Shown piece by piece: positions 1-64,000 of a DNA stretch of 64,000 nucleotides (within the stretch, counting starts at the first letter, position 1; every line of letters begins with the position of its first letter). Location: positions 933,501 to 997,500 of the forward strand of contig NZ_CP067341.1 in NCBI RefSeq assembly GCF_016638705.1. The letters run 5' to 3'. A model generated the notes under the pieces. It was not told the origin of the DNA. It did not search any database and was given only the letters and a program-made list of their open reading frames with translations. The position numbers and the translations under genes are program-made. This DNA comes from Lysinibacillus agricola (GTDB lineage: Bacteria; Bacillota; Bacilli; Bacillales_A; Planococcaceae).

Positions 1-39
1 CGTACCATCTAAATCTAAAACGATTAAATGCGGTTTCAT
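1..39 (-). CDS. HAD-superfamily (Cof-type) phosphatase, N-terminus only
   Basis: Only the first 13 codons are inside the window. Read on the minus strand they give MKPHLIVLDLDGT, which contains the DLDGT nucleophile motif (motif I) of HAD hydrolases. A strong ribosome site (AGGAAAGGGG) sits just upstream of the ATG at 39. In B. subtilis the Cof-type phosphatase gene yitU lies beside yitV and yitW, and the next two genes here are the yitV and yitW homologues, so a YitU-like sugar-phosphate or flavin-phosphate phosphatase is the likely identity. The substrate cannot be judged from 13 residues. Confidence 0.75.
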   Translation of the reverse strand, partial: MKPHLIVLDLDGT

Positions 40-160
40 AGCTTATTGCCCCTTTCCTATAGTTTGAATAGTATCTCTTTGTTATCCATTCGTCAAAATT
101 TTGTCACATAGATAAAAGTTTGCTAACATAAAGATGAGACAAAAGTTGGGAGTGACAAAG

Positions 161-925
161 ATGATTGTTGAGAAAGAAGTGTGGGGGAATATTCCTTTAT
201 TACATATACATACAGAAAATATGAATGAAGAAACCCCAGTAGTGATTTTTTTACATGGCTTTATGAGTGCAAAAGAACATAACTTACATTATGCATATCA
301 ATTAGTAGGTAGAGGGGTGCGTGTCCTACTACCAGATGCAAAATTACATGGCGACCGTAGTGAAGGCCTGTCTGAGATGCAAATGAGCTTACACTTTTGG
401 GATATTGTTTTAAATTCTATTCATGAAGTTGAACAATTATATAATGAATTAAAGAATAAACAATTATTAATAAATGATAAAATTGGCATTGCCGGTACGT
501 CAATGGGTGGAATTGTGACGTCAGGCTGCTTAAAGCTTTATGATTGGATTAAAACAGCAGCAGTATGTATGGGTGCACCAGGTTTTATTAAATTGGCTGA
601 GTATCAATTACAGCAATTCGCTAAAAACGGTGTTAACTGGCCAATGTCCGAAGAAGAGGTACAGCAAACGAATGAACTTCTAGCTAAATATGATGTCAGC
701 CTAACACCAGAAAAATTTGCAGGACGACCTGTATTGTTTTGGCATGGGGAACTAGATAAAACAGTACCTTTCAAAGAAACTTATAATTTTTATTTAACTT
801 TACGCAAATACTATGAAGCAAATCCAGATGACTTAAAATTCTTAGCTAATAAAAAAGCAGGTCACGCTGTGTCACGAGACGGTATGTTAGCTGCAACAGA
901 ATGGCTTGCACAGCATTTGGCATAA
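161..925 (+). CDS. yitV: alpha/beta-hydrolase, YitV-like esterase
   Basis: A 254-residue serine hydrolase of the alpha/beta fold. The oxyanion segment FLHGF is near residue 30, the nucleophile elbow GTSMGG near residue 116, an Asp in GELDKTVPF near residue 203 and a His in AGHAVS near residue 236; together these form a complete triad. There is no signal peptide, so it is cytoplasmic. I chose the ATG at 161 because GGGAG lies 8 nt upstream and the length matches YitV of B. subtilis; an in-frame ATG at 134 has no good ribosome site. It is divergent from the HAD gene and followed closely by the yitW homologue. The substrate is unknown; prolyl-oligopeptidase-family annotations of relatives rest on fold only. 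Confidence 0.85.
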   Translation: MIVEKEVWGNIPLLHIHTENMNEETPVVIFLHGFMSAKEHNLHYAYQLVGRGVRVLLPDAKLHGDRSEGLSEMQMSLHFWDIVLNSIHEVEQLYNELKNKQLLINDKIGIAGTSMGGIVTSGCLKLYDWIKTAAVCMGAPGFIKLAEYQLQQFAKNGVNWPMSEEEVQQTNELLAKYDVSLTPEKFAGRPVLFWHGELDKTVPFKETYNFYLTLRKYYEANPDDLKFLANKKAGHAVSRDGMLAATEWLAQHLA

Positions 926-978
926 TAAGACGCATCTGCTATGATTAAGTTAACACTGTGATGGAAGGAGAAATACAG

Positions 979-1287
979 ATGGATCAAGATATGAAAGACA
1001 GCATGTTCGGTGCATTAGAAAATGTAATTGACCCTGAGCTTGGTATTGATATCGTCAACTTAGGTTTAGTATATGATGTAGAGTTAGATGAAGAAGGTGT
1101 AGCAACCGTTACAATGACGCTAACGTCTATGGGCTGCCCAATGGGACCTGTTATTGTTGATCAAGTGAATACAGCATTAGGTGAGCTTCCAGAGGTAAAA
1201 AGTACAAATGTCAATATTGTATGGAATCCACCTTGGTCAAAAGATAAAATGTCACGCTATGCAAAAATGGCATTAGGTGTACGATAA
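979..1287 (+). CDS. yitW: MIP18/DUF59-family Fe-S assembly protein YitW
   Basis: A 102-residue protein that is a whole MIP18 (DUF59) domain. The segment ENVIDPELGIDIVNLGL near residue 15 and TSMGCPMG near residue 50, with its single conserved Cys, are diagnostic. Members such as SufT help mature iron-sulfur proteins in the cytosol. The ATG at 979 is preceded by AAGGAG at good spacing; an in-frame ATG at 958 lacks one. Its place directly after the yitV homologue matches B. subtilis. A rho-independent terminator follows. Confidence 0.9.
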   Translation: MDQDMKDSMFGALENVIDPELGIDIVNLGLVYDVELDEEGVATVTMTLTSMGCPMGPVIVDQVNTALGELPEVKSTNVNIVWNPPWSKDKMSRYAKMALGVR

Positions 1288-1308
1288 GTCCGCTTAAAGG
1301 CACGAGAA

Positions 1309-1346
1309 AAAAATCCCCGTTTATAACTCATAAGCGGGGATTTTGT
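1309..1346. terminator. bidirectional rho-independent terminator
   Basis: Arms AAAATCCCCG (1310-1319) and CGGGGATTTT (1334-1343) pair perfectly and are flanked by A/T runs on both sides. It lies between the convergent yitW and fnr genes and can serve both. Confidence 0.85.
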
Positions 1347-1355
1347 GTGTAGCGA

Positions 1356-2042
1356 TTAATCGATACGACATATTTGTAACGGACAATTCTCACAGGCGAT
1401 TTCATCCTTTAAAAATTGTAGATCGTGAATGGTAATATAACCTTTTTCGAACGATATAATATTGTGTTTCTTTAAATCATTAAGCATGCGATTGATCATC
1501 TCTCTACTCGTCGCACATAAATTAGCAATTTCTGTATTTGTTAATGGGAAATCAATAAAAATAGTGCCATTTTCTAAAGGCTTGCCATAAGTATTCGAAA
1601 GACGGATCAGCGTTGAAAATAAAGCGCCCTTTTTACCATTTAAAACTAAATCACGCAAACGACTTTGATGCTTTAAATTTTCTGTTTGCAACCACTTCAT
1701 ATATTCCACCATTAAATTAGGTTGTTCCACTAATAAAAGTTCCAATGATTTACGGCTTAGAACATATAAAGTTGAAGGTTCTAATACTTTTGCAGTCATG
1801 GAATGATATGTTAGATTACAAAATAATGAGCCTTCACCAATAATACTACCTGAACCACAAATTCGAATGGTTAATTCCTTCCCGTTCTCGGTTTCCTGAC
1901 TAATCGAGATAGCTCCTGTTTTTATATAATATATTTCATTCGCACGTTCGCCCTCTAAAAAAATTTTACTATCCTTATTTACTTTAATAAAAACACCATG
2001 CTTTTGAAATAGATCGTGAAATTTTTCTTGTATACTATCCAT
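1356..2042 (-). CDS. fnr: Fnr, oxygen-sensing [4Fe-4S] transcription regulator
   Basis: A CRP/FNR-family regulator of about 228 residues: an N-terminal cyclic-nucleotide-type beta-roll (roughly 20-120), a dimer helix, and a winged-helix DNA reader with TNTEIANLCATSREMINRML near residues 168-187. The C-terminus has C-x2-C-x4-C (CENCPLQIC). In B. subtilis Fnr the cluster ligands are Cys227, Cys230, Cys235 and Asp141. Here the three Cys keep that spacing and an Asp in RLRDLVLNGKKG falls exactly where Asp141 is expected, so all four ligands appear present. It should activate anaerobic genes when oxygen is low. I prefer the ATG at 2042 (11 nt from GGAG) over the ATG at 2051, which is only 2 nt from it. 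It is divergent from clpB. ArcR-like paralogues lack this Cys set. Confidence 0.9.
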   Translation of the reverse strand: MDSIQEKFHDLFQKHGVFIKVNKDSKIFLEGERANEIYYIKTGAISISQETENGKELTIRICGSGSIIGEGSLFCNLTYHSMTAKVLEPSTLYVLSRKSLELLLVEQPNLMVEYMKWLQTENLKHQSRLRDLVLNGKKGALFSTLIRLSNTYGKPLENGTIFIDFPLTNTEIANLCATSREMINRMLNDLKKHNIISFEKGYITIHDLQFLKDEIACENCPLQICRID

Positions 2043-2072
2043 TTTAATCATATCTCCAACACATCGCTTTCT

Positions 2073-2102
2073 TTTTGTAATACTTGGCTGTTAATTACAA
2101 AA
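2073..2102. promoter_or_regulatory. inverted repeat upstream of fnr
   Basis: Nine-base arms TTTTGTAAT (2073-2081) and ATTACAAAA (2094-2102) are perfect inverse complements separated by 12 nt, 30-60 nt upstream of the fnr start. The arms are long enough to be an operator, but I cannot name the regulator. It is not a TGTGA-N6-TCACA Fnr site. Confidence 0.35.
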
Positions 2103-2196
2103 GGATGGTGAATAATTTCGATATTAAATCTAAGAAACATACTTTTATTATAACGTAATTTTCCAATTGTAAGTGAAGAAATTTAGAGCTAATTCT

Positions 2197-2225
2197 TTGC
2201 TAAGGTTTGTCGTATGTTGTAAAAT
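2197..2225 (+). promoter_or_regulatory. sigma-A promoter of clpB
   Basis: TTGCTA (2197-2202), a 17-bp spacer and TAAAAT (2220-2225) form a good vegetative promoter. The CtsR operator starts 7 nt after the -10 box, where a repressor would cover the transcription start. Confidence 0.6.
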
Positions 2226-2231
2226 AAAGTT

Positions 2232-2248
2232 AGTCAAAGAAGGTCAAA
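2232..2248 (+). promoter_or_regulatory. CtsR operator
   Basis: AGTCAAA-GAA-GGTCAAA is a perfect match to the CtsR heptad direct repeat (RGTCAAA-N-A-N-RGTCAAA). CtsR represses class III heat-shock genes in Firmicutes, so the downstream clpB should be induced by protein damage. Confidence 0.9.
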
Positions 2249-2312
2249 CATTTTTAATGAAACAGAATGGCAAACGGGATTCCGCTAACATTATTGAAAA
2301 GGAGTGCTAAAC

Positions 2313-4316
2313 ATGCAATTTCAACAAACAGATGACAAAAAACCATTAGAGCAATTTGGACGTAATTTAATTGAAGAAGTAAAAGACGGCAAAATGGACC
2401 CGGTTATCGGTCGTGACGAAGAAATTCGTAATGTCATTCGTATTTTAACACGCAAAACGAAAAATAACCCTGTCTTAATAGGTGAGCCTGGGGTTGGTAA
2501 AACAGCGATAGTAGAAGGATTAGCCCAACGTATAGTAAAGGGCGATGTTCCTGAAGGATTAAAAGATTGTGTACTGTATGAGCTGGATATGAGTGCCTTA
2601 ATTGCAGGTGCTAGCTATCGTGGACAATTTGAAGAGCGTTTAAAAGGTGTACTAAAAGAAGTAAAGGAATCTGAGGGGCGCATCATTTTATTTATCGATG
2701 AAATTCATACAATTGTTGGAGCAGGTAAAACGGATGGTGCAATGGATGCTGGGAATATGTTAAAGCCAATGCTTGCGCGAGGTGAGTTGCATTGTATTGG
2801 TGCTACAACATTAGATGAATACCGTATGTATATTGAAAAAGATCCTGCTTTAGAGCGTCGTTTCCAACAGGTGCTTGTGCGTGAGCCATCTATGGAGGAT
2901 ACAGTTTCCATTTTACGGGGCTTAAAAGAGCGCTTTGAGTTACATCATGCGGTACGTATTCATGACCGTGCTATTGTAGCGGCAGCAGAGCTTTCAAATC
3001 GCTATATTACAGAGCGCTTCTTGCCAGATAAAGCCATTGATTTAATCGATGAAGCCTGTGCGATGATTCGAACAGAAATTGATTCAATGCCACAGGAACT
3101 AGATGCAGTAACGCGCCGTATTATGCAATTAGAAATTGAGGAGCAAGCACTGTGTAAAGAAAAGGACGAGGCAAGTAAAAAGCGTCTAGAGCAGTTGCGT
3201 GAGGATTTAACAAAGCTAAAAGAATCCTCTGAGGGCATGCGTAAACAATGGGAAACCGAAAAAGAAGCGTTACAAGGCATTCAGAAAAAACGTGAAATAC
3301 TTGATAAATACCGCCGTGACTTAGATGAAGCAGAAAGTAAATATGACTTAAATAAAGCAGCCGAACTACGTCATGGGAAAATTCCTACTCTTGAAAAGGA
3401 AATTCAAGAGATGGAGAAACAATTAGAGAATGGTACGGAATCACGTATTTTACGTGAAGAGGTAACTGCCGATGAGATCGCATCTATTGTTTCACGCTGG
3501 ACAGGGATACCAGTGACAAAATTAGTGGAAGGCGAGCGCGAAAAATTATTGCGTTTAAAAGATACATTACATGAACGTGTGGTTGGGCAGGACAATGCTG
3601 TGCAGCTTGTCACTGAAGCGGTATGGCGTGCTCGAGCTGGTATCAAAGATCCGCATCGACCAATTGGTAGTTTTTTATTTCTAGGACCAACGGGTGTTGG
3701 TAAAACAGAACTTGCGAAGGCACTAGCGGCACAGCTATTTGATTCTGAAGATCATTTTATTCGCATTGATATGAGTGAATATATGGAGAAACATAGCGTA
3801 TCACGTCTTGTAGGGGCACCTCCAGGTTATGTTGGCTATGAGGAAGGTGGACAATTAACAGAAGCTGTTCGCCGTAATCCATATTCAGTTGTATTATTAG
3901 ATGAAATTGAAAAGGCACACCCAGATGTCGCGAATATTTTACTGCAAATTTTAGATGACGGTCGGATTACCGATAGCCAAGGCCGTATGGTCAACTTTAC
4001 GAACACAGTTGTCATTTTAACCTCTAACATTGGCTCAAGTTATTTGATGGAAGCAAAAGAGGACGATGCCGCAGTTGAGGATTTAGTGATGGCTGCACTA
4101 CGTCAGCACTTTAAACCAGAGTTGTTAAATCGTATGGATGATATTATTATGTTCCATGCACTATCAGATGAGCACTTTACAGCGATTGCTTGGAATTATG
4201 TCGAACAGCTTGTAAAACGAGTTGCGGAGCAGGACATTGCTTTACAAGTAGATCAAGATGTAATTGATTGGGTGGTAGAACAAGGGGCAGATCCTCAGTT
4301 TGGCGCAAGACCCTAA
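2313..4316 (+). CDS. clpB: ClpB-type disaggregase lacking the N domain, truncated by an in-frame stop
   Basis: An AAA+ chaperone with two nucleotide-binding domains. NBD1 has Walker [14 protein letters not shown] near residue 57 and [12 protein letters not shown]; the long helical middle domain (about 260-380) ends in the ClpB-typical [15 protein letters not shown]2 has Walker [13 protein letters not shown] near residue 460 and [12 protein letters not shown]. These favour ClpB over ClpE or ClpC. The usual ~145-residue N domain is absent and so is the ClpE zinc finger. The ATG at 2313 has AAAAGGAG 8 nt upstream; the in-frame GTG at 2304 overlaps that site. Translation stops after GARP at a TAA (4314-4316), but the next 40 codons continue the ClpB C-terminal domain without another stop, so a single T-to-A change in a Leu codon (TTA to TAA) would explain it. 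The product is probably impaired, because the small domain of NBD2 is cut. A CtsR operator controls it. Confidence 0.88.
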
Positions 4317-4439
4317 AAACGCTTCGTGCAACGTTATATTGAAACTGCGGTTGCAAGAGAATTGCTACGAGGTGAAGTATTACCAGGAGAAACATTGCAC
4401 ATTAGAATGCATGATGGCCAATGTGTTGTTGAAAAATAA
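4317..4439 (+). pseudogene. clpB: detached C-terminal 40 codons of clpB
   Basis: Directly after the TAA at 4314-4316 and in the same frame, the codons read KRFVQRYIETAVARELL and continue to a TAA at 4437-4439. This is the expected ending of a ClpB NBD2 small domain (compare the family pattern GARPLKRxIQRxIExxLA). It has no start or ribosome site of its own. It can be expressed only by stop readthrough or if the stop is a sequencing error. Confidence 0.8.
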
Positions 4440-4443
4440 CAAG

Positions 4444-4483
4444 AAAAAACCTGTTTCACATTGTGCGAAACAGGTTTTTTTTT
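4444..4483. terminator. bidirectional terminator between clpB and yjzD
   Basis: Arms CCTGTTTC and GAAACAGG pair around ACATTGTGC, flanked by AAAAAA on the left and nine T on the right. It serves clpB on the plus strand and yjzD on the minus strand. Confidence 0.9.
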
Positions 4484-4490
4484 AGTTGAA

Positions 4491-4685
4491 TTAATGATGG
4501 TCTACAGCTTCTGGAGTTGATTCGTTTGGAATGATTGCACCAATAATGAATACAAGAATTGTGAATACAACCGACATGACTACACCAATTTGGAAATCAA
4601 ATGGTGCACCAAGTACAGAGCTTACTACGTAGTTTAACATTGAAACTAGTAGGAATGACCATATGAATGTTACGATATATTGCAT
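4491..4685 (-). CDS. yjzD: YjzD, DUF2929 small membrane protein
   Basis: A 64-residue protein with two predicted membrane helices (about 4-24 and 34-54) and a short acidic/His tail (STPEAVDHH). It resembles YjzD (DUF2929), which lies near fabH in Bacillus. The ATG at 4685 starts MQYIVTF, the YjzD-like beginning, with GAGGTG 6 nt upstream; an upstream in-frame GTG at 4694 overlaps this ribosome site. Function is unknown. Confidence 0.8.
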   Translation of the reverse strand: MQYIVTFIWSFLLVSMLNYVVSSVLGAPFDFQIGVVMSVVFTILVFIIGAIIPNESTPEAVDHH

Positions 4686-4797
4686 TAATTTCACCTCAAC
4701 CGAACTTTTTTATATCATAAAGTTTTACTACATATTCATTATCATATCATAACATAAATCGAAAAAAAAAGAACCTTTTCTGTTAATCATGGCGAAT

Positions 4798-4938
4798 TTG
4801 TCACGGAAGTGAGCTTCAGGAAGCCCACTTTCGCACAGAAAACATTCGCTCCACTCCAGGGTCTCATCTGTGACGCTGATCCCCAAGAAGTCTCCCAACC
4901 CTCACTCCAATCAGCATACGGTTTAACAAATGTCATCC
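4798..4938 (-). repeat. decayed interspersed palindromic repeat
   Basis: Read on the minus strand this begins with the boundary motif GGATGACATTTGTTAAA, then TGATTGGAGTG and CTTGGGGATCAGC, and later CTGTGCGAAAG. These blocks match the left half and the tandem unit of the element at 7388-7678. The right arm is lost or unrecognisable. There is no coding potential in the 4686-5042 gap apart from this element and the fabH promoter. Confidence 0.7.
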
Positions 4939-5042
4939 ACAATTTTTGGTGATACGCCTATTATTTCTCATCTTTTTTAAAAATGCACATATCATTAAAA
5001 CCCTTGATACTACTAGTTTTAAGACGTTAAATTTAATTCACC

Positions 5043-5072
5043 TTGCACCTCTCCTTCATTATGAGTTATAAT
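5043..5072 (+). promoter_or_regulatory. sigma-A promoter of fabHF
   Basis: TTGCAC (5043-5048), an 18-bp spacer and a perfect TATAAT (5067-5072) lie 50 nt before the fabH start. The -10 box overlaps the FapR operator. Confidence 0.7.
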
Positions 5073-5089
5073 TATGACCAGTTACTAAT
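5071..5089 (+). promoter_or_regulatory. FapR operator
   Basis: ATTATGACCAGTTACTAAT matches the FapR consensus ATTAGTACCTGATACTAAT at 15 of 19 positions, including the ACC/G core and the TACTAAT half. It overlaps the -10 and start site, as at FapR-controlled promoters in B. subtilis. FapR is a repressor released by malonyl-CoA, so fabHF output should follow lipid precursor supply. Confidence 0.8.
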
Positions 5090-5120
5090 AATTGATAGTA
5101 AAAAGCGGAGGGGTTGCTAT

Positions 5121-6059
5121 ATGAACGCTGGTATTATAGGAATAGGTAAATACGTTCCAGAGAAGGTTGTTACAAATTTTGATTTAGAAAAAATTATGGA
5201 CACTTCGGATGAATGGATTCGAACTCGCACGGGGATTGAAGAACGTCATTTTGCAGCAGATGATCAGGAAACTTCAGATTTAGCAGTAGCTGCTGCTAAA
5301 GAGGCTATTGCAAAAGCAGGTATTACACCTGAGGAAATAGGCTTAATACTTGTAGCAACTGTAACACAAGATCAAACGTTTCCAAGTGTAGCATGTATGG
5401 TTCAGGAGCAAATTGGAGCAGTCAATGCAGCAGCGATGGACCAGGCGGCAGCTTGTGCAGGATTTATATATAGTTTAGTGACAGCAAAGCAGTTTGTAGA
5501 ATCAAATACTTATAAATATGTCTTAGTAGTAGGTGTTGAAAAGCTGTCGAAAGTAGTTGATTGGGAAGATCGCAATACTGCTGTATTATTCGGTGACGGT
5601 GCAAGTGCAGCCATTGTTGGACCAGTATCAGAAGGTAGAGGTATTTTATCATTTGAGCTTGGAGCTGATGGTACAGGTGGGAAGAATTTGTATTTAACAC
5701 AGCAGGACACAATCGCTATGAACGGCCGTGAAGTATTTAAGTTTGCCGTACGTCAAATGGGTGAATCTGCAGTAAACGTATTAGATAAAGCAGGTTTAAC
5801 AAAAGAAGACGTAGATTTTTTAGTGCCGCATCAGGCAAATATTCGAATTATGGAATCTGCTCGTGAGCGTCTAGAGTTGCCACCGGAAAAAATGTCAAAA
5901 ACGATTCACAAATACGGGAATACGTCGGCAGCATCTATTGGTATTTCCTTGGTAGATGAGCTTGAAGCAGGTAAGATAAAAGATGATGATATATTAGTAC
6001 TTGTTGGATTTGGCGGTGGCTTAACATGGGGCGCCGTTGCAATGAGATGGGGAAAATAA
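5121..6059 (+). CDS. fabH: 3-oxoacyl-ACP synthase III (FabH)
   Basis: A 312-residue thiolase-fold enzyme that condenses an acyl-CoA primer with malonyl-ACP to begin fatty acid synthesis in the cytosol. The catalytic Cys112 is in AAACAGF, the His is in VPHQANIR and the Asn in YGNTSAAS, giving the Cys-His-Asn triad. The start ATG at 5121 has GGAGGGG upstream and gives MNAGIIGIG; longer in-frame starts run through the promoter. It is followed 31 nt later by fabF in one operon. Branched-chain primer preference is likely for a Bacillales FabH but is not visible here. Confidence 0.96.
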
Positions 6060-6090
6060 TAACGAAAAAATGCTTGAGGGGAGTAAGACA

Positions 6091-7332
6091 ATGAGTAAAC
6101 GACGAGTAGTAATTACAGGAATTGGCGCAGTTACACCACTAGGAAATAGCATCGAAGAAACATGGGCTAACATTAAAGCTGGAAAATCTGGTGTTGGCGA
6201 GTTAACACGTTTAAATAAAGATCAATTTGCAGCAAAAATTGCCGCTGAAGTGAAAGATTTCGATATTGAAAAATATATCGAGCGTAAAGAGGCTCGTAAA
6301 ATGGATCGCTTTACACATTATGCCCTAGCAGCGTCCATCATGGCGATGGAAGATGCACAATTAACAATCGATGAAGAGCTAGCACCACGTGCAGGTGTCT
6401 GGATTGGCTCTGGAATCGGTGGAATGGAAACATACGAACAACAATTTTTAACATTCCAAGAACGTGGAGCAAGACGGGTAAGTCCCTTCTTTATTCCAAT
6501 GATGATTCCAGATATGGCTTCAGGTCAAGTGTCGATTCACTTAGGTGCAAAGGGCATTAACTCTTGTTCAGTAACTGCTTGTGCTTCAGGTACAAACTCG
6601 ATTGGTGATGCTTTTAAAGTAATTGAACGTGGCGATGCAGATGTCATGATTTCTGGTGGGGCTGAGTCGCCAATCGTTACAATGGCAGTGGCAGGTTTCT
6701 GTGCAAATACTGCATTATCTTTAAATACAGATCCACAAACAGCTTGCCGTCCATTTGATAAAAATCGTGATGGTTTCATTATCGGGGAAGGCGCGGGTAT
6801 TGTCATTTTGGAAGAATATGAGCACGCAAAAGCACGCGGTGCAAAAATCTATGCGGAGGTTCTTGGCTATGGTGCAACAGGAGATGCTCATCATATTACA
6901 GCTCCAGCTCCAGAAGGGGAAGGTGCTTCCCGTGCAATGATGCAAGCTTTAACTGACGGTGGCGTAGAAGCTTCACAAGTAGACTATATTAACGCACATG
7001 GAACAAGTACACCATATAATGATTTATTTGAAACACAGGCAGTAAAAACTGTCTTTGGTGAACATGCTTATCAGCTTGCAATGAGTTCTACAAAATCAAT
7101 GACAGGTCACTTATTAGGCGCAGCTGGTGGTGTTGAAGCTATTTTCACAGCGCTAGCACTGAAAGAAGGCATTCTACCGCCGACAATTAATCTAACAGAT
7201 CCAGATCCAGAATGTGATTTAGATTATGTGCCGAATGAAGCTCGAGAGGCAGATATTAAATATGCTATGAGTAACTCACTTGGGTTTGGTGGACACAACG
7301 CTAGTCTACTATTCAAAAAAATCGAGGAATAA
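6091..7332 (+). CDS. fabF: 3-oxoacyl-ACP synthase II (FabF)
   Basis: A 413-residue beta-ketoacyl-ACP synthase that elongates acyl-ACP with malonyl-ACP. It has the nucleophile in [11 protein letters not shown] near residue 164, His in [11 protein letters not shown] near residue 304 and His in [13 protein letters not shown] near residue 340, the Cys-His-His triad of KAS I/II. The ATG at 6091 has GAGGGGAG upstream. It is the second gene of the FapR-controlled operon. After the gene comes a long repeat element and then a terminator at 7720. Confidence 0.96.
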
Positions 7333-7436
7333 TAAAGTAAAACAAAAAATTAGAGTGACATATCAGAAGATACACGCTAGTAAAGTGGTTGATTGGAGTG
7401 AAGGCTAGGCGACTCCTTGGGGATCAGCGATAGGGG

Positions 7437-7494
7437 AACGAAGGCTAAAACCATCACGTCCTGTGATAACGCCTTCGTGACCAACATCGTGTTG
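7437..7494 (+). other. structured motif copy 1 (covarying double stem)
   Basis: Outer stem ACGAAGGC (7438-7445) pairs with GCCTTCGT (7471-7478). Inner stem ATCAC (7453-7457) pairs with GTGAT (7463-7467) around the loop GTCCT. Then GACC and a short hairpin around CAACATCGTGTTG. Compare copies at 7540, 17711, 17819 and 54078, where stems differ but pairing is kept. Confidence 0.6.
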
Positions 7495-7539
7495 GCCCGA
7501 GACCCTGGAGCGAGCAACGCGAGTGAAGCGGGTAGGGGA

Positions 7540-7596
7540 ACGAAGGCTAAAAGCATCACGTCCTGTGATAACGCCTTCGTGACCAACATCCTGTTG
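7540..7596 (+). other. structured motif copy 2
   Basis: Nearly identical to copy 1, about 100 bp downstream: outer stem ACGAAGGC/GCCTTCGT, inner stem ATCAC/GTGAT with loop GTCCT, then GACCAACATCCTGTTG. Internal duplication within one repeat element. Confidence 0.6.
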
Positions 7597-7717
7597 CCCC
7601 GACGCCCCCAGGAAGCTTTGCTCTGTGCGAAAGCGTAGCGACAGCAACAAAGCGCCCAGCCGGAACGGAAATCAACCTCTCGTTTTGCATAAGGTTCTTA
7701 CTTTATATGATCAACAT

Positions 7718-7758
7718 AAAAAACGTCAGCCCAATTTACGTGGCTGACGTCTTTTTTT
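7718..7758 (+). terminator. terminator after fabF and the repeat
   Basis: ACGTCAGCC (7723-7731) pairs with GGCTGACGT (7742-7750), followed by CTTTTTTT. It lies about 390 nt past the fabF stop, so the repeat element should be transcribed as the 3' UTR of the fabHF mRNA. Confidence 0.85.
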
Positions 7759-7812
7759 ATAGTTTTGTGAATAGATGATAATTAAGAAGAAAATAGAAAG
7801 GATGCCCTTATC

Positions 7813-8043
7813 TTGTTCCGACTCTTTTTATTTTTAATGAGCTATGGCTTATTGATTCTTTCCATAGGGAATCTCATCTTGTATTTGAATTATCGGACAC
7901 TCGGATATTCCTGGCTAGTAGTTTTTAAGTTCATGGCACAAACATCAGCATTTTATATGGCCATTGGATCAGCCGTTATATTATGCGCTGTTGTGCTCGA
8001 TCTTGGTTATGATAAAACTGTAAATGAAAAAGATAAGATGTAA
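7813..8043 (+). CDS. small two-helix membrane protein of unknown function
   Basis: A 76-residue protein with two hydrophobic helices (about 2-25 and 36-63) and a charged tail (DKTVNEKDKM). The start is a TTG at 7813, with AAAGGA about 10 nt upstream; no ATG start is available in frame before the first helix is under way. I do not recognise the family with certainty; small membrane proteins at this position between fabF and trpS occur in related Bacillales. No function is proposed. Confidence 0.6.
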   Translation: MFRLFLFLMSYGLLILSIGNLILYLNYRTLGYSWLVVFKFMAQTSAFYMAIGSAVILCAVVLDLGYDKTVNEKDKM

Positions 8044-8105
8044 CTCTTAAACTGCTCTCTTTTTGGCCAAGCTCTTCCGATCATCTCTATGATAAATTTT
8101 TCGTT

Positions 8106-9143
<1,038 letters not shown>

Positions 9144-9155
9144 TTAAAACCCAAA

Positions 9156-9440
9156 ATAAAAAACATCATGCGTCCTCATTATTAGTCTAATGAAGGGACG
9201 AATGATGTTTGAATCCGCGGTACCACCCAGCTTGCCTATAAAGGCCACTCTACTTCGTAACGTGAAGGGACGAGCTTTGCTAATAGACTCAAGTAATTAT
9301 ACTTAAACGTTCACAAAGCTAACTCAGAAGTCCATTCCAAATGCTTACACGATCTGTTTGCAGCAACCACAGACTCTCTAAACGTGTAAATCGCATATGT
9401 ACTACTCTTCGTCAGCGCTTTTTATTTAGTTCAATAACTG
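9156..9440 (-). ncRNA. Trp T-box riboswitch of trpS
   Basis: Read on the minus strand, the T-box sequence GGGTGGTACCGCGG is at 9229-9215. A terminator follows at about 9210-9155 (arms AACATCATTCGTCC and GGACGCATGATGTT, then TTTTTT). In Stem I the segment GAA-UGG-A places a UGG Trp specifier at 9334-9332, followed by the usual purine. Uncharged tRNA-Trp should pair with the UGG and the bulge to stabilise the antiterminator and switch trpS on. The 5' end is approximate. Confidence 0.93.
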
Positions 9441-9634
9441 TCTTCCAAGTGTATGGATGAGATGAACTCACTAAAGACATAATTGATTGATTGCAAAAAA
9501 TTATATTATAAAGGCTCGGTGAAATGCAAGTGATGGGTTTTCTCGTTCGGAAAATCTGTAAAGTCAGACTTTTGGCGGTGTTCATTCTCGGAAAAAAATT
9601 ATATGCTATTTTCGCTGCTTTTTTTATCTATACA

Positions 9635-9690
9635 CATCCCAGGAAAGCGCCTAGGCGGAACGGAAATCAACCAAACATTATGGTGATGAA
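9635..9690 (+). repeat. right-end fragment of the interspersed repeat
   Basis: GGAAAGCGCCTAGGCGGAACGG, then AAATCAACC and ATTATGGTGATG, match the right arm and right flank of the 7388 and 22167 elements. The left part is missing. The rest of the 9441-10042 gap shows no gene; a TATAAT at 9956-9961 is the likely -10 box for spx. Confidence 0.6.
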
Positions 9691-10042
9691 CTATTTATTT
9701 GAAAATGCAACCAATATTAGTAAATAAACGTCTAGGATTGTACACACTGAATCTACAATATTCTCGTTTAAAGTTTTTAAATGAGAACAAAAACAATCAA
9801 GAAATGAGTGTTTAAAATGCTCTGCTAATGGGAATATTATTAGTAGTTCATGCAAAGAAGTAACTACTTTGAAAGCTGTATAAATAAACAGAAAATTTCG
9901 TGATAAAACTGTTCTTTTTTTTGTTGGGACTATATTCAAACACCACAGAGTACTGTATAATGGTATGTAGATCTACATTACATTAATTCTAATTTAACAC
10001 ACTGGTTTATAGATAATGATTATAAGGAAAGGATGTGTCAGT

Positions 10043-10441
10043 ATGATAGTAACTTTATTTACATCACCAAGTTGTACGTCTTGCCGAAAAGCGAAAGCAT
10101 GGTTAGAGGAGCATGAAATCCCATATACAGAACGTAACATATTTTCCGAACCGTTAAGCATTAGTGAAATTAAAGAAATTTTGCGTATGACAGAGGATGG
10201 TACGGATGAAATTATTTCAACTCGCTCAAAAATTTTCCAAAAATTAAATGTTGATGTTGAAAGCTTACCATTACAACGCTTATATGAATTAATTCAAGAG
10301 TATCCAGGTTTATTACGTCGTCCAATTATTTTAGACGAGAAACGCTTACAGGTTGGCTACAACGAGGATGAAATTCGTCGTTTCCTTCCTCGCAAGGTTC
10401 GTGCTTATCAATTACAAGAAGCGCAGCGCATGGTGAACTAA
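10043..10441 (+). CDS. spx: Spx, redox-responsive RNA polymerase regulator
   Basis: A 132-residue ArsC/Spx-family protein that binds the alpha C-terminal domain of RNA polymerase and redirects transcription under disulfide stress. The redox switch is Cys10-x2-Cys13 in [11 protein letters not shown]. The RPI segment ([25 protein letters not shown]) is typical of Spx. The ATG at 10043 follows GGAAAGGATG. Its partners in proteolysis are nearby: mecA-family downstream and the adaptor spxH at 15.4 kb, as in B. subtilis. Confidence 0.96.
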
Positions 10442-10471
10442 AATCCTTGTATTCTGCATATAATAAGTATT

Positions 10472-10516
10472 AGATGTTACAAATGCAACCAGCATATTGT
10501 GGCATCTATTTTTTTG
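10472..10516 (+). terminator. terminator of spx
   Basis: AGATGTTACAAATGC pairs imperfectly with GCATATTGTGGCATCT, followed by ATTTTTTTG. The rest of the 10442-10944 gap has no gene; it holds a short repeat at 10765. Confidence 0.65.
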
Positions 10517-10764
10517 TGTTTTACTTATGTAAAACCTTCTATATAAAGTATAATAATTAATAGGGGAAAGTCATATATTTCCGTAAAAGTATGTTAAACT
10601 TGATTTAAGCTTAATAGTTTACTACAATTTCAATAATTCAAATATCTTCTGTGAAACGGTGTATATCCTTTTCATTTTATGACAGAACAGCATACAATAG
10701 AATTAGAGACAACTGTGAACAAAAAACTTATCTTCATTTAGTTTAAAGATTAAATGAAGGTAAA

Positions 10765-10800
10765 GCCTCCGGATGCAATTACGCCAAGGCGTCATTGATT
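10765..10800 (+). repeat. short GC-rich repeat (second family)
   Basis: GCCTCCGGATGCAATTA followed by CGCCAAGGCGTCATTG resembles CCGGACGCAATTATGCC followed by GAGGCATAATTAC at 18056-18085, and a shorter CCTCCGCCGGATGTCAC at 17777. It contains its own dyad (GCC...GGC). It seems to be a second small interspersed family. Confidence 0.5.
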
Positions 10801-10944
10801 AATGCAGTTGCTCGACGGTTTTACTGTAGTGTGGTCAAAGGTTGAAAAACAAACGGAGTATGAAGGTTAAAAATAATGAATAAAAGCATACTAATGAAAC
10901 AAAACTGTTTTTCGACAAATGACAGTGAAGGGAGATGAGGTCTA

Positions 10945-11613
10945 GTGGACATCGAACGTGTAAACGAAAATACACTCAAGCTCTTTATTACGTACAATGA
11001 TATAGAGGATCGCGGCTATAGTCGTGAAGAGATTTGGTACAATCGAGCAAAGGGTGAACAACTTTTTTGGGATATGATTGATGAAGTAAACACAGAGGAT
11101 TATTTTGATGTAGAAGGTCCGATTTGGATTCATATCAATGCGTCTGACGTAGGCTTGGAAATCATTGTCACACGTGCACATATTTTAAAAGACGGTGAAT
11201 CCTTAGATGGTCATTCGCATTTTGATGAACACAAAGAAATGTTTGCCCCATTCGACGACGTAGGAGAAGATCTTCTCAGTCAACTAACTCAATTCGGTGA
11301 CATGGATGAGTCAGAATTGTTTATGGATACAGACATTTATGTTTATAAATTTAAAGATATTGATGAGTTAATCCCTGTAGCGAAACGCATGACAGATGAA
11401 TTAGTGGATTCCTCATTATTCAAATATGAAGATTGGTACTATTTAGTAGTTGACTTCGTGAATGCAGATGATGATCTAAATCGTCACGATAGAAATGCAG
11501 TCATCAAAGAATTTTTATTACCATCGAATTTCACAATTCATCGCCTAGAGGAATATGGCGATAAAATTATGGAATTTAATTGCTTTGAAACAGTACGAAA
11601 ATATTTTATTTAA
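10945..11613 (+). CDS. mecA: MecA, ClpC adaptor protein
   Basis: A 222-residue adaptor that delivers substrates such as ComK to ClpC-ClpP. The N-terminal substrate-binding domain begins MDIERVNENTLKLFITYNDIEDRGYSR-like and a central acidic stretch (about 95-120) links to the C-terminal ClpC-binding domain ending FNCFETVRKYF. The start is GTG at 10945, with GGGAG upstream. It sits between spx and coiA as in B. subtilis, so competence and Spx proteolysis genes are grouped. Confidence 0.94.
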   Translation: MDIERVNENTLKLFITYNDIEDRGYSREEIWYNRAKGEQLFWDMIDEVNTEDYFDVEGPIWIHINASDVGLEIIVTRAHILKDGESLDGHSHFDEHKEMFAPFDDVGEDLLSQLTQFGDMDESELFMDTDIYVYKFKDIDELIPVAKRMTDELVDSSLFKYEDWYYLVVDFVNADDDLNRHDRNAVIKEFLLPSNFTIHRLEEYGDKIMEFNCFETVRKYFI

Positions 11614-11640
11614 AGTAATGAGCACCTGATTCAAGGGCTT

Positions 11641-11692
11641 AGACTGTAGACTAACTTGATAATAATCAAGTTGGTTTACAGTCTTTTTTTTA
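11641..11692 (+). terminator. terminator of mecA
   Basis: A long hairpin: GACTGTAGACTAACTTGAT pairs with ATCAAGTTGGTTTACAGTC, followed by eight T. Confidence 0.9.
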
Positions 11693-11786
11693 AAAGGTAG
11701 CATTTTTAAAATTTCAAGAAAAAACCGTTATTTATTTGTTGCTATAAAAAAACTCCTTTACTATAAGTGAAAAAGGAGATGATTTT

Positions 11787-12908
11787 ATGCTTATTGCCTA
11801 TAATGAGCAGCAGCAGCCTTTTCTTCCATACCAATATTCGAGGGAAGACTTACAACGATATAGGCGACAGATGAAATTTTATTGTCCTCAATGCCTACAG
11901 CCCGTCCAATTAAAGATCGGGCAATATAATATACCTCATTTTGCTCATATCGCTGATAACAGCTGTGTACAGTTATTTGCAGAGGGTGAATCCCAACTTC
12001 ATTTACAAGGAAAACTTCAATTATTTGAATGGCTGAGAAAACTCGGGCATACAGTAAAGCTGGAGCCTTATTTACCAGAACTTTCGCAGCGACCAGATAT
12101 GCTTGTGACAAAAAAGCAAAAGCAAATTGCTATAGAATTTCAATGTAGCTCAATCTCTCATGAAAAGTGGTTATTGCGTACATCTGGATATGCGAAAAAT
12201 TCTATACAACCATTGTGGCTTTTTCAAACACCTCAAAAACAATCCAATCAAGGTATCCAAAAGATTTTTATTTCTCCGATTATGCAAAAAGTGATAACTA
12301 CTTCAACGCGAGGCGTGTCTTATTTAGTGACCTATGATGCAAAGACATCAAGATTTATTTATTGGACGAATCTTCTTCATGTTCATGGGCATACTTTTAT
12401 AGGCAAAGTACAAGAAGTACCTATTCACAAGCAGCATTTTCCCTTTTATGAGCCTAAATCAATTACGAAAGAGGAATTTCCTCTTTATTGGCAACTTTAT
12501 AAAAAGCTTTGTAAACAATTCGTGTATCAGCGATTATTACATAGTAAAAAAGGGGTGCAAGATTCATTTTTACGAAGTAGTTATGAGTTACGTTTTGCAC
12601 TTACTGCTATGCCTGATTACGTTGGTGTCCCGGTAAAAGACGCGGAGGCGATTCAGATGTTCTCCGTTGAGTGGCAAACGATTTTGCATCATTTTAGTCG
12701 ACGATTACTGCTACTGCCTCATGAATTATGCGATGAGGATATTCGATCGTTTTTAATCCAACACAATGTAGAGGTTACAGCTCGAGCAGTACAGGCTATC
12801 AAAAATTATGGAATGGTGCTTGAGAAAAGTTATCAAAAAACTGACTATTATCCAAATATACGTGAGCAAGTGTATACACATTTATTTGCAATTGCCACAA
12901 TATACTGA
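11787..12908 (+). CDS. coiA: CoiA-like competence protein
   Basis: A 373-residue cytosolic protein of the CoiA family, linked to processing incoming DNA during transformation. An N-terminal zinc-knuckle-like segment FYCPQCLQPVQLKIG is at about residue 31, followed by HFAH (residue 49), typical of the family. A nuclease-like core follows: the acidic residue pattern RPDMLV, then IAIEFQCSSIS, with spacing like restriction-endonuclease folds. The ATG at 11787 follows AAAAAGGAG. It lies between mecA and pepF, the B. subtilis order. Confidence 0.9.
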   Translation: MLIAYNEQQQPFLPYQYSREDLQRYRRQMKFYCPQCLQPVQLKIGQYNIPHFAHIADNSCVQLFAEGESQLHLQGKLQLFEWLRKLGHTVKLEPYLPELSQRPDMLVTKKQKQIAIEFQCSSISHEKWLLRTSGYAKNSIQPLWLFQTPQKQSNQGIQKIFISPIMQKVITTSTRGVSYLVTYDAKTSRFIYWTNLLHVHGHTFIGKVQEVPIHKQHFPFYEPKSITKEEFPLYWQLYKKLCKQFVYQRLLHSKKGVQDSFLRSSYELRFALTAMPDYVGVPVKDAEAIQMFSVEWQTILHHFSRRLLLLPHELCDEDIRSFLIQHNVEVTARAVQAIKNYGMVLEKSYQKTDYYPNIREQVYTHLFAIATIY

Positions 12909-12956
12909 GAAAATATGAGAGTATAAGAAAAACTCACATATAAAGGGGGCTGCCAC

Positions 12957-14774
12957 ATGGCTAGTAACAGCAATCAAGTTTTATTAAGAAATGAAGTTCC
13001 AGAAGAATTAACTTGGCGCTTGGAGGATATATTTGCAACCGACGCTCTATGGGAAGATGAATATAAGGAAATTGCAGAAATTGCAAAAAAGGCACCTAGC
13101 TATGCAGGTACGTTAAACGATGGGGCAGATGCATTATTGGCGGTTTTAACTTACCATGATGATATTTATGAACGTACAATGAAGCTTTACACGTATGCAC
13201 ATATGCGTTATGACCAAGATACGACAAATAGCTTCTATCAGGATATGAATAGTCGTATTCAAACATTGGCGACTAGTATTTCAGCTGCTCTATCGTTTTT
13301 AACACCAGAGATTTTATCATTGAGTGAAGAAACTATAGAACGTTACTTAACAGAAAATAAAGATTTACAACTGTATAAGCAATCCTTAAAAGAAATAACG
13401 ATGGCACGTCCGCACGTATTACCAGCAGAACAGGAAGCATTACTTGCACAAATGTCTGAGGTTACAAGTACAGCTTCCAATACATTTAGTATGTTAAACA
13501 ACGCTGATATGGTCTTCCCTAAAGTGAAAAATGAAGATGGGGAAGAAGTACAGTTAACACACGGCAACTACATTAAATTTTTAGAAAGCAAAGATCGTTC
13601 TGTTCGTGAAAATGCCTTTAAAGCAATGTACGAAATTTATGGCAACTTTAAAAATACGTTTTCGGCTACATTAACTGGCAATGTTAAGAAACATAATGTC
13701 AGCGCACGCATTCGTAATTATGATTCTGCACGCCATGCGGCAATGTCTAATAACTTCATTCCAGAAAATGTTTATGATCAATTGGTGGAAACAATCCATA
13801 AACATTTGCCAGCTATGCAGCGCTATATTTCATTACGGAAAAAGCTTTTAGGCGTAGACGAACTGCATATGTGGGATTTATTTGCGCCACTCGTTAAGGA
13901 AGTCGACATGAAAGTCACTTACGACGAAGCGAAAGATATTTTAGTAAAGGCTTTAGCGCCACTTGGTGAGGAATACCAAGGTATTGTTCAAAGTGGTCTT
14001 GATAACCGCTGGGTGGATGTCTTAGAAAACAGAGGGAAACGCAGTGGTGCGTACTCTTCAGGTGCCTTTGGAACAAATCCATACATTTTAATGAATTGGC
14101 AAGACAATGTTAATAATCTGTTTACACTAGCTCATGAATTTGGTCATAGTGTACACAGTTACTATTCACGTAAAACGCAGCCGTTTGTTTATGGCGACTA
14201 TTCTATTTTTGTAGCTGAAGTAGCTTCGACATGTAATGAAGAACTGTTAAATGATTATTTACTGAAAACAATTGAAGATCCACAACAGAAAATTTATTTA
14301 TTAAATCATTGGTTAGACGGCTTCAGAAGCACTGTTTTCAGACAAACAATGTTTGCTGAATTTGAACATCTAATCCATCAAATGGATAAGAACGGTGAAT
14401 CTTTAACAGCAGAGCGTTTAACAGAGGTTTACTATAATTTAAATAAACAATACTTCGGCGAGGATATTGTTGTAGATGAGGAAATCGGCTTAGAATGGGC
14501 TCGTATTCCGCACTTCTACTATAATTACTATGTGTATCAATATGCTACAGGTAAAGCAGCTGCAACAGCATTAAGTAAACAAATTTTAGAAGAGGGTGCA
14601 CCAGCTGTAGAACGTTATATTAATAACTTCTTAAAAGCAGGCTGCTCTGATTTCCCAATTGAGGTATTAAAGTCAGCAGGTGTTGACATGAACGTGGCAA
14701 AACCGATTGATGATGCATGTAAAGTATTTGAAGAACGCTTAAATGAGTTAGAAAAATTATTGTTGAATAATTAA
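12957..14774 (+). CDS. pepF: oligoendopeptidase F
   Basis: A 605-residue M3B zinc peptidase that cuts short peptides in the cytosol. The zinc site HEFGHSVHS is near residue 393, with the third ligand Glu in FVAEVASTCNE about 28 residues later. FFYNYYVYQYATG-like helices near residue 520 fit the family. The ATG at 12957 follows AAAGGGGG. A terminator lies 4 nt after the stop, then the RoxS gene. In B. subtilis pepF (yjbG) is also next to spxH. Confidence 0.95.
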   Translation: MASNSNQVLLRNEVPEELTWRLEDIFATDALWEDEYKEIAEIAKKAPSYAGTLNDGADALLAVLTYHDDIYERTMKLYTYAHMRYDQDTTNSFYQDMNSRIQTLATSISAALSFLTPEILSLSEETIERYLTENKDLQLYKQSLKEITMARPHVLPAEQEALLAQMSEVTSTASNTFSMLNNADMVFPKVKNEDGEEVQLTHGNYIKFLESKDRSVRENAFKAMYEIYGNFKNTFSATLTGNVKKHNVSARIRNYDSARHAAMSNNFIPENVYDQLVETIHKHLPAMQRYISLRKKLLGVDELHMWDLFAPLVKEVDMKVTYDEAKDILVKALAPLGEEYQGIVQSGLDNRWVDVLENRGKRSGAYSSGAFGTNPYILMNWQDNVNNLFTLAHEFGHSVHSYYSRKTQPFVYGDYSIFVAEVASTCNEELLNDYLLKTIEDPQQKIYLLNHWLDGFRSTVFRQTMFAEFEHLIHQMDKNGESLTAERLTEVYYNLNKQYFGEDIVVDEEIGLEWARIPHFYYNYYVYQYATGKAAATALSKQILEEGAPAVERYINNFLKAGCSDFPIEVLKSAGVDMNVAKPIDDACKVFEERLNELEKLLLNN

Positions 14775-14779
14775 TTGGG

Positions 14780-14812
14780 AAGGCTGTAGGGAAATTACTA
14801 CAGCCTTTTTTC
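14780..14812 (+). terminator. terminator of pepF
   Basis: AGGCTGTAG pairs with CTACAGCCT, followed by TTTTTT. Confidence 0.9.
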
Positions 14813-14950
14813 TATGATAAGTTTAACAATAAAAAATTAAAGAATAATGATTTTTTTTGATTTCTAAATGTTTAAAAGTGTGTTTCTTGAAAAAATACTG
14901 TTTGTAATCGCTTTCTATTTGACAAATTTGTGAATCTAACATCGGATATA

Positions 14951-14979
14951 TTGCTAAATTTATTATTCCATGATAAATT
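14951..14979 (+). promoter_or_regulatory. probable roxS promoter
   Basis: TTGCTA (14951-14956), 17 bp, TAAATT (14974-14979). The predicted start would fall at about 14986-14989, inside the Rex/Fnr-like operator. The -10 box is weak, which fits an activated promoter. Confidence 0.45.
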
Positions 14980-14985
14980 GATTCA

Positions 14986-15001
14986 TGTGAAATAAATCAC
15001 A
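14986..15001 (+). promoter_or_regulatory. Rex/Fnr-like operator at roxS
   Basis: TGTGA-AATAAA-TCACA is an exact match to the B. subtilis Fnr consensus (TGTGA-N6-TCACA). Extended by one base each side it also fits the Rex consensus TTGTGAAWWWWTTCACAA at 16 of 18 positions. In B. subtilis RoxS is repressed by Rex and activated by ResD. The position over the transcription start favours repression by Rex. Confidence 0.75.
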
Positions 15002-15104
15002 AAACAAACATACACCCCTTTGTTTGAACGTGAACATTTCTCCCATCCCCTTTGTGAAAGAGAGGCGTCACTATCTGTCGAGGATAGTGGCGCTTCTTTT
15101 ATTT
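14989..15104 (+). ncRNA. roxS: RoxS (RsaE) regulatory RNA
   Basis: The segment holds the C-rich single-stranded seeds of RoxS/RsaE: ACACCCCTTTGTTTGAACG near 15012, then TTTCTCCCATCCCCTTTG near 15037. A 3' terminator hairpin follows (GCGTCACTATC with GATAGTGGCGC, 15065-15093, then TTCTTTT). The RNA lies between pepF and spxH, where rsaE is found in Staphylococcus. It tunes central metabolism and NAD/NADH balance by pairing with ribosome sites through its C-rich loops. The 5' end is set from the S. aureus homologue as I remember it, so it may be a few bases off. Confidence 0.9.
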
Positions 15105-15134
15105 TGTTATAAATCTCGATCAAACAGCCAAGTA

Positions 15135-15239
15135 TTCCGATAAAACTCAAAAATGTTCCGATAAATCGCTGAAACGTTCCGACAAATTACTAATATGTTC
15201 CGATAAATCACTAGAACATTCCGATAAATATATAGAGCC
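15135..15239. repeat. 21-bp tandem repeat, five units
   Basis: TTCCGA starts at 15135, 15156, 15177, 15198 and 15219, a strict 21-bp period. Each unit is TTCCGAYAAA plus about 11 variable bases, often ending in AAATG or AACA. On the minus strand the array reads as an open heptad pattern (YRNxxxI), but there is no ribosome site or likely start, so I treat it as non-coding. It lies between the RoxS terminator and the spxH terminator. Confidence 0.8.
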
Positions 15240-15279
15240 TTATAATCCGAAAGAAAGTTAATGATGGGGCTAATAAAAG

Positions 15280-15323
15280 AAAAATAAAAGCAAGTGAAGA
15301 AAACTTCACTTGCTTTTATTTTT
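15280..15323. terminator. terminator of spxH (bidirectional)
   Basis: Two perfect 20-base arms (15280-15299 and 15304-15323) containing GCAAGTGAAG/CTTCACTTGC and A/T tails on both sides. It ends the minus-strand spxH transcript. Confidence 0.9.
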
Positions 15324-15354
15324 AGGAGCTTCTTAGAATAATAATATAATTGCA

Positions 15355-16164
15355 TTATTTAATACGCCATAGTGTAGCGTGATCTGTCTGAATTCGTTCA
15401 ATCTTTTGTTGCAGCATACGTTTCTTTAATTCACGTTCAGCTGTTTGCTCTGTTAATGAGTAGATGAAAGCTATTTCATTTGTTGAGAGCGTATGGAATC
15501 TTGTAAATAACTCTTCTATTGTTGGTAATGGTTGACGCACAAGTTGTTCATCCATCATCTCTTGTAAAATATGTTCATAAACTTCATAGGAATAGCTACC
15601 ACTAACTTTAAGACCCTCATCTTCAATACATTCATTGAAAAATACAACGCTAGGTACTTCATCAACTTCCATTTCGCGTTTAATATATAAATCGCACTGA
15701 AAGGCACGAGCTGTTTCCTTTGAACCAAAGTCTGCAGTGAATTCACTCATGTCTAATCGAACATCCTCAGCAATTTTTAAAAGCGTAGCATAGGAATTTA
15801 CATCTTGATGGTTTAGTAATACATATTCTTGTAGTTTCAACAAATAGCGTGCTCCTGCACGTTTACCCTGTAACTCTGCTGCCTTAATAGCGATAGATGG
15901 TAAAACAGGATGATTTATGTCGAGTTCAATGCCCGATGCACAACCCTTTACGCGCTTACTTAAACAATTTAAAGAGGCTAGCTCTGTGCTTAGTACAAGG
16001 CGCCATGTAAAGTAATGATTGTACTCTAGCTGTAACTTACGAAGAATTGCTTGCATACTGAAAGCTTCAGGACAAAGTGGATCTACGAAAATATACAATT
16101 CAATAGGCTTATTAGCAGTAGAAATCACAGGAGTTGGCTCTTGCAGCATTTGAATATTATTCAC
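15355..16164 (-). CDS. spxH: SpxH (YjbH), ClpXP adaptor for Spx, CPEA variant
   Basis: A 269-residue DsbA/FrnE-like thioredoxin-fold protein that presents Spx to ClpXP. The fold starts with ELYIFVDPLCPEAFSMQ near residue 24. B. subtilis YjbH has CPEC here; in this protein the second Cys is Ala, so the CxxC pair cannot form. The His-rich N-terminal zinc segment of B. subtilis YjbH is also not evident. I chose the GTG at 16164 because GAGGGGG lies 9 nt upstream; it overlaps the end of yjbI by 8 nt, so the two are translationally coupled. Two in-frame ATGs at 16188 and 16182 lie further inside yjbI without a site. Confidence 0.88.
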   Translation of the reverse strand: MNNIQMLQEPTPVISTANKPIELYIFVDPLCPEAFSMQAILRKLQLEYNHYFTWRLVLSTELASLNCLSKRVKGCASGIELDINHPVLPSIAIKAAELQGKRAGARYLLKLQEYVLLNHQDVNSYATLLKIAEDVRLDMSEFTADFGSKETARAFQCDLYIKREMEVDEVPSVVFFNECIEDEGLKVSGSYSYEVYEHILQEMMDEQLVRQPLPTIEELFTRFHTLSTNEIAFIYSLTEQTAERELKKRMLQQKIERIQTDHATLWRIK

Positions 16165-16564
16165 GTAATAATTCCCCCTCATCGTCATTTGGCGTATTAA
16201 CCATGTGATGAGCTGTTAATACTAATCGTTGATAATAAGTTTCGCGGAACTTCCCTTCCAAACCAACTTCGTCCATTGCTTCGGACATACATTCGAGCCA
16301 AGCTTGAGCACGATCAGGTGTAATCGGAAAATTCATATGACGTGCACGCATCATTGGATGTCCATGCTCTTCAGTAAAAAGATTTGGTCCACCTAAGTAC
16401 TGTGTTTGAAATTGAATTTGCTTACGGGCTGTCTCTGTCAAATCTTTCGGAAAGATTGGAATAAGATTAGGATGCTGAGCAACTCTTTTATAAAACGCAT
16501 GAATAAGCTCTGAAAGTTTTTCAGCTCCCAGCTCCTCATAAGGAACAGTGTATTTTCGACTCAT
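16157..16564 (-). CDS. yjbI: group II truncated haemoglobin YjbI
   Basis: A 135-residue 2/2 globin. The proximal His is in MRARHMNF near residue 75, a Trp at the G8 position is in QAWLECM near residue 88, and FQTQYLGGPNLF near residue 51 supplies the CD/E residues; these mark group II (TrHbO). It binds haem and oxygen and has been linked to peroxide or Spx-related redox biology through its fusion-like linkage to yjbH. It is upstream of and overlaps spxH. The ATG at 16564 has AAAGGAGC upstream. Confidence 0.92.
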   Translation of the reverse strand: MSRKYTVPYEELGAEKLSELIHAFYKRVAQHPNLIPIFPKDLTETARKQIQFQTQYLGGPNLFTEEHGHPMMRARHMNFPITPDRAQAWLECMSEAMDEVGLEGKFRETYYQRLVLTAHHMVNTPNDDEGELLRE

Positions 16565-16855
16565 AAGTTATATGCTCCTTTTATTCTTTATATCGTAAAA
16601 GTATAATTTTATATCTTCATTCAGTAGAAGACTCTCACCTCTATCGGTGATGAGCTGAATGTTTACGCCAAGGAATAATGGATAGTTTGTCATCTTCTAA
16701 AATGTGAATTTCTTGTGACTACTTTCATTCTATCAACGTATTTTCGTTTATACAAATAAAGCGCTCTTTCCAAATGTTTCTCGCTAGAAAAGCACAAATT
16801 TCACCACTATGGGTGAAATTTGCCGAAAAGGACCGTAATAACAGTGATTATGCGA

Positions 16856-17644
16856 TTAAGCTGTGTAGTAATTCATCACTTTTTTGACATAATTCTGTGT
16901 TTCTTTGAAAGGAGGAATGCCACCATACTTTGTCACGCGTGAAGCTCCCGCGTTATAAGCAGCTAACGCTAACGTTGGATCGTTATCAAATTTATCTAGC
17001 ATTTGGCGTATATATTTGGCCCCTGCCATAATATTTTGTTCAGGATCAAAAGAGTTTGTAACCCCTAAATATTGCGCTGTTTTTGGCATTAATTGCATTA
17101 ATCCCTGTGCTCCAGCATGACTAATTGCATTTGAATTAAAATTAGACTCTTGCTTAATCACTGCAGCGATAAGTTTTTTAGGTACATTATATGTAGATGC
17201 TGCCTTTTCAATAATCGAAGCGTATTGATTCGCTCCTGCTAATGCATTGGCATACGCTGTTGAACCAATAACATTATCTGAAACATAGGAGTCGAGTTTT
17301 GTACTAGATTGTGTGTTTGCTAATGCTGCCTGTACAGAAGTAGGGATAAAGACTGCATTAGAACCTTGATATAGCAATGATTGATACGCACTATTTCCCA
17401 CGTTTTCAGACAACCCATTTAAACTACTAAGCTGGTTCATTAATGACGAAGCGCTTGATACACTCCCCAGCATACTAGATAATTTTGCACTATTAGCAGT
17501 CGTTGCGTCGCCGAGCAATTCGCTAATCATGTCTGAAAACATAGAATTACTGTCTGTAAGATTGTTTGACGATGAATTTTCTGTAGAGCCTAATGTTTGC
17601 ATTGCTTGAATTTCAAGTAAAGTTCTGAGTGATTGGATATCCAA
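16856..17644 (-). CDS. yjbJ: soluble lytic transglycosylase YjbJ
   Basis: A 262-residue protein. The last 115 residues are an SLT (goose-lysozyme-like) domain with the catalytic Glu in IKQESNFNS, then AGAQGLMQLMP and AYNAGASRV, the three family motifs. The N-terminal half is Ser/Asn-rich and low in complexity and shows no signal peptide, so export, if any, is by another route. The start is uncertain: a TTG at 17644 has AAAGGGTG at 9 nt; a GTG at 17656 touches the ribosome site. It is a single-gene unit on the minus strand. Confidence 0.88.
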   Translation of the reverse strand: MDIQSLRTLLEIQAMQTLGSTENSSSNNLTDSNSMFSDMISELLGDATTANSAKLSSMLGSVSSASSLMNQLSSLNGLSENVGNSAYQSLLYQGSNAVFIPTSVQAALANTQSSTKLDSYVSDNVIGSTAYANALAGANQYASIIEKAASTYNVPKKLIAAVIKQESNFNSNAISHAGAQGLMQLMPKTAQYLGVTNSFDPEQNIMAGAKYIRQMLDKFDNDPTLALAAYNAGASRVTKYGGIPPFKETQNYVKKVMNYYTA

Positions 17645-17710
17645 GGAGTTGGTCACCCTTTCTTGTTATACTGGTTAATTTATTTTAGCAACATCCGCAG
17701 AAATAGAGGA

Positions 17711-17767
17711 ACTTAGTCTAAGAATGCCACGTCCTGTGGCAAAGACTGAGTGACCAACATGACGTTG
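17711..17767 (+). other. structured motif copy 3
   Basis: Outer stem CTTAGTCT (17712-17719) pairs with AGACTGAG (17743-17750); inner stem GCCAC pairs with GTGGC around GTCCT; then TGACCAACATGACGTTG. The stems differ from copies 1 and 2 in sequence but the pairing, loop and GACC tail are kept. Confidence 0.6.
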
Positions 17768-17818
17768 ATCTAATGCCTCCGCCGGATGTCACAGAATCGG
17801 AAAGGAGTTCACATAGGA

Positions 17819-17876
17819 TGTTAGCCTAAAATCATCGCATCCATGCGATAACGGCTAACTGACCTGCATCCTGTTG
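17819..17876 (+). other. structured motif copy 4
   Basis: Outer stem GTTAGCC pairs with GGCTAAC; inner stem ATCGC pairs with GCGAT around ATCCAT; then TGACCTGCATCCTGTTG. A third set of compensatory stems. It is followed at once by tandem CTGCCGCTTCGCTTTCGCACAG units. Confidence 0.6.
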
Positions 17877-18030
17877 TTGCTGCCGCTTCGCTTTCGCACA
17901 GACAAACCCCTGTTGCTGCCGCTTCGCTTTCGCACAGACAAACCCCCTGCTGCTGCCGCTTCGCTTTCGCACAGACAAAACCCTGTTGCTGCCGCTACGT
18001 TAGCACTGCGCTTTCGCACAAAAAATATCT
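17872..18030 (-). repeat. tandem CTGTGCGAAAGCGAAGCGGCAGCAACA units
   Basis: Read on the minus strand, about four units of CTGTGCGAAAGCGAAGCG followed by GCAGCAACAGGGGTTTGT. The unit is the same as in the arrays at 22214 and 42945, in the other orientation. ORFs on both strands here are repeat artefacts. A second-family fragment (CCGGACGCAATTATGCC) follows at 18056-18085. Confidence 0.8.
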
Positions 18031-18092
18031 GCAGGCCTAAGCACAAAGCCGATTCCGGACGCAATTATGCCGAGGCATAATTACTATTAGTA

Positions 18093-18680
18093 TTATTTTT
18101 TATTCATTTGTAATGCTTTCATAAAGCGTGCGATTTTTTTATCCGCAGTCTGTTTTTTGATACCATATTGCTGTAGAAATTCGTCGAAGATTGCATTTCC
18201 TTTTATTGCATCTTTTGTTTCATATTCTACCTCATAATCGTCGCACTGCAAATAGAAAGAATGATCAAACACTAGAAGACCATCTTTATAAGGAATTTCG
18301 ACACGATCAGTTGTCAGCGAACCAAATACTTCTAATTCTTCTAAAGGAATGTTATATAAAGCTAGTCTATTGGCTACCTCTTGGGCATAGAAGCCTTCAC
18401 CAACAAGCATTTTTTTAGCTTGCTCAGCAGTTAATTCATCAGTAGTCTCTAAATGTTCATGTTCTGCACTTTTTTCTTTTAAGGTACATTCATAATATTT
18501 GTCGATTTGTCTGATACGGAGCCCGCTTTGTAGTTTCCGAATAGCTTGAGAAGGTGTGTCAAAATAATGATTTGTTTGACGATGAATAGCATTTTCGAGA
18601 ATATGGAACTCTTGTAATAAATGCTCGTATTGTTGTTTTGTTAAGAGGTTTTTAAATTCGATTTCAAGTTGTTGTGCCAT
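18093..18680 (-). CDS. yjbK: CYTH-domain triphosphate tunnel phosphatase YjbK
   Basis: A 195-residue CYTH protein. The signature ExExK is EIEFK at residues 6-10, and the tunnel is lined by alternating charged strands such as GLRIRQIDKYYECTLKEK and DRVEIPYKDGLLVFD. The fold hydrolyses triphosphates (tripolyphosphate, thiamine triphosphate or ATP depending on the member). It neighbours the alarmone synthetase yjbM, as in B. subtilis, but is transcribed divergently from yjbLMNO here. Confidence 0.9.
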   Translation of the reverse strand: MAQQLEIEFKNLLTKQQYEHLLQEFHILENAIHRQTNHYFDTPSQAIRKLQSGLRIRQIDKYYECTLKEKSAEHEHLETTDELTAEQAKKMLVGEGFYAQEVANRLALYNIPLEELEVFGSLTTDRVEIPYKDGLLVFDHSFYLQCDDYEVEYETKDAIKGNAIFDEFLQQYGIKKQTADKKIARFMKALQMNKK

Positions 18681-18699
18681 TTATGCTCACCTGTTTATT

Positions 18700-19075
18700 T
18701 TATTTTTTCACGCATGTGTTGATTAAGAGATAGATAGCTTGTCGTGATATTGGTTATTTCCTTTTCTCTGTGGCGAAGGTGCTCACTCCAGTAGGAGAAA
18801 TACGAGAAAAACCAGCCTATGATAACGTCTACGTGTTACACCTTACAGAAAAAGTCAACCTACCTATTTTCAAAATGGTTTATCAACACACTTTTTTAGG
18901 TTGGCTCATCATCAAAAGATTGGGATGACATTTGTTAAAGCGTATACCATGCAATCAACCCTACGTTATGCTTATGAGTTAAAGTTTAATTCGTTGATTT
19001 AATATTTACACACTGCAACTAAGTACCCTGTATGCTAAAATAAGAGGAAGAGTAAGACGAAAAGGGGAACCGCAT
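18700..19075. other. non-coding gap with repeat remnant
   Basis: No ORF with a ribosome site. At 18923-18945 the boundary motif GGATGACATTTGTTAAAGCG appears, followed by ATCAACCCTACGTTATG, the right flank of the interspersed repeat (compare 22491); most of the element is lost. The 18905-18925 stretch shows nothing recognisable. The yjbL promoter should lie near 19000-19040 (TATGCTAAAAT). Confidence 0.5.
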
Positions 19076-19459
19076 GTGCGTAAAATTTATACAATAGAAA
19101 CATTGAATTTTGAAAACGAGCAACTTCATTTTAGTTTAAACGACATTGAAGTAAATTTACAGTTAAAACCTGCTGCACAATTAATTGCAGATTCTGATGA
19201 CTTTGCGTTTATTTATTTACTTGATGCAGGAGAGGATTACCATTACTTGCGTTTTTCACCGAGTAGTTGGGATCAACTTGTACATATTTTACAGAAAAAG
19301 CAAAATCCAAAGCTCCAATTAGGTAAAGAAGTTATTGAACTTACAAATTTTTACGATGAATTGGAAATGCTCGTGTATAATATTGAAGGAAATTACAATT
19401 ATGGAGCGGAATTTGTCCAAGCGGTGGAACAACACTTCAAGGCAATTCTCGCTGAATAA
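19076..19459 (+). CDS. yjbL: YjbL, UPF0738-family protein
   Basis: A 127-residue cytosolic protein, MRKIYTIETLNFE at the N-terminus, rich in short beta strands (NDIEVNLQLK, DDFAFIYLLD). It corresponds in position and character to YjbL of B. subtilis. GTG start at 19076 with AAGGGG at good spacing. Function unknown. It heads the yjbL-M-N-O run. Confidence 0.85.
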   Translation: MRKIYTIETLNFENEQLHFSLNDIEVNLQLKPAAQLIADSDDFAFIYLLDAGEDYHYLRFSPSSWDQLVHILQKKQNPKLQLGKEVIELTNFYDELEMLVYNIEGNYNYGAEFVQAVEQHFKAILAE

Positions 19460-19521
19460 AAAGACAAAACGAACAGACGGTGTTGGTTTTGTTCGATACC
19501 GAATGTCGGGAGGTTTTTGCG

Positions 19522-20193
19522 ATGGGACAATGGGAAATATTTTTAAGTCCTTATAAACAAGCAGTAGATGAGTTAAAAGTAAAATTAAAAGGTATGCGTT
19601 CGCAATTTGGTATTGTTAATGCAAATTCACCAATTGAATTTGTTACTGGACGTGTAAAGCCTTTAGCAAGTATATACGATAAAACATTAGAAAAAGGACT
19701 AAACTTTGAGCCTTCTAAACAACTAGGTGATGAGCTAGGTGATATCGCAGGCCTTCGTATTATGTGTCAATTTGTAGATGATATTTCAACAGTTACAGAG
19801 CTAATACGTCAACGTAAAGATATGCGTGTAGTGGAAGAGCGTGACTATATTACACATAATAAGCCAAGTGGATACCGTTCATACCATATGATTGTGGAAT
19901 ATCCTGTAGAGACGATACAAGGGAAAAAAGTGGTATTAGCTGAAATTCAAATAAGAACGCTTGCCATGAATTTCTGGGCATCTATTGAGCATTCACTAAA
20001 TTATAAATATAAAGGCATGTTCCCTGAGGAAATAAAAAATCGCCTTCAAAGTGCAGCAGAAGCCGCCTTTCGATTGGATGAGGAAATGTCGTCCATTCGC
20101 AGTGAGATTCAAGAAGCGCAAGCCTATTTTAGTGAATACAAAGAAGCATCGAATCCTAATTTACTATCGGAGAAGGAGCGTGACACACAATGA
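19522..20193 (+). CDS. relQ: small alarmone synthetase RelQ (SasB/YjbM)
   Basis: A 223-residue single-domain (p)ppGpp synthetase that transfers pyrophosphate from ATP to GTP or GDP in the cytosol. RelA/SpoT synthetase motifs are visible: [10 protein letters not shown] near residue 77, [13 protein letters not shown] near residue 115, and the EIQIRT catalytic Glu strand near residue 138, followed by [12 protein letters not shown]. No HD hydrolase or TGS domain is present. The ATG at 19522 follows GGGAGG at 8 nt; an in-frame ATG at 19480 lacks one. The stop overlaps the nadK start by 4 nt (ATGA). Confidence 0.95.
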
Positions 20194-20984
20194 AATTTTC
20201 CATTCAATCACGTAGAGATGCACAATCGAACGAATTAATGGAGCTAGCCAGAACGTATTTGCAGGATTTTGGGTTAACTTATGATGAAGAAGCGCCTGAA
20301 ATCGTAATCTCTATTGGAGGAGATGGCACATTATTACATGCCTTTCATCGATATGCTCATTTGCTAGATCAGGTTGCCTTCGTAGGTATCCATACAGGAC
20401 ATTTAGGATTTTATGCGGATTGGAAGCCATCTGAATTAGAAAAGCTTGTTTTGTCCATTGCCAAAAAGGACTTTAATGTTGTGGAGTATCCACTATTAGA
20501 GGTAAAGGTGGAGCATCATAATGCGGAGTCCAATACGTATTTAGCGTTAAATGAAGCAACCGTGAAATCACCTGACGTCACACTTGTTATGGATGTTGAG
20601 TTAAATGGCAATCAGTTTGAACGTTTCCGTGGAGACGGTCTTTGTGTGTCAACTCCTTCTGGTAGTACAGCTTATAATAAAGCCCTCGGTGGAGCAATTA
20701 TTCACCCGACTTTAGCAGCACTCCAAATTACTGAAATAGCATCTATCAATAACCGCGTCTTCCGTACAGTTGGTTCACCGCTCATATTACCAGCACACCA
20801 TCACTGTATTTTACGTCCAGTTAATGAACAAAACTTTAATATGACAGTTGATCATTTACAAGTTACGCAAGGCGATGTGAAGTCGATTGCATTTAATGTA
20901 GCAAATGAAAGAGTGCGTTTTGCACGTTTCCGTCCATTCCCATTCTGGGAACGAGTACATGAATCATTCGTGGCAAATGAGTGA
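20190..20984 (+). CDS. nadK: NAD kinase
   Basis: A 264-residue enzyme that phosphorylates NAD to NADP. The GGDGT motif is in [14 protein letters not shown] near residue 40 and the NE/D-type second motif is near residue 122 (ALNEATVKS), followed by [21 protein letters not shown] near residue 150, the family's conserved binding loop. Start ATG at 20190 overlaps relQ. Pairing of alarmone synthetase and NAD kinase is conserved in Bacillales. Confidence 0.96.
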
Positions 20985-21894
20985 GATGGATACAAGATTT
21001 ACACTGCATTTTATAGCACAAAAGGAAGGTCAACTACTACGGGAGGCCTTAACTGAATGGCGCATCTCTAAGCGAGCTTTAACGGCCATTAAATTTGATG
21101 GGGGCTTACTGACAGTGAATGATGTCGAACGCAATGTTAGACATCCTCTTCACGTTGGGGATCGAGTTGAAGTTAAATTTCCCCCCGAAGAAAAAAGTGA
21201 AGGGCTCGCTGTTGAGTATGGTGAACTTGCTATTGTTTATGAAGACGAAACTATCTTAGTGCTTAATAAGCCAGCACATCAGAGTACGATTCCTTCACGA
21301 GAGCACCCAACACAAAGTGTAGCCAATCTAGTGTGCGGTCATTTTCAGCAGCAAGGTCTAGCATCTACTGCCCATATCGTAACGAGACTTGATCGTGATA
21401 CTTCTGGTTTGTTATGCATTGCTAAACATGCTCATATCCATCATTTAACGGGGCTTGCACAGCGCAATGGAGCAATTTCTCGACAATATGAAGCGATTGT
21501 ACATGGACATGTTGCACAAGATATACACTCAATCATTGCTCCTATTGGACGTAAAGAGACGAGTATCATTGAGCGAGAAGTGCGTGAAGACGGTCAATTT
21601 GCCCATACAGATGTGGAAATTTTAAGATGTTTTTATTTACAGGATGAGCCGCTGACACATATACGACTAAAGTTGCACACGGGGCGTACACATCAAATTC
21701 GTGTACATATGGCCTATCTGGGACATCCACTTGTTGGAGATGAACTTTATGGCGGAAGTCGTGAACATATTAATAGACAAGCCCTACATTGTGTGTCCTT
21801 AAAGATGCTTCATCCTTTGACAGGTAAGAGTTTACAATTCACAAGTAACTTAAACGAAGATATGCAGCGATTATTAAATGACTCCTTAGCTTGA
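20977..21894 (+). CDS. yjbO: RluA-family pseudouridine synthase YjbO
   Basis: About 305 residues. An S4-like N-terminal region ([29 protein letters not shown]) precedes the RluA catalytic domain with [18 protein letters not shown], whose Asp is the nucleophile, near residue 140. [25 protein letters not shown] near residue 235 is also typical. It isomerises uridines in rRNA or tRNA; the target is not readable. Starts at 20977 (overlapping nadK by 8 nt) and 20986 (1 nt after its stop) are both possible; neither has a clear ribosome site, so coupling to nadK is likely. A terminator follows at 21984. Confidence 0.92.
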
Positions 21895-21983
21895 ATTTTG
21901 GAAAAACTACACTATACCGAAGACTATCTAAACAGTCTTTAGTTCACTAATTGTGTAAAACTATTACTAAATCATGTTTATGT

Positions 21984-22019
21984 AAGGAGATGTTCGCACA
22001 AACGGGCATCTCCTTATCA
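21984..22019 (+). terminator. terminator of the yjbLMNO operon
   Basis: AAGGAGATG (21984-21992) pairs with CATCTCCTT (22007-22015), followed by a T-rich stretch. Confidence 0.75.
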
Positions 22020-22166
22020 TTTTATTTTCTATAAAAGTAATAAGTTTTCTTAACAGCACGTTAACAGAAAAGAAAGTGATTGTAGGATAAAGTAGAGTAG
22101 AGGTTTTTTAGGCTCAGTACCATAGTTGAGCATGACATTTTTTTTGAATGTATGTTAGGTATATAA

Positions 22167-22491
22167 GTTGATTGTAGTGGAGACTGGGCGACTCCTCGGA
22201 CGCCCCCAGGAAGCTCTGCGCGAAAGCGAAGCGACAGCAACAATTGTTTTATCTGTGCGAAAGCGGAGCGACAGCAAATGTTTTATCTGTGCGAAAGCGA
22301 AGCGGCAACAAATGTTTTATCTGTGCGAAAGCGAAGCGACAGCAACAATTGTTTTATCTGTGCGAAAGCGAAGCGACAGCAACAATTGTTTTATCTGTGC
22401 GAAAGCGAAGCGACAGCAACAACAAATGTTTTCTGTAGCGAAAGCAAAGCGGCAGCTACAAAGCGCCCAGTCGGAACGGAAATCAACCACA
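22167..22491 (+). repeat. interspersed palindromic repeat with expanded tandem core
   Basis: Left end AGTTGATTGTAGTGG then GACTGGGCGACTCC; right end GCGCCCAGTCGGAACGG then AAATCAACC. The core (about 22214-22460) is 6-7 units of CTGTGCGAAAGCGAAGCG plus ACAGCAACAATTGTTTTAT, unit length 34 or 37 bp. The array is open in several frames, but the products are only repeat peptides. It lies between yjbO and mgtE; the remaining 21895-22680 sequence has no gene and no M-box riboswitch. Confidence 0.85.
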
Positions 22492-22680
22492 CGTTATGGT
22501 AATAGGATAAAATAGAAACTTTTACCCGCAAATTTATCCAATTGGATTGCAGCGATGTCGTAAGTGCTAAGTAGTAAAAAAAGGGTTTGCAGAAAAGGTA
22601 CAATACACTCTATTATATAAAAGGTAGATTTACGGCATTCCCCGTATGAATGATTGATTGCTCGGAAGGAGGGGACAAGC

Positions 22681-24057
22681 ATGATAGAGGAAAGAAATGA
22701 AAAGAATGATGTGCAATTCGACGAAGCACGTTTGCGAGAAATGCTCGAAGCACATGATATAAACGCATTCCGCGATGAGTTTTTAGAGCTTCATCCATAT
22801 GATCAGGCAACGTTTTATGAGAAGGTGGAACCTGATATACGAAAGATCATCTATTCGTTCTTGTCTCCGACGGAAATGGCTGATATTTTTGAGTCAATCG
22901 AAATAGATGATGATGAATACACAGCGTATCTAGCTGAGATGGATCCGTCATATGGTGCAGAAATGCTTTCTCATATGTATGCGGATGATGCAGCAGACGT
23001 TTTAAATGAGTTAGATACGAAACAACGTGAAAGCTATTTAGGCATGATGGATGAGGAAACAGCTGAAGAAATTAATGAGTTATTAAGCTATGACGAAGAT
23101 ACAGCTGGTTCTATTATGACGACTGAATATGTAGCTATACCAGAAAATTCCACTGTTCGTTCAGCGATGGCGATTTTACGGAAAGAGGCGCCAGATGCCG
23201 AAACCATTTATTATATTTTTGTTGTTGATGAGGCACATCGATTAACAGGCGTTATTTCACTTCGTGATTTAATTATTGCTGATGAAGATACCCTTATACG
23301 TTCGATTATGAATGAACGTGTTGTGATGGTGCATGCTGGGGATGACCAAGAAGAGGTTGCTCAAATTATGAAGGACTATAATTTCTTAGCAACTCCAGTT
23401 ATCGACGACAAGGGAGAATTACTAGGGATTATCACAGTCGACGATATTATTGACGTTATTGATGAGGAAGCATCGGAGGATTACTCTAAATTAGCGGGTA
23501 TTTCCGATATGGATAAATTTGATACGACCTCGTTACAAGCGGCTAAAAAACGATTACCATGGCTTGTCATATTGCTGTTTTTAGGGATGTTGACAGCAAA
23601 TTTGATGGGACAATTTGAGGCAACGCTAGAACAAGTTGCGTTACTCGCAGTGTTTATCCCTCTCATTTCAGGTACTTCTGGAAATAGTGGAACACAGGCA
23701 CTAGCGGTAGCTATTCGAGGAATTGCAACAGGAGATGTCGAAGAACATAGCAAGCTAAAATTACTACTACGTGAGGCCGGTACAGGCTTAATGTCTGGAA
23801 TTGTTTGTGGGTTGATTGTAATCGGCATTATCTATGTTTGGAAACAAGAGTTGATTCTTGGAATGCTTGTGGGAGCAGCGCTTTGTGGTTCTATTTTAGT
23901 AGCAACACTTGCAGGTTCTTTTATTCCACTGCTTATGCACCGCATGAAGATTGATCCAGCTGTCGCATCAGGTCCATTTATTACAACATTAAATGATATT
24001 ACAAGTATTTTAATTTACTTAGGTTTAGCGACAGTGTTCATAAGCCAAATAGGCTGA
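22681..24057 (+). CDS. mgtE: MgtE magnesium transporter
   Basis: A 458-residue Mg2+ channel/transporter. The cytosolic N domain (about 10-130, ending DEDTAGSIMTTEY) is followed by two CBS domains (about 135-255) that sense Mg2+, a plug helix, and five membrane helices (about 285-455) with PLISGTSGNSGTQALAV lining the pore and SGPFITTLNDITSILIY near the end. The ATG at 22681 has GGAAGGAGGGG upstream. No M-box precedes it, so control is presumably by protein gating. Confidence 0.95.
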   Translation: MIEERNEKNDVQFDEARLREMLEAHDINAFRDEFLELHPYDQATFYEKVEPDIRKIIYSFLSPTEMADIFESIEIDDDEYTAYLAEMDPSYGAEMLSHMYADDAADVLNELDTKQRESYLGMMDEETAEEINELLSYDEDTAGSIMTTEYVAIPENSTVRSAMAILRKEAPDAETIYYIFVVDEAHRLTGVISLRDLIIADEDTLIRSIMNERVVMVHAGDDQEEVAQIMKDYNFLATPVIDDKGELLGIITVDDIIDVIDEEASEDYSKLAGISDMDKFDTTSLQAAKKRLPWLVILLFLGMLTANLMGQFEATLEQVALLAVFIPLISGTSGNSGTQALAVAIRGIATGDVEEHSKLKLLLREAGTGLMSGIVCGLIVIGIIYVWKQELILGMLVGAALCGSILVATLAGSFIPLLMHRMKIDPAVASGPFITTLNDITSILIYLGLATVFISQIG

Positions 24058-24109
24058 GAACCAAATTCCTTTCTTTTGCATATTGTATGGAAAAAGGGAA
24101 GTGAGTAAT

Positions 24110-24499
24110 GTGGATCAAGAGCCACGCTTGTTTATAAAATCGCCATCATATTTTCTGAAAATTTCCAAGGTCCTGCATGAACTTGATTTGGATGAAAGTA
24201 CATCAGTGTATATGAAGGACGGCTATTACAATGAACAGACTATTGAAGAAAAAGAAGAAGTACAAATAGATCCGTATTTACTAAAGCAACTTCAATTTTT
24301 AGAAAAGCCGTTTCGGCAAAAAGCTTATCAACCGCTAGTAATATGTTTAAAAGACGGTAGGAATTTACGCGGTAGTGCATCTGAAGTGCAGTCCGATTCA
24401 ATGATGCTTACTTCTTTAGAATTAAAGACACAAGAAATTATATATTTTGAGGACATAGAACGAATATTATGGCGAGGTAAACAATTACCAACCTTATGA
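24110..24499 (+). CDS. putative CotO-like spore coat protein
   Basis: A 129-residue acidic protein, starting with GTG at 24110 (MDQEPRLFIKSPSYF). The C-terminal third, LVICLKDGRNLRGSASEVQSD and later IIYFEDIERIL, has the strand pattern of a small Sm-like beta barrel. It precedes a cotY/cotZ gene, and in B. subtilis cotO sits beside cotZ-cotY, so a CotO-like coat morphogen is a reasonable guess. Sequence similarity to CotO by eye is weak. An in-frame TTG at 24083 is a longer alternative. Confidence 0.45.
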   Translation: MDQEPRLFIKSPSYFLKISKVLHELDLDESTSVYMKDGYYNEQTIEEKEEVQIDPYLLKQLQFLEKPFRQKAYQPLVICLKDGRNLRGSASEVQSDSMMLTSLELKTQEIIYFEDIERILWRGKQLPTL

Positions 24500-24500
24500 A

Positions 24501-24537
24501 AAAAGTGTACAGCAGAGGATGCTGTACACTTTTTTTA
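24501..24537. terminator. bidirectional terminator
   Basis: AAAAGTGTACAGC (24501-24513) pairs with GCTGTACACTTTT (24521-24533), followed by TTTT. It lies between the convergent gene at 24110 and the coat gene at 24564. Confidence 0.9.
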
Positions 24538-24563
24538 TGTGTAGTGTGTCAAAGGAGAAAAGA

Positions 24564-25088
24564 TTATTCACAAATCCCTAAGTCAACATCAGCGATACAT
24601 TGTACAGCGCAGAAGCATGATAAATCTACAGTAATACAGCTCTCAGTTGAATTCCAATCATCTACTTTACATATTTTTTTCATGTTGACACAGCAGCCAT
24701 CACGACTTAATAGATCTACTGTACTTTCACTGGAGTCAAATGAACATAAAGGCTCTAAAACACGCAAAGTAGCGCAGCATTCATCGAACATATCTTCTAC
24801 ACGGAAAAACACTGATGTGCATATATCTGGTTCTGCTGTTGGAGAACTAAAAAATGCTTTAAAAGGAGTACCATCTTTGGTAATTAACATAAATACACGT
24901 GTATCTGCATGAGAGCGTGCGGGACTTACTATGCCTCCAAGTGGTTCTAAGAAACAGTTAGCTGTACATGGTTGACATTCTTCTCTCACCGCTTGATTTT
25001 GAATGTCTAAAATAGCGCGTACTACGTCACAAACGCAGCCTGCTGAATGGATTGGTCCAATAGGATTTGTTGGCTTGCCACAACCCAT
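24564..25088 (-). CDS. cotY: CotY/CotZ-family spore crust protein
   Basis: A 174-residue Cys-rich protein (about 17 Cys) that begins MGCGKPTNPIGP and has GCVCDVVRAILDIQNQA, CQPCTANCF and CFCAVQCIADV, the CotY/CotZ/ExsY family pattern. Members cross-link into the outermost spore layer. The ATG at 25088 has an excellent ribosome site (AAAGGAGGTGA). A CATATTGTA upstream (around 25118-25126, minus strand) fits the sigma-K -10 consensus CATANNNTA, but no clear -35 was seen. Whether it is CotY, CotZ or ExsY cannot be settled here. Confidence 0.9.
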   Translation of the reverse strand: MGCGKPTNPIGPIHSAGCVCDVVRAILDIQNQAVREECQPCTANCFLEPLGGIVSPARSHADTRVFMLITKDGTPFKAFFSSPTAEPDICTSVFFRVEDMFDECCATLRVLEPLCSFDSSESTVDLLSRDGCCVNMKKICKVDDWNSTESCITVDLSCFCAVQCIADVDLGICE

Positions 25089-25170
25089 ATTGTCACCTCC
25101 TTTCCTCGTTACTACTTCTACAATATGTACTTATGAAAAATGGACTCGGGCCTTTGTATATATAGTCAAA

Positions 25171-25200
25171 TGAATAGTTTTTATATGTCTGGAGAAACTT
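25171..25200 (+). promoter_or_regulatory. possible sigma-G promoter of the spoVA cluster
   Basis: TGAATA (25171-25176) is a perfect sigma-G -35; after 17 bp GAAACTT matches the -10 CATACTA at 4 of 7 positions. spoVA genes are forespore-expressed, so this is the expected class. Confidence 0.4.
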
Positions 25201-25221
25201 TAAAGAAAAGGAGGGTAAAAC

Positions 25222-25626
25222 TTGAAGCTATTAGGAATGATGTTACCTCTATTAGTCAGTTTATCGCTTTTAAGTGGTTGCGGTGAAAAAGAAAAATTTA
25301 TTGTCTACGGTTCACCGGAAAATGAAAAGGAAGTTGAAGCCATTTTAAAAGAACAGAAATTTGTAGACAAAACAACGGTTATTCAATATGACAATAGTAT
25401 GCTTGTAGCAGTTCAAATTAAACAATGGGATAAGTGGAAAAAGGCTAAATTAGAGAAAAAGTTGCAAAAGAAATTTGATGAAAAATATCCAAACAAAGAT
25501 GTTTTTGTCTCAGCTGATTATAAAATATTTTATGAAGCCAATAAAATAAAAAGGGATCAAGTTGAAGATAATAAACTGAAAGATAAAATAAAGAAATTAA
25601 AAAAACTGGCGAAGGAGGAAACATAG
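25222..25626 (+). CDS. YhcN/YlaJ-like sporulation lipoprotein
   Basis: A 134-residue lipoprotein with signal peptide and lipobox LLSGC (Cys20). The mature part is Lys/Glu-rich and ends in a basic tail (KDKIKKLKKLAKEET). Lipoproteins of the YhcN/YlaJ type head spoVA2-type clusters in related genera. TTG start at 25222 with AGGAGGG. Its stop codon overlaps the GTG of spoVAC (TAGTG), so it is in the operon. Family membership is inferred mostly from position. Confidence 0.6.
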   Translation: MKLLGMMLPLLVSLSLLSGCGEKEKFIVYGSPENEKEVEAILKEQKFVDKTTVIQYDNSMLVAVQIKQWDKWKKAKLEKKLQKKFDEKYPNKDVFVSADYKIFYEANKIKRDQVEDNKLKDKIKKLKKLAKEET

Positions 25627-26081
25627 TGGAAAAAGAACAATACCAAAAATTAGAACAAAATGTCACGCCGAAACCGCCCTATTTTAAGAATGTTGCAAAG
25701 GCATTTTTAGTAGGTGGCCTTATTTGTACAATCGGACAGGCCGTCTCTCTTTTTTATATAATTTTCTTTGATTTTACCGAAGCGACAGCCGGAAATCCAA
25801 CTGTTGCAACAATGGTATTTTTCGCCATGATTTTAACAGGCTTGGGTTTATATAAGAAAATTGGTCAATTTGCTGGGGCTGGATCAGCTGTGCCTGTTAC
25901 AGGGTTTGGTAATGCTGTTATTTCTGCTGCTATTGAGCATAGATCTGAAGGATTAGTACTTGGTGTTGGTGGAAATTTATTTAAATTAGCTGGGTCAGTT
26001 GTATTATTTGGTGTTGTCTCTGCCTTTTTTATTGCACTTATTAAATTCATTCTTGTAACGATAGGAGTGGTTTCATGGTAA
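25626..26081 (+). CDS. spoVAC: SpoVAC, dipicolinic acid channel protein
   Basis: A 151-residue membrane protein with about four helices and the SpoVAC signature KAFLVGGLICTIGQAVS near residue 23 and FAGAGSAVPVTGFGNAVISAAIEHRSEGL near residue 80. SpoVAC acts as a mechanosensitive channel in the spore inner membrane for Ca-DPA. GTG start at 25626 has AAGGAGG and overlaps the lipoprotein stop. It overlaps spoVAD by 7 nt. Confidence 0.94.
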   Translation: MEKEQYQKLEQNVTPKPPYFKNVAKAFLVGGLICTIGQAVSLFYIIFFDFTEATAGNPTVATMVFFAMILTGLGLYKKIGQFAGAGSAVPVTGFGNAVISAAIEHRSEGLVLGVGGNLFKLAGSVVLFGVVSAFFIALIKFILVTIGVVSW

Positions 26082-27070
26082 TTGTCTTTCAATCGAAGCC
26101 GTCCTTAATAGCCAGTGGTGTGGTAGCAGGTCCACTAGAGAAACGTAGTATTTTTAGTCAACATTTTGATGCGACTTACGATGATGAACGATGGCAAATG
26201 AAAACAAATGAACAGGGTCATCGAAAAATGGTTCAAGAGGCCTGTGAAATTGCTATGAAAAAAGCGGGCGTGAAAAATCCGGACATAGATTACTTTATGG
26301 GTGGCGATTTAATTAATCAAATGACACCAACCAATTTTGCAGCGAGGGATTTAGATATTCCTTTTATTGGATTATTCTCAGCGTGTGCCACCTCTGTTTC
26401 TTCAGTAATTGTTGCGAGCCTTTTAACAGAAATAGGTGCCGCCAATTTATCGCTAGCTGGTGCATCCAGTCAACACAATGCGGTTGAGCGACAATTCCGC
26501 TATCCAATCAATTATGGCTCGCAAAAGCCCCGAACTGCTCAATGGACGGTAACGGCTGCTGGTTATGCTCTTATTGGTAAGCATCATGAGGAATACCCTT
26601 CTATTGAAGCAGCAACTATTGGAAAATCGGTTGATTACGGTATGGATGATCCATTTCACATGGGCGCAGCGATGGCACCGGCCGCTTTTCAGACCATTCA
26701 ATCACATTTAGAGCAGCGTGATCAAAAAATGTACCACTATGATTTAATTTTAACAGGTGATTTAGGTCATCTTGGGTTAAAACTTCTAAAAGGAATGTTT
26801 GTTGAAAGTGGCGTAAAGAGTGAGGAGTTAAAACCTTTACGTGATGCGGGTGATGAGTTTTATGGACAGGATGAGACATTCCAATCCGGTGCAAGTGGCG
26901 CAGGTTGTTCAGCAGCTGTTTTTTTTAGTTATGTGATCCAACAGATGCGAGCAGGTACCTATAAACGAGTACTTCTTGTGGCGACAGGAGCATTACTGTC
27001 TCCGCTTTCATTTCAACAGGGCGAGACAATTCCATGTACGGCACATGCGATTGAAATTACAATGAAATGA
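26075..27070 (+). CDS. spoVAD: SpoVAD, DPA-binding protein
   Basis: A 331-residue thiolase-like protein of the SpoVAD family that binds dipicolinic acid at the spore inner membrane. Typical segments are FMGGDLINQMTPTNFAARDL near residue 70, GLFSACATS near residue 100 and GASGAGCSAAVFF near residue 273. The fold resembles ketoacyl synthases such as the FabH in this window, but with a DPA site. ATG at 26075 overlaps spoVAC. Confidence 0.95.
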   Translation: MVIVFQSKPSLIASGVVAGPLEKRSIFSQHFDATYDDERWQMKTNEQGHRKMVQEACEIAMKKAGVKNPDIDYFMGGDLINQMTPTNFAARDLDIPFIGLFSACATSVSSVIVASLLTEIGAANLSLAGASSQHNAVERQFRYPINYGSQKPRTAQWTVTAAGYALIGKHHEEYPSIEAATIGKSVDYGMDDPFHMGAAMAPAAFQTIQSHLEQRDQKMYHYDLILTGDLGHLGLKLLKGMFVESGVKSEELKPLRDAGDEFYGQDETFQSGASGAGCSAAVFFSYVIQQMRAGTYKRVLLVATGALLSPLSFQQGETIPCTAHAIEITMK

Positions 27071-27080
27071 GGCAAAAGCT

Positions 27081-27446
27081 ATGGTTATGACATTTGTGTT
27101 TGCGTTTTTTGTAGGAGGTATTATTTGCGCCATAGGGCAATTATTAATGGATGTTGGTAAATTAACACCTGGACATACATTAAGTACGCTAGTCGTAGCT
27201 GGTGCAATTCTTGCCGGAATGGGTTTGTATGACCCACTTATTAATTTTGCTGGTGCCGGTGCAACTGTTCCTATTACATCTTTTGGGAATTCTTTAACGC
27301 ATGGTGCAATTGTTGAGGCAGAAAGACATGGGCTTGTAGGTGTGTTAACTGGGATGTTTGAGGTGACAAGCTCAGGAATCAGTGCTGCCGTTGTTTTTGG
27401 CTTTATCGGAGCATTAATATTTAAACCAAAAGGAAATGTTGACTAG
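27081..27446 (+). CDS. spoVAE: SpoVAE (SpoVAEb)
   Basis: A 121-residue membrane protein with three to four helices. FAFFVGGIICAIGQLLMD at the start and FAGAGATVPITSFGNSLTHGAI near residue 55 are diagnostic of SpoVAEb and parallel to SpoVAC. It ends the three-gene spoVA unit; spoVAA, -AB, -AEa and -AF are not here. The set resembles secondary (spoVA2-type) clusters of Bacillus cereus relatives rather than the main operon. Confidence 0.94.
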   Translation: MVMTFVFAFFVGGIICAIGQLLMDVGKLTPGHTLSTLVVAGAILAGMGLYDPLINFAGAGATVPITSFGNSLTHGAIVEAERHGLVGVLTGMFEVTSSGISAAVVFGFIGALIFKPKGNVD

Positions 27447-27511
27447 ACGAATACCCCACCCATTTTTACAACCTAAACATATTATAGGTTATAGAAGGGA
27501 GGGGTATTTTT

Positions 27512-27715
27512 ATGGGATATCAAGGCTGGGGCGCGCATCCGTATGGAGGGCACGCTGATGGTTGTTACGGAGGAGATTATGGCGGTTACTATGGTGGTCA
27601 CCATGACGGTTGCCATGGCGGTTACTATGGTTACGGACATGGGCATAGTTCAACATTTGTCTTAATTGTTGTCCTATTTATTCTTCTAATCATTGTTGGC
27701 GCTACTATCATTTAA
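27512..27715 (+). CDS. YjcZ-family small sporulation protein
   Basis: A 67-residue Gly/Tyr/His-rich protein (repeated GGYYG, GHHDG) ending in one membrane helix, FVLIVVLFILLIIVGATII, the YjcZ family hallmark. ATG at 27512 follows GGGAGGGG, and this ribosome site lies in the 3' arm of a possible hairpin with CCCCACCC at 27455-27462. It is probably expressed in the spore; function unknown. Confidence 0.85.
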   Translation: MGYQGWGAHPYGGHADGCYGGDYGGYYGGHHDGCHGGYYGYGHGHSSTFVLIVVLFILLIIVGATII

Positions 27716-27870
27716 TTTGATTAATGTGACAGTCGATAAGAGGCTTTAGCTTTTCTTCAGAGTGCACCATTATCTGAATAAAGTTTAAAGCCTTCACTAG
27801 TTGTCAAATGTTTCGTGCATGAAAACAACAGTGAAAATAAATATAAATTTTAACTGATAGGAGGGGGAAC

Positions 27871-28119
27871 ATGAATCGCGGATTTTTTAATTCAATTGAA
27901 CAAAAAACTGGGGTATCGATGGATGAAATCTTCGCATTAGCAAATGCAATTCAACATGCTGATTTTAAAAATGAAAAACAAGTAAGAAAAATCGTACGAC
28001 GCGTAAGTAAGGTGTCCAATAGACAAATTACGCAAGAGCTTGAAGATAAATTAGTACAATCTATTATTCAAGATGGCGCTTCACTAGATTTCGATAAAAT
28101 TACTAAAATGATGAAATAA
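27871..28119 (+). CDS. spoVIF: SpoVIF (YjcC), spore coat assembly regulator
   Basis: An 82-residue helical protein, MNRGFFNSIEQKTGVSMDEIFALANA, matching SpoVIF, which stabilises the coat regulator GerR and is needed for late coat assembly in B. subtilis. ATG at 27871 follows AGGAGGGGG. A hairpin GGTTGA/TCAACC followed by TTTT (28131-28166) ends it. Downstream yjcFGH follow the B. subtilis order. Confidence 0.92.
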   Translation: MNRGFFNSIEQKTGVSMDEIFALANAIQHADFKNEKQVRKIVRRVSKVSNRQITQELEDKLVQSIIQDGASLDFDKITKMMK

Positions 28120-28130
28120 CATGATAGGTT

Positions 28131-28166
28131 GGTTGAATGGATGTTCATCTATAAATCAACCTTTTA
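28131..28166 (+). terminator. terminator of spoVIF
   Basis: GGTTGA (28131-28136) pairs with TCAACC (28157-28162), with an inner GATG/CATC stem, then TTTT. Confidence 0.65.
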
Positions 28167-28177
28167 AGTTTTGTAGA

Positions 28178-28226
28178 AAAATAAAAAAAGGGTGTTACGA
28201 TATGCCGTAGCATTTTCGTAACACCT
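28178..28226 (-). terminator. terminator of yjcHGF
   Basis: On the minus strand GGTGTTACGA pairs with TCGTAACACC, followed by CTTTTTTTATTTTT. Confidence 0.85.
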
Positions 28227-28241
28227 ATTTGGTTCATTATG

Positions 28242-28670
28242 TTAAATCGTTTTTTCCATAGCACGATGTGGGATACCAGCATCCATAAACTCAGGAGATG
28301 TTACTGTGTAGCCGAGCTTTTCATAAAAAGGAATAGCATAGCTTTGTGCATGGAGTTTTAGTTTTTTCTTATTAATTGAAATGGCATACTTCTCCATTTC
28401 CTTCATAATTAAAGCACCTAGTTTTTTACCGCGCTGATCCTGTAAGATACTGACACGTTCAATTTTCACGGCATCGTCCTCGATACTGCGTAAACGTGCA
28501 GCACCTACAGGGGCAGTGCCTTCGTACATAATGAAATGCGTTGCGGTTGCATCCTCAGCATCACATTCTAGATGAAGCGGCACACCTTGCTCTTCAACAA
28601 AAACTTTTTTGCGGACTGCAAACGCATCATCATGTTCCTTTGTTGTTTCAACAATCTTAACGTTATACAA
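28242..28670 (-). CDS. yjcF: GNAT-family acetyltransferase YjcF
   Basis: A 142-residue GNAT fold enzyme. It has FAVRKKVFVEEQGVP near residue 17, the ElaA/YjcF-type start, and the acetyl-CoA loop in VSILQDQRGKKLGALIM near residue 73. The substrate is unknown. TTG start at 28670 lies 3 nt after the yjcG stop, with GGAG inside the end of yjcG, so translation is coupled. Operon order yjcH-yjcG-yjcF on the minus strand. Confidence 0.88.
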   Translation of the reverse strand: MYNVKIVETTKEHDDAFAVRKKVFVEEQGVPLHLECDAEDATATHFIMYEGTAPVGAARLRSIEDDAVKIERVSILQDQRGKKLGALIMKEMEKYAISINKKKLKLHAQSYAIPFYEKLGYTVTSPEFMDAGIPHRAMEKTI

Positions 28671-28673
28671 GTA

Positions 28674-29189
28674 TTACTCAGCTCCAGTCAAACGGAATGT
28701 TTCATATGTTGTCCACGAGCCGTCTTCCAATTGGTATAAAAGATGAATGCGGTCAATTGTATCTTTTTCGTCAACACCTGTCATGCGTAATTGCCCAAAA
28801 ATGTCATCGTGCTCGGAGTCCTTCAGTTTTTGAGCAATAGTAATATGTGGTACAAATACGTGTTTAGTCCCACTAAAAGGTACTTGCTCTTCTAGAGCTT
28901 GGTGGAATCCTGTTAATTGTTCAGTTGGTTCAATGCGGAAATAAATCGCATTTGTCGTAGGGAAAAACGAACTTATGCGTGATGCATGAATGTTTAAAGG
29001 TGCATATTTGGCAACAAGTGCATCTAATTGCTTTACGATGGATTGAATATCTTCATCCGTTGCATCAAAGCTGTCCTTTAATGTTATATGCGGAGTAATT
29101 TTCGCATAATGAGGATCGTAACGTTTACGATAAGTATTCGCTAAATCTTGCAATTTTTTTGATGGAAATGCCACAATACCGTACTTCAT
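28674..29189 (-). CDS. yjcG: 2H phosphoesterase YjcG
   Basis: A 171-residue 2H-superfamily protein with the two HxT motifs ITPHITLKDS near residue 32 and FVPHITIAQK near residue 110. The 2'-5' RNA ligase/cyclic phosphodiesterase fold acts on cyclic nucleotide ends. MKYGIVAFPSKKLQD start matches YjcG. ATG at 29189 follows GGGAGG. Confidence 0.93.
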   Translation of the reverse strand: MKYGIVAFPSKKLQDLANTYRKRYDPHYAKITPHITLKDSFDATDEDIQSIVKQLDALVAKYAPLNIHASRISSFFPTTNAIYFRIEPTEQLTGFHQALEEQVPFSGTKHVFVPHITIAQKLKDSEHDDIFGQLRMTGVDEKDTIDRIHLLYQLEDGSWTTYETFRLTGAE

Positions 29190-29271
29190 AGTCCATTACC
29201 TCCCGAAAATAAACAATTTTTCTCTTAAAGTATAACAGAAATTTCCCTTTTCGTAATTTGAATCGCCCATA

Positions 29272-29991
29272 TTAATTGAAATTTTCAATTAATGCACGAC
29301 GTAAATCAGGTTTCCAATATTTCCATGTATGATTGCCATCAAATTCTTCATAAAATGTAGAAAATCCTTTGTTTAACATAAGATTATGCAGCTGACGATT
29401 TGGGGTTAAAAAATCTTTAATTGTTTTATCCATCGTGACAACTTTATCTTCTTCTTTGCCAACAATATGGTAAATAGAAATTGAGCCTGGATCTTTAAAA
29501 TTCTCTACAGCTGTCAAAACATCTTCGTCCACATACGGCGATTGTAAAATGACCTTACCAAAAATACTTGGATATTTTAATGCAGCCATTAAGGAAGCGG
29601 TTGCAGCCATCGAGTCACCAATGACTCCGCGGCTCATCCCCATTTGATAGGTTGCATATTCAGCGTCTAAATATGGCACAAGCTCATGCGCTAAAAAACG
29701 AAGATATGCTTCATGTTGCTCTCCACTTGGAATATATTTGTGACGTCGATCCTTAATGTCCTTATAAGGAACGAATGCAATGATTAAATTTTCGATTTCA
29801 TAGTCATCAATAAGTTCATCAGCAAGTTTTGTAATACCTCCAATCTGGAAGTAATCTTTGCCGTCTGATGCAATTAAAATATTATATTTATATAGTGGAG
29901 AATAATTTGCAGGAACATAAATGTAGAGCTGTAATTCCTCCTGTAACGCTTCACTATAGAACTTTAAATCTTGTACAGTTCCCTTATCCAA
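29272..29991 (-). CDS. yjcH: esterase YjcH (Fes/enterochelin-esterase-like fold)
   Basis: A 239-residue alpha/beta-hydrolase of the putative-esterase (D) family. The nucleophile is in GVIGDSMAATAS near residue 120 and a His in DGNHTWKYW near residue 220; NILIASDGKDYFQIGG near residue 35 fits the family. TTG at 29991 is the start, since AAGGAG lies 8 nt upstream; the longer open frame to 30069 has no ribosome site. First gene of the yjcHGF operon. Confidence 0.85.
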   Translation of the reverse strand: MDKGTVQDLKFYSEALQEELQLYIYVPANYSPLYKYNILIASDGKDYFQIGGITKLADELIDDYEIENLIIAFVPYKDIKDRRHKYIPSGEQHEAYLRFLAHELVPYLDAEYATYQMGMSRGVIGDSMAATASLMAALKYPSIFGKVILQSPYVDEDVLTAVENFKDPGSISIYHIVGKEEDKVVTMDKTIKDFLTPNRQLHNLMLNKGFSTFYEEFDGNHTWKYWKPDLRRALIENFN

Positions 29992-30102
29992 TGATGACAC
30001 TCCTTCTTGTGTTTGTAACAAAATTGTACCATACTGCCAAAGTAAAGGTATAATAGGTTGGGCTAGCACTTACTAGCAATAAAATCGAAATGAGGGTTAG
30101 TT

Positions 30103-30684
30103 ATGCATAATAAAAGTACTCGTATACACTCTGATGAAGTAGCGAAAGCAGCCCATGCTGCACTCATTCGTCGCGGTGTATCGCTAAAGGATATTGCTGA
30201 AATTGTTTATGAAATGCAAAAATCCTATAATGAAGGTTTAACATTAGAGCACTGTGTTCATTCTGTTGAGCGTGTATTACGTAAGCGTGAAGTTCAACAT
30301 GCTTTATTAGTAGGTATTGAATTAGATGAACTTGCAGAGAAAAAGTTATTATCTGCACCATTACAGCAAATAATAGAATCCGATGAGGGTTTATTTGGTG
30401 TGGATGAAACAATCGCCCTTGGAGCTGTTTTTACATATGGTAGCATAGCGGTAACAACTTTTGGACACTTAGACAAGCAAAAAATCGGTATTATTAAGAA
30501 GCTTGATACAGAACCTGGCCATCATGTAAATACGTTTTTAGATGATTTAGTTGGCAGTATCGCAGCTTCTGCCGCATCACGTATTGCACATCGTATGCGT
30601 GACTTAGAAGAAGAAGGCGGCACATTTGCAGATATCGAGCCAGAAGAGCTAGGACCAAAATCAAAATCACATAATGAGATTTAA
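30103..30684 (+). CDS. PgpA/YutG-family protein
   Basis: A 193-residue protein of the phosphatidylglycerophosphatase A family in its short, soluble Bacillus version (YutG-like). GLFGVDETIALGAVFTYGS near residue 94 and VNTFLDDLVGSIAASAASRIAHRM near residue 145 carry the conserved acidic residues. No convincing membrane helix is seen, unlike E. coli PgpA, so the lipid phosphatase role is uncertain. ATG at 30103 follows GAGGGT. Divergent from yjcH. Confidence 0.8.
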   Translation: MHNKSTRIHSDEVAKAAHAALIRRGVSLKDIAEIVYEMQKSYNEGLTLEHCVHSVERVLRKREVQHALLVGIELDELAEKKLLSAPLQQIIESDEGLFGVDETIALGAVFTYGSIAVTTFGHLDKQKIGIIKKLDTEPGHHVNTFLDDLVGSIAASAASRIAHRMRDLEEEGGTFADIEPEELGPKSKSHNEI

Positions 30685-30705
30685 TGGAGTATTAATATAT
30701 ATTAC

Positions 30706-30736
30706 AGAGCCTTCTCAATAATTTGAGAAGGCTCTC
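30706..30736 (+). terminator. terminator-like hairpin (copy 1 of 3)
   Basis: AGAGCCTTCTCA pairs with TGAGAAGGCTCT around ATAATT. The same hairpin recurs at 30899 and 31360. It ends the PgpA-like gene. Confidence 0.75.
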
Positions 30737-30764
30737 TTTATGTTGTAAATAAAATATGGCTTTT

Positions 30765-30840
30765 CAGCAAAGCGGGGGTGATTTCCGTTCCGGCTGGGCT
30801 CTTACCCAAGGAAAGCGTGTATCCCTAGAACGAAAATCCT
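30765..30840 (-). repeat. end fragment of the interspersed repeat
   Basis: GTGATTTCCGTTCCGGCTGGG is the inverse complement of the right end of the repeat (CCCAGCCGGAACGGAAATC), followed by GGAAAGCG. The inner core is missing. Confidence 0.6.
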
Positions 30841-30898
30841 CCTCTAAAGCTCCACAACATTCAAACATTCATAAAGATTTTCTTGACTATTTTTTTAA

Positions 30899-30948
30899 CA
30901 GTCTGCCCAGAGCCTTCTCAATAATTTGAGGAGGCTCTGGGCAGACTG
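30899..30948. repeat. 50-nt inverted repeat (hairpin copy 2)
   Basis: CAGTCTGCCCAGAGCCTTCTCA pairs with its inverse complement (one G-T wobble) around ATAATT. It contains the same core as the hairpins at 30706 and 31360 with a longer GC-rich base. The T-run lies before, not after, the hairpin on the plus strand, so it is not a normal terminator. Confidence 0.75.
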
Positions 30949-31180
30949 TAGACAAACGCTACTCCTGATTGCATAAAGCTGTATGGTGATCTAATAGTAA
31001 GACCCCGACATACGGCATTTTGTGAGGATCGTCGAAACCGTCTCGTTTTCCTACATGTGAGGCTTGCCTTGGATGAAAAATAATCAAACATATCCCATAG
31101 GTTGGGTTTTTTTAGTATTTTAATCGTAGCATTATACCATTTTAGTTCAGCTTTTCACCCCATATTAATGATGAGGAGCT

Positions 31181-31306
31181 GTTGATTTTTCACGGAGAGT
31201 GGCGACTCCTACGGGATGAGCTTGCGCTGAAAGCCCCGCAGGAACGTAGTGACGAGGAGATTGAAGCCAAGCCCGCGGAAAGCGCCAACTCGGAGTGAAA
31301 ATCAAC
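31181..31306 (+). repeat. Bacillales-type palindromic repeat, classic form
   Basis: About 126 bp with inverted ends GTTGATTTTTCACGGAG and GGAGTGAAAATCAAC. Inside are GTGGCGACTCCTACGGG and CCCGCGGAAAGCGCCAAC, the widely seen Bacillus/Lysinibacillus intergenic repeat layout. It lies in the 760-bp gap between the PgpA-like gene and the binding-protein gene, which has no ORF of its own. Confidence 0.8.
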
Positions 31307-31357
31307 CTTTGTTTATTGATACACTTATTTTATATTTATTCTTTTGTCGACATGCTG

Positions 31358-31398
31358 AACAGAGCCTCCTCAATAATTTGAGAAGGCTCTGTTTTTTA
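31358..31398 (+). terminator. terminator-like hairpin (copy 3 of 3)
   Basis: CAGAGCCTCCTCA pairs with TGAGAAGGCTCTG around ATAATT, followed by TTTTTT. It resembles a plus-strand terminator although no plus-strand gene lies just before it. Confidence 0.6.
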
Positions 31399-31445
31399 GA
31401 TGCTTAGACAATTGTTTAGTATACTTACACACTTATTTTTAATAA

Positions 31446-33239
31446 TTAATCATTAGAGGCTTTTAAAAACTCTGTTACTTTTTCACTGTCTGCCTCAAGT
31501 TTTAAGCCTGTATTAACTAGTGGTGAAAGAGTGGATACAGCAGGTTTTTTATTGCCTTGGTAGTAGCTAATGAACTCATCTTGATTAATAGAGTAAAGAA
31601 TTGCTTTACGTAAGTCTACTGAATCTGATATAGCGCGACCAGATGTATTCATTTGTAAATATGCTACTGCATTACTATCAGCAGTATTTAACGTTAGTTT
31701 AGTATCAGATTTTACAATATCTAGCTTTGTTTCTGGTACTGTCTGAAGAACGTGGATCTCACCATTACGTAATGCGGATAATGCACTATCATTATCTTCA
31801 ATAAAACGAACATTGATTTTTGCAATCTTCGGTTCATATTCACTACCTGCACGGTAAGCTGGGTTTTTCACAAATTGTGCTTCGTAATCATTTTTCTTCA
31901 CGAGAATGTAAGGGCCGCTTGCATATAGCTGGTTGTTGTATGTCGCTGCACCTTCTGTCACTGTTGCTTGATCACCATATGCGATATCCTTGTCTGGATT
32001 ATAGCTTGCTACATCATATGTGTTAATGCTTGTTACTTGTTTTTCTGATACGATACCACCAGATTGGTGTGCTAAATAATTTAACACTTGTGGGAATGGT
32101 GTTGGTGTTGTAATTTTAACAACTTGGTATGCGCCAGCTGCATTATTAACAGTTCCCTTATCTTTCGCTAATTGCGTTACGGAAGCAGGAAGGTTTTGAG
32201 ATAAAGCCTCAAACACAGATTGATCAGAGCCTGCAACTTTTTTCTTTTGTAATTCAGCTAAGTCAGAAACCGTTTCGACTTTTTCGATATTTTCATGAAG
32301 ACTGTATGTGCGATGGTCTGGTACTGATTTTGAATCTTTTGCACGGTTTAATGAAAATACAACGTCTTCCGCTGAAACTAAGTCACCTGTATCAACAGCA
32401 GCACCATCTTTTATAGCAGTGAAGTTAATATCATCACGTAAGATGAAATAATATTCTTGGCTACCTTCAGCAATAGCATGATTATAAGATAATGAACCAT
32501 TTGAAACGACTTCGTCTGTATCTGTTAAGTTGACAAGACGAACATACATATTTGTATTTAATGCATTAATAGAACCATCATTTCCTTTAATAGGATCAAG
32601 CGATGTTAACGAACTAATTGTTTGATGTAAAATCAAAGGTTCAGTTGCATTTTTGGATGAATCAGTAAATTCTATGCTTTCCCATACTTGCGCACGAGAT
32701 TTTGGTAGATGCACCGTTTTTGGGTTCACTAATTCAGAGTAAATCCCTTGATATTTATTTGAAATATATAACGGCGCAATATAAGCTTGGTCGAATACTA
32801 AGAGCTGTTCTAATTCTTTATATTTTGCTGCAGCTTCATCACCCGTTAATGTACTTGCTTCTTCGATGAGAGCATCTAATTTTGAATCAGCTACAATACT
32901 ATAGTCACCGCCCGTTTTAAATAAACCACGAACAGCATAGTCAGGATTTCCTGTTACTGTTGTCCAGCTCGAAAGCGCTAAATCATAATTGCCAGCTTCT
33001 TTTTGTGCTGAAAATGAACCATAATCAGGTTGAATATTTAGTTTAACATCAAAGCCATTTTTAACTAGTTGATCACGAACAATATTCATATCTTCCTCGG
33101 AAGCGGCCATTCCTAAAACTTCAATTGCTTTTTTACCTTTACCTTTTGAATCTTTACTGCCTTCTACGTCAGTTTTTGTTTGTACGCAGCCTGCTAATGC
33201 TAACACTGCTATGAATAAGAATACAAGTAATCTTTTCAT
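31446..33239 (-). CDS. circularly permuted SBP_bac_5 peptide-binding lipoprotein
   Basis: A 597-residue lipoprotein (lipobox LALAGC, Cys18) for an oligopeptide-type ABC importer. The domain order is unusual. Residues about 38-195 (VRDQLVKNGFDVKLN, YDLALSSWTT, DYAVRGLF, LEQLLVFDQAYIAPLYIS) look like the C-terminal lobe of OppA/DppE proteins. Residues about 200-597 look like the N-terminal part: TSLDPIKGN, SAEDVVFSLNRAK, ASGPYILVKKNDY, ALRNGEIHVL, VDLRKAILYSINQDEF, ending at ADSEKVTEFLKAS, where a normal protein goes on into the C-lobe. So old N and C termini seem joined and new ones opened in the linker. It is adjacent to two permeases and is the last gene of the minus-strand unit; ATG at 33239 follows GGAGG. 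Confidence 0.85.
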   Translation of the reverse strand: MKRLLVFLFIAVLALAGCVQTKTDVEGSKDSKGKGKKAIEVLGMAASEEDMNIVRDQLVKNGFDVKLNIQPDYGSFSAQKEAGNYDLALSSWTTVTGNPDYAVRGLFKTGGDYSIVADSKLDALIEEASTLTGDEAAAKYKELEQLLVFDQAYIAPLYISNKYQGIYSELVNPKTVHLPKSRAQVWESIEFTDSSKNATEPLILHQTISSLTSLDPIKGNDGSINALNTNMYVRLVNLTDTDEVVSNGSLSYNHAIAEGSQEYYFILRDDINFTAIKDGAAVDTGDLVSAEDVVFSLNRAKDSKSVPDHRTYSLHENIEKVETVSDLAELQKKKVAGSDQSVFEALSQNLPASVTQLAKDKGTVNNAAGAYQVVKITTPTPFPQVLNYLAHQSGGIVSEKQVTSINTYDVASYNPDKDIAYGDQATVTEGAATYNNQLYASGPYILVKKNDYEAQFVKNPAYRAGSEYEPKIAKINVRFIEDNDSALSALRNGEIHVLQTVPETKLDIVKSDTKLTLNTADSNAVAYLQMNTSGRAISDSVDLRKAILYSINQDEFISYYQGNKKPAVSTLSPLVNTGLKLEADSEKVTEFLKASND

Positions 33240-33255
33240 TTAAGAACCTCCATTG

Positions 33256-34704
33256 TTAATTTGATTTTGGATCTAAAGCATCTCGCAAACCATCACCTAA
33301 GAAGTTAAAGGAGAGAACGAGAAGCATAATACAAAGACCTGGGAAAATAGCAACATAGGAATGCGTTTCCAGGTACGTACTACCAACTTTTAGAATATTG
33401 CCCCATTCAGGAATGTGTGGCTCAATGCCGAGCCCTAAAAAGCTTAAACTACTTGTTGAAATAACAGCGCCGCCAATGGTTAATGTTGCTTTAACAATCA
33501 TTGGTGCTAACGAGTTTGGAACAATATGTTTAAAGATGATTGCAGCATCAGATGCCCCCAATGCTCTAGCTGATTCCACGAATTCAAAATTAGAAAGCTG
33601 CATGACATTTGCGCGCATTGTACGAGCATATGTCGGAATTGCTCCAACGCTTAGTGCGATGATTAAATTAACGGTATTGGCACCAAAGGCAGCAATAATG
33701 GCGATAGCTAGTAAAATTCCAGGAATGGCATATAAAATATCAAGACTTCGCATGATCATGTTGTCAGTCGCTTTTCCGTAATAACCTGAAAATGCTCCAA
33801 GTGTTCCGCCAATTAATGCAGGGATAATCGTTGAGAAAAATCCTACAATGAGCGATATTTGTGCACCGAAAACAATACGAGAAAATAAATCACGTCCGTA
33901 ATTATCAGTGCCTAATGGATATTCTAACGAAGGTGTTTGTAACAATGCTCCATAATTATTTTCAGTCGCAAAGTCATAGTCAAATGTCCAAGAGCTTGTT
34001 ACGGATAAAGAAAACATAAATACGATGAAAAATAATCCGAAGACGGCCATCGTATTGCGTAAAATCTTTTCCCAAATTTTTTGCCATTTTTCGATTGTAG
34101 ATGGATTTGCCTTTCGAGCTTTTTGAATAAGGCTATACCCTAGCAATGTCGCAAAAAGATTGCCAGTCAAAGAGGCGATAAGCAGCAAAATACCAGGTAA
34201 CAGCATCCATTTCGGCGCAGCCTCTGAAGTCACATATTTTGCACACAGAATTAACATCACAATATAAAAGAGTGCAAGGAGTAAGAAAAGCCCCATCGCT
34301 AGTAAAAACGTATCTGTGACATACGGTTTAAATAAGTTCAGTGCTGAAATACCGATAATGAAAAGTTGAGTGATGAATGCATAGGCAGCAAAAGTATATT
34401 CAGCTGTCTTTCTTTTTGACACAAGCATAAACGCAAACGATGTAGAGAAAATATTGCCTGAAACTATTGTTAATAACAGTGGATAACCAAGTATTCGAGT
34501 GCTTTTTTGTATGTCACCATGGCTTGCTAAATCCTGTTTAATTCGTAAAGTTAGGAAACCAATATAGGTTGTGGTGATTGCATAAATAATGAAAAAGATT
34601 AAGACAATTGGTCGCCAACTTTGAGTAGAAAAATTATAGCTATAAGCTAGAAACAATAAAGAAAAACAGTAAGGAAAAGACAAATGTAAAATGTGAATTG
34701 ACAT
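33256..34704 (-). CDS. peptide ABC transporter permease (DppC/OppC type) with N-terminal membrane extension
   Basis: A 482-residue permease. The C-terminal ~270 residues are a canonical BPD-type inner-membrane domain, with YPLGTDNYGRDLFSRIVFGAQISL and the EAA-like loop FVESARALGASDAAIIFKHIVPNS. Before it are about 205 extra residues with five or six hydrophobic helices that ordinary DppC lacks. The ATG at 34704 has only AGGA 2 nt away. A GTG at about 34745 has a much better site (AAGGGGGATC) but its frame stops after 37 codons, within a similar hydrophobic stretch; a frameshift is possible. Third in the order permease-permease-binding protein. Confidence 0.8.
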   Translation of the reverse strand: MSIHILHLSFPYCFSLLFLAYSYNFSTQSWRPIVLIFFIIYAITTTYIGFLTLRIKQDLASHGDIQKSTRILGYPLLLTIVSGNIFSTSFAFMLVSKRKTAEYTFAAYAFITQLFIIGISALNLFKPYVTDTFLLAMGLFLLLALFYIVMLILCAKYVTSEAAPKWMLLPGILLLIASLTGNLFATLLGYSLIQKARKANPSTIEKWQKIWEKILRNTMAVFGLFFIVFMFSLSVTSSWTFDYDFATENNYGALLQTPSLEYPLGTDNYGRDLFSRIVFGAQISLIVGFFSTIIPALIGGTLGAFSGYYGKATDNMIMRSLDILYAIPGILLAIAIIAAFGANTVNLIIALSVGAIPTYARTMRANVMQLSNFEFVESARALGASDAAIIFKHIVPNSLAPMIVKATLTIGGAVISTSSLSFLGLGIEPHIPEWGNILKVGSTYLETHSYVAIFPGLCIMLLVLSFNFLGDGLRDALDPKSN

Positions 34705-34766
34705 ATTCCTGTGTAATCTTCAAAAGTAGTTTGACATGTAAGCTGTTTTTCACAGATGATCCCCCT

Positions 34767-36197
34767 TTAAGACTTCTTCATTTTCGAACGAATGCGTGGA
34801 TCGAAAAAAGCATACAAAATATCGATGAGTAAATTAACGATCGAAATTGTGATGGCAATATAGACGACCCCACCAAGGATAGCTGGGATATCCGGAATAA
34901 ACTGTTTGTCAACAATATAGCTACCAATACCACTAATATTGAAAACTTTTTCTGTAACAGATGCCCCACCTAACATGCCGCCAAAGAGAAGCCCAATCAC
35001 TGTAATAATTGGAATCATGGCATTGCGAATAGCATGCTTTGTAATCACTTTAAATTCATTTAAGCCTTTTGCTTTCGCTGTAATAATGTAATCCTCATGT
35101 ATGACCTCAAGCATACTGGATCTTGTCATACGAGCAATGGAAGCCGTAATGGATGTACCCAAGACAATAACTGGCATTATTAAAGATAACCAGTTTTGAG
35201 GATTGTACGTAGCTGGGAACCACTGTAGCTTTAATGCAAACGTTAAAATAAATATCAATCCTTGCCAGAAGCTTGGAATGGATAATCCAATTAAGGCAAT
35301 GAACATAAACGTATAATCCAAATATGAATTTGGACGAACGGCCGAAATAATGCCGACTGGAATGGCAATAGCGATAGCCATTAATAATGATAGGATGGCT
35401 ATTTCAAGTGTGACAGGAAATTTGTTTACAATGCTTTGTGTAACATCTTCTTTCCCTGCAAAGGAAGTACCTAAATCAAATGTGAATAGGCCAGATAAAG
35501 CATTCCATAATTGAGATAAATAAGGCTGATCCAAGCCATGAATGTGATTAAAGTTAGTTATTTGCTCTGGCGTTGCCGCAACACCAAGTAAGTTTCTTGC
35601 TGGATCGAATGGCGACAAATACAAAATTGTAAACACCAGTGTTGCGACACCTACTATAACAATGAAGCTTTGTAGTATTCGTTCAATAACAAATTGCAGA
35701 AATGGATTCGCAAACAATATGAGTACTACATAAAATAAAACAGCCGGTAAAAAAGTAAGGACCACAAAGTTTTTATGTTTAAGCTGCTGACTAAAAAATT
35801 GTAAATAGGATTGATCTTCTAAGCCATCTTTCAATAAATCTTGCGCTACTAGTTGCTGAAGTTTTGCTTCTGCTAATTTCGAAGCAGTTTCCTGTATTTG
35901 TTTTTCTGGCACAGATTCATGAAAAAATTTAGCTTTGGCTAATTCTTGCTCAGCAAACTCAACCTGCCATTGTGTGAATAAACCCTTTTCTTTGTAGTAC
36001 TGTCTTCGTTTCTCAAAAGCTTGCTGGTATTGATGTGAATGTTTTCTTTTCCGATAAGATAAGTATGTAAAAGGGTGTACTAAAATACTTAAAAGAAAGA
36101 GCAGCGCATTGTAAGACTTATGGTGCATGAGCTTTTGATAAACTGAAAAAAAGAATACATGTTCCTTAGTTGTAGAATGATCTTGTGAAATAACCAT
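34767..36197 (-). CDS. peptide ABC transporter permease (DppB/OppB type) with N-terminal extension
   Basis: A 476-residue permease. Residues about 180-476 are a canonical OppB/DppB domain beginning RILQSFIVIVGVATLVFTIL and with the EAA loop DYIITAKAKGLNEFKVITKHAIRNA. Residues 1-180 are extra: a hydrophobic helix (YNALLFLLSILVHPFTYLSY), a highly charged, probably coiled helical stretch rich in Gln, Lys and Glu, and another helix. The start is the ATG at 36197, 6 nt after GGAGG, not the open-frame start at 36275. First gene of the minus-strand permease unit, divergent from the ATPase gene. Confidence 0.88.
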   Translation of the reverse strand: MVISQDHSTTKEHVFFFSVYQKLMHHKSYNALLFLLSILVHPFTYLSYRKRKHSHQYQQAFEKRRQYYKEKGLFTQWQVEFAEQELAKAKFFHESVPEKQIQETASKLAEAKLQQLVAQDLLKDGLEDQSYLQFFSQQLKHKNFVVLTFLPAVLFYVVLILFANPFLQFVIERILQSFIVIVGVATLVFTILYLSPFDPARNLLGVAATPEQITNFNHIHGLDQPYLSQLWNALSGLFTFDLGTSFAGKEDVTQSIVNKFPVTLEIAILSLLMAIAIAIPVGIISAVRPNSYLDYTFMFIALIGLSIPSFWQGLIFILTFALKLQWFPATYNPQNWLSLIMPVIVLGTSITASIARMTRSSMLEVIHEDYIITAKAKGLNEFKVITKHAIRNAMIPIITVIGLLFGGMLGGASVTEKVFNISGIGSYIVDKQFIPDIPAILGGVVYIAITISIVNLLIDILYAFFDPRIRSKMKKS

Positions 36198-36418
36198 GCA
36201 TTTCCTCCAGACGTAAGTAAAATAATAGATTCTAAAGTGTGGACAAAACAACATCAACACACGCTTAGTAGTCAACTCATTTTTAGCGAGGTCCTACTAA
36301 ATGAATTGCAGGATGAAGATTCAATATTTTTTATATTGTATAATTCCTATCAGTATTGTAAAGTATGAATTATACTAGTAATTAAGTCAATCACAAAATT
36401 TACAAAAGGATGGATTGA

Positions 36419-38158
36419 ATGAGTGAAAAGCTTCTAGAAATAAGCGATCTTCGTGTATCTTTTATAACGGGAGAGACAGAATTTGAAGCCGTTAAAGGCG
36501 TTAATTTTCATGTAAATAAAGGTGAAACACTCGGAATAGTAGGAGAGTCAGGTAGTGGAAAAAGTGTAACGGCTCGTTCAATTATGCGTTTATTACCATC
36601 GCCACCTTCATTTCTAAAGTCAGGAACTATTTTGTTTAAAGGACAAGAGATTACTTCATTGAGTGAAAAACAAATGGAGGCAATCCGTGGACAAGATATT
36701 AGTATGATTTTTCAAGATCCAATGACATCCACAAATCCAACTATTCGTATTGGAGACCAAGTGTCCGAAAGTTTAATAAAGCATCAGTCAATGTCCAAAG
36801 CAGAGGCATATAAGCAAACAATAGAGTTATTAAAGCTTGTAGGCATTCGAGATGCAGAAGAACGCTATAAACAATATCCGCATGAATTTTCAGGGGGAAT
36901 GCGCCAACGTGCTATGATCGCCATGGCACTTGCTTGTCATCCTTCTTTACTAATTGCAGATGAACCGACAACAGCCCTTGATGTAACCATTCAAGCGCAA
37001 ATCTTAAAATTAATGCGAGATATGCAAAAAAAGATGGGTACCTCAATCATATTAATTACACATGATTTAGGCGTTGTTGCTGGTATGTGCGATCGACTTA
37101 TTGTTATGAAGGAAGGCGAGATTGTTGAGCAAGGTACAACAGAGGAAATCTTTGCGAATGCTCAACATCCTTATACTAAAAAACTATTAAATGCTTTGCC
37201 TAAGCTCCATGAGAAAAAACAGCCCAAACCAATTGCGAATGTACAGCTAGGAATTGATAAAAATAAACCATTAATCGAAGTGACACATCTTTCAAAGGAA
37301 TTCGCATTAGGTCGCGGTCAAACGGTGAAGGCAGTCAATGATTTGTCGTTCCATATATACCCAGGAGAAACATTAGGCTTAGTAGGCGAATCAGGCTCCG
37401 GGAAATCTACGACAGGCCGAACTATTTTACAGCTTCATCAACCTACGAATGGAGAGGTCTTGTATCAAGGTATACCCATTACAAGACTAACGAAAAAGCA
37501 GCTTAAAGCAATGCGTCGTCATATGCAAATTATTTTCCAAGATCCATATTCCTCGTTAAATCCTCGAAAAAAAATAGTAGATATTATTGGAGAAGCTCTA
37601 GACATTCATAAACTCGTTAAAACGAATGAAGAGCGTCAACAGCGTGTGGAGGAATTACTGGAACTTGTAGGCTTAAACAAAGAACATGCAGTGCGTTATC
37701 CACATGAATTTTCCGGTGGTCAGCGTCAACGTATTGGCATCGCAAGAGCTTTAGCAGTGGAGCCAAATTTTATCGTTTGTGATGAACCACTTTCAGCACT
37801 TGATGTTTCTATTCAAAAGCAGATTGTAGACTTGCTAAAGGATTTACAGCAGCGCCTAGGATTGACATACTTATTTATTGCTCATGATTTGTCTATGGTT
37901 AAACATATTAGTGATCGTGTCGCTGTCATGTATGGTGGGAAGATTGTAGAGCTTGCAGAAAGTGAGGAGCTGTACGCCAATCCGCAGCATCCGTATACAC
38001 AAGCTTTATTGCGCTCAATACCAATTCCAGATCCGGCGATAGAAAAGCAAAAACATATGGATGCAGAAAATGAAGAGGTACAAACACGCTATGAGATAGA
38101 AAATAGTCAGCTTGTTGAAGTATCCCCAAATCATTGGGTTGCCATAGCATCTACATAG
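36419..38158 (+). CDS. fused DppD-DppF peptide ABC transporter ATPase
   Basis: A 579-residue protein containing two ABC domains. The first (about 5-265) has Walker A GESGSGKS and signature FSGGMRQR; the second (about 285-540) has [12 protein letters not shown] and FSGGQRQR. Both carry the DEP Walker B ([18 protein letters not shown]). Such GsiA/DdpF-style fusions supply both ATP sites to peptide or nickel importers. ATG at 36419 has AAAGGA 8 nt upstream. It is divergent from the permease genes; the 36198-36418 gap must hold both promoters. The oligopeptide/nickel-type C-terminal zinc-like region after the first domain is present in short form only. Confidence 0.92.
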
Positions 38159-38276
38159 CTTGAATGTAGTAGCCTGATATTTTACAATAGAAACATCGTG
38201 AAACTTTTAAGGACTTTTGATTATAGAAAGTTCTTTAAAGTGTAATAAAGATGGAAAGTTGTGAGGGACCTACTAC

Positions 38277-38894
38277 ATGAAAATGCAAGATATAAAAACG
38301 TTAATTACGAGTGGTACAATTATTCTAGCCGTTGCATTGTATATGATTTTTGGCAGATCACCAGCCGAAGAAAAGGATGCAACAACTACCGACCAGCATG
38401 GCATTATTTCTATTGAACAGGTTGAAGAAAAAACAGGAAATAAGCGCTTTGATGTAGACTATATTAAAGCATATGATGGTGATACAATTCAGGCGACAAT
38501 AAATGGCAAGAAAGAAAAAATTCGTTTGCTGATGGTAGATACACCAGAGATGAATTATAACAAAGGTGAAGCACAGCCTTATGCTGAAGATGCGAAGGAC
38601 TATACGATTAAATTGCTAGAAAACGCTAAAAAGGTTGAAGCGGTTTACGATGTTGGACCAGAAACAGATAACTATGATCGCTTATTAGCTTATGTCTTTA
38701 TTGATGATGTAATGTTACAGGAATCATTACTAAAAGAAGGGCTTGCAGCGGTTCGCTTTATCCATAAACCAAACAATACGTTTGAGGATGAATTTAGAGA
38801 AATTCAGCAAGATGCGGAAAAAGCAAAACTAAATGTTTGGTCACATGAAAATTACTTCCAAAAAGATGGCTTCCATCCGGAAGTATTAAAATAA
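38277..38894 (+). CDS. thermonuclease-family (SNase) nuclease
   Basis: A 205-residue protein with a membrane anchor or uncleaved signal at about 8-25 and an SNase OB-fold domain at about 58-200. The active-site set is visible: YDGDT (Asp), KIRLLMVDTPE (Arg, Asp, Glu) and DRLLAYVF (Arg). It should degrade DNA and RNA outside the cell or at its surface, with Ca2+. ATG at 38277; the ribosome site is GTGAGGG. Degenerate copies of its 3' end appear at 40875 and 45469. Confidence 0.92.
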   Translation: MKMQDIKTLITSGTIILAVALYMIFGRSPAEEKDATTTDQHGIISIEQVEEKTGNKRFDVDYIKAYDGDTIQATINGKKEKIRLLMVDTPEMNYNKGEAQPYAEDAKDYTIKLLENAKKVEAVYDVGPETDNYDRLLAYVFIDDVMLQESLLKEGLAAVRFIHKPNNTFEDEFREIQQDAEKAKLNVWSHENYFQKDGFHPEVLK

Positions 38895-38907
38895 TGGTTA
38901 ACTAACA

Positions 38908-38957
38908 AGGGACTGTCCCAAAAGGCAATGAAAAATGCCTTTTGGGGACAGTCCTTT
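38908..38957 (+). terminator. terminator of the nuclease gene
   Basis: GGACTGTCCCAAAAGGCA pairs with TGCCTTTTGGGGACAGTCC with one bulge, followed by TTTCTTT. Confidence 0.85.
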
Positions 38958-39054
38958 CTTTATTCAAAAAATATAGTAGTAAAAAAAGTGAAGCTTATAA
39001 GAGTTTGTCAAAAAGCTGCACTTTATTTTTTGTTCGTCACTGAAAGTTGGGGGT

Positions 39055-39130
39055 GGATGACATGCTGTTAAAACGTATGTCATGTGGCTAAGTTGATTGA
39101 AATCGCCCAGTCGGAACGGAAATCAATCTC
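39055..39130 (+). repeat. collapsed interspersed repeat
   Basis: The boundary motif GGATGACATGCTGTTAAAACG (39055 on) is followed by AGTTGATTGAAATCGCCCAG and TCGGAACGG, then AAATCAATC. So the left end joins almost directly to the right arm; the core is deleted. Confidence 0.7.
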
Positions 39131-39164
39131 AAGTTATCGTGATGCGCCTTTTTTTATAAAAATC

Positions 39165-39190
39165 GAAACGGTGCACTTTTTACATACGTC
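39165..39190 (+). promoter_or_regulatory. ECF-type promoter
   Basis: GAAAC (39165-39169), 17 bp, CGTC (39187-39190) is the layout of Bacillus ECF sigma promoters. It lies just upstream of the ECF sigma gene, implying autoregulation. Confidence 0.75.
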
Positions 39191-39216
39191 TAATTTAATG
39201 AGGTGGTGAATGTTGG

Positions 39217-39723
39217 ATGGATTTTGATGAGGTAGCAAGAGAATACATGAAGGATTTATTTAAAATTGCATACTCATATGTGAAAAATGTCCAATTGGCT
39301 GAAGATATTGTACAGGATGTCATGATAAAAGCTTTTGAGCGGCAAGAACAGTTCCGTGGAGAATCAAATTACAAAACTTATTTAATTCGTATGACCATTA
39401 ATCGCAGTTACGATATATTACGAAGTTGGTCTTATCGCAACTATCAACTAACAAATACTTTTACATCATTTTTTAATCATTCAAAGTCAACCGAAGAATT
39501 AGCTGAAGAAAGGAGTAGTAACAAAGAGCTCTACGAACATGTATTTAATTTATCAATAAAATATAGAGAAGTGATCTACTTATATTATTATTTGGATTAT
39601 TCCGTTAAAGAAATAGGAGTTTTACTAGATTTATCTGAAAATACGGTAAAGACTAGGCTTGCTCGAGGACGTGAAAAGTTAAAAAAGTTACTAAAAGAGG
39701 AGGAGGCGATATTCAATGAATAA
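39217..39723 (+). CDS. ECF-family RNA polymerase sigma factor
   Basis: A 168-residue sigma-70 ECF protein. Region 2 is at about 10-75 (QLAEDIVQDVMIKAF, and FRGESNYKTYLIRMTINRSYD) and region 4 at about 110-160 (REVIYLYYYLDYSVKEIGVLLDLSENTVKTRLARGREKLK). It should direct RNA polymerase to GAAAC-N17-CGTC promoters such as its own. ATG at 39217; the GAGGTGG ribosome site is about 11 nt away. It overlaps the next gene by 8 nt, the likely anti-sigma partner. Confidence 0.93.
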   Translation: MDFDEVAREYMKDLFKIAYSYVKNVQLAEDIVQDVMIKAFERQEQFRGESNYKTYLIRMTINRSYDILRSWSYRNYQLTNTFTSFFNHSKSTEELAEERSSNKELYEHVFNLSIKYREVIYLYYYLDYSVKEIGVLLDLSENTVKTRLARGREKLKKLLKEEEAIFNE

Positions 39724-40828
39724 AGAACAGATAAAAAAGAGTTTGGATCATTTTTTTGAAAAGAATAATCTTCCCTCCGAAAAGTCGATAGAAAGAATGT
39801 TAAATTATAAAAATCAGAAACCAAAAAAGACTCTGGCCTTATATCCTAAGCATTTATTCGGATTCATTACGACAATTGTAACCGTAAGTTGTATTATTTT
39901 TATTTTAGGAGTAATTACACCAACAGAAAGTACTGTAGACGTTACAAGTAACAAATATTCTAAACTTCTAAAAGAATATAATCTTGAAAAAGTCCATATT
40001 GAACCTCTGAACAAAACTTTTTTTAGTGTAGATGTATATGATATGCAATATTTCCAATCTGCATTTTGGACTAGAGCAGAGGCTGAATCGCTTAGTTTTG
40101 ATTCGCTTATTGGGCAAACGGCAATGATGACTTTTGCTCAAAGTAAAGGTATTAAAGTTAATGATAAGGAGATTGAAGAACTTGCTAAACAAAAAAATAC
40201 AGAATTTCTTCATGAATTTTCTCAAACAAAAGCAGTATCTGAATATGGTGATTTATTCAAGGCTTTAGGTATTTCAGAAAATGAATATTTTAAAGATGTT
40301 CTATATTTCAACGCGAAATATGAACTATTAGAAAGTAGACTTTTAAAAGCATTAAGTATAAAAACAAAAAATAGTGAAGAATATAGCCAGCTTCACAGGA
40401 ACGCTATTCATTTTTATAGGGAAGTTGCTGCGGATGATATAACTATCTTTAAAGAGGATTTTCAAATAGATGAACAATTATCCGTAAAAAAACTCAAATC
40501 TTTAAAAGAACCAGTAGAAGTTTCCTTTGATTATAAAAATATATCAGCTCTAGCATTAGGCCAAAATTCAAACGGTGAATTGGAATTTATAAATCCGCAT
40601 GACACGTGGAATTATACTTTAGAAGTATATGCTGAAATGTTATATAAAGTTGATGAAGGGAATGAAAAGTATATCCCATTTGCTCCAAAAACATATAATA
40701 AATACAAAGTATCTTTAAAAGAATTTGCTGAAGATTCATCTAATGAATACCAAACGGAGGCTATACAGTTACTAGAAATATTAAATATATTTGAGCATTC
40801 TTATAATGAAGATTATCAGTTTGAGTAA
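39716..40828 (+). CDS. membrane-anchored putative anti-sigma factor with SurA/PrsA-like outer domain
   Basis: A 370-residue protein: a cytosolic N-terminus of about 42 residues, one membrane helix (about 45-67, FGFITTIVTVSCIIFILGVI), and a large extracytoplasmic part. Residues about 125-205 (DSLIGQTAMMTFAQSKGIKVNDKEIEELAKQ and GISENEYFKDVLYFNAKYELLESRLL) have the helix pattern of the SurA/PrsA N-terminal chaperone domain. Overlap with the ECF sigma gene makes an anti-sigma role likely, but no classical zinc or ASD motif is seen in the short cytosolic part. Also possible: a signal-sensing partner that is not an inhibitor. Confidence 0.65.
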   Translation: MNKEQIKKSLDHFFEKNNLPSEKSIERMLNYKNQKPKKTLALYPKHLFGFITTIVTVSCIIFILGVITPTESTVDVTSNKYSKLLKEYNLEKVHIEPLNKTFFSVDVYDMQYFQSAFWTRAEAESLSFDSLIGQTAMMTFAQSKGIKVNDKEIEELAKQKNTEFLHEFSQTKAVSEYGDLFKALGISENEYFKDVLYFNAKYELLESRLLKALSIKTKNSEEYSQLHRNAIHFYREVAADDITIFKEDFQIDEQLSVKKLKSLKEPVEVSFDYKNISALALGQNSNGELEFINPHDTWNYTLEVYAEMLYKVDEGNEKYIPFAPKTYNKYKVSLKEFAEDSSNEYQTEAIQLLEILNIFEHSYNEDYQFE

Positions 40829-40874
40829 TTATTGATGTGTCAGTATAAATTTCTCGGGATGTTAAGGATAACTG

Positions 40875-40951
40875 GAAAACGTAAAGTTAAATATTGGGTC
40901 ACATATCAAACATACTTTCAAAGGGATGGCTTCCATCAGGGATATTAAAAT
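40875..40951 (+). pseudogene. remnant of the nuclease 3' end (copy B)
   Basis: AAAGTTAAATATTGGGTCACAT and then TACTTTCAAAGGGATGGC with TTCCATCAGG align with the last ~75 bases of the nuclease gene (AAACTAAATGTTTGGTCACAT, TACTTCCAAAAAGATGGC, TTCCATCCGG) at about 85-90%. The reading frame is broken. Confidence 0.75.
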
Positions 40952-40956
40952 GACAT

Positions 40957-40995
40957 AAAAAATCCATCTACTGGCTTATAGTAGATGGATTTTCT
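40957..40995 (+). terminator. terminator after the sigma/anti-sigma unit
   Basis: AATCCATCTACT pairs with AGTAGATGGATT, then TTCT. Related by compensatory change to the hairpin at 45518. Confidence 0.8.
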
Positions 40996-41159
40996 GCTTT
41001 AATTAGTGATGCAGTCCTTGATTTTATATTACTTAGAGAACTTTTAGTTGGCCCCAGTAGTTTCTCTTCACAAATAAAACGGCACCAACTTTTTAAGAGT
41101 AGTAGTTTATTAAACTATCCATTTTGTGTTGAAAACTGGGCGTCTTCCTATCCTTTTAG

Positions 41160-42326
41160 TTATAGTCCTTGAATTGAAGAATTTCCTCTACGGTTTATCG
41201 TTAGCGAATAAATAGCAGAGATAAGGGCTAACACTACCATAATACCAGCTACCCACGTGTTGATAGTTACGGAATAGTAGTCTACAAGTAAACCACCAAA
41301 ACCAGAACCTAAAGCTACTCCAAGATGTAAAAATGAAGTATTTAAACCTAATTGGATATCTGAGGAATCTGGAGCAGACTCGGCTAGATAATTTTGTACT
41401 GCTGGACTAAGAGCCCAAACCATCGCACCGTATAGTACGACAACGATCAATAAACTTATCATTGATCCTGTTGCATAAGGTAATAGGAACAAGGAAACTG
41501 CAAAAAGTATAAGAAATGTGAGTATAGTTTTTGCTCCTCCAAATTTATCGGATGCCCAGCCACCAATCCAACCACCTGTTATTCCAGCTATACCAAAAAC
41601 CAGTAAGACCATACTAATCATATTTGTTGATAAGTCCATTGTTGTTTTAAGAAAAAGCGTGAAATAAGTATAAACGATGAAATGACCAGTTAGCTCCAAA
41701 ACGGATATGAGCTGGATTGATGCGATTTTTTTACTTTTTAATGTGGCTATTTGCTTACGTAAAGGAATGGCTGGTTGTGGTGGAACCTTAGGTAAAAACT
41801 TAATGATTCCTAACATAGAAACAATACTTAAGACTGCAACTAATACAAATGTCATTCTCCAACCAAAATTTTGACCGATAATAGTTCCTAGTGGTACACC
41901 TAACACTAATGATGCACTTAAACCCATGAAAATTAATCCAATAGCTCTTCCTCTTAATTCCGTTGCAACAGTTTTGGCAGCCATTGTTACGGAAGTGACA
42001 ACCACAATAGAGCAGCTAGCTGCAAGAATAATTCTGGCTATTAATAAGGTTGTAAAATTCGGACTAACTATAGATAAAATATTACCACCTAGAAAAGTTA
42101 ACATTGCTATGAGCAGTAATTTACGTTTTTCTACTTTAGAAGTTAGAGCAATAAGTACTGGAGCCCCAAAGGCAAAAACTAATGAAAAAACTGAGACCAA
42201 CTGACCGACTGCTCCTACAGAAACATGTAAATCTTCTGCAATCATGTTTATTATCCCCGCGATCACCAACTCCACTGTACCAGCAACAAATGTGGCAAGT
42301 GCTAAAACAAAAATCCCTATATTCAT
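41160..42326 (-). CDS. MFS efflux transporter (AraJ/YdhP type)
   Basis: A 388-residue 12-helix major facilitator, type DHA1. MNIGIFVLALATFVAGTVELVIAGI at the start and the AFGAPVLIALTSKVEKRKLL loop (motif A-like) fit the sugar/drug efflux branch (AraJ, YdhP, PbuE). ATG at 42326 follows AGGAGG. The promoter has a 19-bp spacer over a MerR palindrome and is divergent from the merR gene, so it is probably a target of that regulator. Substrate unknown. Confidence 0.88.
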   Translation of the reverse strand: MNIGIFVLALATFVAGTVELVIAGIINMIAEDLHVSVGAVGQLVSVFSLVFAFGAPVLIALTSKVEKRKLLLIAMLTFLGGNILSIVSPNFTTLLIARIILAASCSIVVVTSVTMAAKTVATELRGRAIGLIFMGLSASLVLGVPLGTIIGQNFGWRMTFVLVAVLSIVSMLGIIKFLPKVPPQPAIPLRKQIATLKSKKIASIQLISVLELTGHFIVYTYFTLFLKTTMDLSTNMISMVLLVFGIAGITGGWIGGWASDKFGGAKTILTFLILFAVSLFLLPYATGSMISLLIVVVLYGAMVWALSPAVQNYLAESAPDSSDIQLGLNTSFLHLGVALGSGFGGLLVDYYSVTINTWVAGIMVVLALISAIYSLTINRRGNSSIQGL

Positions 42327-42371
42327 TAAAAATTCCTCCTAAAAAACTATTAAAAACTGAATCTAGAATCA

Positions 42372-42402
42372 AAGATACTCCTTAGAGTGCACTATAAAGC
42401 AA
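42372..42402 (-). promoter_or_regulatory. MerR-type promoter of the MFS gene
   Basis: Read on the minus strand: -35 TTGCTT (42402-42397), a 19-bp spacer containing TATAGTGCACTCTAA, and -10 TATCTT (42377-42372). A 19-bp spacer with a central palindrome is the hallmark of MerR-activated promoters. The same palindrome and spacing occur at 43191. Confidence 0.85.
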
Positions 42403-42408
42403 GTGTGT

Positions 42409-42414
42409 TATAAT
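42409..42414 (+). promoter_or_regulatory. -10 box giving a leaderless merR transcript
   Basis: TATAAT at 42409-42414 places transcription start at or near 42421, the A of the merR ATG. No ribosome site is present upstream, which agrees with a leaderless mRNA. Confidence 0.5.
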
Positions 42415-42420
42415 AAAAAT

Positions 42421-42795
42421 ATGGAAAAATTATTAACTATTCGGGATATATCCTCAATCACTGGTCTTAGTTCTTACACGCTACGCTATTATGAAAATAT
42501 TGGTCTTTTATGTGAGATTGAAAGGGATGAAAATGGATATCGTAAATACTCAAAGAACGATATTTCATGTATAGATTTTCTCATTATGTTACGTAACACA
42601 GAAATGCCTGTAAGTGATATGAAAAAATTTGCAGACCTAAGACGTCAAGGTGATTCTACCGTTACTGAAAGACGAGAACTATTAGAAGTTCATCAAGATA
42701 ATGTTCTTAATCAAATTAAGCAACTAGAAAACAATTTAACTAAGATTAATGAAAAAATTGACTACTATAAAAATTTGGAGGAAAAAGTTAAGTAA
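42421..42795 (+). CDS. MerR-family transcription activator
   Basis: A 124-residue MerR protein: winged helix at residues 1-70 (LTIRDISSITGLSSYTLRYYENIGLL, then RDENGYRKYSKND) and a dimerisation coiled coil to the end. No Cys cluster for metals is present, so a small-molecule or electrophile signal (AdhR/NmlR-like branch) is more likely. The likely targets are the divergent MFS gene and the aldo-keto reductase/MFS operon, whose promoters share its palindrome. ATG at 42421 has no ribosome site; an in-frame codon at 42403 would fall within the promoter. Confidence 0.9.
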   Translation: MEKLLTIRDISSITGLSSYTLRYYENIGLLCEIERDENGYRKYSKNDISCIDFLIMLRNTEMPVSDMKKFADLRRQGDSTVTERRELLEVHQDNVLNQIKQLENNLTKINEKIDYYKNLEEKVK

Positions 42796-42888
42796 TATAA
42801 TCAAACGTGTTGATTAGGAAAATATAGGTTTATTATTGAGTGATAAAAGGATTTTTTTGTTGATATTTTGCTAATGTATGTCCATTTT

Positions 42889-43068
42889 AACTGATCGTAG
42901 CGTAGGGCTACTCGACTCCCGCCCGCAGGAAGCCTTGCTCTGCGCGAGAGCGAAGCGTCAGCGACAAATGTTTTATCTGTGCGAAAGCGAAGCGTCAGCA
43001 ACAAATGTTTTATCTGTGCGAAAGCGAAGCGTCAGCAACAAAGCGAGTAGCTCGTAGCGGAAATCAGA
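42889..43068 (+). repeat. interspersed palindromic repeat, CTACTCG-arm version
   Basis: Left AACTGATCGTAGCG then GGGCTACTCGACTCC; right GCGAGTAGCTCGTAGCGG then AAATCAG. Two and a half tandem CTGTGCGAAAGCGAAGCG units fill the core. Compared with the 22167 copy the arms changed from CTGGGCG/CGCCCAG to CTACTCG/CGAGTAG, keeping the pairing. Confidence 0.8.
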
Positions 43069-43141
43069 GCCTTCTAATTAATTTAAATGGATAAAAATGG
43101 TTAATCGATATATCTGTAATATAATTAAATAAGTTTAAAAG

Positions 43142-43168
43142 AGACCTTTCTAAAAGGTCTTTTTTTTA
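43142..43168 (+). terminator. terminator
   Basis: AGACCTTT pairs with AAAGGTCT, followed by TTTTTTT. It ends the merR/repeat transcript before the next promoter. Confidence 0.85.
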
Positions 43169-43190
43169 TGAGAAATGGGAAAAAATACAT

Positions 43191-43221
43191 TTGCGTTATA
43201 GTGCACTCTAATCGATATAAT
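43191..43221 (+). promoter_or_regulatory. MerR-type promoter of the aldo-keto reductase operon
   Basis: TTGCGT (43191-43196), a 19-bp spacer with TATAGTGCACTCTAA, and a perfect TATAAT (43216-43221). Identical palindrome and spacing to the promoter at 42372-42402. Confidence 0.88.
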
Positions 43222-43252
43222 TTCATGCTATAGAAAGATTGGAGGAGAAAAA

Positions 43253-44233
43253 ATGAAATATCGATCTATTGGAGATTTAAGTGTCTCATCCTTAGGATTA
43301 GGATGTATGGGCATGTCAGAATACTATGGAACTCAAAATGATGAGGAATCGATTGCTACACTGCATTACGCCTTAGAACTTGGTGTTAACTTTTTTGATA
43401 CAGCTGATCAATATGGAGTGGGGAAAAACGAAGAATTAGTCGGTCAAGCATTAAAAAATGTCAGACAACAGATAAACATAGCTACCAAATTTGCTTTTGT
43501 AAGAGATGAGAGTGGGAAGGTAATGCAAATTAACGGCAGCCCGGAATATGTAAAAAAGGCCTGTGAAGCAAGCCTAAGACGGTTAAATACTGACTACATC
43601 GATTTATATTATCTACACCGTGTAGATCCCAGCGTTCCTATAGAAGAGACAGTTGGTGCTATGAAGGAATTAGTTGAAGAAGGTAAAGTACGACATATTG
43701 GGCTTTCAGAAGTATCTTCTCAAACGATAAAACGAGCACAAAAAGTACATCCTATAGCTGCATTACAGACAGAGTATTCAATATGGACTAGAGATATTGA
43801 AGAGGAAATATTGCCCCTTTGCCGTAAACTAAATATCGCTGTTGTACCATATAGTCCTCTGGGACGAGGGTTTTTATCTGGAAAAATTAAGTCGGTTGAT
43901 AAATTTGTAGAAAACGATTTTAGAAGGAACGCACCTCGATTTCAGGGAGGCAACTTCAATCAAAACCTTTCTTTGATTCGACAGCTAGAAGATATAGCAA
44001 ACCAACTAAATATTAGTCCTGCACAACTAGCATTAATATGGTTGATGTCTGATGGGGAAGATATTATCCCTATACCAGGGACAAAAAGGAGATCCTACTT
44101 AAAAGAAAATATAGCTGCAATAGATTTTGAATTGCCAAATGATGTAAAGGATTTCATAAATAAAGCTATACCTGTAGGTTCAGCAGTTGGTGATAGATAT
44201 CCTGTACATTCTATGAAACTATTAAATCAGTGA
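43253..44233 (+). CDS. aldo-keto reductase
   Basis: A 326-residue NADPH-dependent AKR barrel. The catalytic tetrad is visible: Asp and Tyr in FFDTADQYG (near residue 50), Lys in IATKFAF (near 77) and His in YYLHRVD (near 122). [14 protein letters not shown] near residue 200 and [14 protein letters not shown] near 280 form the cofactor site. It likely reduces reactive aldehydes or ketones. ATG at 43253 follows GGAGG. It is the first gene of a MerR-controlled operon with an MFS pump, pointing to detoxification plus export. Confidence 0.94.
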
Positions 44234-44248
44234 AAGAAGGGTATATAA

Positions 44249-45505
44249 TTGGAAGTTTGGAAAAAGAATATGTATATTTTGAGCATTGCACAATTTTTAG
44301 TCATGTCCGCATTTAGCTTAATTATACCTTTTATTCCAGTCTATCTTAAAAGTGATTTAGGTGTTCACACTCAAACTGATATTCAGCTTTGGACAGGGAT
44401 GATTTTTGGAGCTACTTTTTTATCTGCTTTTATTTTTCAGCCGATATGGGGGAAAATTGCAGATCGAACGAGTAGGAAAACTATTCTAATCCGTTCAGCA
44501 ATTGGAATGGCGTTTGCCACATTCTTAATGACCTATAGCACGACAGCTTGGCATCTATTAGTTCTACGTTTTATCTTAGGGATTTTTGGTGGATTTATCC
44601 CTGCATCTTCTCCATTTATTACAATGAATACCCCTAAAGAAAAAATAGGTTATGCACTCGGTGTAGCCCAATCAGGTGCTTACACCGGAAATATTTTTGG
44701 GCCTTTAATAGGTGGAGTTTTGGGGCAGTGGATAGGATTTTATAAAATCCTTTATGTGTCAAGCGCTATGTTACTGATTTCAGGAGCACTTATTTTATTT
44801 TTTTTAACAGAAATTAATAAGCCTGAACCAAATACCTTGAAAGTTCCGACATCTAAAAAAAGACGTATTAATTTTTTCTCTGAACTACAGGAAATTATGA
44901 AAGAACCTCTAATTGGAATTTTGTTTATGGTTGGATTTCTTATTCAGTTTTCAACGATGAGTACTTCACCATTTCTGGCTACGTATGTAGAAAGTATGTG
45001 GAACAATGATAGCTTTTTAACAACGATGGTAGGGTTATCGGTTTCTATCTCGGGTTTCTCTATTATGATCTTTTCTCCCATTTTAGGAAGAAAAGCAGAT
45101 CAAGTAGGTCCTGAAATTATTTTGTTAATTTCTTTGTTTGGGAATTTTATTTGTTATGTTTCTCAAGCATTGGTTTCTTCTATATGGCTTTTTCTACTCG
45201 CTAGGTTCTTAATGGGAATGTTTATAGGTGGACTTCTCCCATCGGTAATAAGTTTAATACGAAAATATGCACCTGAAAAAATGGAAAGTTTAACATTCGG
45301 TTATTATCATAGTGCTTTATTTTTAGGAAATCTAATTGGTCCTTTACTTGGTGGATATTTAAGTGGAATCATCCACATAAAAGGGGTTATTTTTTTAGCT
45401 GGTCTCCTCTTTTTAGTAAATAGTTTATTTTTAAAATTTCATTTGTTTAGACAAGAATCTTATGTATCTTTACTTAAGAGGGCCATTTCCATTCGGAGGT
45501 ATTAA
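44249..45505 (+). CDS. MFS multidrug transporter
   Basis: A 418-residue, 12-helix DHA1-type antiporter. Motif A appears as GKIADRTSRKTILI near residue 70 and motif C-like sequence as GAYTGNIFGPLIGGVLG near residue 148; a long basic loop lies at about 190-215. TTG start at 44249 with AGAAGGG upstream, 15 nt after the AKR stop. The C-terminal end (SLLKRAISIRRY) is encoded by sequence that resembles the nuclease 3' end, so the natural C-terminus may have been replaced. Confidence 0.9.
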   Translation: MEVWKKNMYILSIAQFLVMSAFSLIIPFIPVYLKSDLGVHTQTDIQLWTGMIFGATFLSAFIFQPIWGKIADRTSRKTILIRSAIGMAFATFLMTYSTTAWHLLVLRFILGIFGGFIPASSPFITMNTPKEKIGYALGVAQSGAYTGNIFGPLIGGVLGQWIGFYKILYVSSAMLLISGALILFFLTEINKPEPNTLKVPTSKKRRINFFSELQEIMKEPLIGILFMVGFLIQFSTMSTSPFLATYVESMWNNDSFLTTMVGLSVSISGFSIMIFSPILGRKADQVGPEIILLISLFGNFICYVSQALVSSIWLFLLARFLMGMFIGGLLPSVISLIRKYAPEKMESLTFGYYHSALFLGNLIGPLLGGYLSGIIHIKGVIFLAGLLFLVNSLFLKFHLFRQESYVSLLKRAISIRRY

Positions 45506-45509
45506 AATA
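45469..45509 (+). pseudogene. remnant of the nuclease 3' end (copy C)
   Basis: TTTACTT then CATTTCCATTCGGAGGTATTAAAATAA aligns with the nuclease ending TTACTT, GCTTCCATCCGGAAGTATTAAAATAA. It overlaps the last codons of the MFS gene. Weaker than copy B upstream, but the following hairpin is shared with copy B. Confidence 0.55.
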
Positions 45510-45514
45510 ACATG

Positions 45515-45555
45515 AAAAAATCCATTTACTGATTGCTTAGTAAATGGATTTTTTG
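45515..45555 (+). terminator. terminator of the AKR-MFS operon
   Basis: AATCCATTTACT pairs with AGTAAATGGATT, then TTTTTG. Same hairpin as at 40957 except that a C-G pair became T-A on both arms. Confidence 0.88.
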
Positions 45556-45682
45556 TTGATTAAGTGTATCAGAGTAATCTAACTTTTTGCGTGAGCATTT
45601 ATACTACACAATATGTAATACCTGAACTTCTCATGTCGAAGTCGAATTGTTGAACAGAGCTTATAAAAGCTCATCATTTGTG

Positions 45683-46555
45683 TTATTTTACATCTTTTGT
45701 CCACTCTGAAACTTTATCTTCATTGTCTTTAATCCATTTTTTTGCTGCTTCTTTAGGATCAGAGCCTTCCATAATATCAAACATAACACTTTCTATATCT
45801 TCTGCAGTCCAGTGGAAGTTTTTGAGAACACTATATGCTCCTGGATTATCTTCTTTTAATCCTTTACGTGCAAACGTACCAATATATTCTTCAGCTCCGT
45901 ATATGCCTTTAGGATCGTCTAAATATTTTAAATCAAAAGCATTAAATTTCCAGTGAGGTGACCAACCTGTAACTATGATTTCTTCATTTTTTTCAATTGC
46001 TTGACTAAGAGCTGCTGTCATTGCGCCTCCAGATGAGGTAAGTACATTCCAGCCTTCAAGGTTACTATATTCTTTATAAGCATTTTCCGTAGTTGCTGTC
46101 ATATTTGCTCCTGGATCAATGCCAGTTATCGTTTTACCAGCTTCATCTGTTAAATCTTCGATAGAATTTACATCCATATAACTAGGGACAACCATGCCAA
46201 TTTTTGCACCAGTTAGGTTTTCACCCAAATCGACTATTTTATCTTTGTACTTCTCAACTTGTGGGGCATGTGTTTGTGGTAACCAAGCTGACACCATACC
46301 ATCAACTTCTCCTTTTGCAAGAGCTTCCCACATAACTCCGTTATCTAGTGGTGTTAGTGTTGTATCATATCCTAAATCCTCTAGAACTTGTCCTACTACG
46401 TGTGTAGAGGCAATTTCCGTATCCCATTCAACATAGACTAAGTTCACTTCTTTTTTCTCTTTATTTTTCGTGCCTTCATCATCTGAGCCACAAGCAGCTA
46501 ATACTAACATTAGTGCGAAGGCCAATCCTATCTTTAATAATTTACCGAATCTCAT
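45683..46555 (-). CDS. orphan glycine betaine/proline-betaine-type binding lipoprotein
   Basis: A 290-residue lipoprotein (lipobox LAACG, Cys22) of the OpuAC/ProX quaternary-ammonium-binding family. Trp and Tyr residues for a cation cage are visible in YVEWDTEIAS, SAWLPQTH, PSYMDV and TGWSPHWKF. It binds compatible solutes such as glycine betaine outside the membrane. No permease or ATPase lies next to it, so it must work with an importer encoded elsewhere. ATG at 46555 follows AAGGGAG. Confidence 0.92.
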   Translation of the reverse strand: MRFGKLLKIGLAFALMLVLAACGSDDEGTKNKEKKEVNLVYVEWDTEIASTHVVGQVLEDLGYDTTLTPLDNGVMWEALAKGEVDGMVSAWLPQTHAPQVEKYKDKIVDLGENLTGAKIGMVVPSYMDVNSIEDLTDEAGKTITGIDPGANMTATTENAYKEYSNLEGWNVLTSSGGAMTAALSQAIEKNEEIIVTGWSPHWKFNAFDLKYLDDPKGIYGAEEYIGTFARKGLKEDNPGAYSVLKNFHWTAEDIESVMFDIMEGSDPKEAAKKWIKDNEDKVSEWTKDVK

Positions 46556-46888
46556 AAAATCTCCCTTTCTTCTATAGTGTAGAATGAGATATACCTAAAA
46601 ATTAACAAGTAACAACTTAACGTTAACAAAAGGTTGTTACTTTTGTCAAATCGGCTTCGATAGAAAAAGTATCCAAAGCTAACCTCGAATCTATGGAATC
46701 ATGCGGAAATATATAGGGTTGTTTTTATAGGTAAATCAAGGCGGGTAAAGCGAGTATTTTATGTTAATTCATATCGGTTTAATACATTTTGAGGTTACTA
46801 AAGTAAATAAAATATCCTTGGTTTTTAGTTTGTAAACGTACAAAATGAAGCCAATTTTGATGAAATCTAAATTTGCAAGAAAAAAGAC

Positions 46889-46952
46889 TATCAAAATATG
46901 TTCGAAAACTAACAAATTTTGATTTTATCAATTTTTTAGATAATGCTATAGT
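46889..46952 (+). promoter_or_regulatory. shared promoter element, copy 1
   Basis: TATCAAAATATGTTCGAAAAC, then AACAAATTTTGATTTT, ends in TATAGT at 46947-46952. The first 40 nt match the element at 49721-49784 at about 80%, and the distance from TATCAAAA to TATAGT is exactly 58 nt in both. No -35 box fits, suggesting an activator. The other parts of the 46556-47002 gap hold nothing I recognise. Confidence 0.65.
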
Positions 46953-47002
46953 TCCAATGTCAAAAAATATGGTTTTTTATGTTAAAGAAAGGAGATGTTA
47001 AA

Positions 47003-49483
47003 GTGAAAAAAGCAAGCTTACTATTGATGATTGTCATACTTTTGATATCTTCTCAACTATCATTAAGTAATCTATCTGCTTACGCAAACAGTGATAGTGA
47101 AGGCGATTATATAACAAAGAGCGGGGAGGGCGGTGTTGCCATTGTCGGATATCAGGGTGAATCAAAGGATATTGTTATTCCTGATGAGATTGAAGGTCAA
47201 GCAATTGTAGAAATAGGGGACAATGCGTTTAAACATGAGCTACTAACAAGCGTAGTGATACCATCAAGCGTTACAAAGATTGGGATAAGTTCATTTGAAT
47301 TTAATAAATTAACAAGCGTAAAGATACCATCAAATGTAACAACTATAGGCAGTAGTGCATTTTATTCTAATTATTTAAAAAGTATTGAACTTCCATCAAG
47401 TATTAAGACAATCGGACATTCTGCATTTCAATTCAATAAATTGGATTATGTAATATTTCATGGATATCCTTATAAATTTGCGCCATTCGGAACGCCATTT
47501 GATCAGCAAGTCCAACCAAGAAAAACATTAGTTGGATGGTTTGAAGACAAAAATTATACTATTAAGTGGAGTGAAAATGTTTTAGAGCCGATGACAATTT
47601 ATGCAAAGTGGCAAACAAACAGCTATTTAGTCACTTTTGAATCAAACGGAGGAAGTAATATATGGGAAAAAGAAGTCCCTCTATCGGGAGAGCTCCAAGC
47701 ACCGACTCCTCCGGTGAAGGCTGATTATATTTTTGATGGTTGGTATAAAGATGTAGAACTTATAAACGAATGGGATTTTAAGAAAGATAAAGTAACAGAT
47801 GACCTAACTTTGTATGCGAAATGGAAAAAGGAAAACACTTCGGCAAGTTACACTGTCACGTTTGATTCAAATGGAGGAAGTGAAGTATCAAATCAAGAAG
47901 TTTTAGAGGGAGAATTGCTAAAAGCCCCGGTTACTCCACTTAAGGAAGGCTATACATTTGCGGGATGGCATAAAGATAAGGAAATGGCAGAATTATGGGA
48001 CTTTGACCAAGATGTAGTAAAAGAAGATATAACGCTATACGCCAAGTGGTCAAAAGTAAGCTATATCGTTACTTTTGATTCTAATGGAGGAGGCAAAGTT
48101 TTATCACAAACCGTTAGATATAACGAATTAGCGAAAGCACCAATTCCTCCTAATAAGGAAGGCTATACATTTGCAGGCTGGTATAAAGATAAAGCATTAA
48201 CAGAACTATGGGACTTCAATAAAGGTCGAGTAACAAAAGATATAACGCTTTATGCTAAATGGTCGAAAGTAAGCTACATCGTTACTTTTGATGCCAATGG
48301 AGGAAGTGAAATTTCATCGCTAACTGTCGGACATAATGAATTAGTAAAAGCACCAGTTGCTCCAAAGAAGGAAGGTTATACATTTGGAGGGTGGCATAAA
48401 GATAAAGAATTGACAGTAGCATGGGAATTTGCAAAAGATGTAGTGACAACAAATGTTACGTTGTATGCGAAATGGACAAAGGATCATACGTCGGGCGGAG
48501 GATCTGGCGGCTCTGGTGGAGGTTCGTCAAACTATAAAATTACCTTTGACTCCAATGGTGGAAGTGAAGTGCCACCCCAAACAGTCGGCTATAACGACCT
48601 TGTGAAAACCCCTGCCACTCCAGTGAAAGACGGCTATCATTTTGACGGCTGGTATAAGGAAACGGCGCTTAACAATGCATGGGACTTTGCGAAAGATAAA
48701 GTAACCGCAGACATAACGTTGTATGCGAAATGGACAAAGGACTATATGGTTACATTTGATTCAAATGGAGGCAGTGAAATTCCATCGCAAACAGTGCCGT
48801 ATAAAGCTTTAGTGAAAGCTCCTTCTAATCCGAAGAAGGAAGGCTACCTATTTATCGGCTGGTATAAAAATGAAAATTTCACAAAAGCATGGGATTTTGC
48901 AAAAGATGTTGTTACAGAAGACCTAACATTATATGCGCGATGGATGAAGGAAAGCCACGGTTGTGACATTACTTTCAAGGATGTTGATCAAAACTGGGCA
49001 CAAGATATGATTAAAGAAGTTGCCGAGCGATGCATTATTATAGGTTTTCCAGATGGCACTTTCCGACCGAATGATATGATTCAACGTCAACACGTAGTGC
49101 TTATGATTGACCGTGCATTACAACCAGCACCAATTCGAGACGCTGTAGCCTTTTCAGATGTCCCTAAAAGTCATGTAAATTATGAACAAATTACACGACT
49201 ACAACGAGCGGGTATCGTGGATGGTTCAGATGGAGCATTTCGACCAAACGCTAATGTAACACGTGCCGAAATGGCAAAAGTGATCGTGCTTGCATTTGGT
49301 TTAACGCCAGAAGGCGATAGTACATTCAAGGATGTCGATCCATCGCACTGGGCGAGTGAATATATTGCCGCTTTAGCAGACCATAACATTGCACTAGGCG
49401 ATGAAAACGGTCATTTTAGACCAAATGAAAACTTAACGCGTGCACAATTTACGGCGATTATGTACCGAGCACTTGGTTTATAA
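47003..49483 (+). CDS. surface protein with BspA-like LRRs, InlB B-repeats and SLH domains
   Basis: An 826-residue secreted protein. Order: signal peptide (1-30, ending AYANS); BspA-type leucine-rich repeats (about 60-150, repeats of LTSVKIPSNVTTIGSSAF type); one partial and six full InlB B/Flg_new repeats of about 70 residues (each VTFDSNGGS...GYTFAGWYKD...WDF...TLYAKW); a GGSGG linker after the fourth full repeat; and three SLH domains (about 650-826) that bind pyruvylated cell-wall polymer. It is therefore a wall-bound adhesin-like protein. The GTG at 47003 follows AAAGGAG at 8 nt; an ATG at 46979 lacks one. Repeats 2-6 are close in DNA sequence, so copy number could vary. Confidence 0.92.
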   Translation: MKKASLLLMIVILLISSQLSLSNLSAYANSDSEGDYITKSGEGGVAIVGYQGESKDIVIPDEIEGQAIVEIGDNAFKHELLTSVVIPSSVTKIGISSFEFNKLTSVKIPSNVTTIGSSAFYSNYLKSIELPSSIKTIGHSAFQFNKLDYVIFHGYPYKFAPFGTPFDQQVQPRKTLVGWFEDKNYTIKWSENVLEPMTIYAKWQTNSYLVTFESNGGSNIWEKEVPLSGELQAPTPPVKADYIFDGWYKDVELINEWDFKKDKVTDDLTLYAKWKKENTSASYTVTFDSNGGSEVSNQEVLEGELLKAPVTPLKEGYTFAGWHKDKEMAELWDFDQDVVKEDITLYAKWSKVSYIVTFDSNGGGKVLSQTVRYNELAKAPIPPNKEGYTFAGWYKDKALTELWDFNKGRVTKDITLYAKWSKVSYIVTFDANGGSEISSLTVGHNELVKAPVAPKKEGYTFGGWHKDKELTVAWEFAKDVVTTNVTLYAKWTKDHTSGGGSGGSGGGSSNYKITFDSNGGSEVPPQTVGYNDLVKTPATPVKDGYHFDGWYKETALNNAWDFAKDKVTADITLYAKWTKDYMVTFDSNGGSEIPSQTVPYKALVKAPSNPKKEGYLFIGWYKNENFTKAWDFAKDVVTEDLTLYARWMKESHGCDITFKDVDQNWAQDMIKEVAERCIIIGFPDGTFRPNDMIQRQHVVLMIDRALQPAPIRDAVAFSDVPKSHVNYEQITRLQRAGIVDGSDGAFRPNANVTRAEMAKVIVLAFGLTPEGDSTFKDVDPSHWASEYIAALADHNIALGDENGHFRPNENLTRAQFTAIMYRALGL

Positions 49484-49496
49484 GTCTTATTATAAA

Positions 49497-49531
49497 GGGA
49501 GATGTATCATAAATTGATACATCTCTTTTTC
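49497..49531 (+). terminator. terminator of the SLH-protein gene
   Basis: GAGATGTATCA pairs with TGATACATCTC around TAAAT, followed by TTTTT. Confidence 0.9.
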
Positions 49532-49720
49532 TATTTTAGTAGTTGAACGCCATTAGCATTATTTAAGAAACACCCTCTCACGATATAAATCCAATAGAAA
49601 ATCAAATCTAATGAAAACATTGTACTAAGTGAAAAAATTACATAGGAAAACAACTTCAAAGAGACTGTAAAAAATTTAAAATCCCTTAAAATTAAAGGCA
49701 TTTTGAAAGAATTTTAGAAT

Positions 49721-49784
49721 TATCAAAAAATGTTTCAAAACGAACAAATTGTGATTTTGCTTGTTTTAAATTGCTTGTTATAGT
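49721..49784 (+). promoter_or_regulatory. shared promoter element, copy 2
   Basis: TATCAAAAAATGTTTCAAAAC, then AACAAATTGTGATTTT, ends in TATAGT at 49779-49784. Partner of the element at 46889. It lies about 310 nt before the Mga-like regulator gene, so that mRNA would have a long leader. The 49532-49720 and 49785-50091 stretches show no gene. Confidence 0.65.
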
Positions 49785-50091
49785 GTAAATATCTTTAAAA
49801 ACAAGGGGCTTTATTCACGGTTACTCAAAATGAGCGAATTTAATGAAAATAATGTGTTTAAAAGAGTATTCGATGGGAGTGAAATATTTCATCTGACATC
49901 TGTTTTATGGTTACTTTTATGTCTGGAATAGTTATAAAGTATTAATAATAATGCTTTTTTAATGTTTAGTGTCATAAAAAACGGGAATAGAATTAATGAT
50001 AAGGGCTATATAGACTTATCTAATTTCAAATAAATAGTATGTTAGTATGACGCAGCTAGGATTTACTAGTGAAAGGCATTGAGGTGTTTTT

Positions 50092-51585
50092 ATGTATAAT
50101 TTTTTAGATCACACTGCTTTACGAAAAATAGAGGTTTTACATTATATTTACAAAGAACAGAAACTATTTTCAAGTTTAGAGATAGCTGAAATGATGGCTC
50201 TGTCAGAAAGAACAATTATTAAAATAATCGAGGAAATATCAATTGATTTAAAACTTATTACAGAATCTGCTGTTATCCAAAAAGTAGAGAATAAGTATTT
50301 TCAATTAGACTACAAAGATAATTTCTCTATGAAGACTGTAGAAAGATATTATTTACAAAACTCATTAACATATAAAGCTTTTGATGAGATTTTTTACAAT
50401 AGATTTAATGATATTAATATGTTTGTTTTAGAAAACTTCACCAGTACGGCCTCCATGTATCGACGTATAAAAAAAGTTAAACCTTTATTAAGTCAATTTC
50501 ATTTGAAGTATACGTCTCAAGAAAAGGTCAGTCTTGAAGGCACAGAAAAGCAATTTCGTTATTTTTACTTCTTGTTTTATTGGAATTCGTGTTGGGGAGA
50601 AGAATGGCCATTTACACTAGTTTCAAGAGAGGAAATTCTAGAAAAAATGAAGAAAGTCAATATAAACTACCATGAACAAGTATTGTATTGGCTTGCCATT
50701 TGCATAACACGTGCAAAATTAGGTTGCTTAATCGATTATCATCCAATGTATGCAAACTTTACAAAACACCATCATAACTATAATCAATTATCGAGAAAAA
50801 TTAAGATTGTATTTAAAGAATTTACAGATCTATCAGAAGAAGAAATTGAATTGGAAACAATGTTTTCTTTCTCCATAATTAGTTGCATGCGCCATTATCA
50901 GAAGAAAGATAATGCAGTAAGTTTATTGATGAATTTTGCACAGCACCATAATCAGGAATTATTTGTACAAGCAACCCTTTATTGGATGGAAAAATTTATG
51001 GATCATTTTTCTGTTACTTTAGATGCCGAAGAATATGGGACACTTTTTATAAATTTACTGCATCTTCATTATTTTGTTTTAACTTTTTCTGGTCCAGCTA
51101 ATTTATTTAAAGAAGATCTTTATAAAAAGCGATTAGAAATGCATGAAACTGCTCAAATAGAAATCATGAATCAATTTTTTGATCGACTATTGGAAAATAG
51201 GGATTTCAACGTCGTATTTAAACGCAGAGAAGTATTAATTGGTCGATATCATAAATTACTAAAACAAACAATTGATTATGCAAATAAAGATACCATTAAA
51301 ATAAAAATATTTTCATTGATAAGTGATGCGCCTTATCTATTCAATCAAATAAAACGTCTTTTTGTCCATGTTGAGTTATGTTTTGAAGATGAAGAAGCAG
51401 ATTTAATTATAACCGATCGCTTATACTTAAATATTAAAAAAAATCCAGAAAATATATTTGTTTGGAATTCAGTTCCGGACAGAGGAGACTATGATAGGTT
51501 AGCTAGAAAACTACAGGAAATCTATTTTAATAAGTACCAACAGCCAAATAAGCTATTATTGAAAACTTTACTAAGTGAAGTTTAA
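50092..51585 (+). CDS. Mga/AtxA-like transcription regulator
   Basis: A 497-residue regulator. An HTH near residues 20-60 (YKEQKLFSSLEIAEMMALSERTIIKIIEEIS) is the Mga-type winged helix, followed by a second HTH-like region, PRD-like helical domains (about 170-390) and a C-terminal EIIB-like strand-helix segment (IKIKIFSLISDAPYLFNQIKRLF...ADLIITDRLY). This is the plan of AtxA, Mga and related PTS-linked virulence regulators. ATG at 50092; ribosome site TGAGGTG. It probably recognises the paired element upstream of itself and of the SLH-protein gene. A possible phosphorylatable His is not assigned. Confidence 0.85.
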   Translation: MYNFLDHTALRKIEVLHYIYKEQKLFSSLEIAEMMALSERTIIKIIEEISIDLKLITESAVIQKVENKYFQLDYKDNFSMKTVERYYLQNSLTYKAFDEIFYNRFNDINMFVLENFTSTASMYRRIKKVKPLLSQFHLKYTSQEKVSLEGTEKQFRYFYFLFYWNSCWGEEWPFTLVSREEILEKMKKVNINYHEQVLYWLAICITRAKLGCLIDYHPMYANFTKHHHNYNQLSRKIKIVFKEFTDLSEEEIELETMFSFSIISCMRHYQKKDNAVSLLMNFAQHHNQELFVQATLYWMEKFMDHFSVTLDAEEYGTLFINLLHLHYFVLTFSGPANLFKEDLYKKRLEMHETAQIEIMNQFFDRLLENRDFNVVFKRREVLIGRYHKLLKQTIDYANKDTIKIKIFSLISDAPYLFNQIKRLFVHVELCFEDEEADLIITDRLYLNIKKNPENIFVWNSVPDRGDYDRLARKLQEIYFNKYQQPNKLLLKTLLSEV

Positions 51586-51625
51586 AGAAAAATCAATCGT
51601 TTATTTTAGAAATGGAGGTTGATCT

Positions 51626-52927
51626 ATGTTCTGGAAAAATAAAAGTAAAAAGGTAGATCACGATATTATATTACTTGATAGTAATATAAAAATGAATATT
51701 CAACATGACAGTGAAATAGAGAAACAAATAAAAATGATTAATTTTTCAATAGAAGAGCTGCAAGTAATTAAAAGCTTGCTGCCATTTATTGAAGAAAAAA
51801 TTGATGACATTGTTGATTGTTTTTACAAGAATCTAGAATTGGAAGAATCCCTACTGACACTAATTAATAATAATAGTTCAGTTGCAGCCTTGAAGAAAAC
51901 TTTAAAATTACATATTTTAGAAATGTTTTCGGGAATAATCGATGATGAATATTTTTTAAAAAGAACTAGAATAGCACAAATACATGTAAAAATTGGTCTA
52001 CAGACAAAATGGTATTTATGTGCTTTTCAAAATATATTTATAACAATTATTGAGATTATTGAAAAGAATTTTTCTGAAAAAGAACTTTATTATTCTAGTG
52101 TAAAAGCACTCTCGAAATTATTTAACTTAGAGCAACAAATAGTTCTTGAAGAATATGATAAAGAGATAAGTAGAATTAAAGAAAAATCAAATAAACAGGT
52201 AGAAAAAACTAAAATTCAAGTTGTGAATTCAACTGAAAATTTAGCAGCAATTTCAGAACAAACGAATGCAGCATTTCGAGAATTACATATTCATTGCACA
52301 GAAATGGTGGAAACCGTAAATGCTGGAAAAGAGTTATCTGCTTTAGCGGAGGAGAGAGCAGAAAATGGGAAATTTCAAATAAGTAAACAGAATAGTAATA
52401 TGAAGAAGGTTCATGAGGCAGTCAAAATAATTTCCAATGATATAGAAGAATTATTAAAAATAACAAAGGAAGTTCAAGGCATTATTGATATTGTAACGAA
52501 AATAGCTGATCAAACTAATTTATTATCTTTAAACGCAGCAATTGAAGCAGCAAGGGCCGGCGAACATGGAAGAGGATTTGCAGTTGTAGCAGACGAAGTT
52601 AAAAAATTATCAGAAGTAACGAAAAAATCAGTCTCAAATGTAGCTCATTTAATTTTATCCACTGTGTCTAATGTGGAAAAGTTATCAGCTTCACTTGACA
52701 TGATTAATGAATCTGTTCATGACGAACATCAAATTATGAAACAAACAGACATATGTTTTGAGCAAATTTTACAATCTATGAAAGAAACCCAAGAGAATAA
52801 TGAACATTCACAAGAAGAGATTAATGTTTTTGCTAACGTTGTCAATGAATTAGGTAAAGCATTTGAAGAAGTTGCATTGTCGGCTGACCGACTTGCTAGT
52901 TTTGCTAATGAATTAAACAATGGATAA
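51626..52927 (+). CDS. hemAT: HemAT-like globin-coupled aerotaxis receptor
   Basis: A 433-residue soluble chemoreceptor, the length of B. subtilis HemAT. Residues about 20-185 are a sensor globin with the proximal His in [16 protein letters not shown] near residue 120. The rest is an MCP signalling domain with the hairpin [36 protein letters not shown] near residue 295. It binds oxygen through haem and controls CheA. ATG at 51626 follows TGGAGG. It is 12 nt before the HD-GYP gene, so the two are co-transcribed. Confidence 0.95.
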
Positions 52928-52939
52928 GGGGTCTTCTAA

Positions 52940-53938
52940 ATGTGTAAAAAAATACCGAAGGAATTAACATACTATTTAAAATTAGGTGATGCTGTTGTAA
53001 TCGTTGATGAAAATCAATTAATTATCGATGTTAATCAACAATACGAAACGATCACCGGCTATAAAAGAGAATTTCTTATTGGACTACCAGTAGAGAGTTT
53101 AAAATCGAGTGTAACGCCATTTGTTATGTATAAATCGTTAAAAAGTACATTAAAAAAAGAACAGCCATGGTCTGGGACAATGGTTCATGTCAACAAATCA
53201 TTAGAGCTAAGATATTCATTTATAACGATTACGCCAATTGAAATAAAAGGAATTATTTATTATGTAGGAGTCATGCGCTTAGCAGAACAACTATTGATAG
53301 ATGAAGTGAATCAGAAGAAAATAGAGCACAAGGAGCTATTTCAGTTGTTAGCTCTATCAAGTGAAATGCGCGATACAAATATAGCAGAGCATCTTTTGAA
53401 TGTGCAAAATTTAGTAGAGGAATTGTTGCTAAGCCTCTTTGAAGATAAAACTTATAATTTATCATTAGAGTATGTTAGTAAAATTATAGAATATAGTGTT
53501 TTACATGACATTGGAAAATCGGGAATACCAGAATCAATCCTGTATAAAACTGGGCCACTAACAATCTATGAAAAAAAAATTATAAAGATGCATCCTCTTA
53601 TGGGGATAGATGTATTGAACAAACTATCTAATGAAATGAATAATAAAATTTTTGATGACAAAAAAATAGCTGAAAATATTATTAAATATCATCATGAGAA
53701 CTGGGATGGAACAGGATATCCAATGGGGTTAAAAGGAGAAGAAATTCCTTTTGAAGCGAGAGTAATATCTATAGTAGATGTTTACGACGCCTTAGTTAGT
53801 GATAGGGCTTATAAAAAAGCTTGGACAAAAGAAGAAGCTCTTTCTTATTTAAAAGAACAGAAGGCTATTAAGTTTGACCCTCATTTAGTAGAAGTGTTTA
53901 TCGAAAAAGTTATTCAGAAAGATAGTATTTTTCTATAA
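52940..53938 (+). CDS. PAS-HD-GYP protein, probable cyclic-di-GMP phosphodiesterase
   Basis: A 332-residue protein: PAS domain (about 10-120, GDAVVIVDENQLIIDVNQQYETITGY) and HD-GYP domain (about 150-330). The metal and catalytic residues are visible: EHLLNVQNL (His), LHDIGKSGIPESIL (HD and Lys), MHPLMG (His) and HHENWDGTGYP (GYP). ATG at 52940 follows AAGGGGT-like sequence. Coupling to HemAT suggests oxygen-linked control of motility. Whether it cleaves c-di-GMP is not proven by sequence alone. Confidence 0.9.
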   Translation: MCKKIPKELTYYLKLGDAVVIVDENQLIIDVNQQYETITGYKREFLIGLPVESLKSSVTPFVMYKSLKSTLKKEQPWSGTMVHVNKSLELRYSFITITPIEIKGIIYYVGVMRLAEQLLIDEVNQKKIEHKELFQLLALSSEMRDTNIAEHLLNVQNLVEELLLSLFEDKTYNLSLEYVSKIIEYSVLHDIGKSGIPESILYKTGPLTIYEKKIIKMHPLMGIDVLNKLSNEMNNKIFDDKKIAENIIKYHHENWDGTGYPMGLKGEEIPFEARVISIVDVYDALVSDRAYKKAWTKEEALSYLKEQKAIKFDPHLVEVFIEKVIQKDSIFL

Positions 53939-54023
53939 GTCCAAATCTCTGTGTTAAAGGGGGAAACATAACATTAAATTTCCATAAATATTCATTTTTG
54001 CAAAAATTTTAGAGGCCATTTAT

Positions 54024-54160
54024 ATAAGTTGATCTTCGTTACGACTGGGCGACTCCTAGGGGATCAGCGATAGAGAAACGAAGGCTAAAACCATCACATC
54101 CTGTGAAAATGCCTTCGTGACCAACCTCGTGTCGTTTTTGTTGCTGTCGCTGTCGCTACG
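54024..54160 (+). repeat. decayed interspersed repeat with structured motif copy 5
   Basis: AGTTGATCTTCGTTACGACTGGGCGACTCC is the left end. It is followed by GGGATCAGCG and the structured motif at 54078-54134 (outer ACGAAGGC with GCCTTCGT, inner TCAC with GTGA, then GACCAACCTCGTGTCG). The right arm is missing; a GCTGTCGCTGTCGCTACG fragment remains. Confidence 0.7.
54078..54134 (+). other. structured motif copy 5
   Basis: Outer stem ACGAAGGC/GCCTTCGT as in copies 1 and 2; loop ATCCT in place of GTCCT; inner stem TCAC/GTGA, with its outer A-T pair lost. Tail GACCAACCTCGTGTCG keeps a weaker hairpin. Confidence 0.5.
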
Positions 54161-54223
54161 CTAATGACGATGAGCCAATCTTATTATCAATATAAATTAA
54201 ATGTTTTTAAGGTGGAGAGATAA

Positions 54224-55942
54224 ATGAAGTTTTATAAAAACGCATCTTTGATCGGGAAGTTCGGAATATTCAATTCAATTATGTTGATTGCACTTGTCAT
54301 TATAGGGTTTACTGGCATAATGGGTGTTGAAAAAATGAATGATAATGCGACATCTATATATGATGAAGATTTAACTTCTATCTATTTATTAAGTAACATT
54401 TCAACTAATCAGCAAAAAATAACGAATCTAAAGTTCAAAATTTTCTTTCATTCACAAGATCTAGATGAAAAAATTCAATATTATGAAGAAATAGCAACTA
54501 TTGAAGAAGAAATTAGTTATGCCTTTAAAGATTTAAAGAAAGTAAACATGGATAGTGAAGAAAAAAAATTACTTAAGTATTTGGAAGAAGTAAATCAAAG
54601 TTATGAAGACATATTAGAATCCAGTTTTCAACAAGTTACCTCTGGTGCGACAGAAGTGGATGCCAATGTATTATTAGAACCTCTATTTGAAAAAGAAAAG
54701 CAAAGAGATGATTTGATGGAGCAATTAGAAACAGCAACTATCAAAAGTGCCGAATTGAGCAATGAAAAAAATAATGGAACATATAAGAGAACATTGTATC
54801 AAAACGGTATTATTATGGTTATCACTCTACTATTTAGTATAAGTATTCTAATCTACTTAAGTAGGTATGTTAAAAACGCAATCTCCAATATTCAGGATGT
54901 AGTTTCTGGGGTTGAAGATGGTGATTTAACGCGACATGCTGAGGTATTATATCCGGATGATCTTGGGAGAATTACGCAAGGTTTGAACAATTCTGTTACA
55001 CATATTCAGGAACTTGTTTCTAATGTGAATAGTACCTCAACACAAATGGGAAGTTTAAGTGAAAATTTAAGTGCAACTATTGAGGAAATTACGGCTTCAA
55101 TGAACGAAATTGATACAACCTCAAAGGAAGTCGCTATGGGAAGTACTACACTAAGTGCAACAACAGAGCAACTAAACGCGACTGCAATTGAAGTGCTTGA
55201 TAGTACGGAAAAATTAAATGAGAAAACAGAATATAGTCTTGAATTCTCACAAAAAGTAAAAGATAGAGCAATTGATATTAAAGAAACAGCTGTTCAAGCA
55301 TATAGTACAGCTCGTGATCTATATGATGACAAACAAAAGCTAGTTTTAGAAGCGATTGAGGCCGGAAAAATCGTATCTGAAGTAAAAGTAATGTCTGACA
55401 CAATAGCAGATATTGCAGATCAAACGAATTTGTTAGCATTAAATGCAGCTATCGAGGCAGCTAGGGCAGGAGAGCAAGGAAAAGGTTTTGCTGTTGTTGC
55501 TGACGAAGTCCGAAAATTAGCCGAACAATCATCTGAAACCGTTCAAAGAATACAAATTGTTACAAGTGACGTAGAAAAAGCATTTAAAAATGTGTCTACT
55601 AATGCTCAAGAGCTATTACACTTTATAGACGATAAAGTAACACCTGATTATGAGCTTTTCGAAAACAGTGGAATTCAATATGAAGAAGATGCTATGTACT
55701 TTAATACATTAATAACTGAAGTGACCGCATTTGTTGGGACGATGAAGTATTCTATGCTAGAAATACAAAAAGCGATTGAAAATGTATCTACTGTCGCGCT
55801 AGAGTCATCTGATTATTCAAATGGGATAGCAAATAGTATTTCAGAAACATTACAAGCCATACAGCATGTAGCAGAATCATCCGTTCAAACTGCAAGTATC
55901 GCCGAAAAGATTTCTCAACAGTTAAATAATTTCAAGCTATAG
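54224..55942 (+). CDS. transmembrane methyl-accepting chemotaxis protein
   Basis: A 572-residue MCP. Helix 1 is at about 11-32, an extracellular four-helix-bundle-like sensor spans 35-190, helix 2 is at about 190-212 ([21 protein letters not shown]), HAMP follows at 213-265, and the signalling domain has [40 protein letters not shown] near residue 390. It senses an unknown ligand and signals through CheW/CheA. ATG at 54224 follows AAGGTGGAG. A separate unit from HemAT, divided by the repeat. Confidence 0.95.
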
Positions 55943-55953
55943 AATAGGAAAAT

Positions 55954-56010
55954 TACCCGCTGGGAAAGACGTTGAATACGGTTAATCTTAAGTCTCCCGC
56001 GGGTAATAGC
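55954..56010 (+). other. long-range hairpin between the MCP gene and ytaF
   Basis: TTACCCGC (from about 55954) pairs with GCGGGTAA (ending about 56008), and inside AGAC pairs with GTCT. A further CGCGGGCAAT follows. It is not followed by a T-run, so it may be a leader structure for ytaF rather than a terminator. I do not recognise a riboswitch class. Confidence 0.35.
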
Positions 56011-56133
56011 TGAAGAAACGCGGGCAATCCCATTCCCTCCGTAAGCAATTCCATTCAAAGTATGAATGAACAAAAATTTTTTCCTTTCATATCATATGTG
56101 AGAATGGATTTTACGTTATTGAGGAGGAAAAGA

Positions 56134-56703
56134 ATGCATTGGATAGCCATCATTCTTATTGGGATCGCTGCCAACTTAGATAATTTAGGAATTGGTCTCG
56201 CTTATGGTATTAAGCGAGTGAAAATACCCGTATTATCCAATGCGGTTATTGCCCTTATTTCAATGATCGTCACATACGTTGCAGTTACAGCTGGGAGCGT
56301 AGTTATTAATTTTGTCTCTCCAGATTTCGCAAATTTAATAGGAAGTCTTTTGCTTTGTGTTATTGGGATATGGACTTTATTATCTAGTCGCTTGTCTAAA
56401 CAAGGGATATTAGAAAACCCTGAAGTATTTGATGAGGATAAAAATTATATCATTTCATTTCGAGAAGCAATGACGCTCGGCTTTGTCTTATCAGCTAACT
56501 GTTTAGCCGGCGGAATAGCACTTGGAGCCAATGGTATTTCTGCAATATGGACTGTTATTTCTATCGGTGTCTTTTCGTTCATAACAGTAGGCGCGGGTGT
56601 TCACTTTGGCGGTTTACTGACAAAGACATTCATAGGAAAATACTCAACCGCTATTTCAGGATGGTTACTAATTCTTATAGGGGTCCTAGAAATATTCTCT
56701 TAA
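56134..56703 (+). CDS. ytaF: YtaF/MntP-like sporulation membrane protein
   Basis: A 189-residue protein with six predicted helices in two repeats of the MntP/YtaF type; ANLDNLGIGLAYG near residue 14 and SANCLAGGIALGANG near residue 130 carry the repeated Asp/Asn-Leu-Gly motif. YtaF is a sporulation-associated membrane protein whose relatives export Mn2+. ATG at 56134 has GAGGAGG; an upstream in-frame ATG at 56062 lacks one. Confidence 0.85.
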   Translation: MHWIAIILIGIAANLDNLGIGLAYGIKRVKIPVLSNAVIALISMIVTYVAVTAGSVVINFVSPDFANLIGSLLLCVIGIWTLLSSRLSKQGILENPEVFDEDKNYIISFREAMTLGFVLSANCLAGGIALGANGISAIWTVISIGVFSFITVGAGVHFGGLLTKTFIGKYSTAISGWLLILIGVLEIFS

Positions 56704-56758
56704 ATACAATAGGTTTTTAGTTGAGACTAGATGAACCGAAAGAAGTGCTTAAAAGTAG

Positions 56759-56797
56759 GAAATATCACATATATTTTACGTGATATTTCTTTTTTTT
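56759..56797 (+). terminator. terminator of ytaF
   Basis: GAAATATCAC pairs with GTGATATTTC, then TTTTTTTT. Confidence 0.92.
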
Positions 56798-56880
56798 GAG
56801 GTAATTATGACATATTAAGGACGAATTTGGTTTAGTGGTTGACATACGTTGGTATTAACGATTATTCTTGGTAATAGAAG

Positions 56881-56901
56881 TATAATTGAGAATGATTTTC
56901 A
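56881..56901 (+). promoter_or_regulatory. isd promoter -10 box and Fur box
   Basis: TATAAT (56881-56886) is followed at once by TGAGAATGATTTTCA (56887-56901), which matches the Fur 7-1-7 consensus TGATAAT-N-ATTATCA at 12 of 14 positions. Fur with iron should block the start of the haem-uptake operon. An alternative upstream promoter is TTGACA at 56839. Confidence 0.85.
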
Positions 56902-56948
56902 ATTCAATAAGTACTTTCAATTATGTTTTTAGAGGAGGCATGCAACAC

Positions 56949-57578
56949 ATGAAGAAATTAATGATGCTCGTCATGCTTGTAACTTTGTTTGTATTCAACT
57001 TTGCGTTACCACAAGCATCTGCTCAACTAGCTGACGGCACACATTCGATAAAATATCAGGTCAATAAACCTGAAAGTAACTCTGTATCCATTGCAAATGA
57101 TTATTTTGTAAAACCAGCAAAGGTGACAATGAAAAATGGGACAGCTACTGTACAAATTACATTAAAAAATAGTGCGTGGATTACAAAGTTCCAACCACCA
57201 GGTGGAGCTACTGTAGTAAGTGAAGATAAAGCAGCTGATACTCGCACTGTACAATTTACAGTTAAAGATTTAACAAAACCAGTTGTGACTTCTATGAAAA
57301 TTGATATTGATGATATTAATTATCACCATGAATACAGCGTCTCACTAGTATTTGATGCGGCATCTGCAGGAAGCGCAACAGTAGCAAAAGCAGATGATAC
57401 TAAAGCGACTAAAGCAGATGATACTATAGCTACTAAGGCACCAACAACTTCTTCTGAAAGTCAAGTGCCGAATCCACAAACAAGTGATGCAACACCGTAT
57501 TTATTAATCATGGCATTAGTTGGATCAGCATTTTTACTTTATAGAAAAAAACTACAAACAAAAACGGAGGGTCAATAA
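56949..57578 (+). CDS. isdC: IsdC-like NEAT haem protein, sortase B-anchored
   Basis: A 209-residue cell-wall haem carrier. Signal peptide 1-25 (ending ASA), one NEAT domain at about 28-140 with the haem pair Tyr125 and Tyr129 in YHHEYSVSLVF (YxxxY), a Thr/Ala/Asp linker, the sortase B signal NPQTS at 175-179, a membrane helix and the tail RKKLQTKTEGQ. IsdC relays haem from outer proteins to IsdE. The ATG at 56949 has GGAGG 10 nt upstream. First gene behind the Fur box; its stop overlaps the next ATG (TAATG). Confidence 0.93.
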   Translation: MKKLMMLVMLVTLFVFNFALPQASAQLADGTHSIKYQVNKPESNSVSIANDYFVKPAKVTMKNGTATVQITLKNSAWITKFQPPGGATVVSEDKAADTRTVQFTVKDLTKPVVTSMKIDIDDINYHHEYSVSLVFDAASAGSATVAKADDTKATKADDTIATKAPTTSSESQVPNPQTSDATPYLLIMALVGSAFLLYRKKLQTKTEGQ

Positions 57579-59038
57579 TGGCTAAAAAACGTCAATCACG
57601 CGCAACAAAAATAGTACTAGCTTCATTGCTAGCAGCATCCCTTTCAGTACCATCATTTGCATCTGCAAAGGTAGCTGAAGTAACGACTACAAATACTGAA
57701 GTAAAAGTGGAAGCTACTAAATCAGAGAAAGCTGATACTATCGTAGATTTCCAAATCTTTAAGCCAGGTACAACAGAACCACAACCTGCAATTAGCTCTC
57801 ATCTTTTAACACAAGGTACTATCGTTGAGAAGGATGGAAAGTTTGAGGCGAAATTAACAGTAGTTGCAAAATCTGCATCGATGATTTCAGGCTTACAAAC
57901 AAAGCAAGGTGATAAGTTTGTAGATGCTACTGAAGTGAAAAATGCAGATGGAACAATTACATACAGTTTCCCAGTTGTAGCTGGTGAAGTATTATCAGCG
58001 AAAATCCACGTTGTCGTAGCTTCAGCTAATATGGACAAGTGGTATGATTTTGATTTAAAAGCAGTAGAAAATAAGGAAGCAACTACTGGGGAAGAAGATG
58101 GGAAATCTGAAGAAGCTAAAGTAACTGATGTGGCTGTCACTGTTTACAAAAACGGTACTTCTGAAGAATCTATTATGAAGCAATATATTGAACCAAAAGT
58201 AGGCGTATCAGTAGTAGACGGTAAAAACATAGTTACTATGGCATTCCCTCAAGGTCAATATGTTAAAGGATTCACAGTGGAAGGAAAAGCAGCAACTTTA
58301 GTAAGTAAAGACTATGCTACAAACAAAAGTACGTACTCATTTGAAGTTCCAGACTTAAAGAAACTTGTAAATGCACAGCTGCATATTGTTGTGAATGAGC
58401 CAGACAAAGGCGTGAACTATGACTCGAATCACCAAGTACAATTTAGCTTTGCTGTGGAAAGCGCAGAAAAACAAGTGGTGAATCCATTTAAAGATATTAG
58501 TAATGATGCTAATAAAGATGCAATCTTAGCTTTATACAGCGAGGGAATTGTTAAGGGTCAAGATTACTTTAAACCAAATGACAATATTACACGCTCTCAA
58601 TTTGCGTTAATGATTGCTCGTTCGTTAAATGTATCTTCTACAAAAGATGCTGGATTTAAAGATACAGCGAAACTTGACACAGAAAGTGTACAAGCAATCA
58701 ATGCTTTAGCTGATGCTGGAATTGTCATGAAAGCAGAGAACTATAATCCAAATGGAACACTTACTCGTCAACAAGCTGCAGTGATGATTTACCGAACAGT
58801 AACGCATGTTGCAGGAAAAGAAATGAACTACGGTGATCCAAGTTTGTCTTATTATGCTGATGGTGCAACTGTTAAAAGTGAAGAAGCGAGAAAAGCCTTT
58901 GCGTTTCTATATGCAGGTAAAATCATGACTGGATCTGTCGATGCTAAAGGTAAAACTGTTATTAATGCAAGCAGTCCATTAAAACGCGCACATATGGCAA
59001 AAATTTTAAATGGCTCATTACAATACATGAATAAATAA
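57578..59038 (+). CDS. SLH-anchored double-NEAT haem-binding protein
   Basis: A 486-residue surface protein: signal peptide 1-30 (SFASA), NEAT-like domain 1 (about 50-165), NEAT-like domain 2 (about 185-305), and three SLH domains (about 310-486; KDISNDANKDAILALYSEGIVKG and similar). Bacillus anthracis BslK has a comparable NEAT-SLH plan. The haem Tyr pair is altered: MDKWY in domain 1 (Met at the first position) and YDSNH in domain 2 (His at the second). It may take haem by other ligands or act as a hemophore-docking protein. Start overlaps the previous stop; ribosome site GGAGGG. Confidence 0.88.
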   Translation: MAKKRQSRATKIVLASLLAASLSVPSFASAKVAEVTTTNTEVKVEATKSEKADTIVDFQIFKPGTTEPQPAISSHLLTQGTIVEKDGKFEAKLTVVAKSASMISGLQTKQGDKFVDATEVKNADGTITYSFPVVAGEVLSAKIHVVVASANMDKWYDFDLKAVENKEATTGEEDGKSEEAKVTDVAVTVYKNGTSEESIMKQYIEPKVGVSVVDGKNIVTMAFPQGQYVKGFTVEGKAATLVSKDYATNKSTYSFEVPDLKKLVNAQLHIVVNEPDKGVNYDSNHQVQFSFAVESAEKQVVNPFKDISNDANKDAILALYSEGIVKGQDYFKPNDNITRSQFALMIARSLNVSSTKDAGFKDTAKLDTESVQAINALADAGIVMKAENYNPNGTLTRQQAAVMIYRTVTHVAGKEMNYGDPSLSYYADGATVKSEEARKAFAFLYAGKIMTGSVDAKGKTVINASSPLKRAHMAKILNGSLQYMNK

Positions 59039-59045
59039 TACGGTT

Positions 59046-59090
59046 ACAGCAACTTCCTTTCTCACTTATTCGAGGAAGGAAGTTACTGTG
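59046..59090 (+). terminator. intercistronic hairpin
   Basis: ACAGCAACTTCCTTTCTC pairs with GAGGAAGGAAGTTACTGT with few mismatches, followed by a weak T-run. It may lower expression of the genes downstream. Confidence 0.6.
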
Positions 59091-59119
59091 TTCTTAAAGA
59101 ATTTGGAGGAATTTACACA

Positions 59120-60433
59120 GTGATTAACAATAGAAAAATATTTCGAGTATTCGTTTTGAGTACTATTTTACTGATGTTTCTCCCTCCATTTGTATGGCTT
59201 CAGGCAAAAGCTGAAGAATCTGTATTAGAAAATGGGAGCTATCAAGTTGAACTAAGCTTTTCATCTCTAGATGGAGGGAAAGACAATATTTTTAGTGAAT
59301 TGGCGATAATTGATGTGAAGAACGGTCAATATAGCTTGAATTTAACTATAAATCAGCCATTGAGTATTAGAGATATACATATCGAACAGCTGGAAAATGA
59401 GCTTTCGTCAAACGTTCAGACTGAAAATTTAGTTCAATTTGATGTCAAGGATTTACATCAGCCTATTATTATAAAAGGCAAGATGGCACTTTCATCCTCT
59501 GAAGAATATTTCCCTTTTTCCCAGGAGCTTCAATTACAATTAACAACCCTTTCAATAATTGTGCCTAAGGATGAGGAAGTTATTCCGGAAAACGAAGTCA
59601 TAGAACCTCCTTCAGAAGAAATCTACGATAAGGAATGGTCAATGAATTACGTATTATTAGTAGATGGAAAAAACGAACAATCGATTATGAATACATATGT
59701 AAATCCTGTTGCAAAAATAAAAGAAAAAAACGGCAAATATTATGCTCACATGACCATTTTAAAATCTAATTGGATAACAGGATTAACTGTAGCTCAACAA
59801 GGAAACCAAGTGGAACCAAAGCTTATTTCACTCGTAAACAATGTCCGAATCGTCGAATTTGAAATTAGAAATTTTGAACAGCCTATACGAATGTGGGTTA
59901 AGGTTGATATTCCTGAGATTTCTTATCATCATCAATATTTCGTCAATCTAAAATTCGATCAACAGCAGGTAGCAAAATTTTTAAATAAGCCTTCTGAAGC
60001 AGTATCATCTGAGCAAGTAACTAGTGGGAAGCCCCCTGTTATTGTTAAAGAGCAAGTGAAAAAAGCACCTGTGATAAAACAGCATGAGACAGTGGTAAAA
60101 CAGCAAAATACGGGGGTAAAACCAGCACAACTACCACTGTCTCTGCCACTGCCATCAGTTCAGCCTACATTCATTGTGCCAAAGGAAGAGCAATTAGCAT
60201 TTGATCGTACATTTGACGCACCTATTGAGGATGCTGTTGTAGACGAGGCGGAGAAAGCTGATGTTAAAGAGGACACAGCAGAAAAAGTAGTGAAGGATTC
60301 TAAAGTCGATCAGCAGCTTGCTCAGCTGAATATCGTAAAGATCGTATTGTTGATAATAATTTGTATTTTATCGGGCTGGTTGCTCGTTCGTCGTATGAAA
60401 AATTCCAAAAAAGATGTGACGGAACAGAAATAA
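59120..60433 (+). CDS. membrane-anchored double-NEAT haem-binding protein
   Basis: A 437-residue protein: signal peptide 1-31, NEAT-like domain 1 (about 33-150) without the Tyr pair, NEAT domain 2 (about 170-290) with the complete YHHQYFVNLKF (YxxxY), a Lys/Gln/Val/Pro-rich spacer (about 295-410), a C-terminal membrane helix (about 405-425) and a basic tail. It has no LPXTG or NPQTN motif, so the helix alone holds it. It could bridge wall-bound NEAT proteins to IsdE. GTG start at 59120 with GGAGG. Confidence 0.88.
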   Translation: MINNRKIFRVFVLSTILLMFLPPFVWLQAKAEESVLENGSYQVELSFSSLDGGKDNIFSELAIIDVKNGQYSLNLTINQPLSIRDIHIEQLENELSSNVQTENLVQFDVKDLHQPIIIKGKMALSSSEEYFPFSQELQLQLTTLSIIVPKDEEVIPENEVIEPPSEEIYDKEWSMNYVLLVDGKNEQSIMNTYVNPVAKIKEKNGKYYAHMTILKSNWITGLTVAQQGNQVEPKLISLVNNVRIVEFEIRNFEQPIRMWVKVDIPEISYHHQYFVNLKFDQQQVAKFLNKPSEAVSSEQVTSGKPPVIVKEQVKKAPVIKQHETVVKQQNTGVKPAQLPLSLPLPSVQPTFIVPKEEQLAFDRTFDAPIEDAVVDEAEKADVKEDTAEKVVKDSKVDQQLAQLNIVKIVLLIIICILSGWLLVRRMKNSKKDVTEQK

Positions 60434-60448
60434 GTAGGAGATGACTTT

Positions 60449-61372
60449 ATGCAAAAGAATTGGAAATGTTGGTTGCTCATGATGGCGCTTATGTCATTAC
60501 TTTTGGTAGTCGTTGGCTGTAGTGATGGAGATAAGCAAGAAAAAACAGAGACACCTAAGGAAAAAGCACAATCATCAGCTGAAGCAACTGATGAGAATGA
60601 ACATCGCATTATTGCAGGAACGGTTGTTATTGCAGAAATTCTAGACAAGCTTGAGTTGGACGCTATAGCAGTGCCTGAAACAGAAAAAACATTAGCAAAA
60701 CGCTTTGATGATCTGCCTACTATCGGTAATGCTATGGAGCCAGATATGGAGATTGTTAAATCATTAAATCCAACAGATGTGTTATCAGTGTCGACATTAG
60801 AGTATGATTTACAGGATAAATTCAAGCAGTTAAAAATTCCAGTACATTTTTTAAACTTTCAAAGTGTTGATGGCATGCTTTCAGAGATTAAAACACTTGG
60901 CGAACGCTATGATCGCGTAGAACAAGCTGAGGAGTTAGTGAATGGATTACAAAAAAATATTGATGCTGTACAAACAGTTGCTGGGAGCAAAGAGGGACCA
61001 CGTGTACTAATTTTACTTGGAATTCCCGGTAGTTATTTAGTTGCAACTGAAAACTCCTATGCAGGAGACCTTGTGAAACGTGCAGGCGGTATTAATGTAA
61101 TGGCAGGGCAGGACGCTGAATACTTGTCTTCGAATACTGAGTACCTGCATAACAGTAACCCTGATATTATTTTACGTCTATCACACGGTATGCCAGATGA
61201 AGTAGTAAAAATGTTTGACGAGGAATTTAAAACGAATGATATTTGGAAGCATTTTGACGCAGTAAAAAATGGTAAAGTATATGATTTAGAGGAAGAGTTG
61301 TTCGGTACTACAGCCTCCTTACAAGTGCCACAGGCTTTAGGACAGCTAATGGAAATCTTCTATCGTGAATAG
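60449..61372 (+). CDS. isdE: IsdE, haem-binding ABC lipoprotein
   Basis: A 307-residue lipoprotein (lipobox VVVGC, Cys24) of the TroA/class III fold. The axial haem ligands of S. aureus IsdE are Met78 and His229; here IGNAMEPDMEIVKSLNP holds the Met and RLSHGMPDEVVKMF the His. It receives haem from NEAT proteins and feeds IsdF. ATG at 60449 follows TAGGAG. A terminator-like hairpin follows. Confidence 0.94.
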   Translation: MQKNWKCWLLMMALMSLLLVVVGCSDGDKQEKTETPKEKAQSSAEATDENEHRIIAGTVVIAEILDKLELDAIAVPETEKTLAKRFDDLPTIGNAMEPDMEIVKSLNPTDVLSVSTLEYDLQDKFKQLKIPVHFLNFQSVDGMLSEIKTLGERYDRVEQAEELVNGLQKNIDAVQTVAGSKEGPRVLILLGIPGSYLVATENSYAGDLVKRAGGINVMAGQDAEYLSSNTEYLHNSNPDIILRLSHGMPDEVVKMFDEEFKTNDIWKHFDAVKNGKVYDLEEELFGTTASLQVPQALGQLMEIFYRE

Positions 61373-61383
61373 AAACTAGAAAT

Positions 61384-61425
61384 GTCGCTCGATCACAAGC
61401 ATAGTCTTGTCATAGAGCGCTTTTC
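61384..61425 (+). terminator. terminator after isdE
   Basis: CGCTCGATCACAAG pairs with CTTGTCATAGAGCG (two mismatches), then CTTTTCTT. Some readthrough must occur, or isdF has its own promoter; no Fur box was seen before isdF. Confidence 0.75.
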
Positions 61426-61527
61426 TTATATCTTTTATTTAGTAGGAAATTCACATTTTAGATCCTTAGTAAAGTTGTGGATATACATATAACATGATGG
61501 AATTTGAAAAGAAAAAGGAAGTCCGAT

Positions 61528-62493
61528 ATGACAAAAAAAATTGTAAGCTTTTCAATTGTAATTGTATTATTACTTGTCTCAGCAGTTTATGCAGCAACAA
61601 CGGGTAGCATTAAAATGGGCTTTTTTGAATTTATAGGTGCATTATTTGATGAAGGAAATAGTCAAATGGAAGCTATCCGAGATTTAAGATTTCCACGGAT
61701 TATCGTTGCGGTGTTTGCTGGTGCAGCACTTTCCGTTTCAGGGGTACTATTACAATCTGTGATGCGTAACCCGTTAGCGGATGCAGGGGTTATAGGTATA
61801 TCTTCAGGAGCGGCATTTGTACAACTCTTTATTATTTCTTTCTTTCCAGCATTATTTTTTATGACACCTGTATTAGCGTTTATAGGTGGGGCATTTGCCT
61901 GTGCGCTCGTTTTTGCGTTGTCATGGAAGTCAGGCTTGAGTCCATTAAAACTAATTTTAGTCGGGATTGCTATTAATGCAATGTTCACTGGATTAACAGA
62001 AGCTTTCATTAGCTTAGGTGGCTCATTGAATACTTCAGCTTCCAGTGTTGTAGGGTCAAACCTAACGATGCGTACTTGGAAGGATGTATCAACAATTGTC
62101 ACATACGGTACTGTCGGATTAATAGCTGCCTTTGCGTTATATAGCTGGTGTAACCTTCTTGTATTACAAGACAAAACAGCGAAAAGTCTAGGCTTTCATG
62201 TAGCCCGTGCTCGTCTATTAATAGCTGCAGTGGCAGTATTATTATCGGCTGTTTCTGTAGTCGTAGCAGGTGTTATTTCGTTTGTTGGTCTGTTAGTACC
62301 GCATATTGCCCGTCGTTTAGTTGGGCACGATCATAAGGTGCTTATTCCTTTTACAGCATTAGCGGGAGCATTATTGATATTAGTGGCAGATACGATTGGA
62401 CGAACAATTGTTGCACCGATTGAAATACCAGCTTCAACCATTATGGCAATTATCGGTGGACCATTCTTAATATTCCTATTACGAAAAGAGTGA
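61528..62493 (+). CDS. isdF: IsdF, haem ABC transporter permease
   Basis: A 321-residue FecCD-type permease with about nine or ten helices. LRFPRIIVAVFAGAALSVSGVLLQSVMRNPLADAGVIGISSGA near residue 48 and GVISFVGLLVPHIARRLVGHDHK near residue 250 are the family motifs. The ATG at 61528 follows AAAGGAAG; an earlier in-frame codon at 61504 lacks a site. It is 6 nt before the ATPase gene. Confidence 0.94.
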   Translation: MTKKIVSFSIVIVLLLVSAVYAATTGSIKMGFFEFIGALFDEGNSQMEAIRDLRFPRIIVAVFAGAALSVSGVLLQSVMRNPLADAGVIGISSGAAFVQLFIISFFPALFFMTPVLAFIGGAFACALVFALSWKSGLSPLKLILVGIAINAMFTGLTEAFISLGGSLNTSASSVVGSNLTMRTWKDVSTIVTYGTVGLIAAFALYSWCNLLVLQDKTAKSLGFHVARARLLIAAVAVLLSAVSVVVAGVISFVGLLVPHIARRLVGHDHKVLIPFTALAGALLILVADTIGRTIVAPIEIPASTIMAIIGGPFLIFLLRKE

Positions 62494-62499
62494 GGAGAC

Positions 62500-63270
62500 A
62501 TGGAAATACAAGATATTATCGTATCGCATGATAATACTCGAAATCATTTAGATGGTGTATCAACGATGATTGAAAAAGGCAAAATCACAACGATTATTGG
62601 TCCAAACGGCTGTGGAAAATCAACATTATTGAGTGTTATGTCCCGCAACAATAGGCCAATATCGGGGAATATATCGTTAGAAAACAAGGATTTGGTGCAC
62701 TATAAGCCAAAAGAGTTTGCCAAAAAACTAGCAATAGTCTATCAACAAAATGATGTACCAAAGGATTTAACAATAGAAAAGTTAGTGAGCTTTGGACGTC
62801 TACCACATCATACAATGCTAAAAAGAAATTATGAGGAAGATGCCAAAGCTATTGAATGGGCGCTCGCTTGTACGAATTTACTAGAAAAACGTGATACGGA
62901 TTTAGAGGCTTTATCGGGTGGGGAACGTCAGCGAGTGTGGATTGCTATGGCTTTAGCTCAACAATCGGAAATTTTATGCTTGGATGAGCCGACAACGTAT
63001 TTGGATATTTATTATCAAATCGAACTATTAGAGCTTGTAAAAACATTGAATGAGGAGCATGGTTTAACGATTGTCATGGTGCTTCACGATATAAATCAGG
63101 CGATTCGCTATAGCGATCAAATCATTCTGATGAAAGTTGGACAAATAATAGCTGAGGGAGCACCACGCGATGTCATTACAAGGGAAGTTATTAAAGAAGT
63201 CTATGGCGTTGAAGCTATTTTCAATGAGGATGAACAGCTTGGGTTTTACATGGTCCCCCTCGGAATATAA
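62500..63270 (+). CDS. haem/iron-siderophore ABC transporter ATPase
   Basis: A 256-residue FepC/FhuC-type ATPase with Walker A GPNGCGKSTLL near residue 33, signature LSGGERQRVWIA near residue 139, Walker B ILCLDEPTTYLD near residue 160 and switch His VLHD. It powers IsdF. S. aureus isd borrows FhuC-like ATPases; here a dedicated gene is in the operon. ATG at 62500 follows GTGAGG. Confidence 0.94.
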   Translation: MEIQDIIVSHDNTRNHLDGVSTMIEKGKITTIIGPNGCGKSTLLSVMSRNNRPISGNISLENKDLVHYKPKEFAKKLAIVYQQNDVPKDLTIEKLVSFGRLPHHTMLKRNYEEDAKAIEWALACTNLLEKRDTDLEALSGGERQRVWIAMALAQQSEILCLDEPTTYLDIYYQIELLELVKTLNEEHGLTIVMVLHDINQAIRYSDQIILMKVGQIIAEGAPRDVITREVIKEVYGVEAIFNEDEQLGFYMVPLGI

Positions 63271-63282
63271 ACGGGTGATACG

Positions 63283-64000
63283 ATGAAAAAATGGACATCT
63301 AAGTTATTAACATTTGTATATTTAGCTATATTTTTATACTCAGGCTTTTCGTTAGCCAAGTACTTATATACGTACTATGAGACCTCAAAATCCCTGGAAG
63401 AAGTACAAACGATTTATGAATCAACATTGGCTACTCTTGAAGAAGAAGCTGTGGAAATCTCAACAGAGGATACTTTATCGACATTTACAATTCGTCCACA
63501 ATTCAATGATTTATTAACTGTAAATAAAAATATTGTTGGATGGATTTCTGTCGAGGGGACAAAGCTCAATAATCCAATTTTACAAACGGACAATAACGAT
63601 TTTTATTTAAATCGTAACTTTAAAAATCAAGAAAGTCGTGCTGGCAGTGTTTTTATGGATTATCGAAATGATGTACAAGATATGAATCAAAATACTATAC
63701 TATACGGCCATGCGATGAAAAATGGTACGATGTTTGGTAGCTTGAAAAACTACTTGCAGCAGGATTATGCGGAAGCACATCCGATCATTTATTTAGACAC
63801 ACTGTATGAAGGGTATGATGTTGAAGTTTTTGCTGCCTATGAAACAACGATAGATTTTTATTACATTGAAACAGAATTTAAGAGCAATGATGCTTTCCTA
63901 AATTTTTTGGACGAGATTCAAGCACGCTCTGCAATCGAAATGAATGTAGATATTGGGCCAGAAGACAAAATTCTTACACTATCGACTTGTAAGGATTCTG
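63283..64000 (+). CDS. srtB: class B sortase (SrtB), 3' end beyond the window
   Basis: The first 239 residues of a sortase. One N-terminal membrane helix (about 6-25) precedes the catalytic domain with the His in ILYGHAMKNGTMFG near residue 146 and the Cys in TLSTCKDS near residue 237. The TLSTC and the domain layout are those of SrtB, which attaches NPQTN-type proteins to peptidoglycan; the NPQTS protein at the start of this operon is its natural substrate. ATG at 63283, 12 nt after the ATPase gene; the ribosome site (GGGTGA) is modest. The end is cut by the window edge. Confidence 0.94.
   Translation, partial: MKKWTSKLLTFVYLAIFLYSGFSLAKYLYTYYETSKSLEEVQTIYESTLATLEEEAVEISTEDTLSTFTIRPQFNDLLTVNKNIVGWISVEGTKLNNPILQTDNNDFYLNRNFKNQESRAGSVFMDYRNDVQDMNQNTILYGHAMKNGTMFGSLKNYLQQDYAEAHPIIYLDTLYEGYDVEVFAAYETTIDFYYIETEFKSNDAFLNFLDEIQARSAIEMNVDIGPEDKILTLSTCKDS

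Follow-up and report, generated by a model that had tools for sequence, protein, structure and literature searches.

Sequence evidence for a permuted chain order in the binding protein of a putative Gis-type ABC importer of Lysinibacillus agricola

A natural circular permutation of a solute-binding protein (SBP) has been described in TpMglB-2 (Tp0684) of Treponema, a cluster B protein labelled "Type Ic / Cluster Bc", and the permutation may relate to membrane tethering (excerpts from PMC4990184). The importer GisABCD of Staphylococcus aureus is encoded in the layout gisABCD-ggt, has nine predicted membrane segments in each of GisB and GisC, and supports the use of glutathione (GSH) and glutathione disulfide (GSSG), according to excerpts from PMC10355420. 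At 250 µM GSH or less, growth of S. aureus depends solely on Gis (excerpts from PMC12510641). The SBP of this system, SAUSA300_0203, has an 18-residue signal and an LSG-C lipobox (excerpts from PMC5020093). The string "permut" does not occur in the main texts of PMC10355420 or PMC12510641, and we found no report of a cluster C circular permutant in the open-licence literature, searched mainly by titles and the beginnings of abstracts. The original prediction for the gene described here, that circular permutation of a whole binding protein is rare, needs qualifying: there is a natural precedent in cluster B (TpMglB-2; excerpts from PMC4990184), while a case from cluster C was not found.

We analyzed a stretch of 64,000 nucleotides (the window) from the genome of Lysinibacillus agricola, which is a single contig of 5,285,903 bases. 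On the minus strand of the window, an intact open reading frame at 31446..33239 encodes a GisD-type SBP_bac_5 lipoprotein of 597 amino acids, identified by its profile matches and by an AlphaFold2 model. It matches PF00496 with 138 bits, against a curated cut-off of 32.4. From reading the sequence, residues 1-18 (33186..33239, minus strand) are a signal peptide with the lipobox LALAGC, ending in Cys18, and a ribosome-binding site, GGAGGT, stands ahead of the ATG (33246..33251, minus strand). Cys18 is invariant in 40 aligned rows of homologues. Upstream on the same strand are an OppC-type, GisC-like permease with an N-terminal extension of about 200 residues (permC, 33256..34704) and an OppB-type, GisB-like permease with an extension of about 190 residues (permB, 34767..36275). 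A fused OppD-OppF-type ATPase of 579 residues, GisA-like, is divergent from the permeases (36419..38158, plus strand). These three partners were assigned from domain matches and homologues.

An Rfam scan of 8,001 bases around the operon for RNA regulators gave no matches, and a scan for promoters and terminators near the operon gave no signal above that of shuffled sequences. At 31177-31310 there is a dispersed repeat of 134 bases with inverted ends (GTTGATTTTTCAC/GTGAAAATCAAC). Counting itself, it matches 18 places in the genome, five of them over nearly its full length, and its folding z-score is -1.92.

We consider it highly probable that this gene encodes the lipid-anchored SBP of a Gis-type ABC importer and that, in its chain, the cluster C fold has undergone a natural circular permutation. 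Sequence comparisons confirm the order of the chain: residues 36-198 or so (32646..33134, minus strand) correspond to the usual C-terminal part of SBP_bac_5, and residues 199-597 or so (31449..32645, minus strand) to the usual N-terminal part. When we searched the L. agricola genome with PF00496, the 3' part of the gene matched profile positions 13-253 (112 bits) and the 5' part matched positions 297-366 (28.8 bits, E = 1.9e-6, under the family cut-off). The ordinary N-to-C order is absent from the gene, as profile positions 297-366 precede 13-253. The eight further SBP_bac_5 loci of this genome each gave one PF00496 match in the ordinary order. Both topologies are thus present in one genome, eight loci with ordinary matches and a single gene permuted. 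The permuted order also explains why domain tools recognize no more than a part of such proteins.

We also built a profile from 13 ordinary SBPs, eight from this genome and five from other genomes. Residues 47-170 matched its positions 389-516 (25.8 bits) and residues 210-576 matched positions 57-345 (118.3 bits). We then rotated the mature chain in silico in steps of 5 residues and scored the best single match to this profile. The unrotated chain scored 118.3 bits; the highest score, 145.9 bits, came with residue 191 as the start, and starts from 166 to 211 formed a plateau. The optimum falls in what we regard as the linker that joins the old C-terminus to the old N-terminus (EFTDSSKNATE, residues ~190-200; 32640..32672, minus strand). 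Two distant relatives behaved alike: L070 rose from 97.5 to 138.8 bits at start 188, and L044 rose from 121.2 to 169.4 bits at start 199. For an ordinary SBP that is a member of the profile (L102), the optimum was the unrotated chain, at 692 bits, and rotation dropped the score to 348. When each ordinary SBP was scored with a profile of the other 12, all 13 gave a single match in the ordinary order, with the optimum unrotated or rotated within the termini, and rotation cut their scores to about half at worst.

Comparisons to known structures with phmmer gave the same order. In Lmo0135 (5isu), query residues 435-571 aligned to 171-306 (33.4 bits), residues 268-327 to 70-131 (11.5 bits, weak alone), and residues 41-166 to 346-474 (10.0 bits, also weak alone). 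Residues 36-198 aligned to residues 380-489 of 5u4o (E = 7.3e-5), and the equivalent residues of the relative L070 likewise match the C-termini of SBPs. The profile matches, the rotation scan, and the 13 of 13 controls thus agree with the predicted order, in which the C-terminal part comes first and the N-terminal part second; the halves are complete and contiguous, the lipobox is intact, and the adjoining permeases are of the matching class, as had also been proposed. Neither the normal domain order nor an unrelated N-terminal domain, the two contrary outcomes named beforehand, was seen. Nor is there a sign of a cluster B (Type I) fold: the protein matches PF00496 and proteins of the cluster C type.

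On one point the original prediction did not hold. It had the chain ending at the point of normal entry into the C-lobe. The phmmer alignment pairs residue 573 with DppA 312, so residue 597 is, by extrapolation, near DppA 336, inside lobe II and about 75 residues beyond the normal lobe crossover (using our assumed limits for the DppA domains). We take the break to be in the loop that follows the "DPEKAKELL"-type helix of lobe II, again with the domain limits and helix motif assumed. By the same limits, residues 36-198 are presumably the second part of lobe II plus the last strands of lobe I. We saw no remnant overlap between the chain ends: the end is at about profile position 366 and the start at about position 378 (both extrapolated).

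The termini of ordinary SBPs sit on lobe I and are adjacent in the ordinary fold. In the permuted chain, given the assumed domain limits, the break is inside lobe II, which should therefore carry the lipid anchor as well as the two new termini. Because the signal peptide and the cysteine precede a segment of lobe II, the lipid tether would leave from lobe II and not from lobe I. Under this model, the old N- and C-termini, neighbours on lobe I, would have been joined by the short linker, and new termini would have opened in a surface loop within lobe II. Like other members of the family, the permuted chain would form a clamp of two lobes that shuts on a small peptide-like ligand and passes it to the permease formed by the products of permB and permC.

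The homology of the system to S. aureus GisABCD extends to all of its components. Compared with the S. aureus record NZ_CP077929 (L080), the ATPase is 50% identical, permB 48%, and permC 43%. The SBP is 40% identical over residues 2-218; only residues 1-224 are present in that record, so it is the permuted N-terminus that is seen in S. aureus GisD, and the full permuted order is seen in other relatives. The start of the S. aureus SBP fits the signal and lipobox given for SAUSA300_0203 (excerpts from PMC5020093). NZ_CP077929.1 is a linear S. aureus "plasmid unnamed2" in which the gis genes occur twice, head to head, with the second set broken; this double arrangement is probably an assembly artefact of the chromosome. 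Three genomes of one genus (L070-L072, 2.5-2.6 Mb) contain a divergent ATPase, permB, permC, the permuted SBP, and a gamma-glutamyltransferase (Ggt) homologue, which is the gisABCD-ggt layout in excerpts from PMC10355420. As in GisABCD, the ATPase gene is divergent from the permease-permease-SBP genes in the window, and 35 of the 36 loci whose SBP is full length share this layout (divergent ATPase; permB-permC-SBP). By sequence, then, the window appears to encode a Gis-type ABC importer, without ggt, that shares ancestry with the S. aureus glutathione importer. In a variant operon (L076:6892-13792), the divergent fused ATPase is replaced by a separate gene for an ATPase of 327 amino acids, which has the orientation of permC and the SBP and is located between the two.

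The permeases of these operons are long. Where the SBP is full length (36 loci), permB has 446-512 amino acids and permC has 390-537. For comparison, seven of the eight ordinary SBP genes of L. agricola adjoin a permease gene (OppB-type by its look) whose product is 309-321 amino acids long; at the eighth locus there is no permease within the stretch examined. The N-terminal extensions of permB and permC have no Pfam match of their own above the cut-off. When we searched 398 genomes of the class, the set also surveyed for the SBP, with the permC extension alone, 33 had it, and every one of these carries the permuted SBP. In two of these genomes (G291 and G556), the match spans residues 112-210 only. 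Just two SBP-positive genomes of the class lacked a match to the extension: G583, which has only a remnant of the SBP, and G516, whose permC has 403 amino acids. This tight pairing points to co-evolution of the permuted SBP with the extended permeases. We tentatively suggest, with real doubt, that the two form a mechanistically distinct Gis-type subtype of the Opp class, in which the SBP is tethered through lobe II and the extensions of permB and permC make room for it or keep it in place, with effects on hinge dynamics, docking, or retention. If so, S. aureus GisABCD would be, to our knowledge, the only member whose function has been studied. Near the 5' end of permC in the window (about 34640-34690), the first ~20-35 residues are in another frame than in relatives of about 498 amino acids. 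The shift is beside a run of T whose length differs from that in L029, and it could be a sequencing error or a real change.

By homology, the SBP probably supplies the importer with a small peptide-like solute. In OppA and DppA, the aspartate of the GDYNEP motif holds the amino group of the peptide. The residue aligned to this aspartate of MppA is V95, in the motif WTTV, and this valine is invariant in 40 of 40 rows, so the ordinary anchoring of alpha-peptides has probably been lost. A specific importer of glutathione or glutathione disulfide, like S. aureus GisABCD, is possible but rather doubtful. The homologous operon has the same layout as S. aureus gis, the full-length SBP is 37-41% identical to the SBPs of ggt-carrying loci, and a glutathione-binding SBP (3m8u) is among the PDB matches, at rank 11 among the Foldseek matches described below and also found by phmmer. 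The evidence that GisABCD supports the use of GSH and GSSG (excerpts from PMC10355420) and is the sole route at 250 µM GSH or less (excerpts from PMC12510641) bears on the same side. On the other hand, identities of about 40% leave room for another ligand. We also found no Ggt in the L. agricola genome or in any of the 32 genomes of the genus, with a positive control that was found in 8 of 14 named genomes, and this absence weakens the case for glutathione as the substrate. Of 37 loci, just 3 have a ggt gene adjoining the operon, although a neighbour could have been missed in two of the 37 (L034 and L078), which end within 1.3 kb of the stop codon of the SBP. The likeliest ligand in Lysinibacillus would be a glutathione-like or other short peptide.

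As for its origin, the permuted gene could have arisen by tandem duplication followed by trimming. We searched 151 genomes with residues 200-597 for an unpermuted sister. Besides the permuted family, this query reached four SBPs (27-37% identity over 135-153 residues), all in the ordinary order, and neither an unpermuted sister nor a duplication intermediate was seen in the 151 genomes. Because no unpermuted close relative was found, the two parts are not traceable to one parent, which leaves some room for a chimera, formed when a second SBP gene was fused on and supplied the N-terminal part. The authors of the TpMglB-2 study raised a similar doubt about their protein (excerpts from PMC4990184). 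We think a chimera unlikely: after rotation, a single match to one ordinary profile takes in both parts, and the constraint on the two is similar (dN/dS of 0.021-0.132 in the two parts taken separately, by NG86). The first of these arguments is weak, as any two parts of cluster C proteins might fit, but a permutation of one gene is the reading that we prefer.

We modelled the SBP with AlphaFold2, using an alignment of 40 of 76 rows that contained permuted homologues only and excluded near-duplicates and the L073 fragment. The model is a single fold (pLDDT 85.5, pTM 0.82), with ten-residue blocks above 90 pLDDT in both parts. Residues 36-198 modelled alone gave a poor result (pLDDT 65.0, pTM 0.42). 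Foldseek found 72 PDB matches for the full model at E ≤ 0.001. The best 50 of these 72 are without exception solute-binding proteins, with YliB (1uqw, E = 7.5e-12) and DppA (1dpe) at the top. The target TM-score is at most 0.53 among these best 50, with the sequential alignment covering part of the model; low scores are expected because a sequential aligner meets a permutant. The title of PDB entry 8qlh (AliC) records a domain-swapped dimer in the superfamily, so the halves of the SBP might pair between chains in the same way. This is very improbable here, as the monomer is modelled with confidence and the linker connects termini that are adjacent in the ordinary fold.

We surveyed 261 genomes of the family for homologues of the SBP (E ≤ 1e-20). 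There were matches in 108, of which 107, including L. agricola itself, have a full-length match. The full-length homologues other than the window's own are 61-93% identical to it. Because one genome (G173) has two copies, there are 108 full-length places in the 107 genomes, and at each of them the whole query is matched in the same order. The exceptions are a 75-residue fragment (G179) and a full-length copy with an internal stop (G165). A second draw of 261 genomes led to identical counts, apart from one additional short, broken piece (G215). In the genus, 24 of the 32 genomes in the family survey have the permuted SBP. With these full-length homologues across the family, whole-gene dN/dS values of 0.036-0.118 in five comparisons (NG86; dS exceeded 1 in two of the five), and the operon order kept in 35 of 36 loci, the claim that the permutation is natural stands, and the permuted SBP is probably functional. 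That it is an artefact of assembly or rearrangement, or a piece of an SBP behind an unrelated N-terminal domain, can be set aside almost entirely: although the frame difference near the start of permC suggests that the window may contain small errors, the order recurs over the whole query at so many places, and residues 36-198 match the C-termini of SBPs.

More broadly, a survey of 398 genomes of the class (E ≤ 1e-30) gave matches in 35, of which 11 are from the same family and 24 are from three other families; these include three genomes whose SBPs are 39-41% identical and one (G583) with a remnant only. When we searched 398 genomes of the phylum with a profile, just four matched, L. agricola itself among them, and all four belong to the class. 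Named carriers are Lysinibacillus, Ureibacillus, Metasolibacillus, Bacillus ndiopicus, Tetzosporium, Chryseomicrobium, Paenibacillus, and Neobacillus. In a phylogenetic tree, the rows nearest to the SBP of the window are from Lysinibacillus sp. KCTC 33748 and L. xylanilyticus. The rows from Paenibacillus and Neobacillus mesonae interleave, which suggests horizontal spread. A plasmid of Metabacillus dongyingensis (L081, NZ_OK052578.1) carries a complete Gis-type operon with the permuted SBP and is a possible route of spread. In G583 (L073:6168-6803), only a remnant of 215 amino acids is left of the permuted SBP; it adjoins a scrap of the end of the ATPase on the opposite strand, as if the operon between them had been deleted. 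A 23% identical relative from a scan of contigs (Cohnella, L049) proved to be an SBP in the ordinary order, not a permutant.

To judge by the open-licence literature, no natural circular permutant of the large cluster C peptide-binding fold had been described before this one. The bacteria that carry it are ordinary and can be cultured, and the function of the system to which one relative, S. aureus GisD, belongs has been measured. With both topologies in the L. agricola genome, it offers a direct way of asking if hinge motion and docking depend on where the termini and the lipid tether are placed. Compared with OppA, DppA, MppA, and GsiB, the protein shares the Pfam family, the predicted fold, and the classes of permease and ATPase, and it differs in its chain order, its termini, and the position of its anchor. 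Unlike ordinary SBP_bac_5 proteins, it has inserted stretches between about residues 316 and 435, and unlike MppA, it has V95 for the aspartate of GDYNEP. It resembles S. aureus GisABCD-Ggt (SAUSA300_0200-0204) in having a divergent fused ATPase, two long permeases, and a permuted lipoprotein SBP; in the window system, however, the permease extensions are longer, no ggt adjoins the operon, and the genome lacks Ggt. TpMglB-2 (excerpts from PMC4990184) is likewise a lipid-anchored binding protein that serves an ABC importer and is naturally circularly permuted, but it has a cluster B sugar-binding fold with another break, whereas the SBP of the window is a cluster C (SBP_bac_5) protein of about 600 amino acids.
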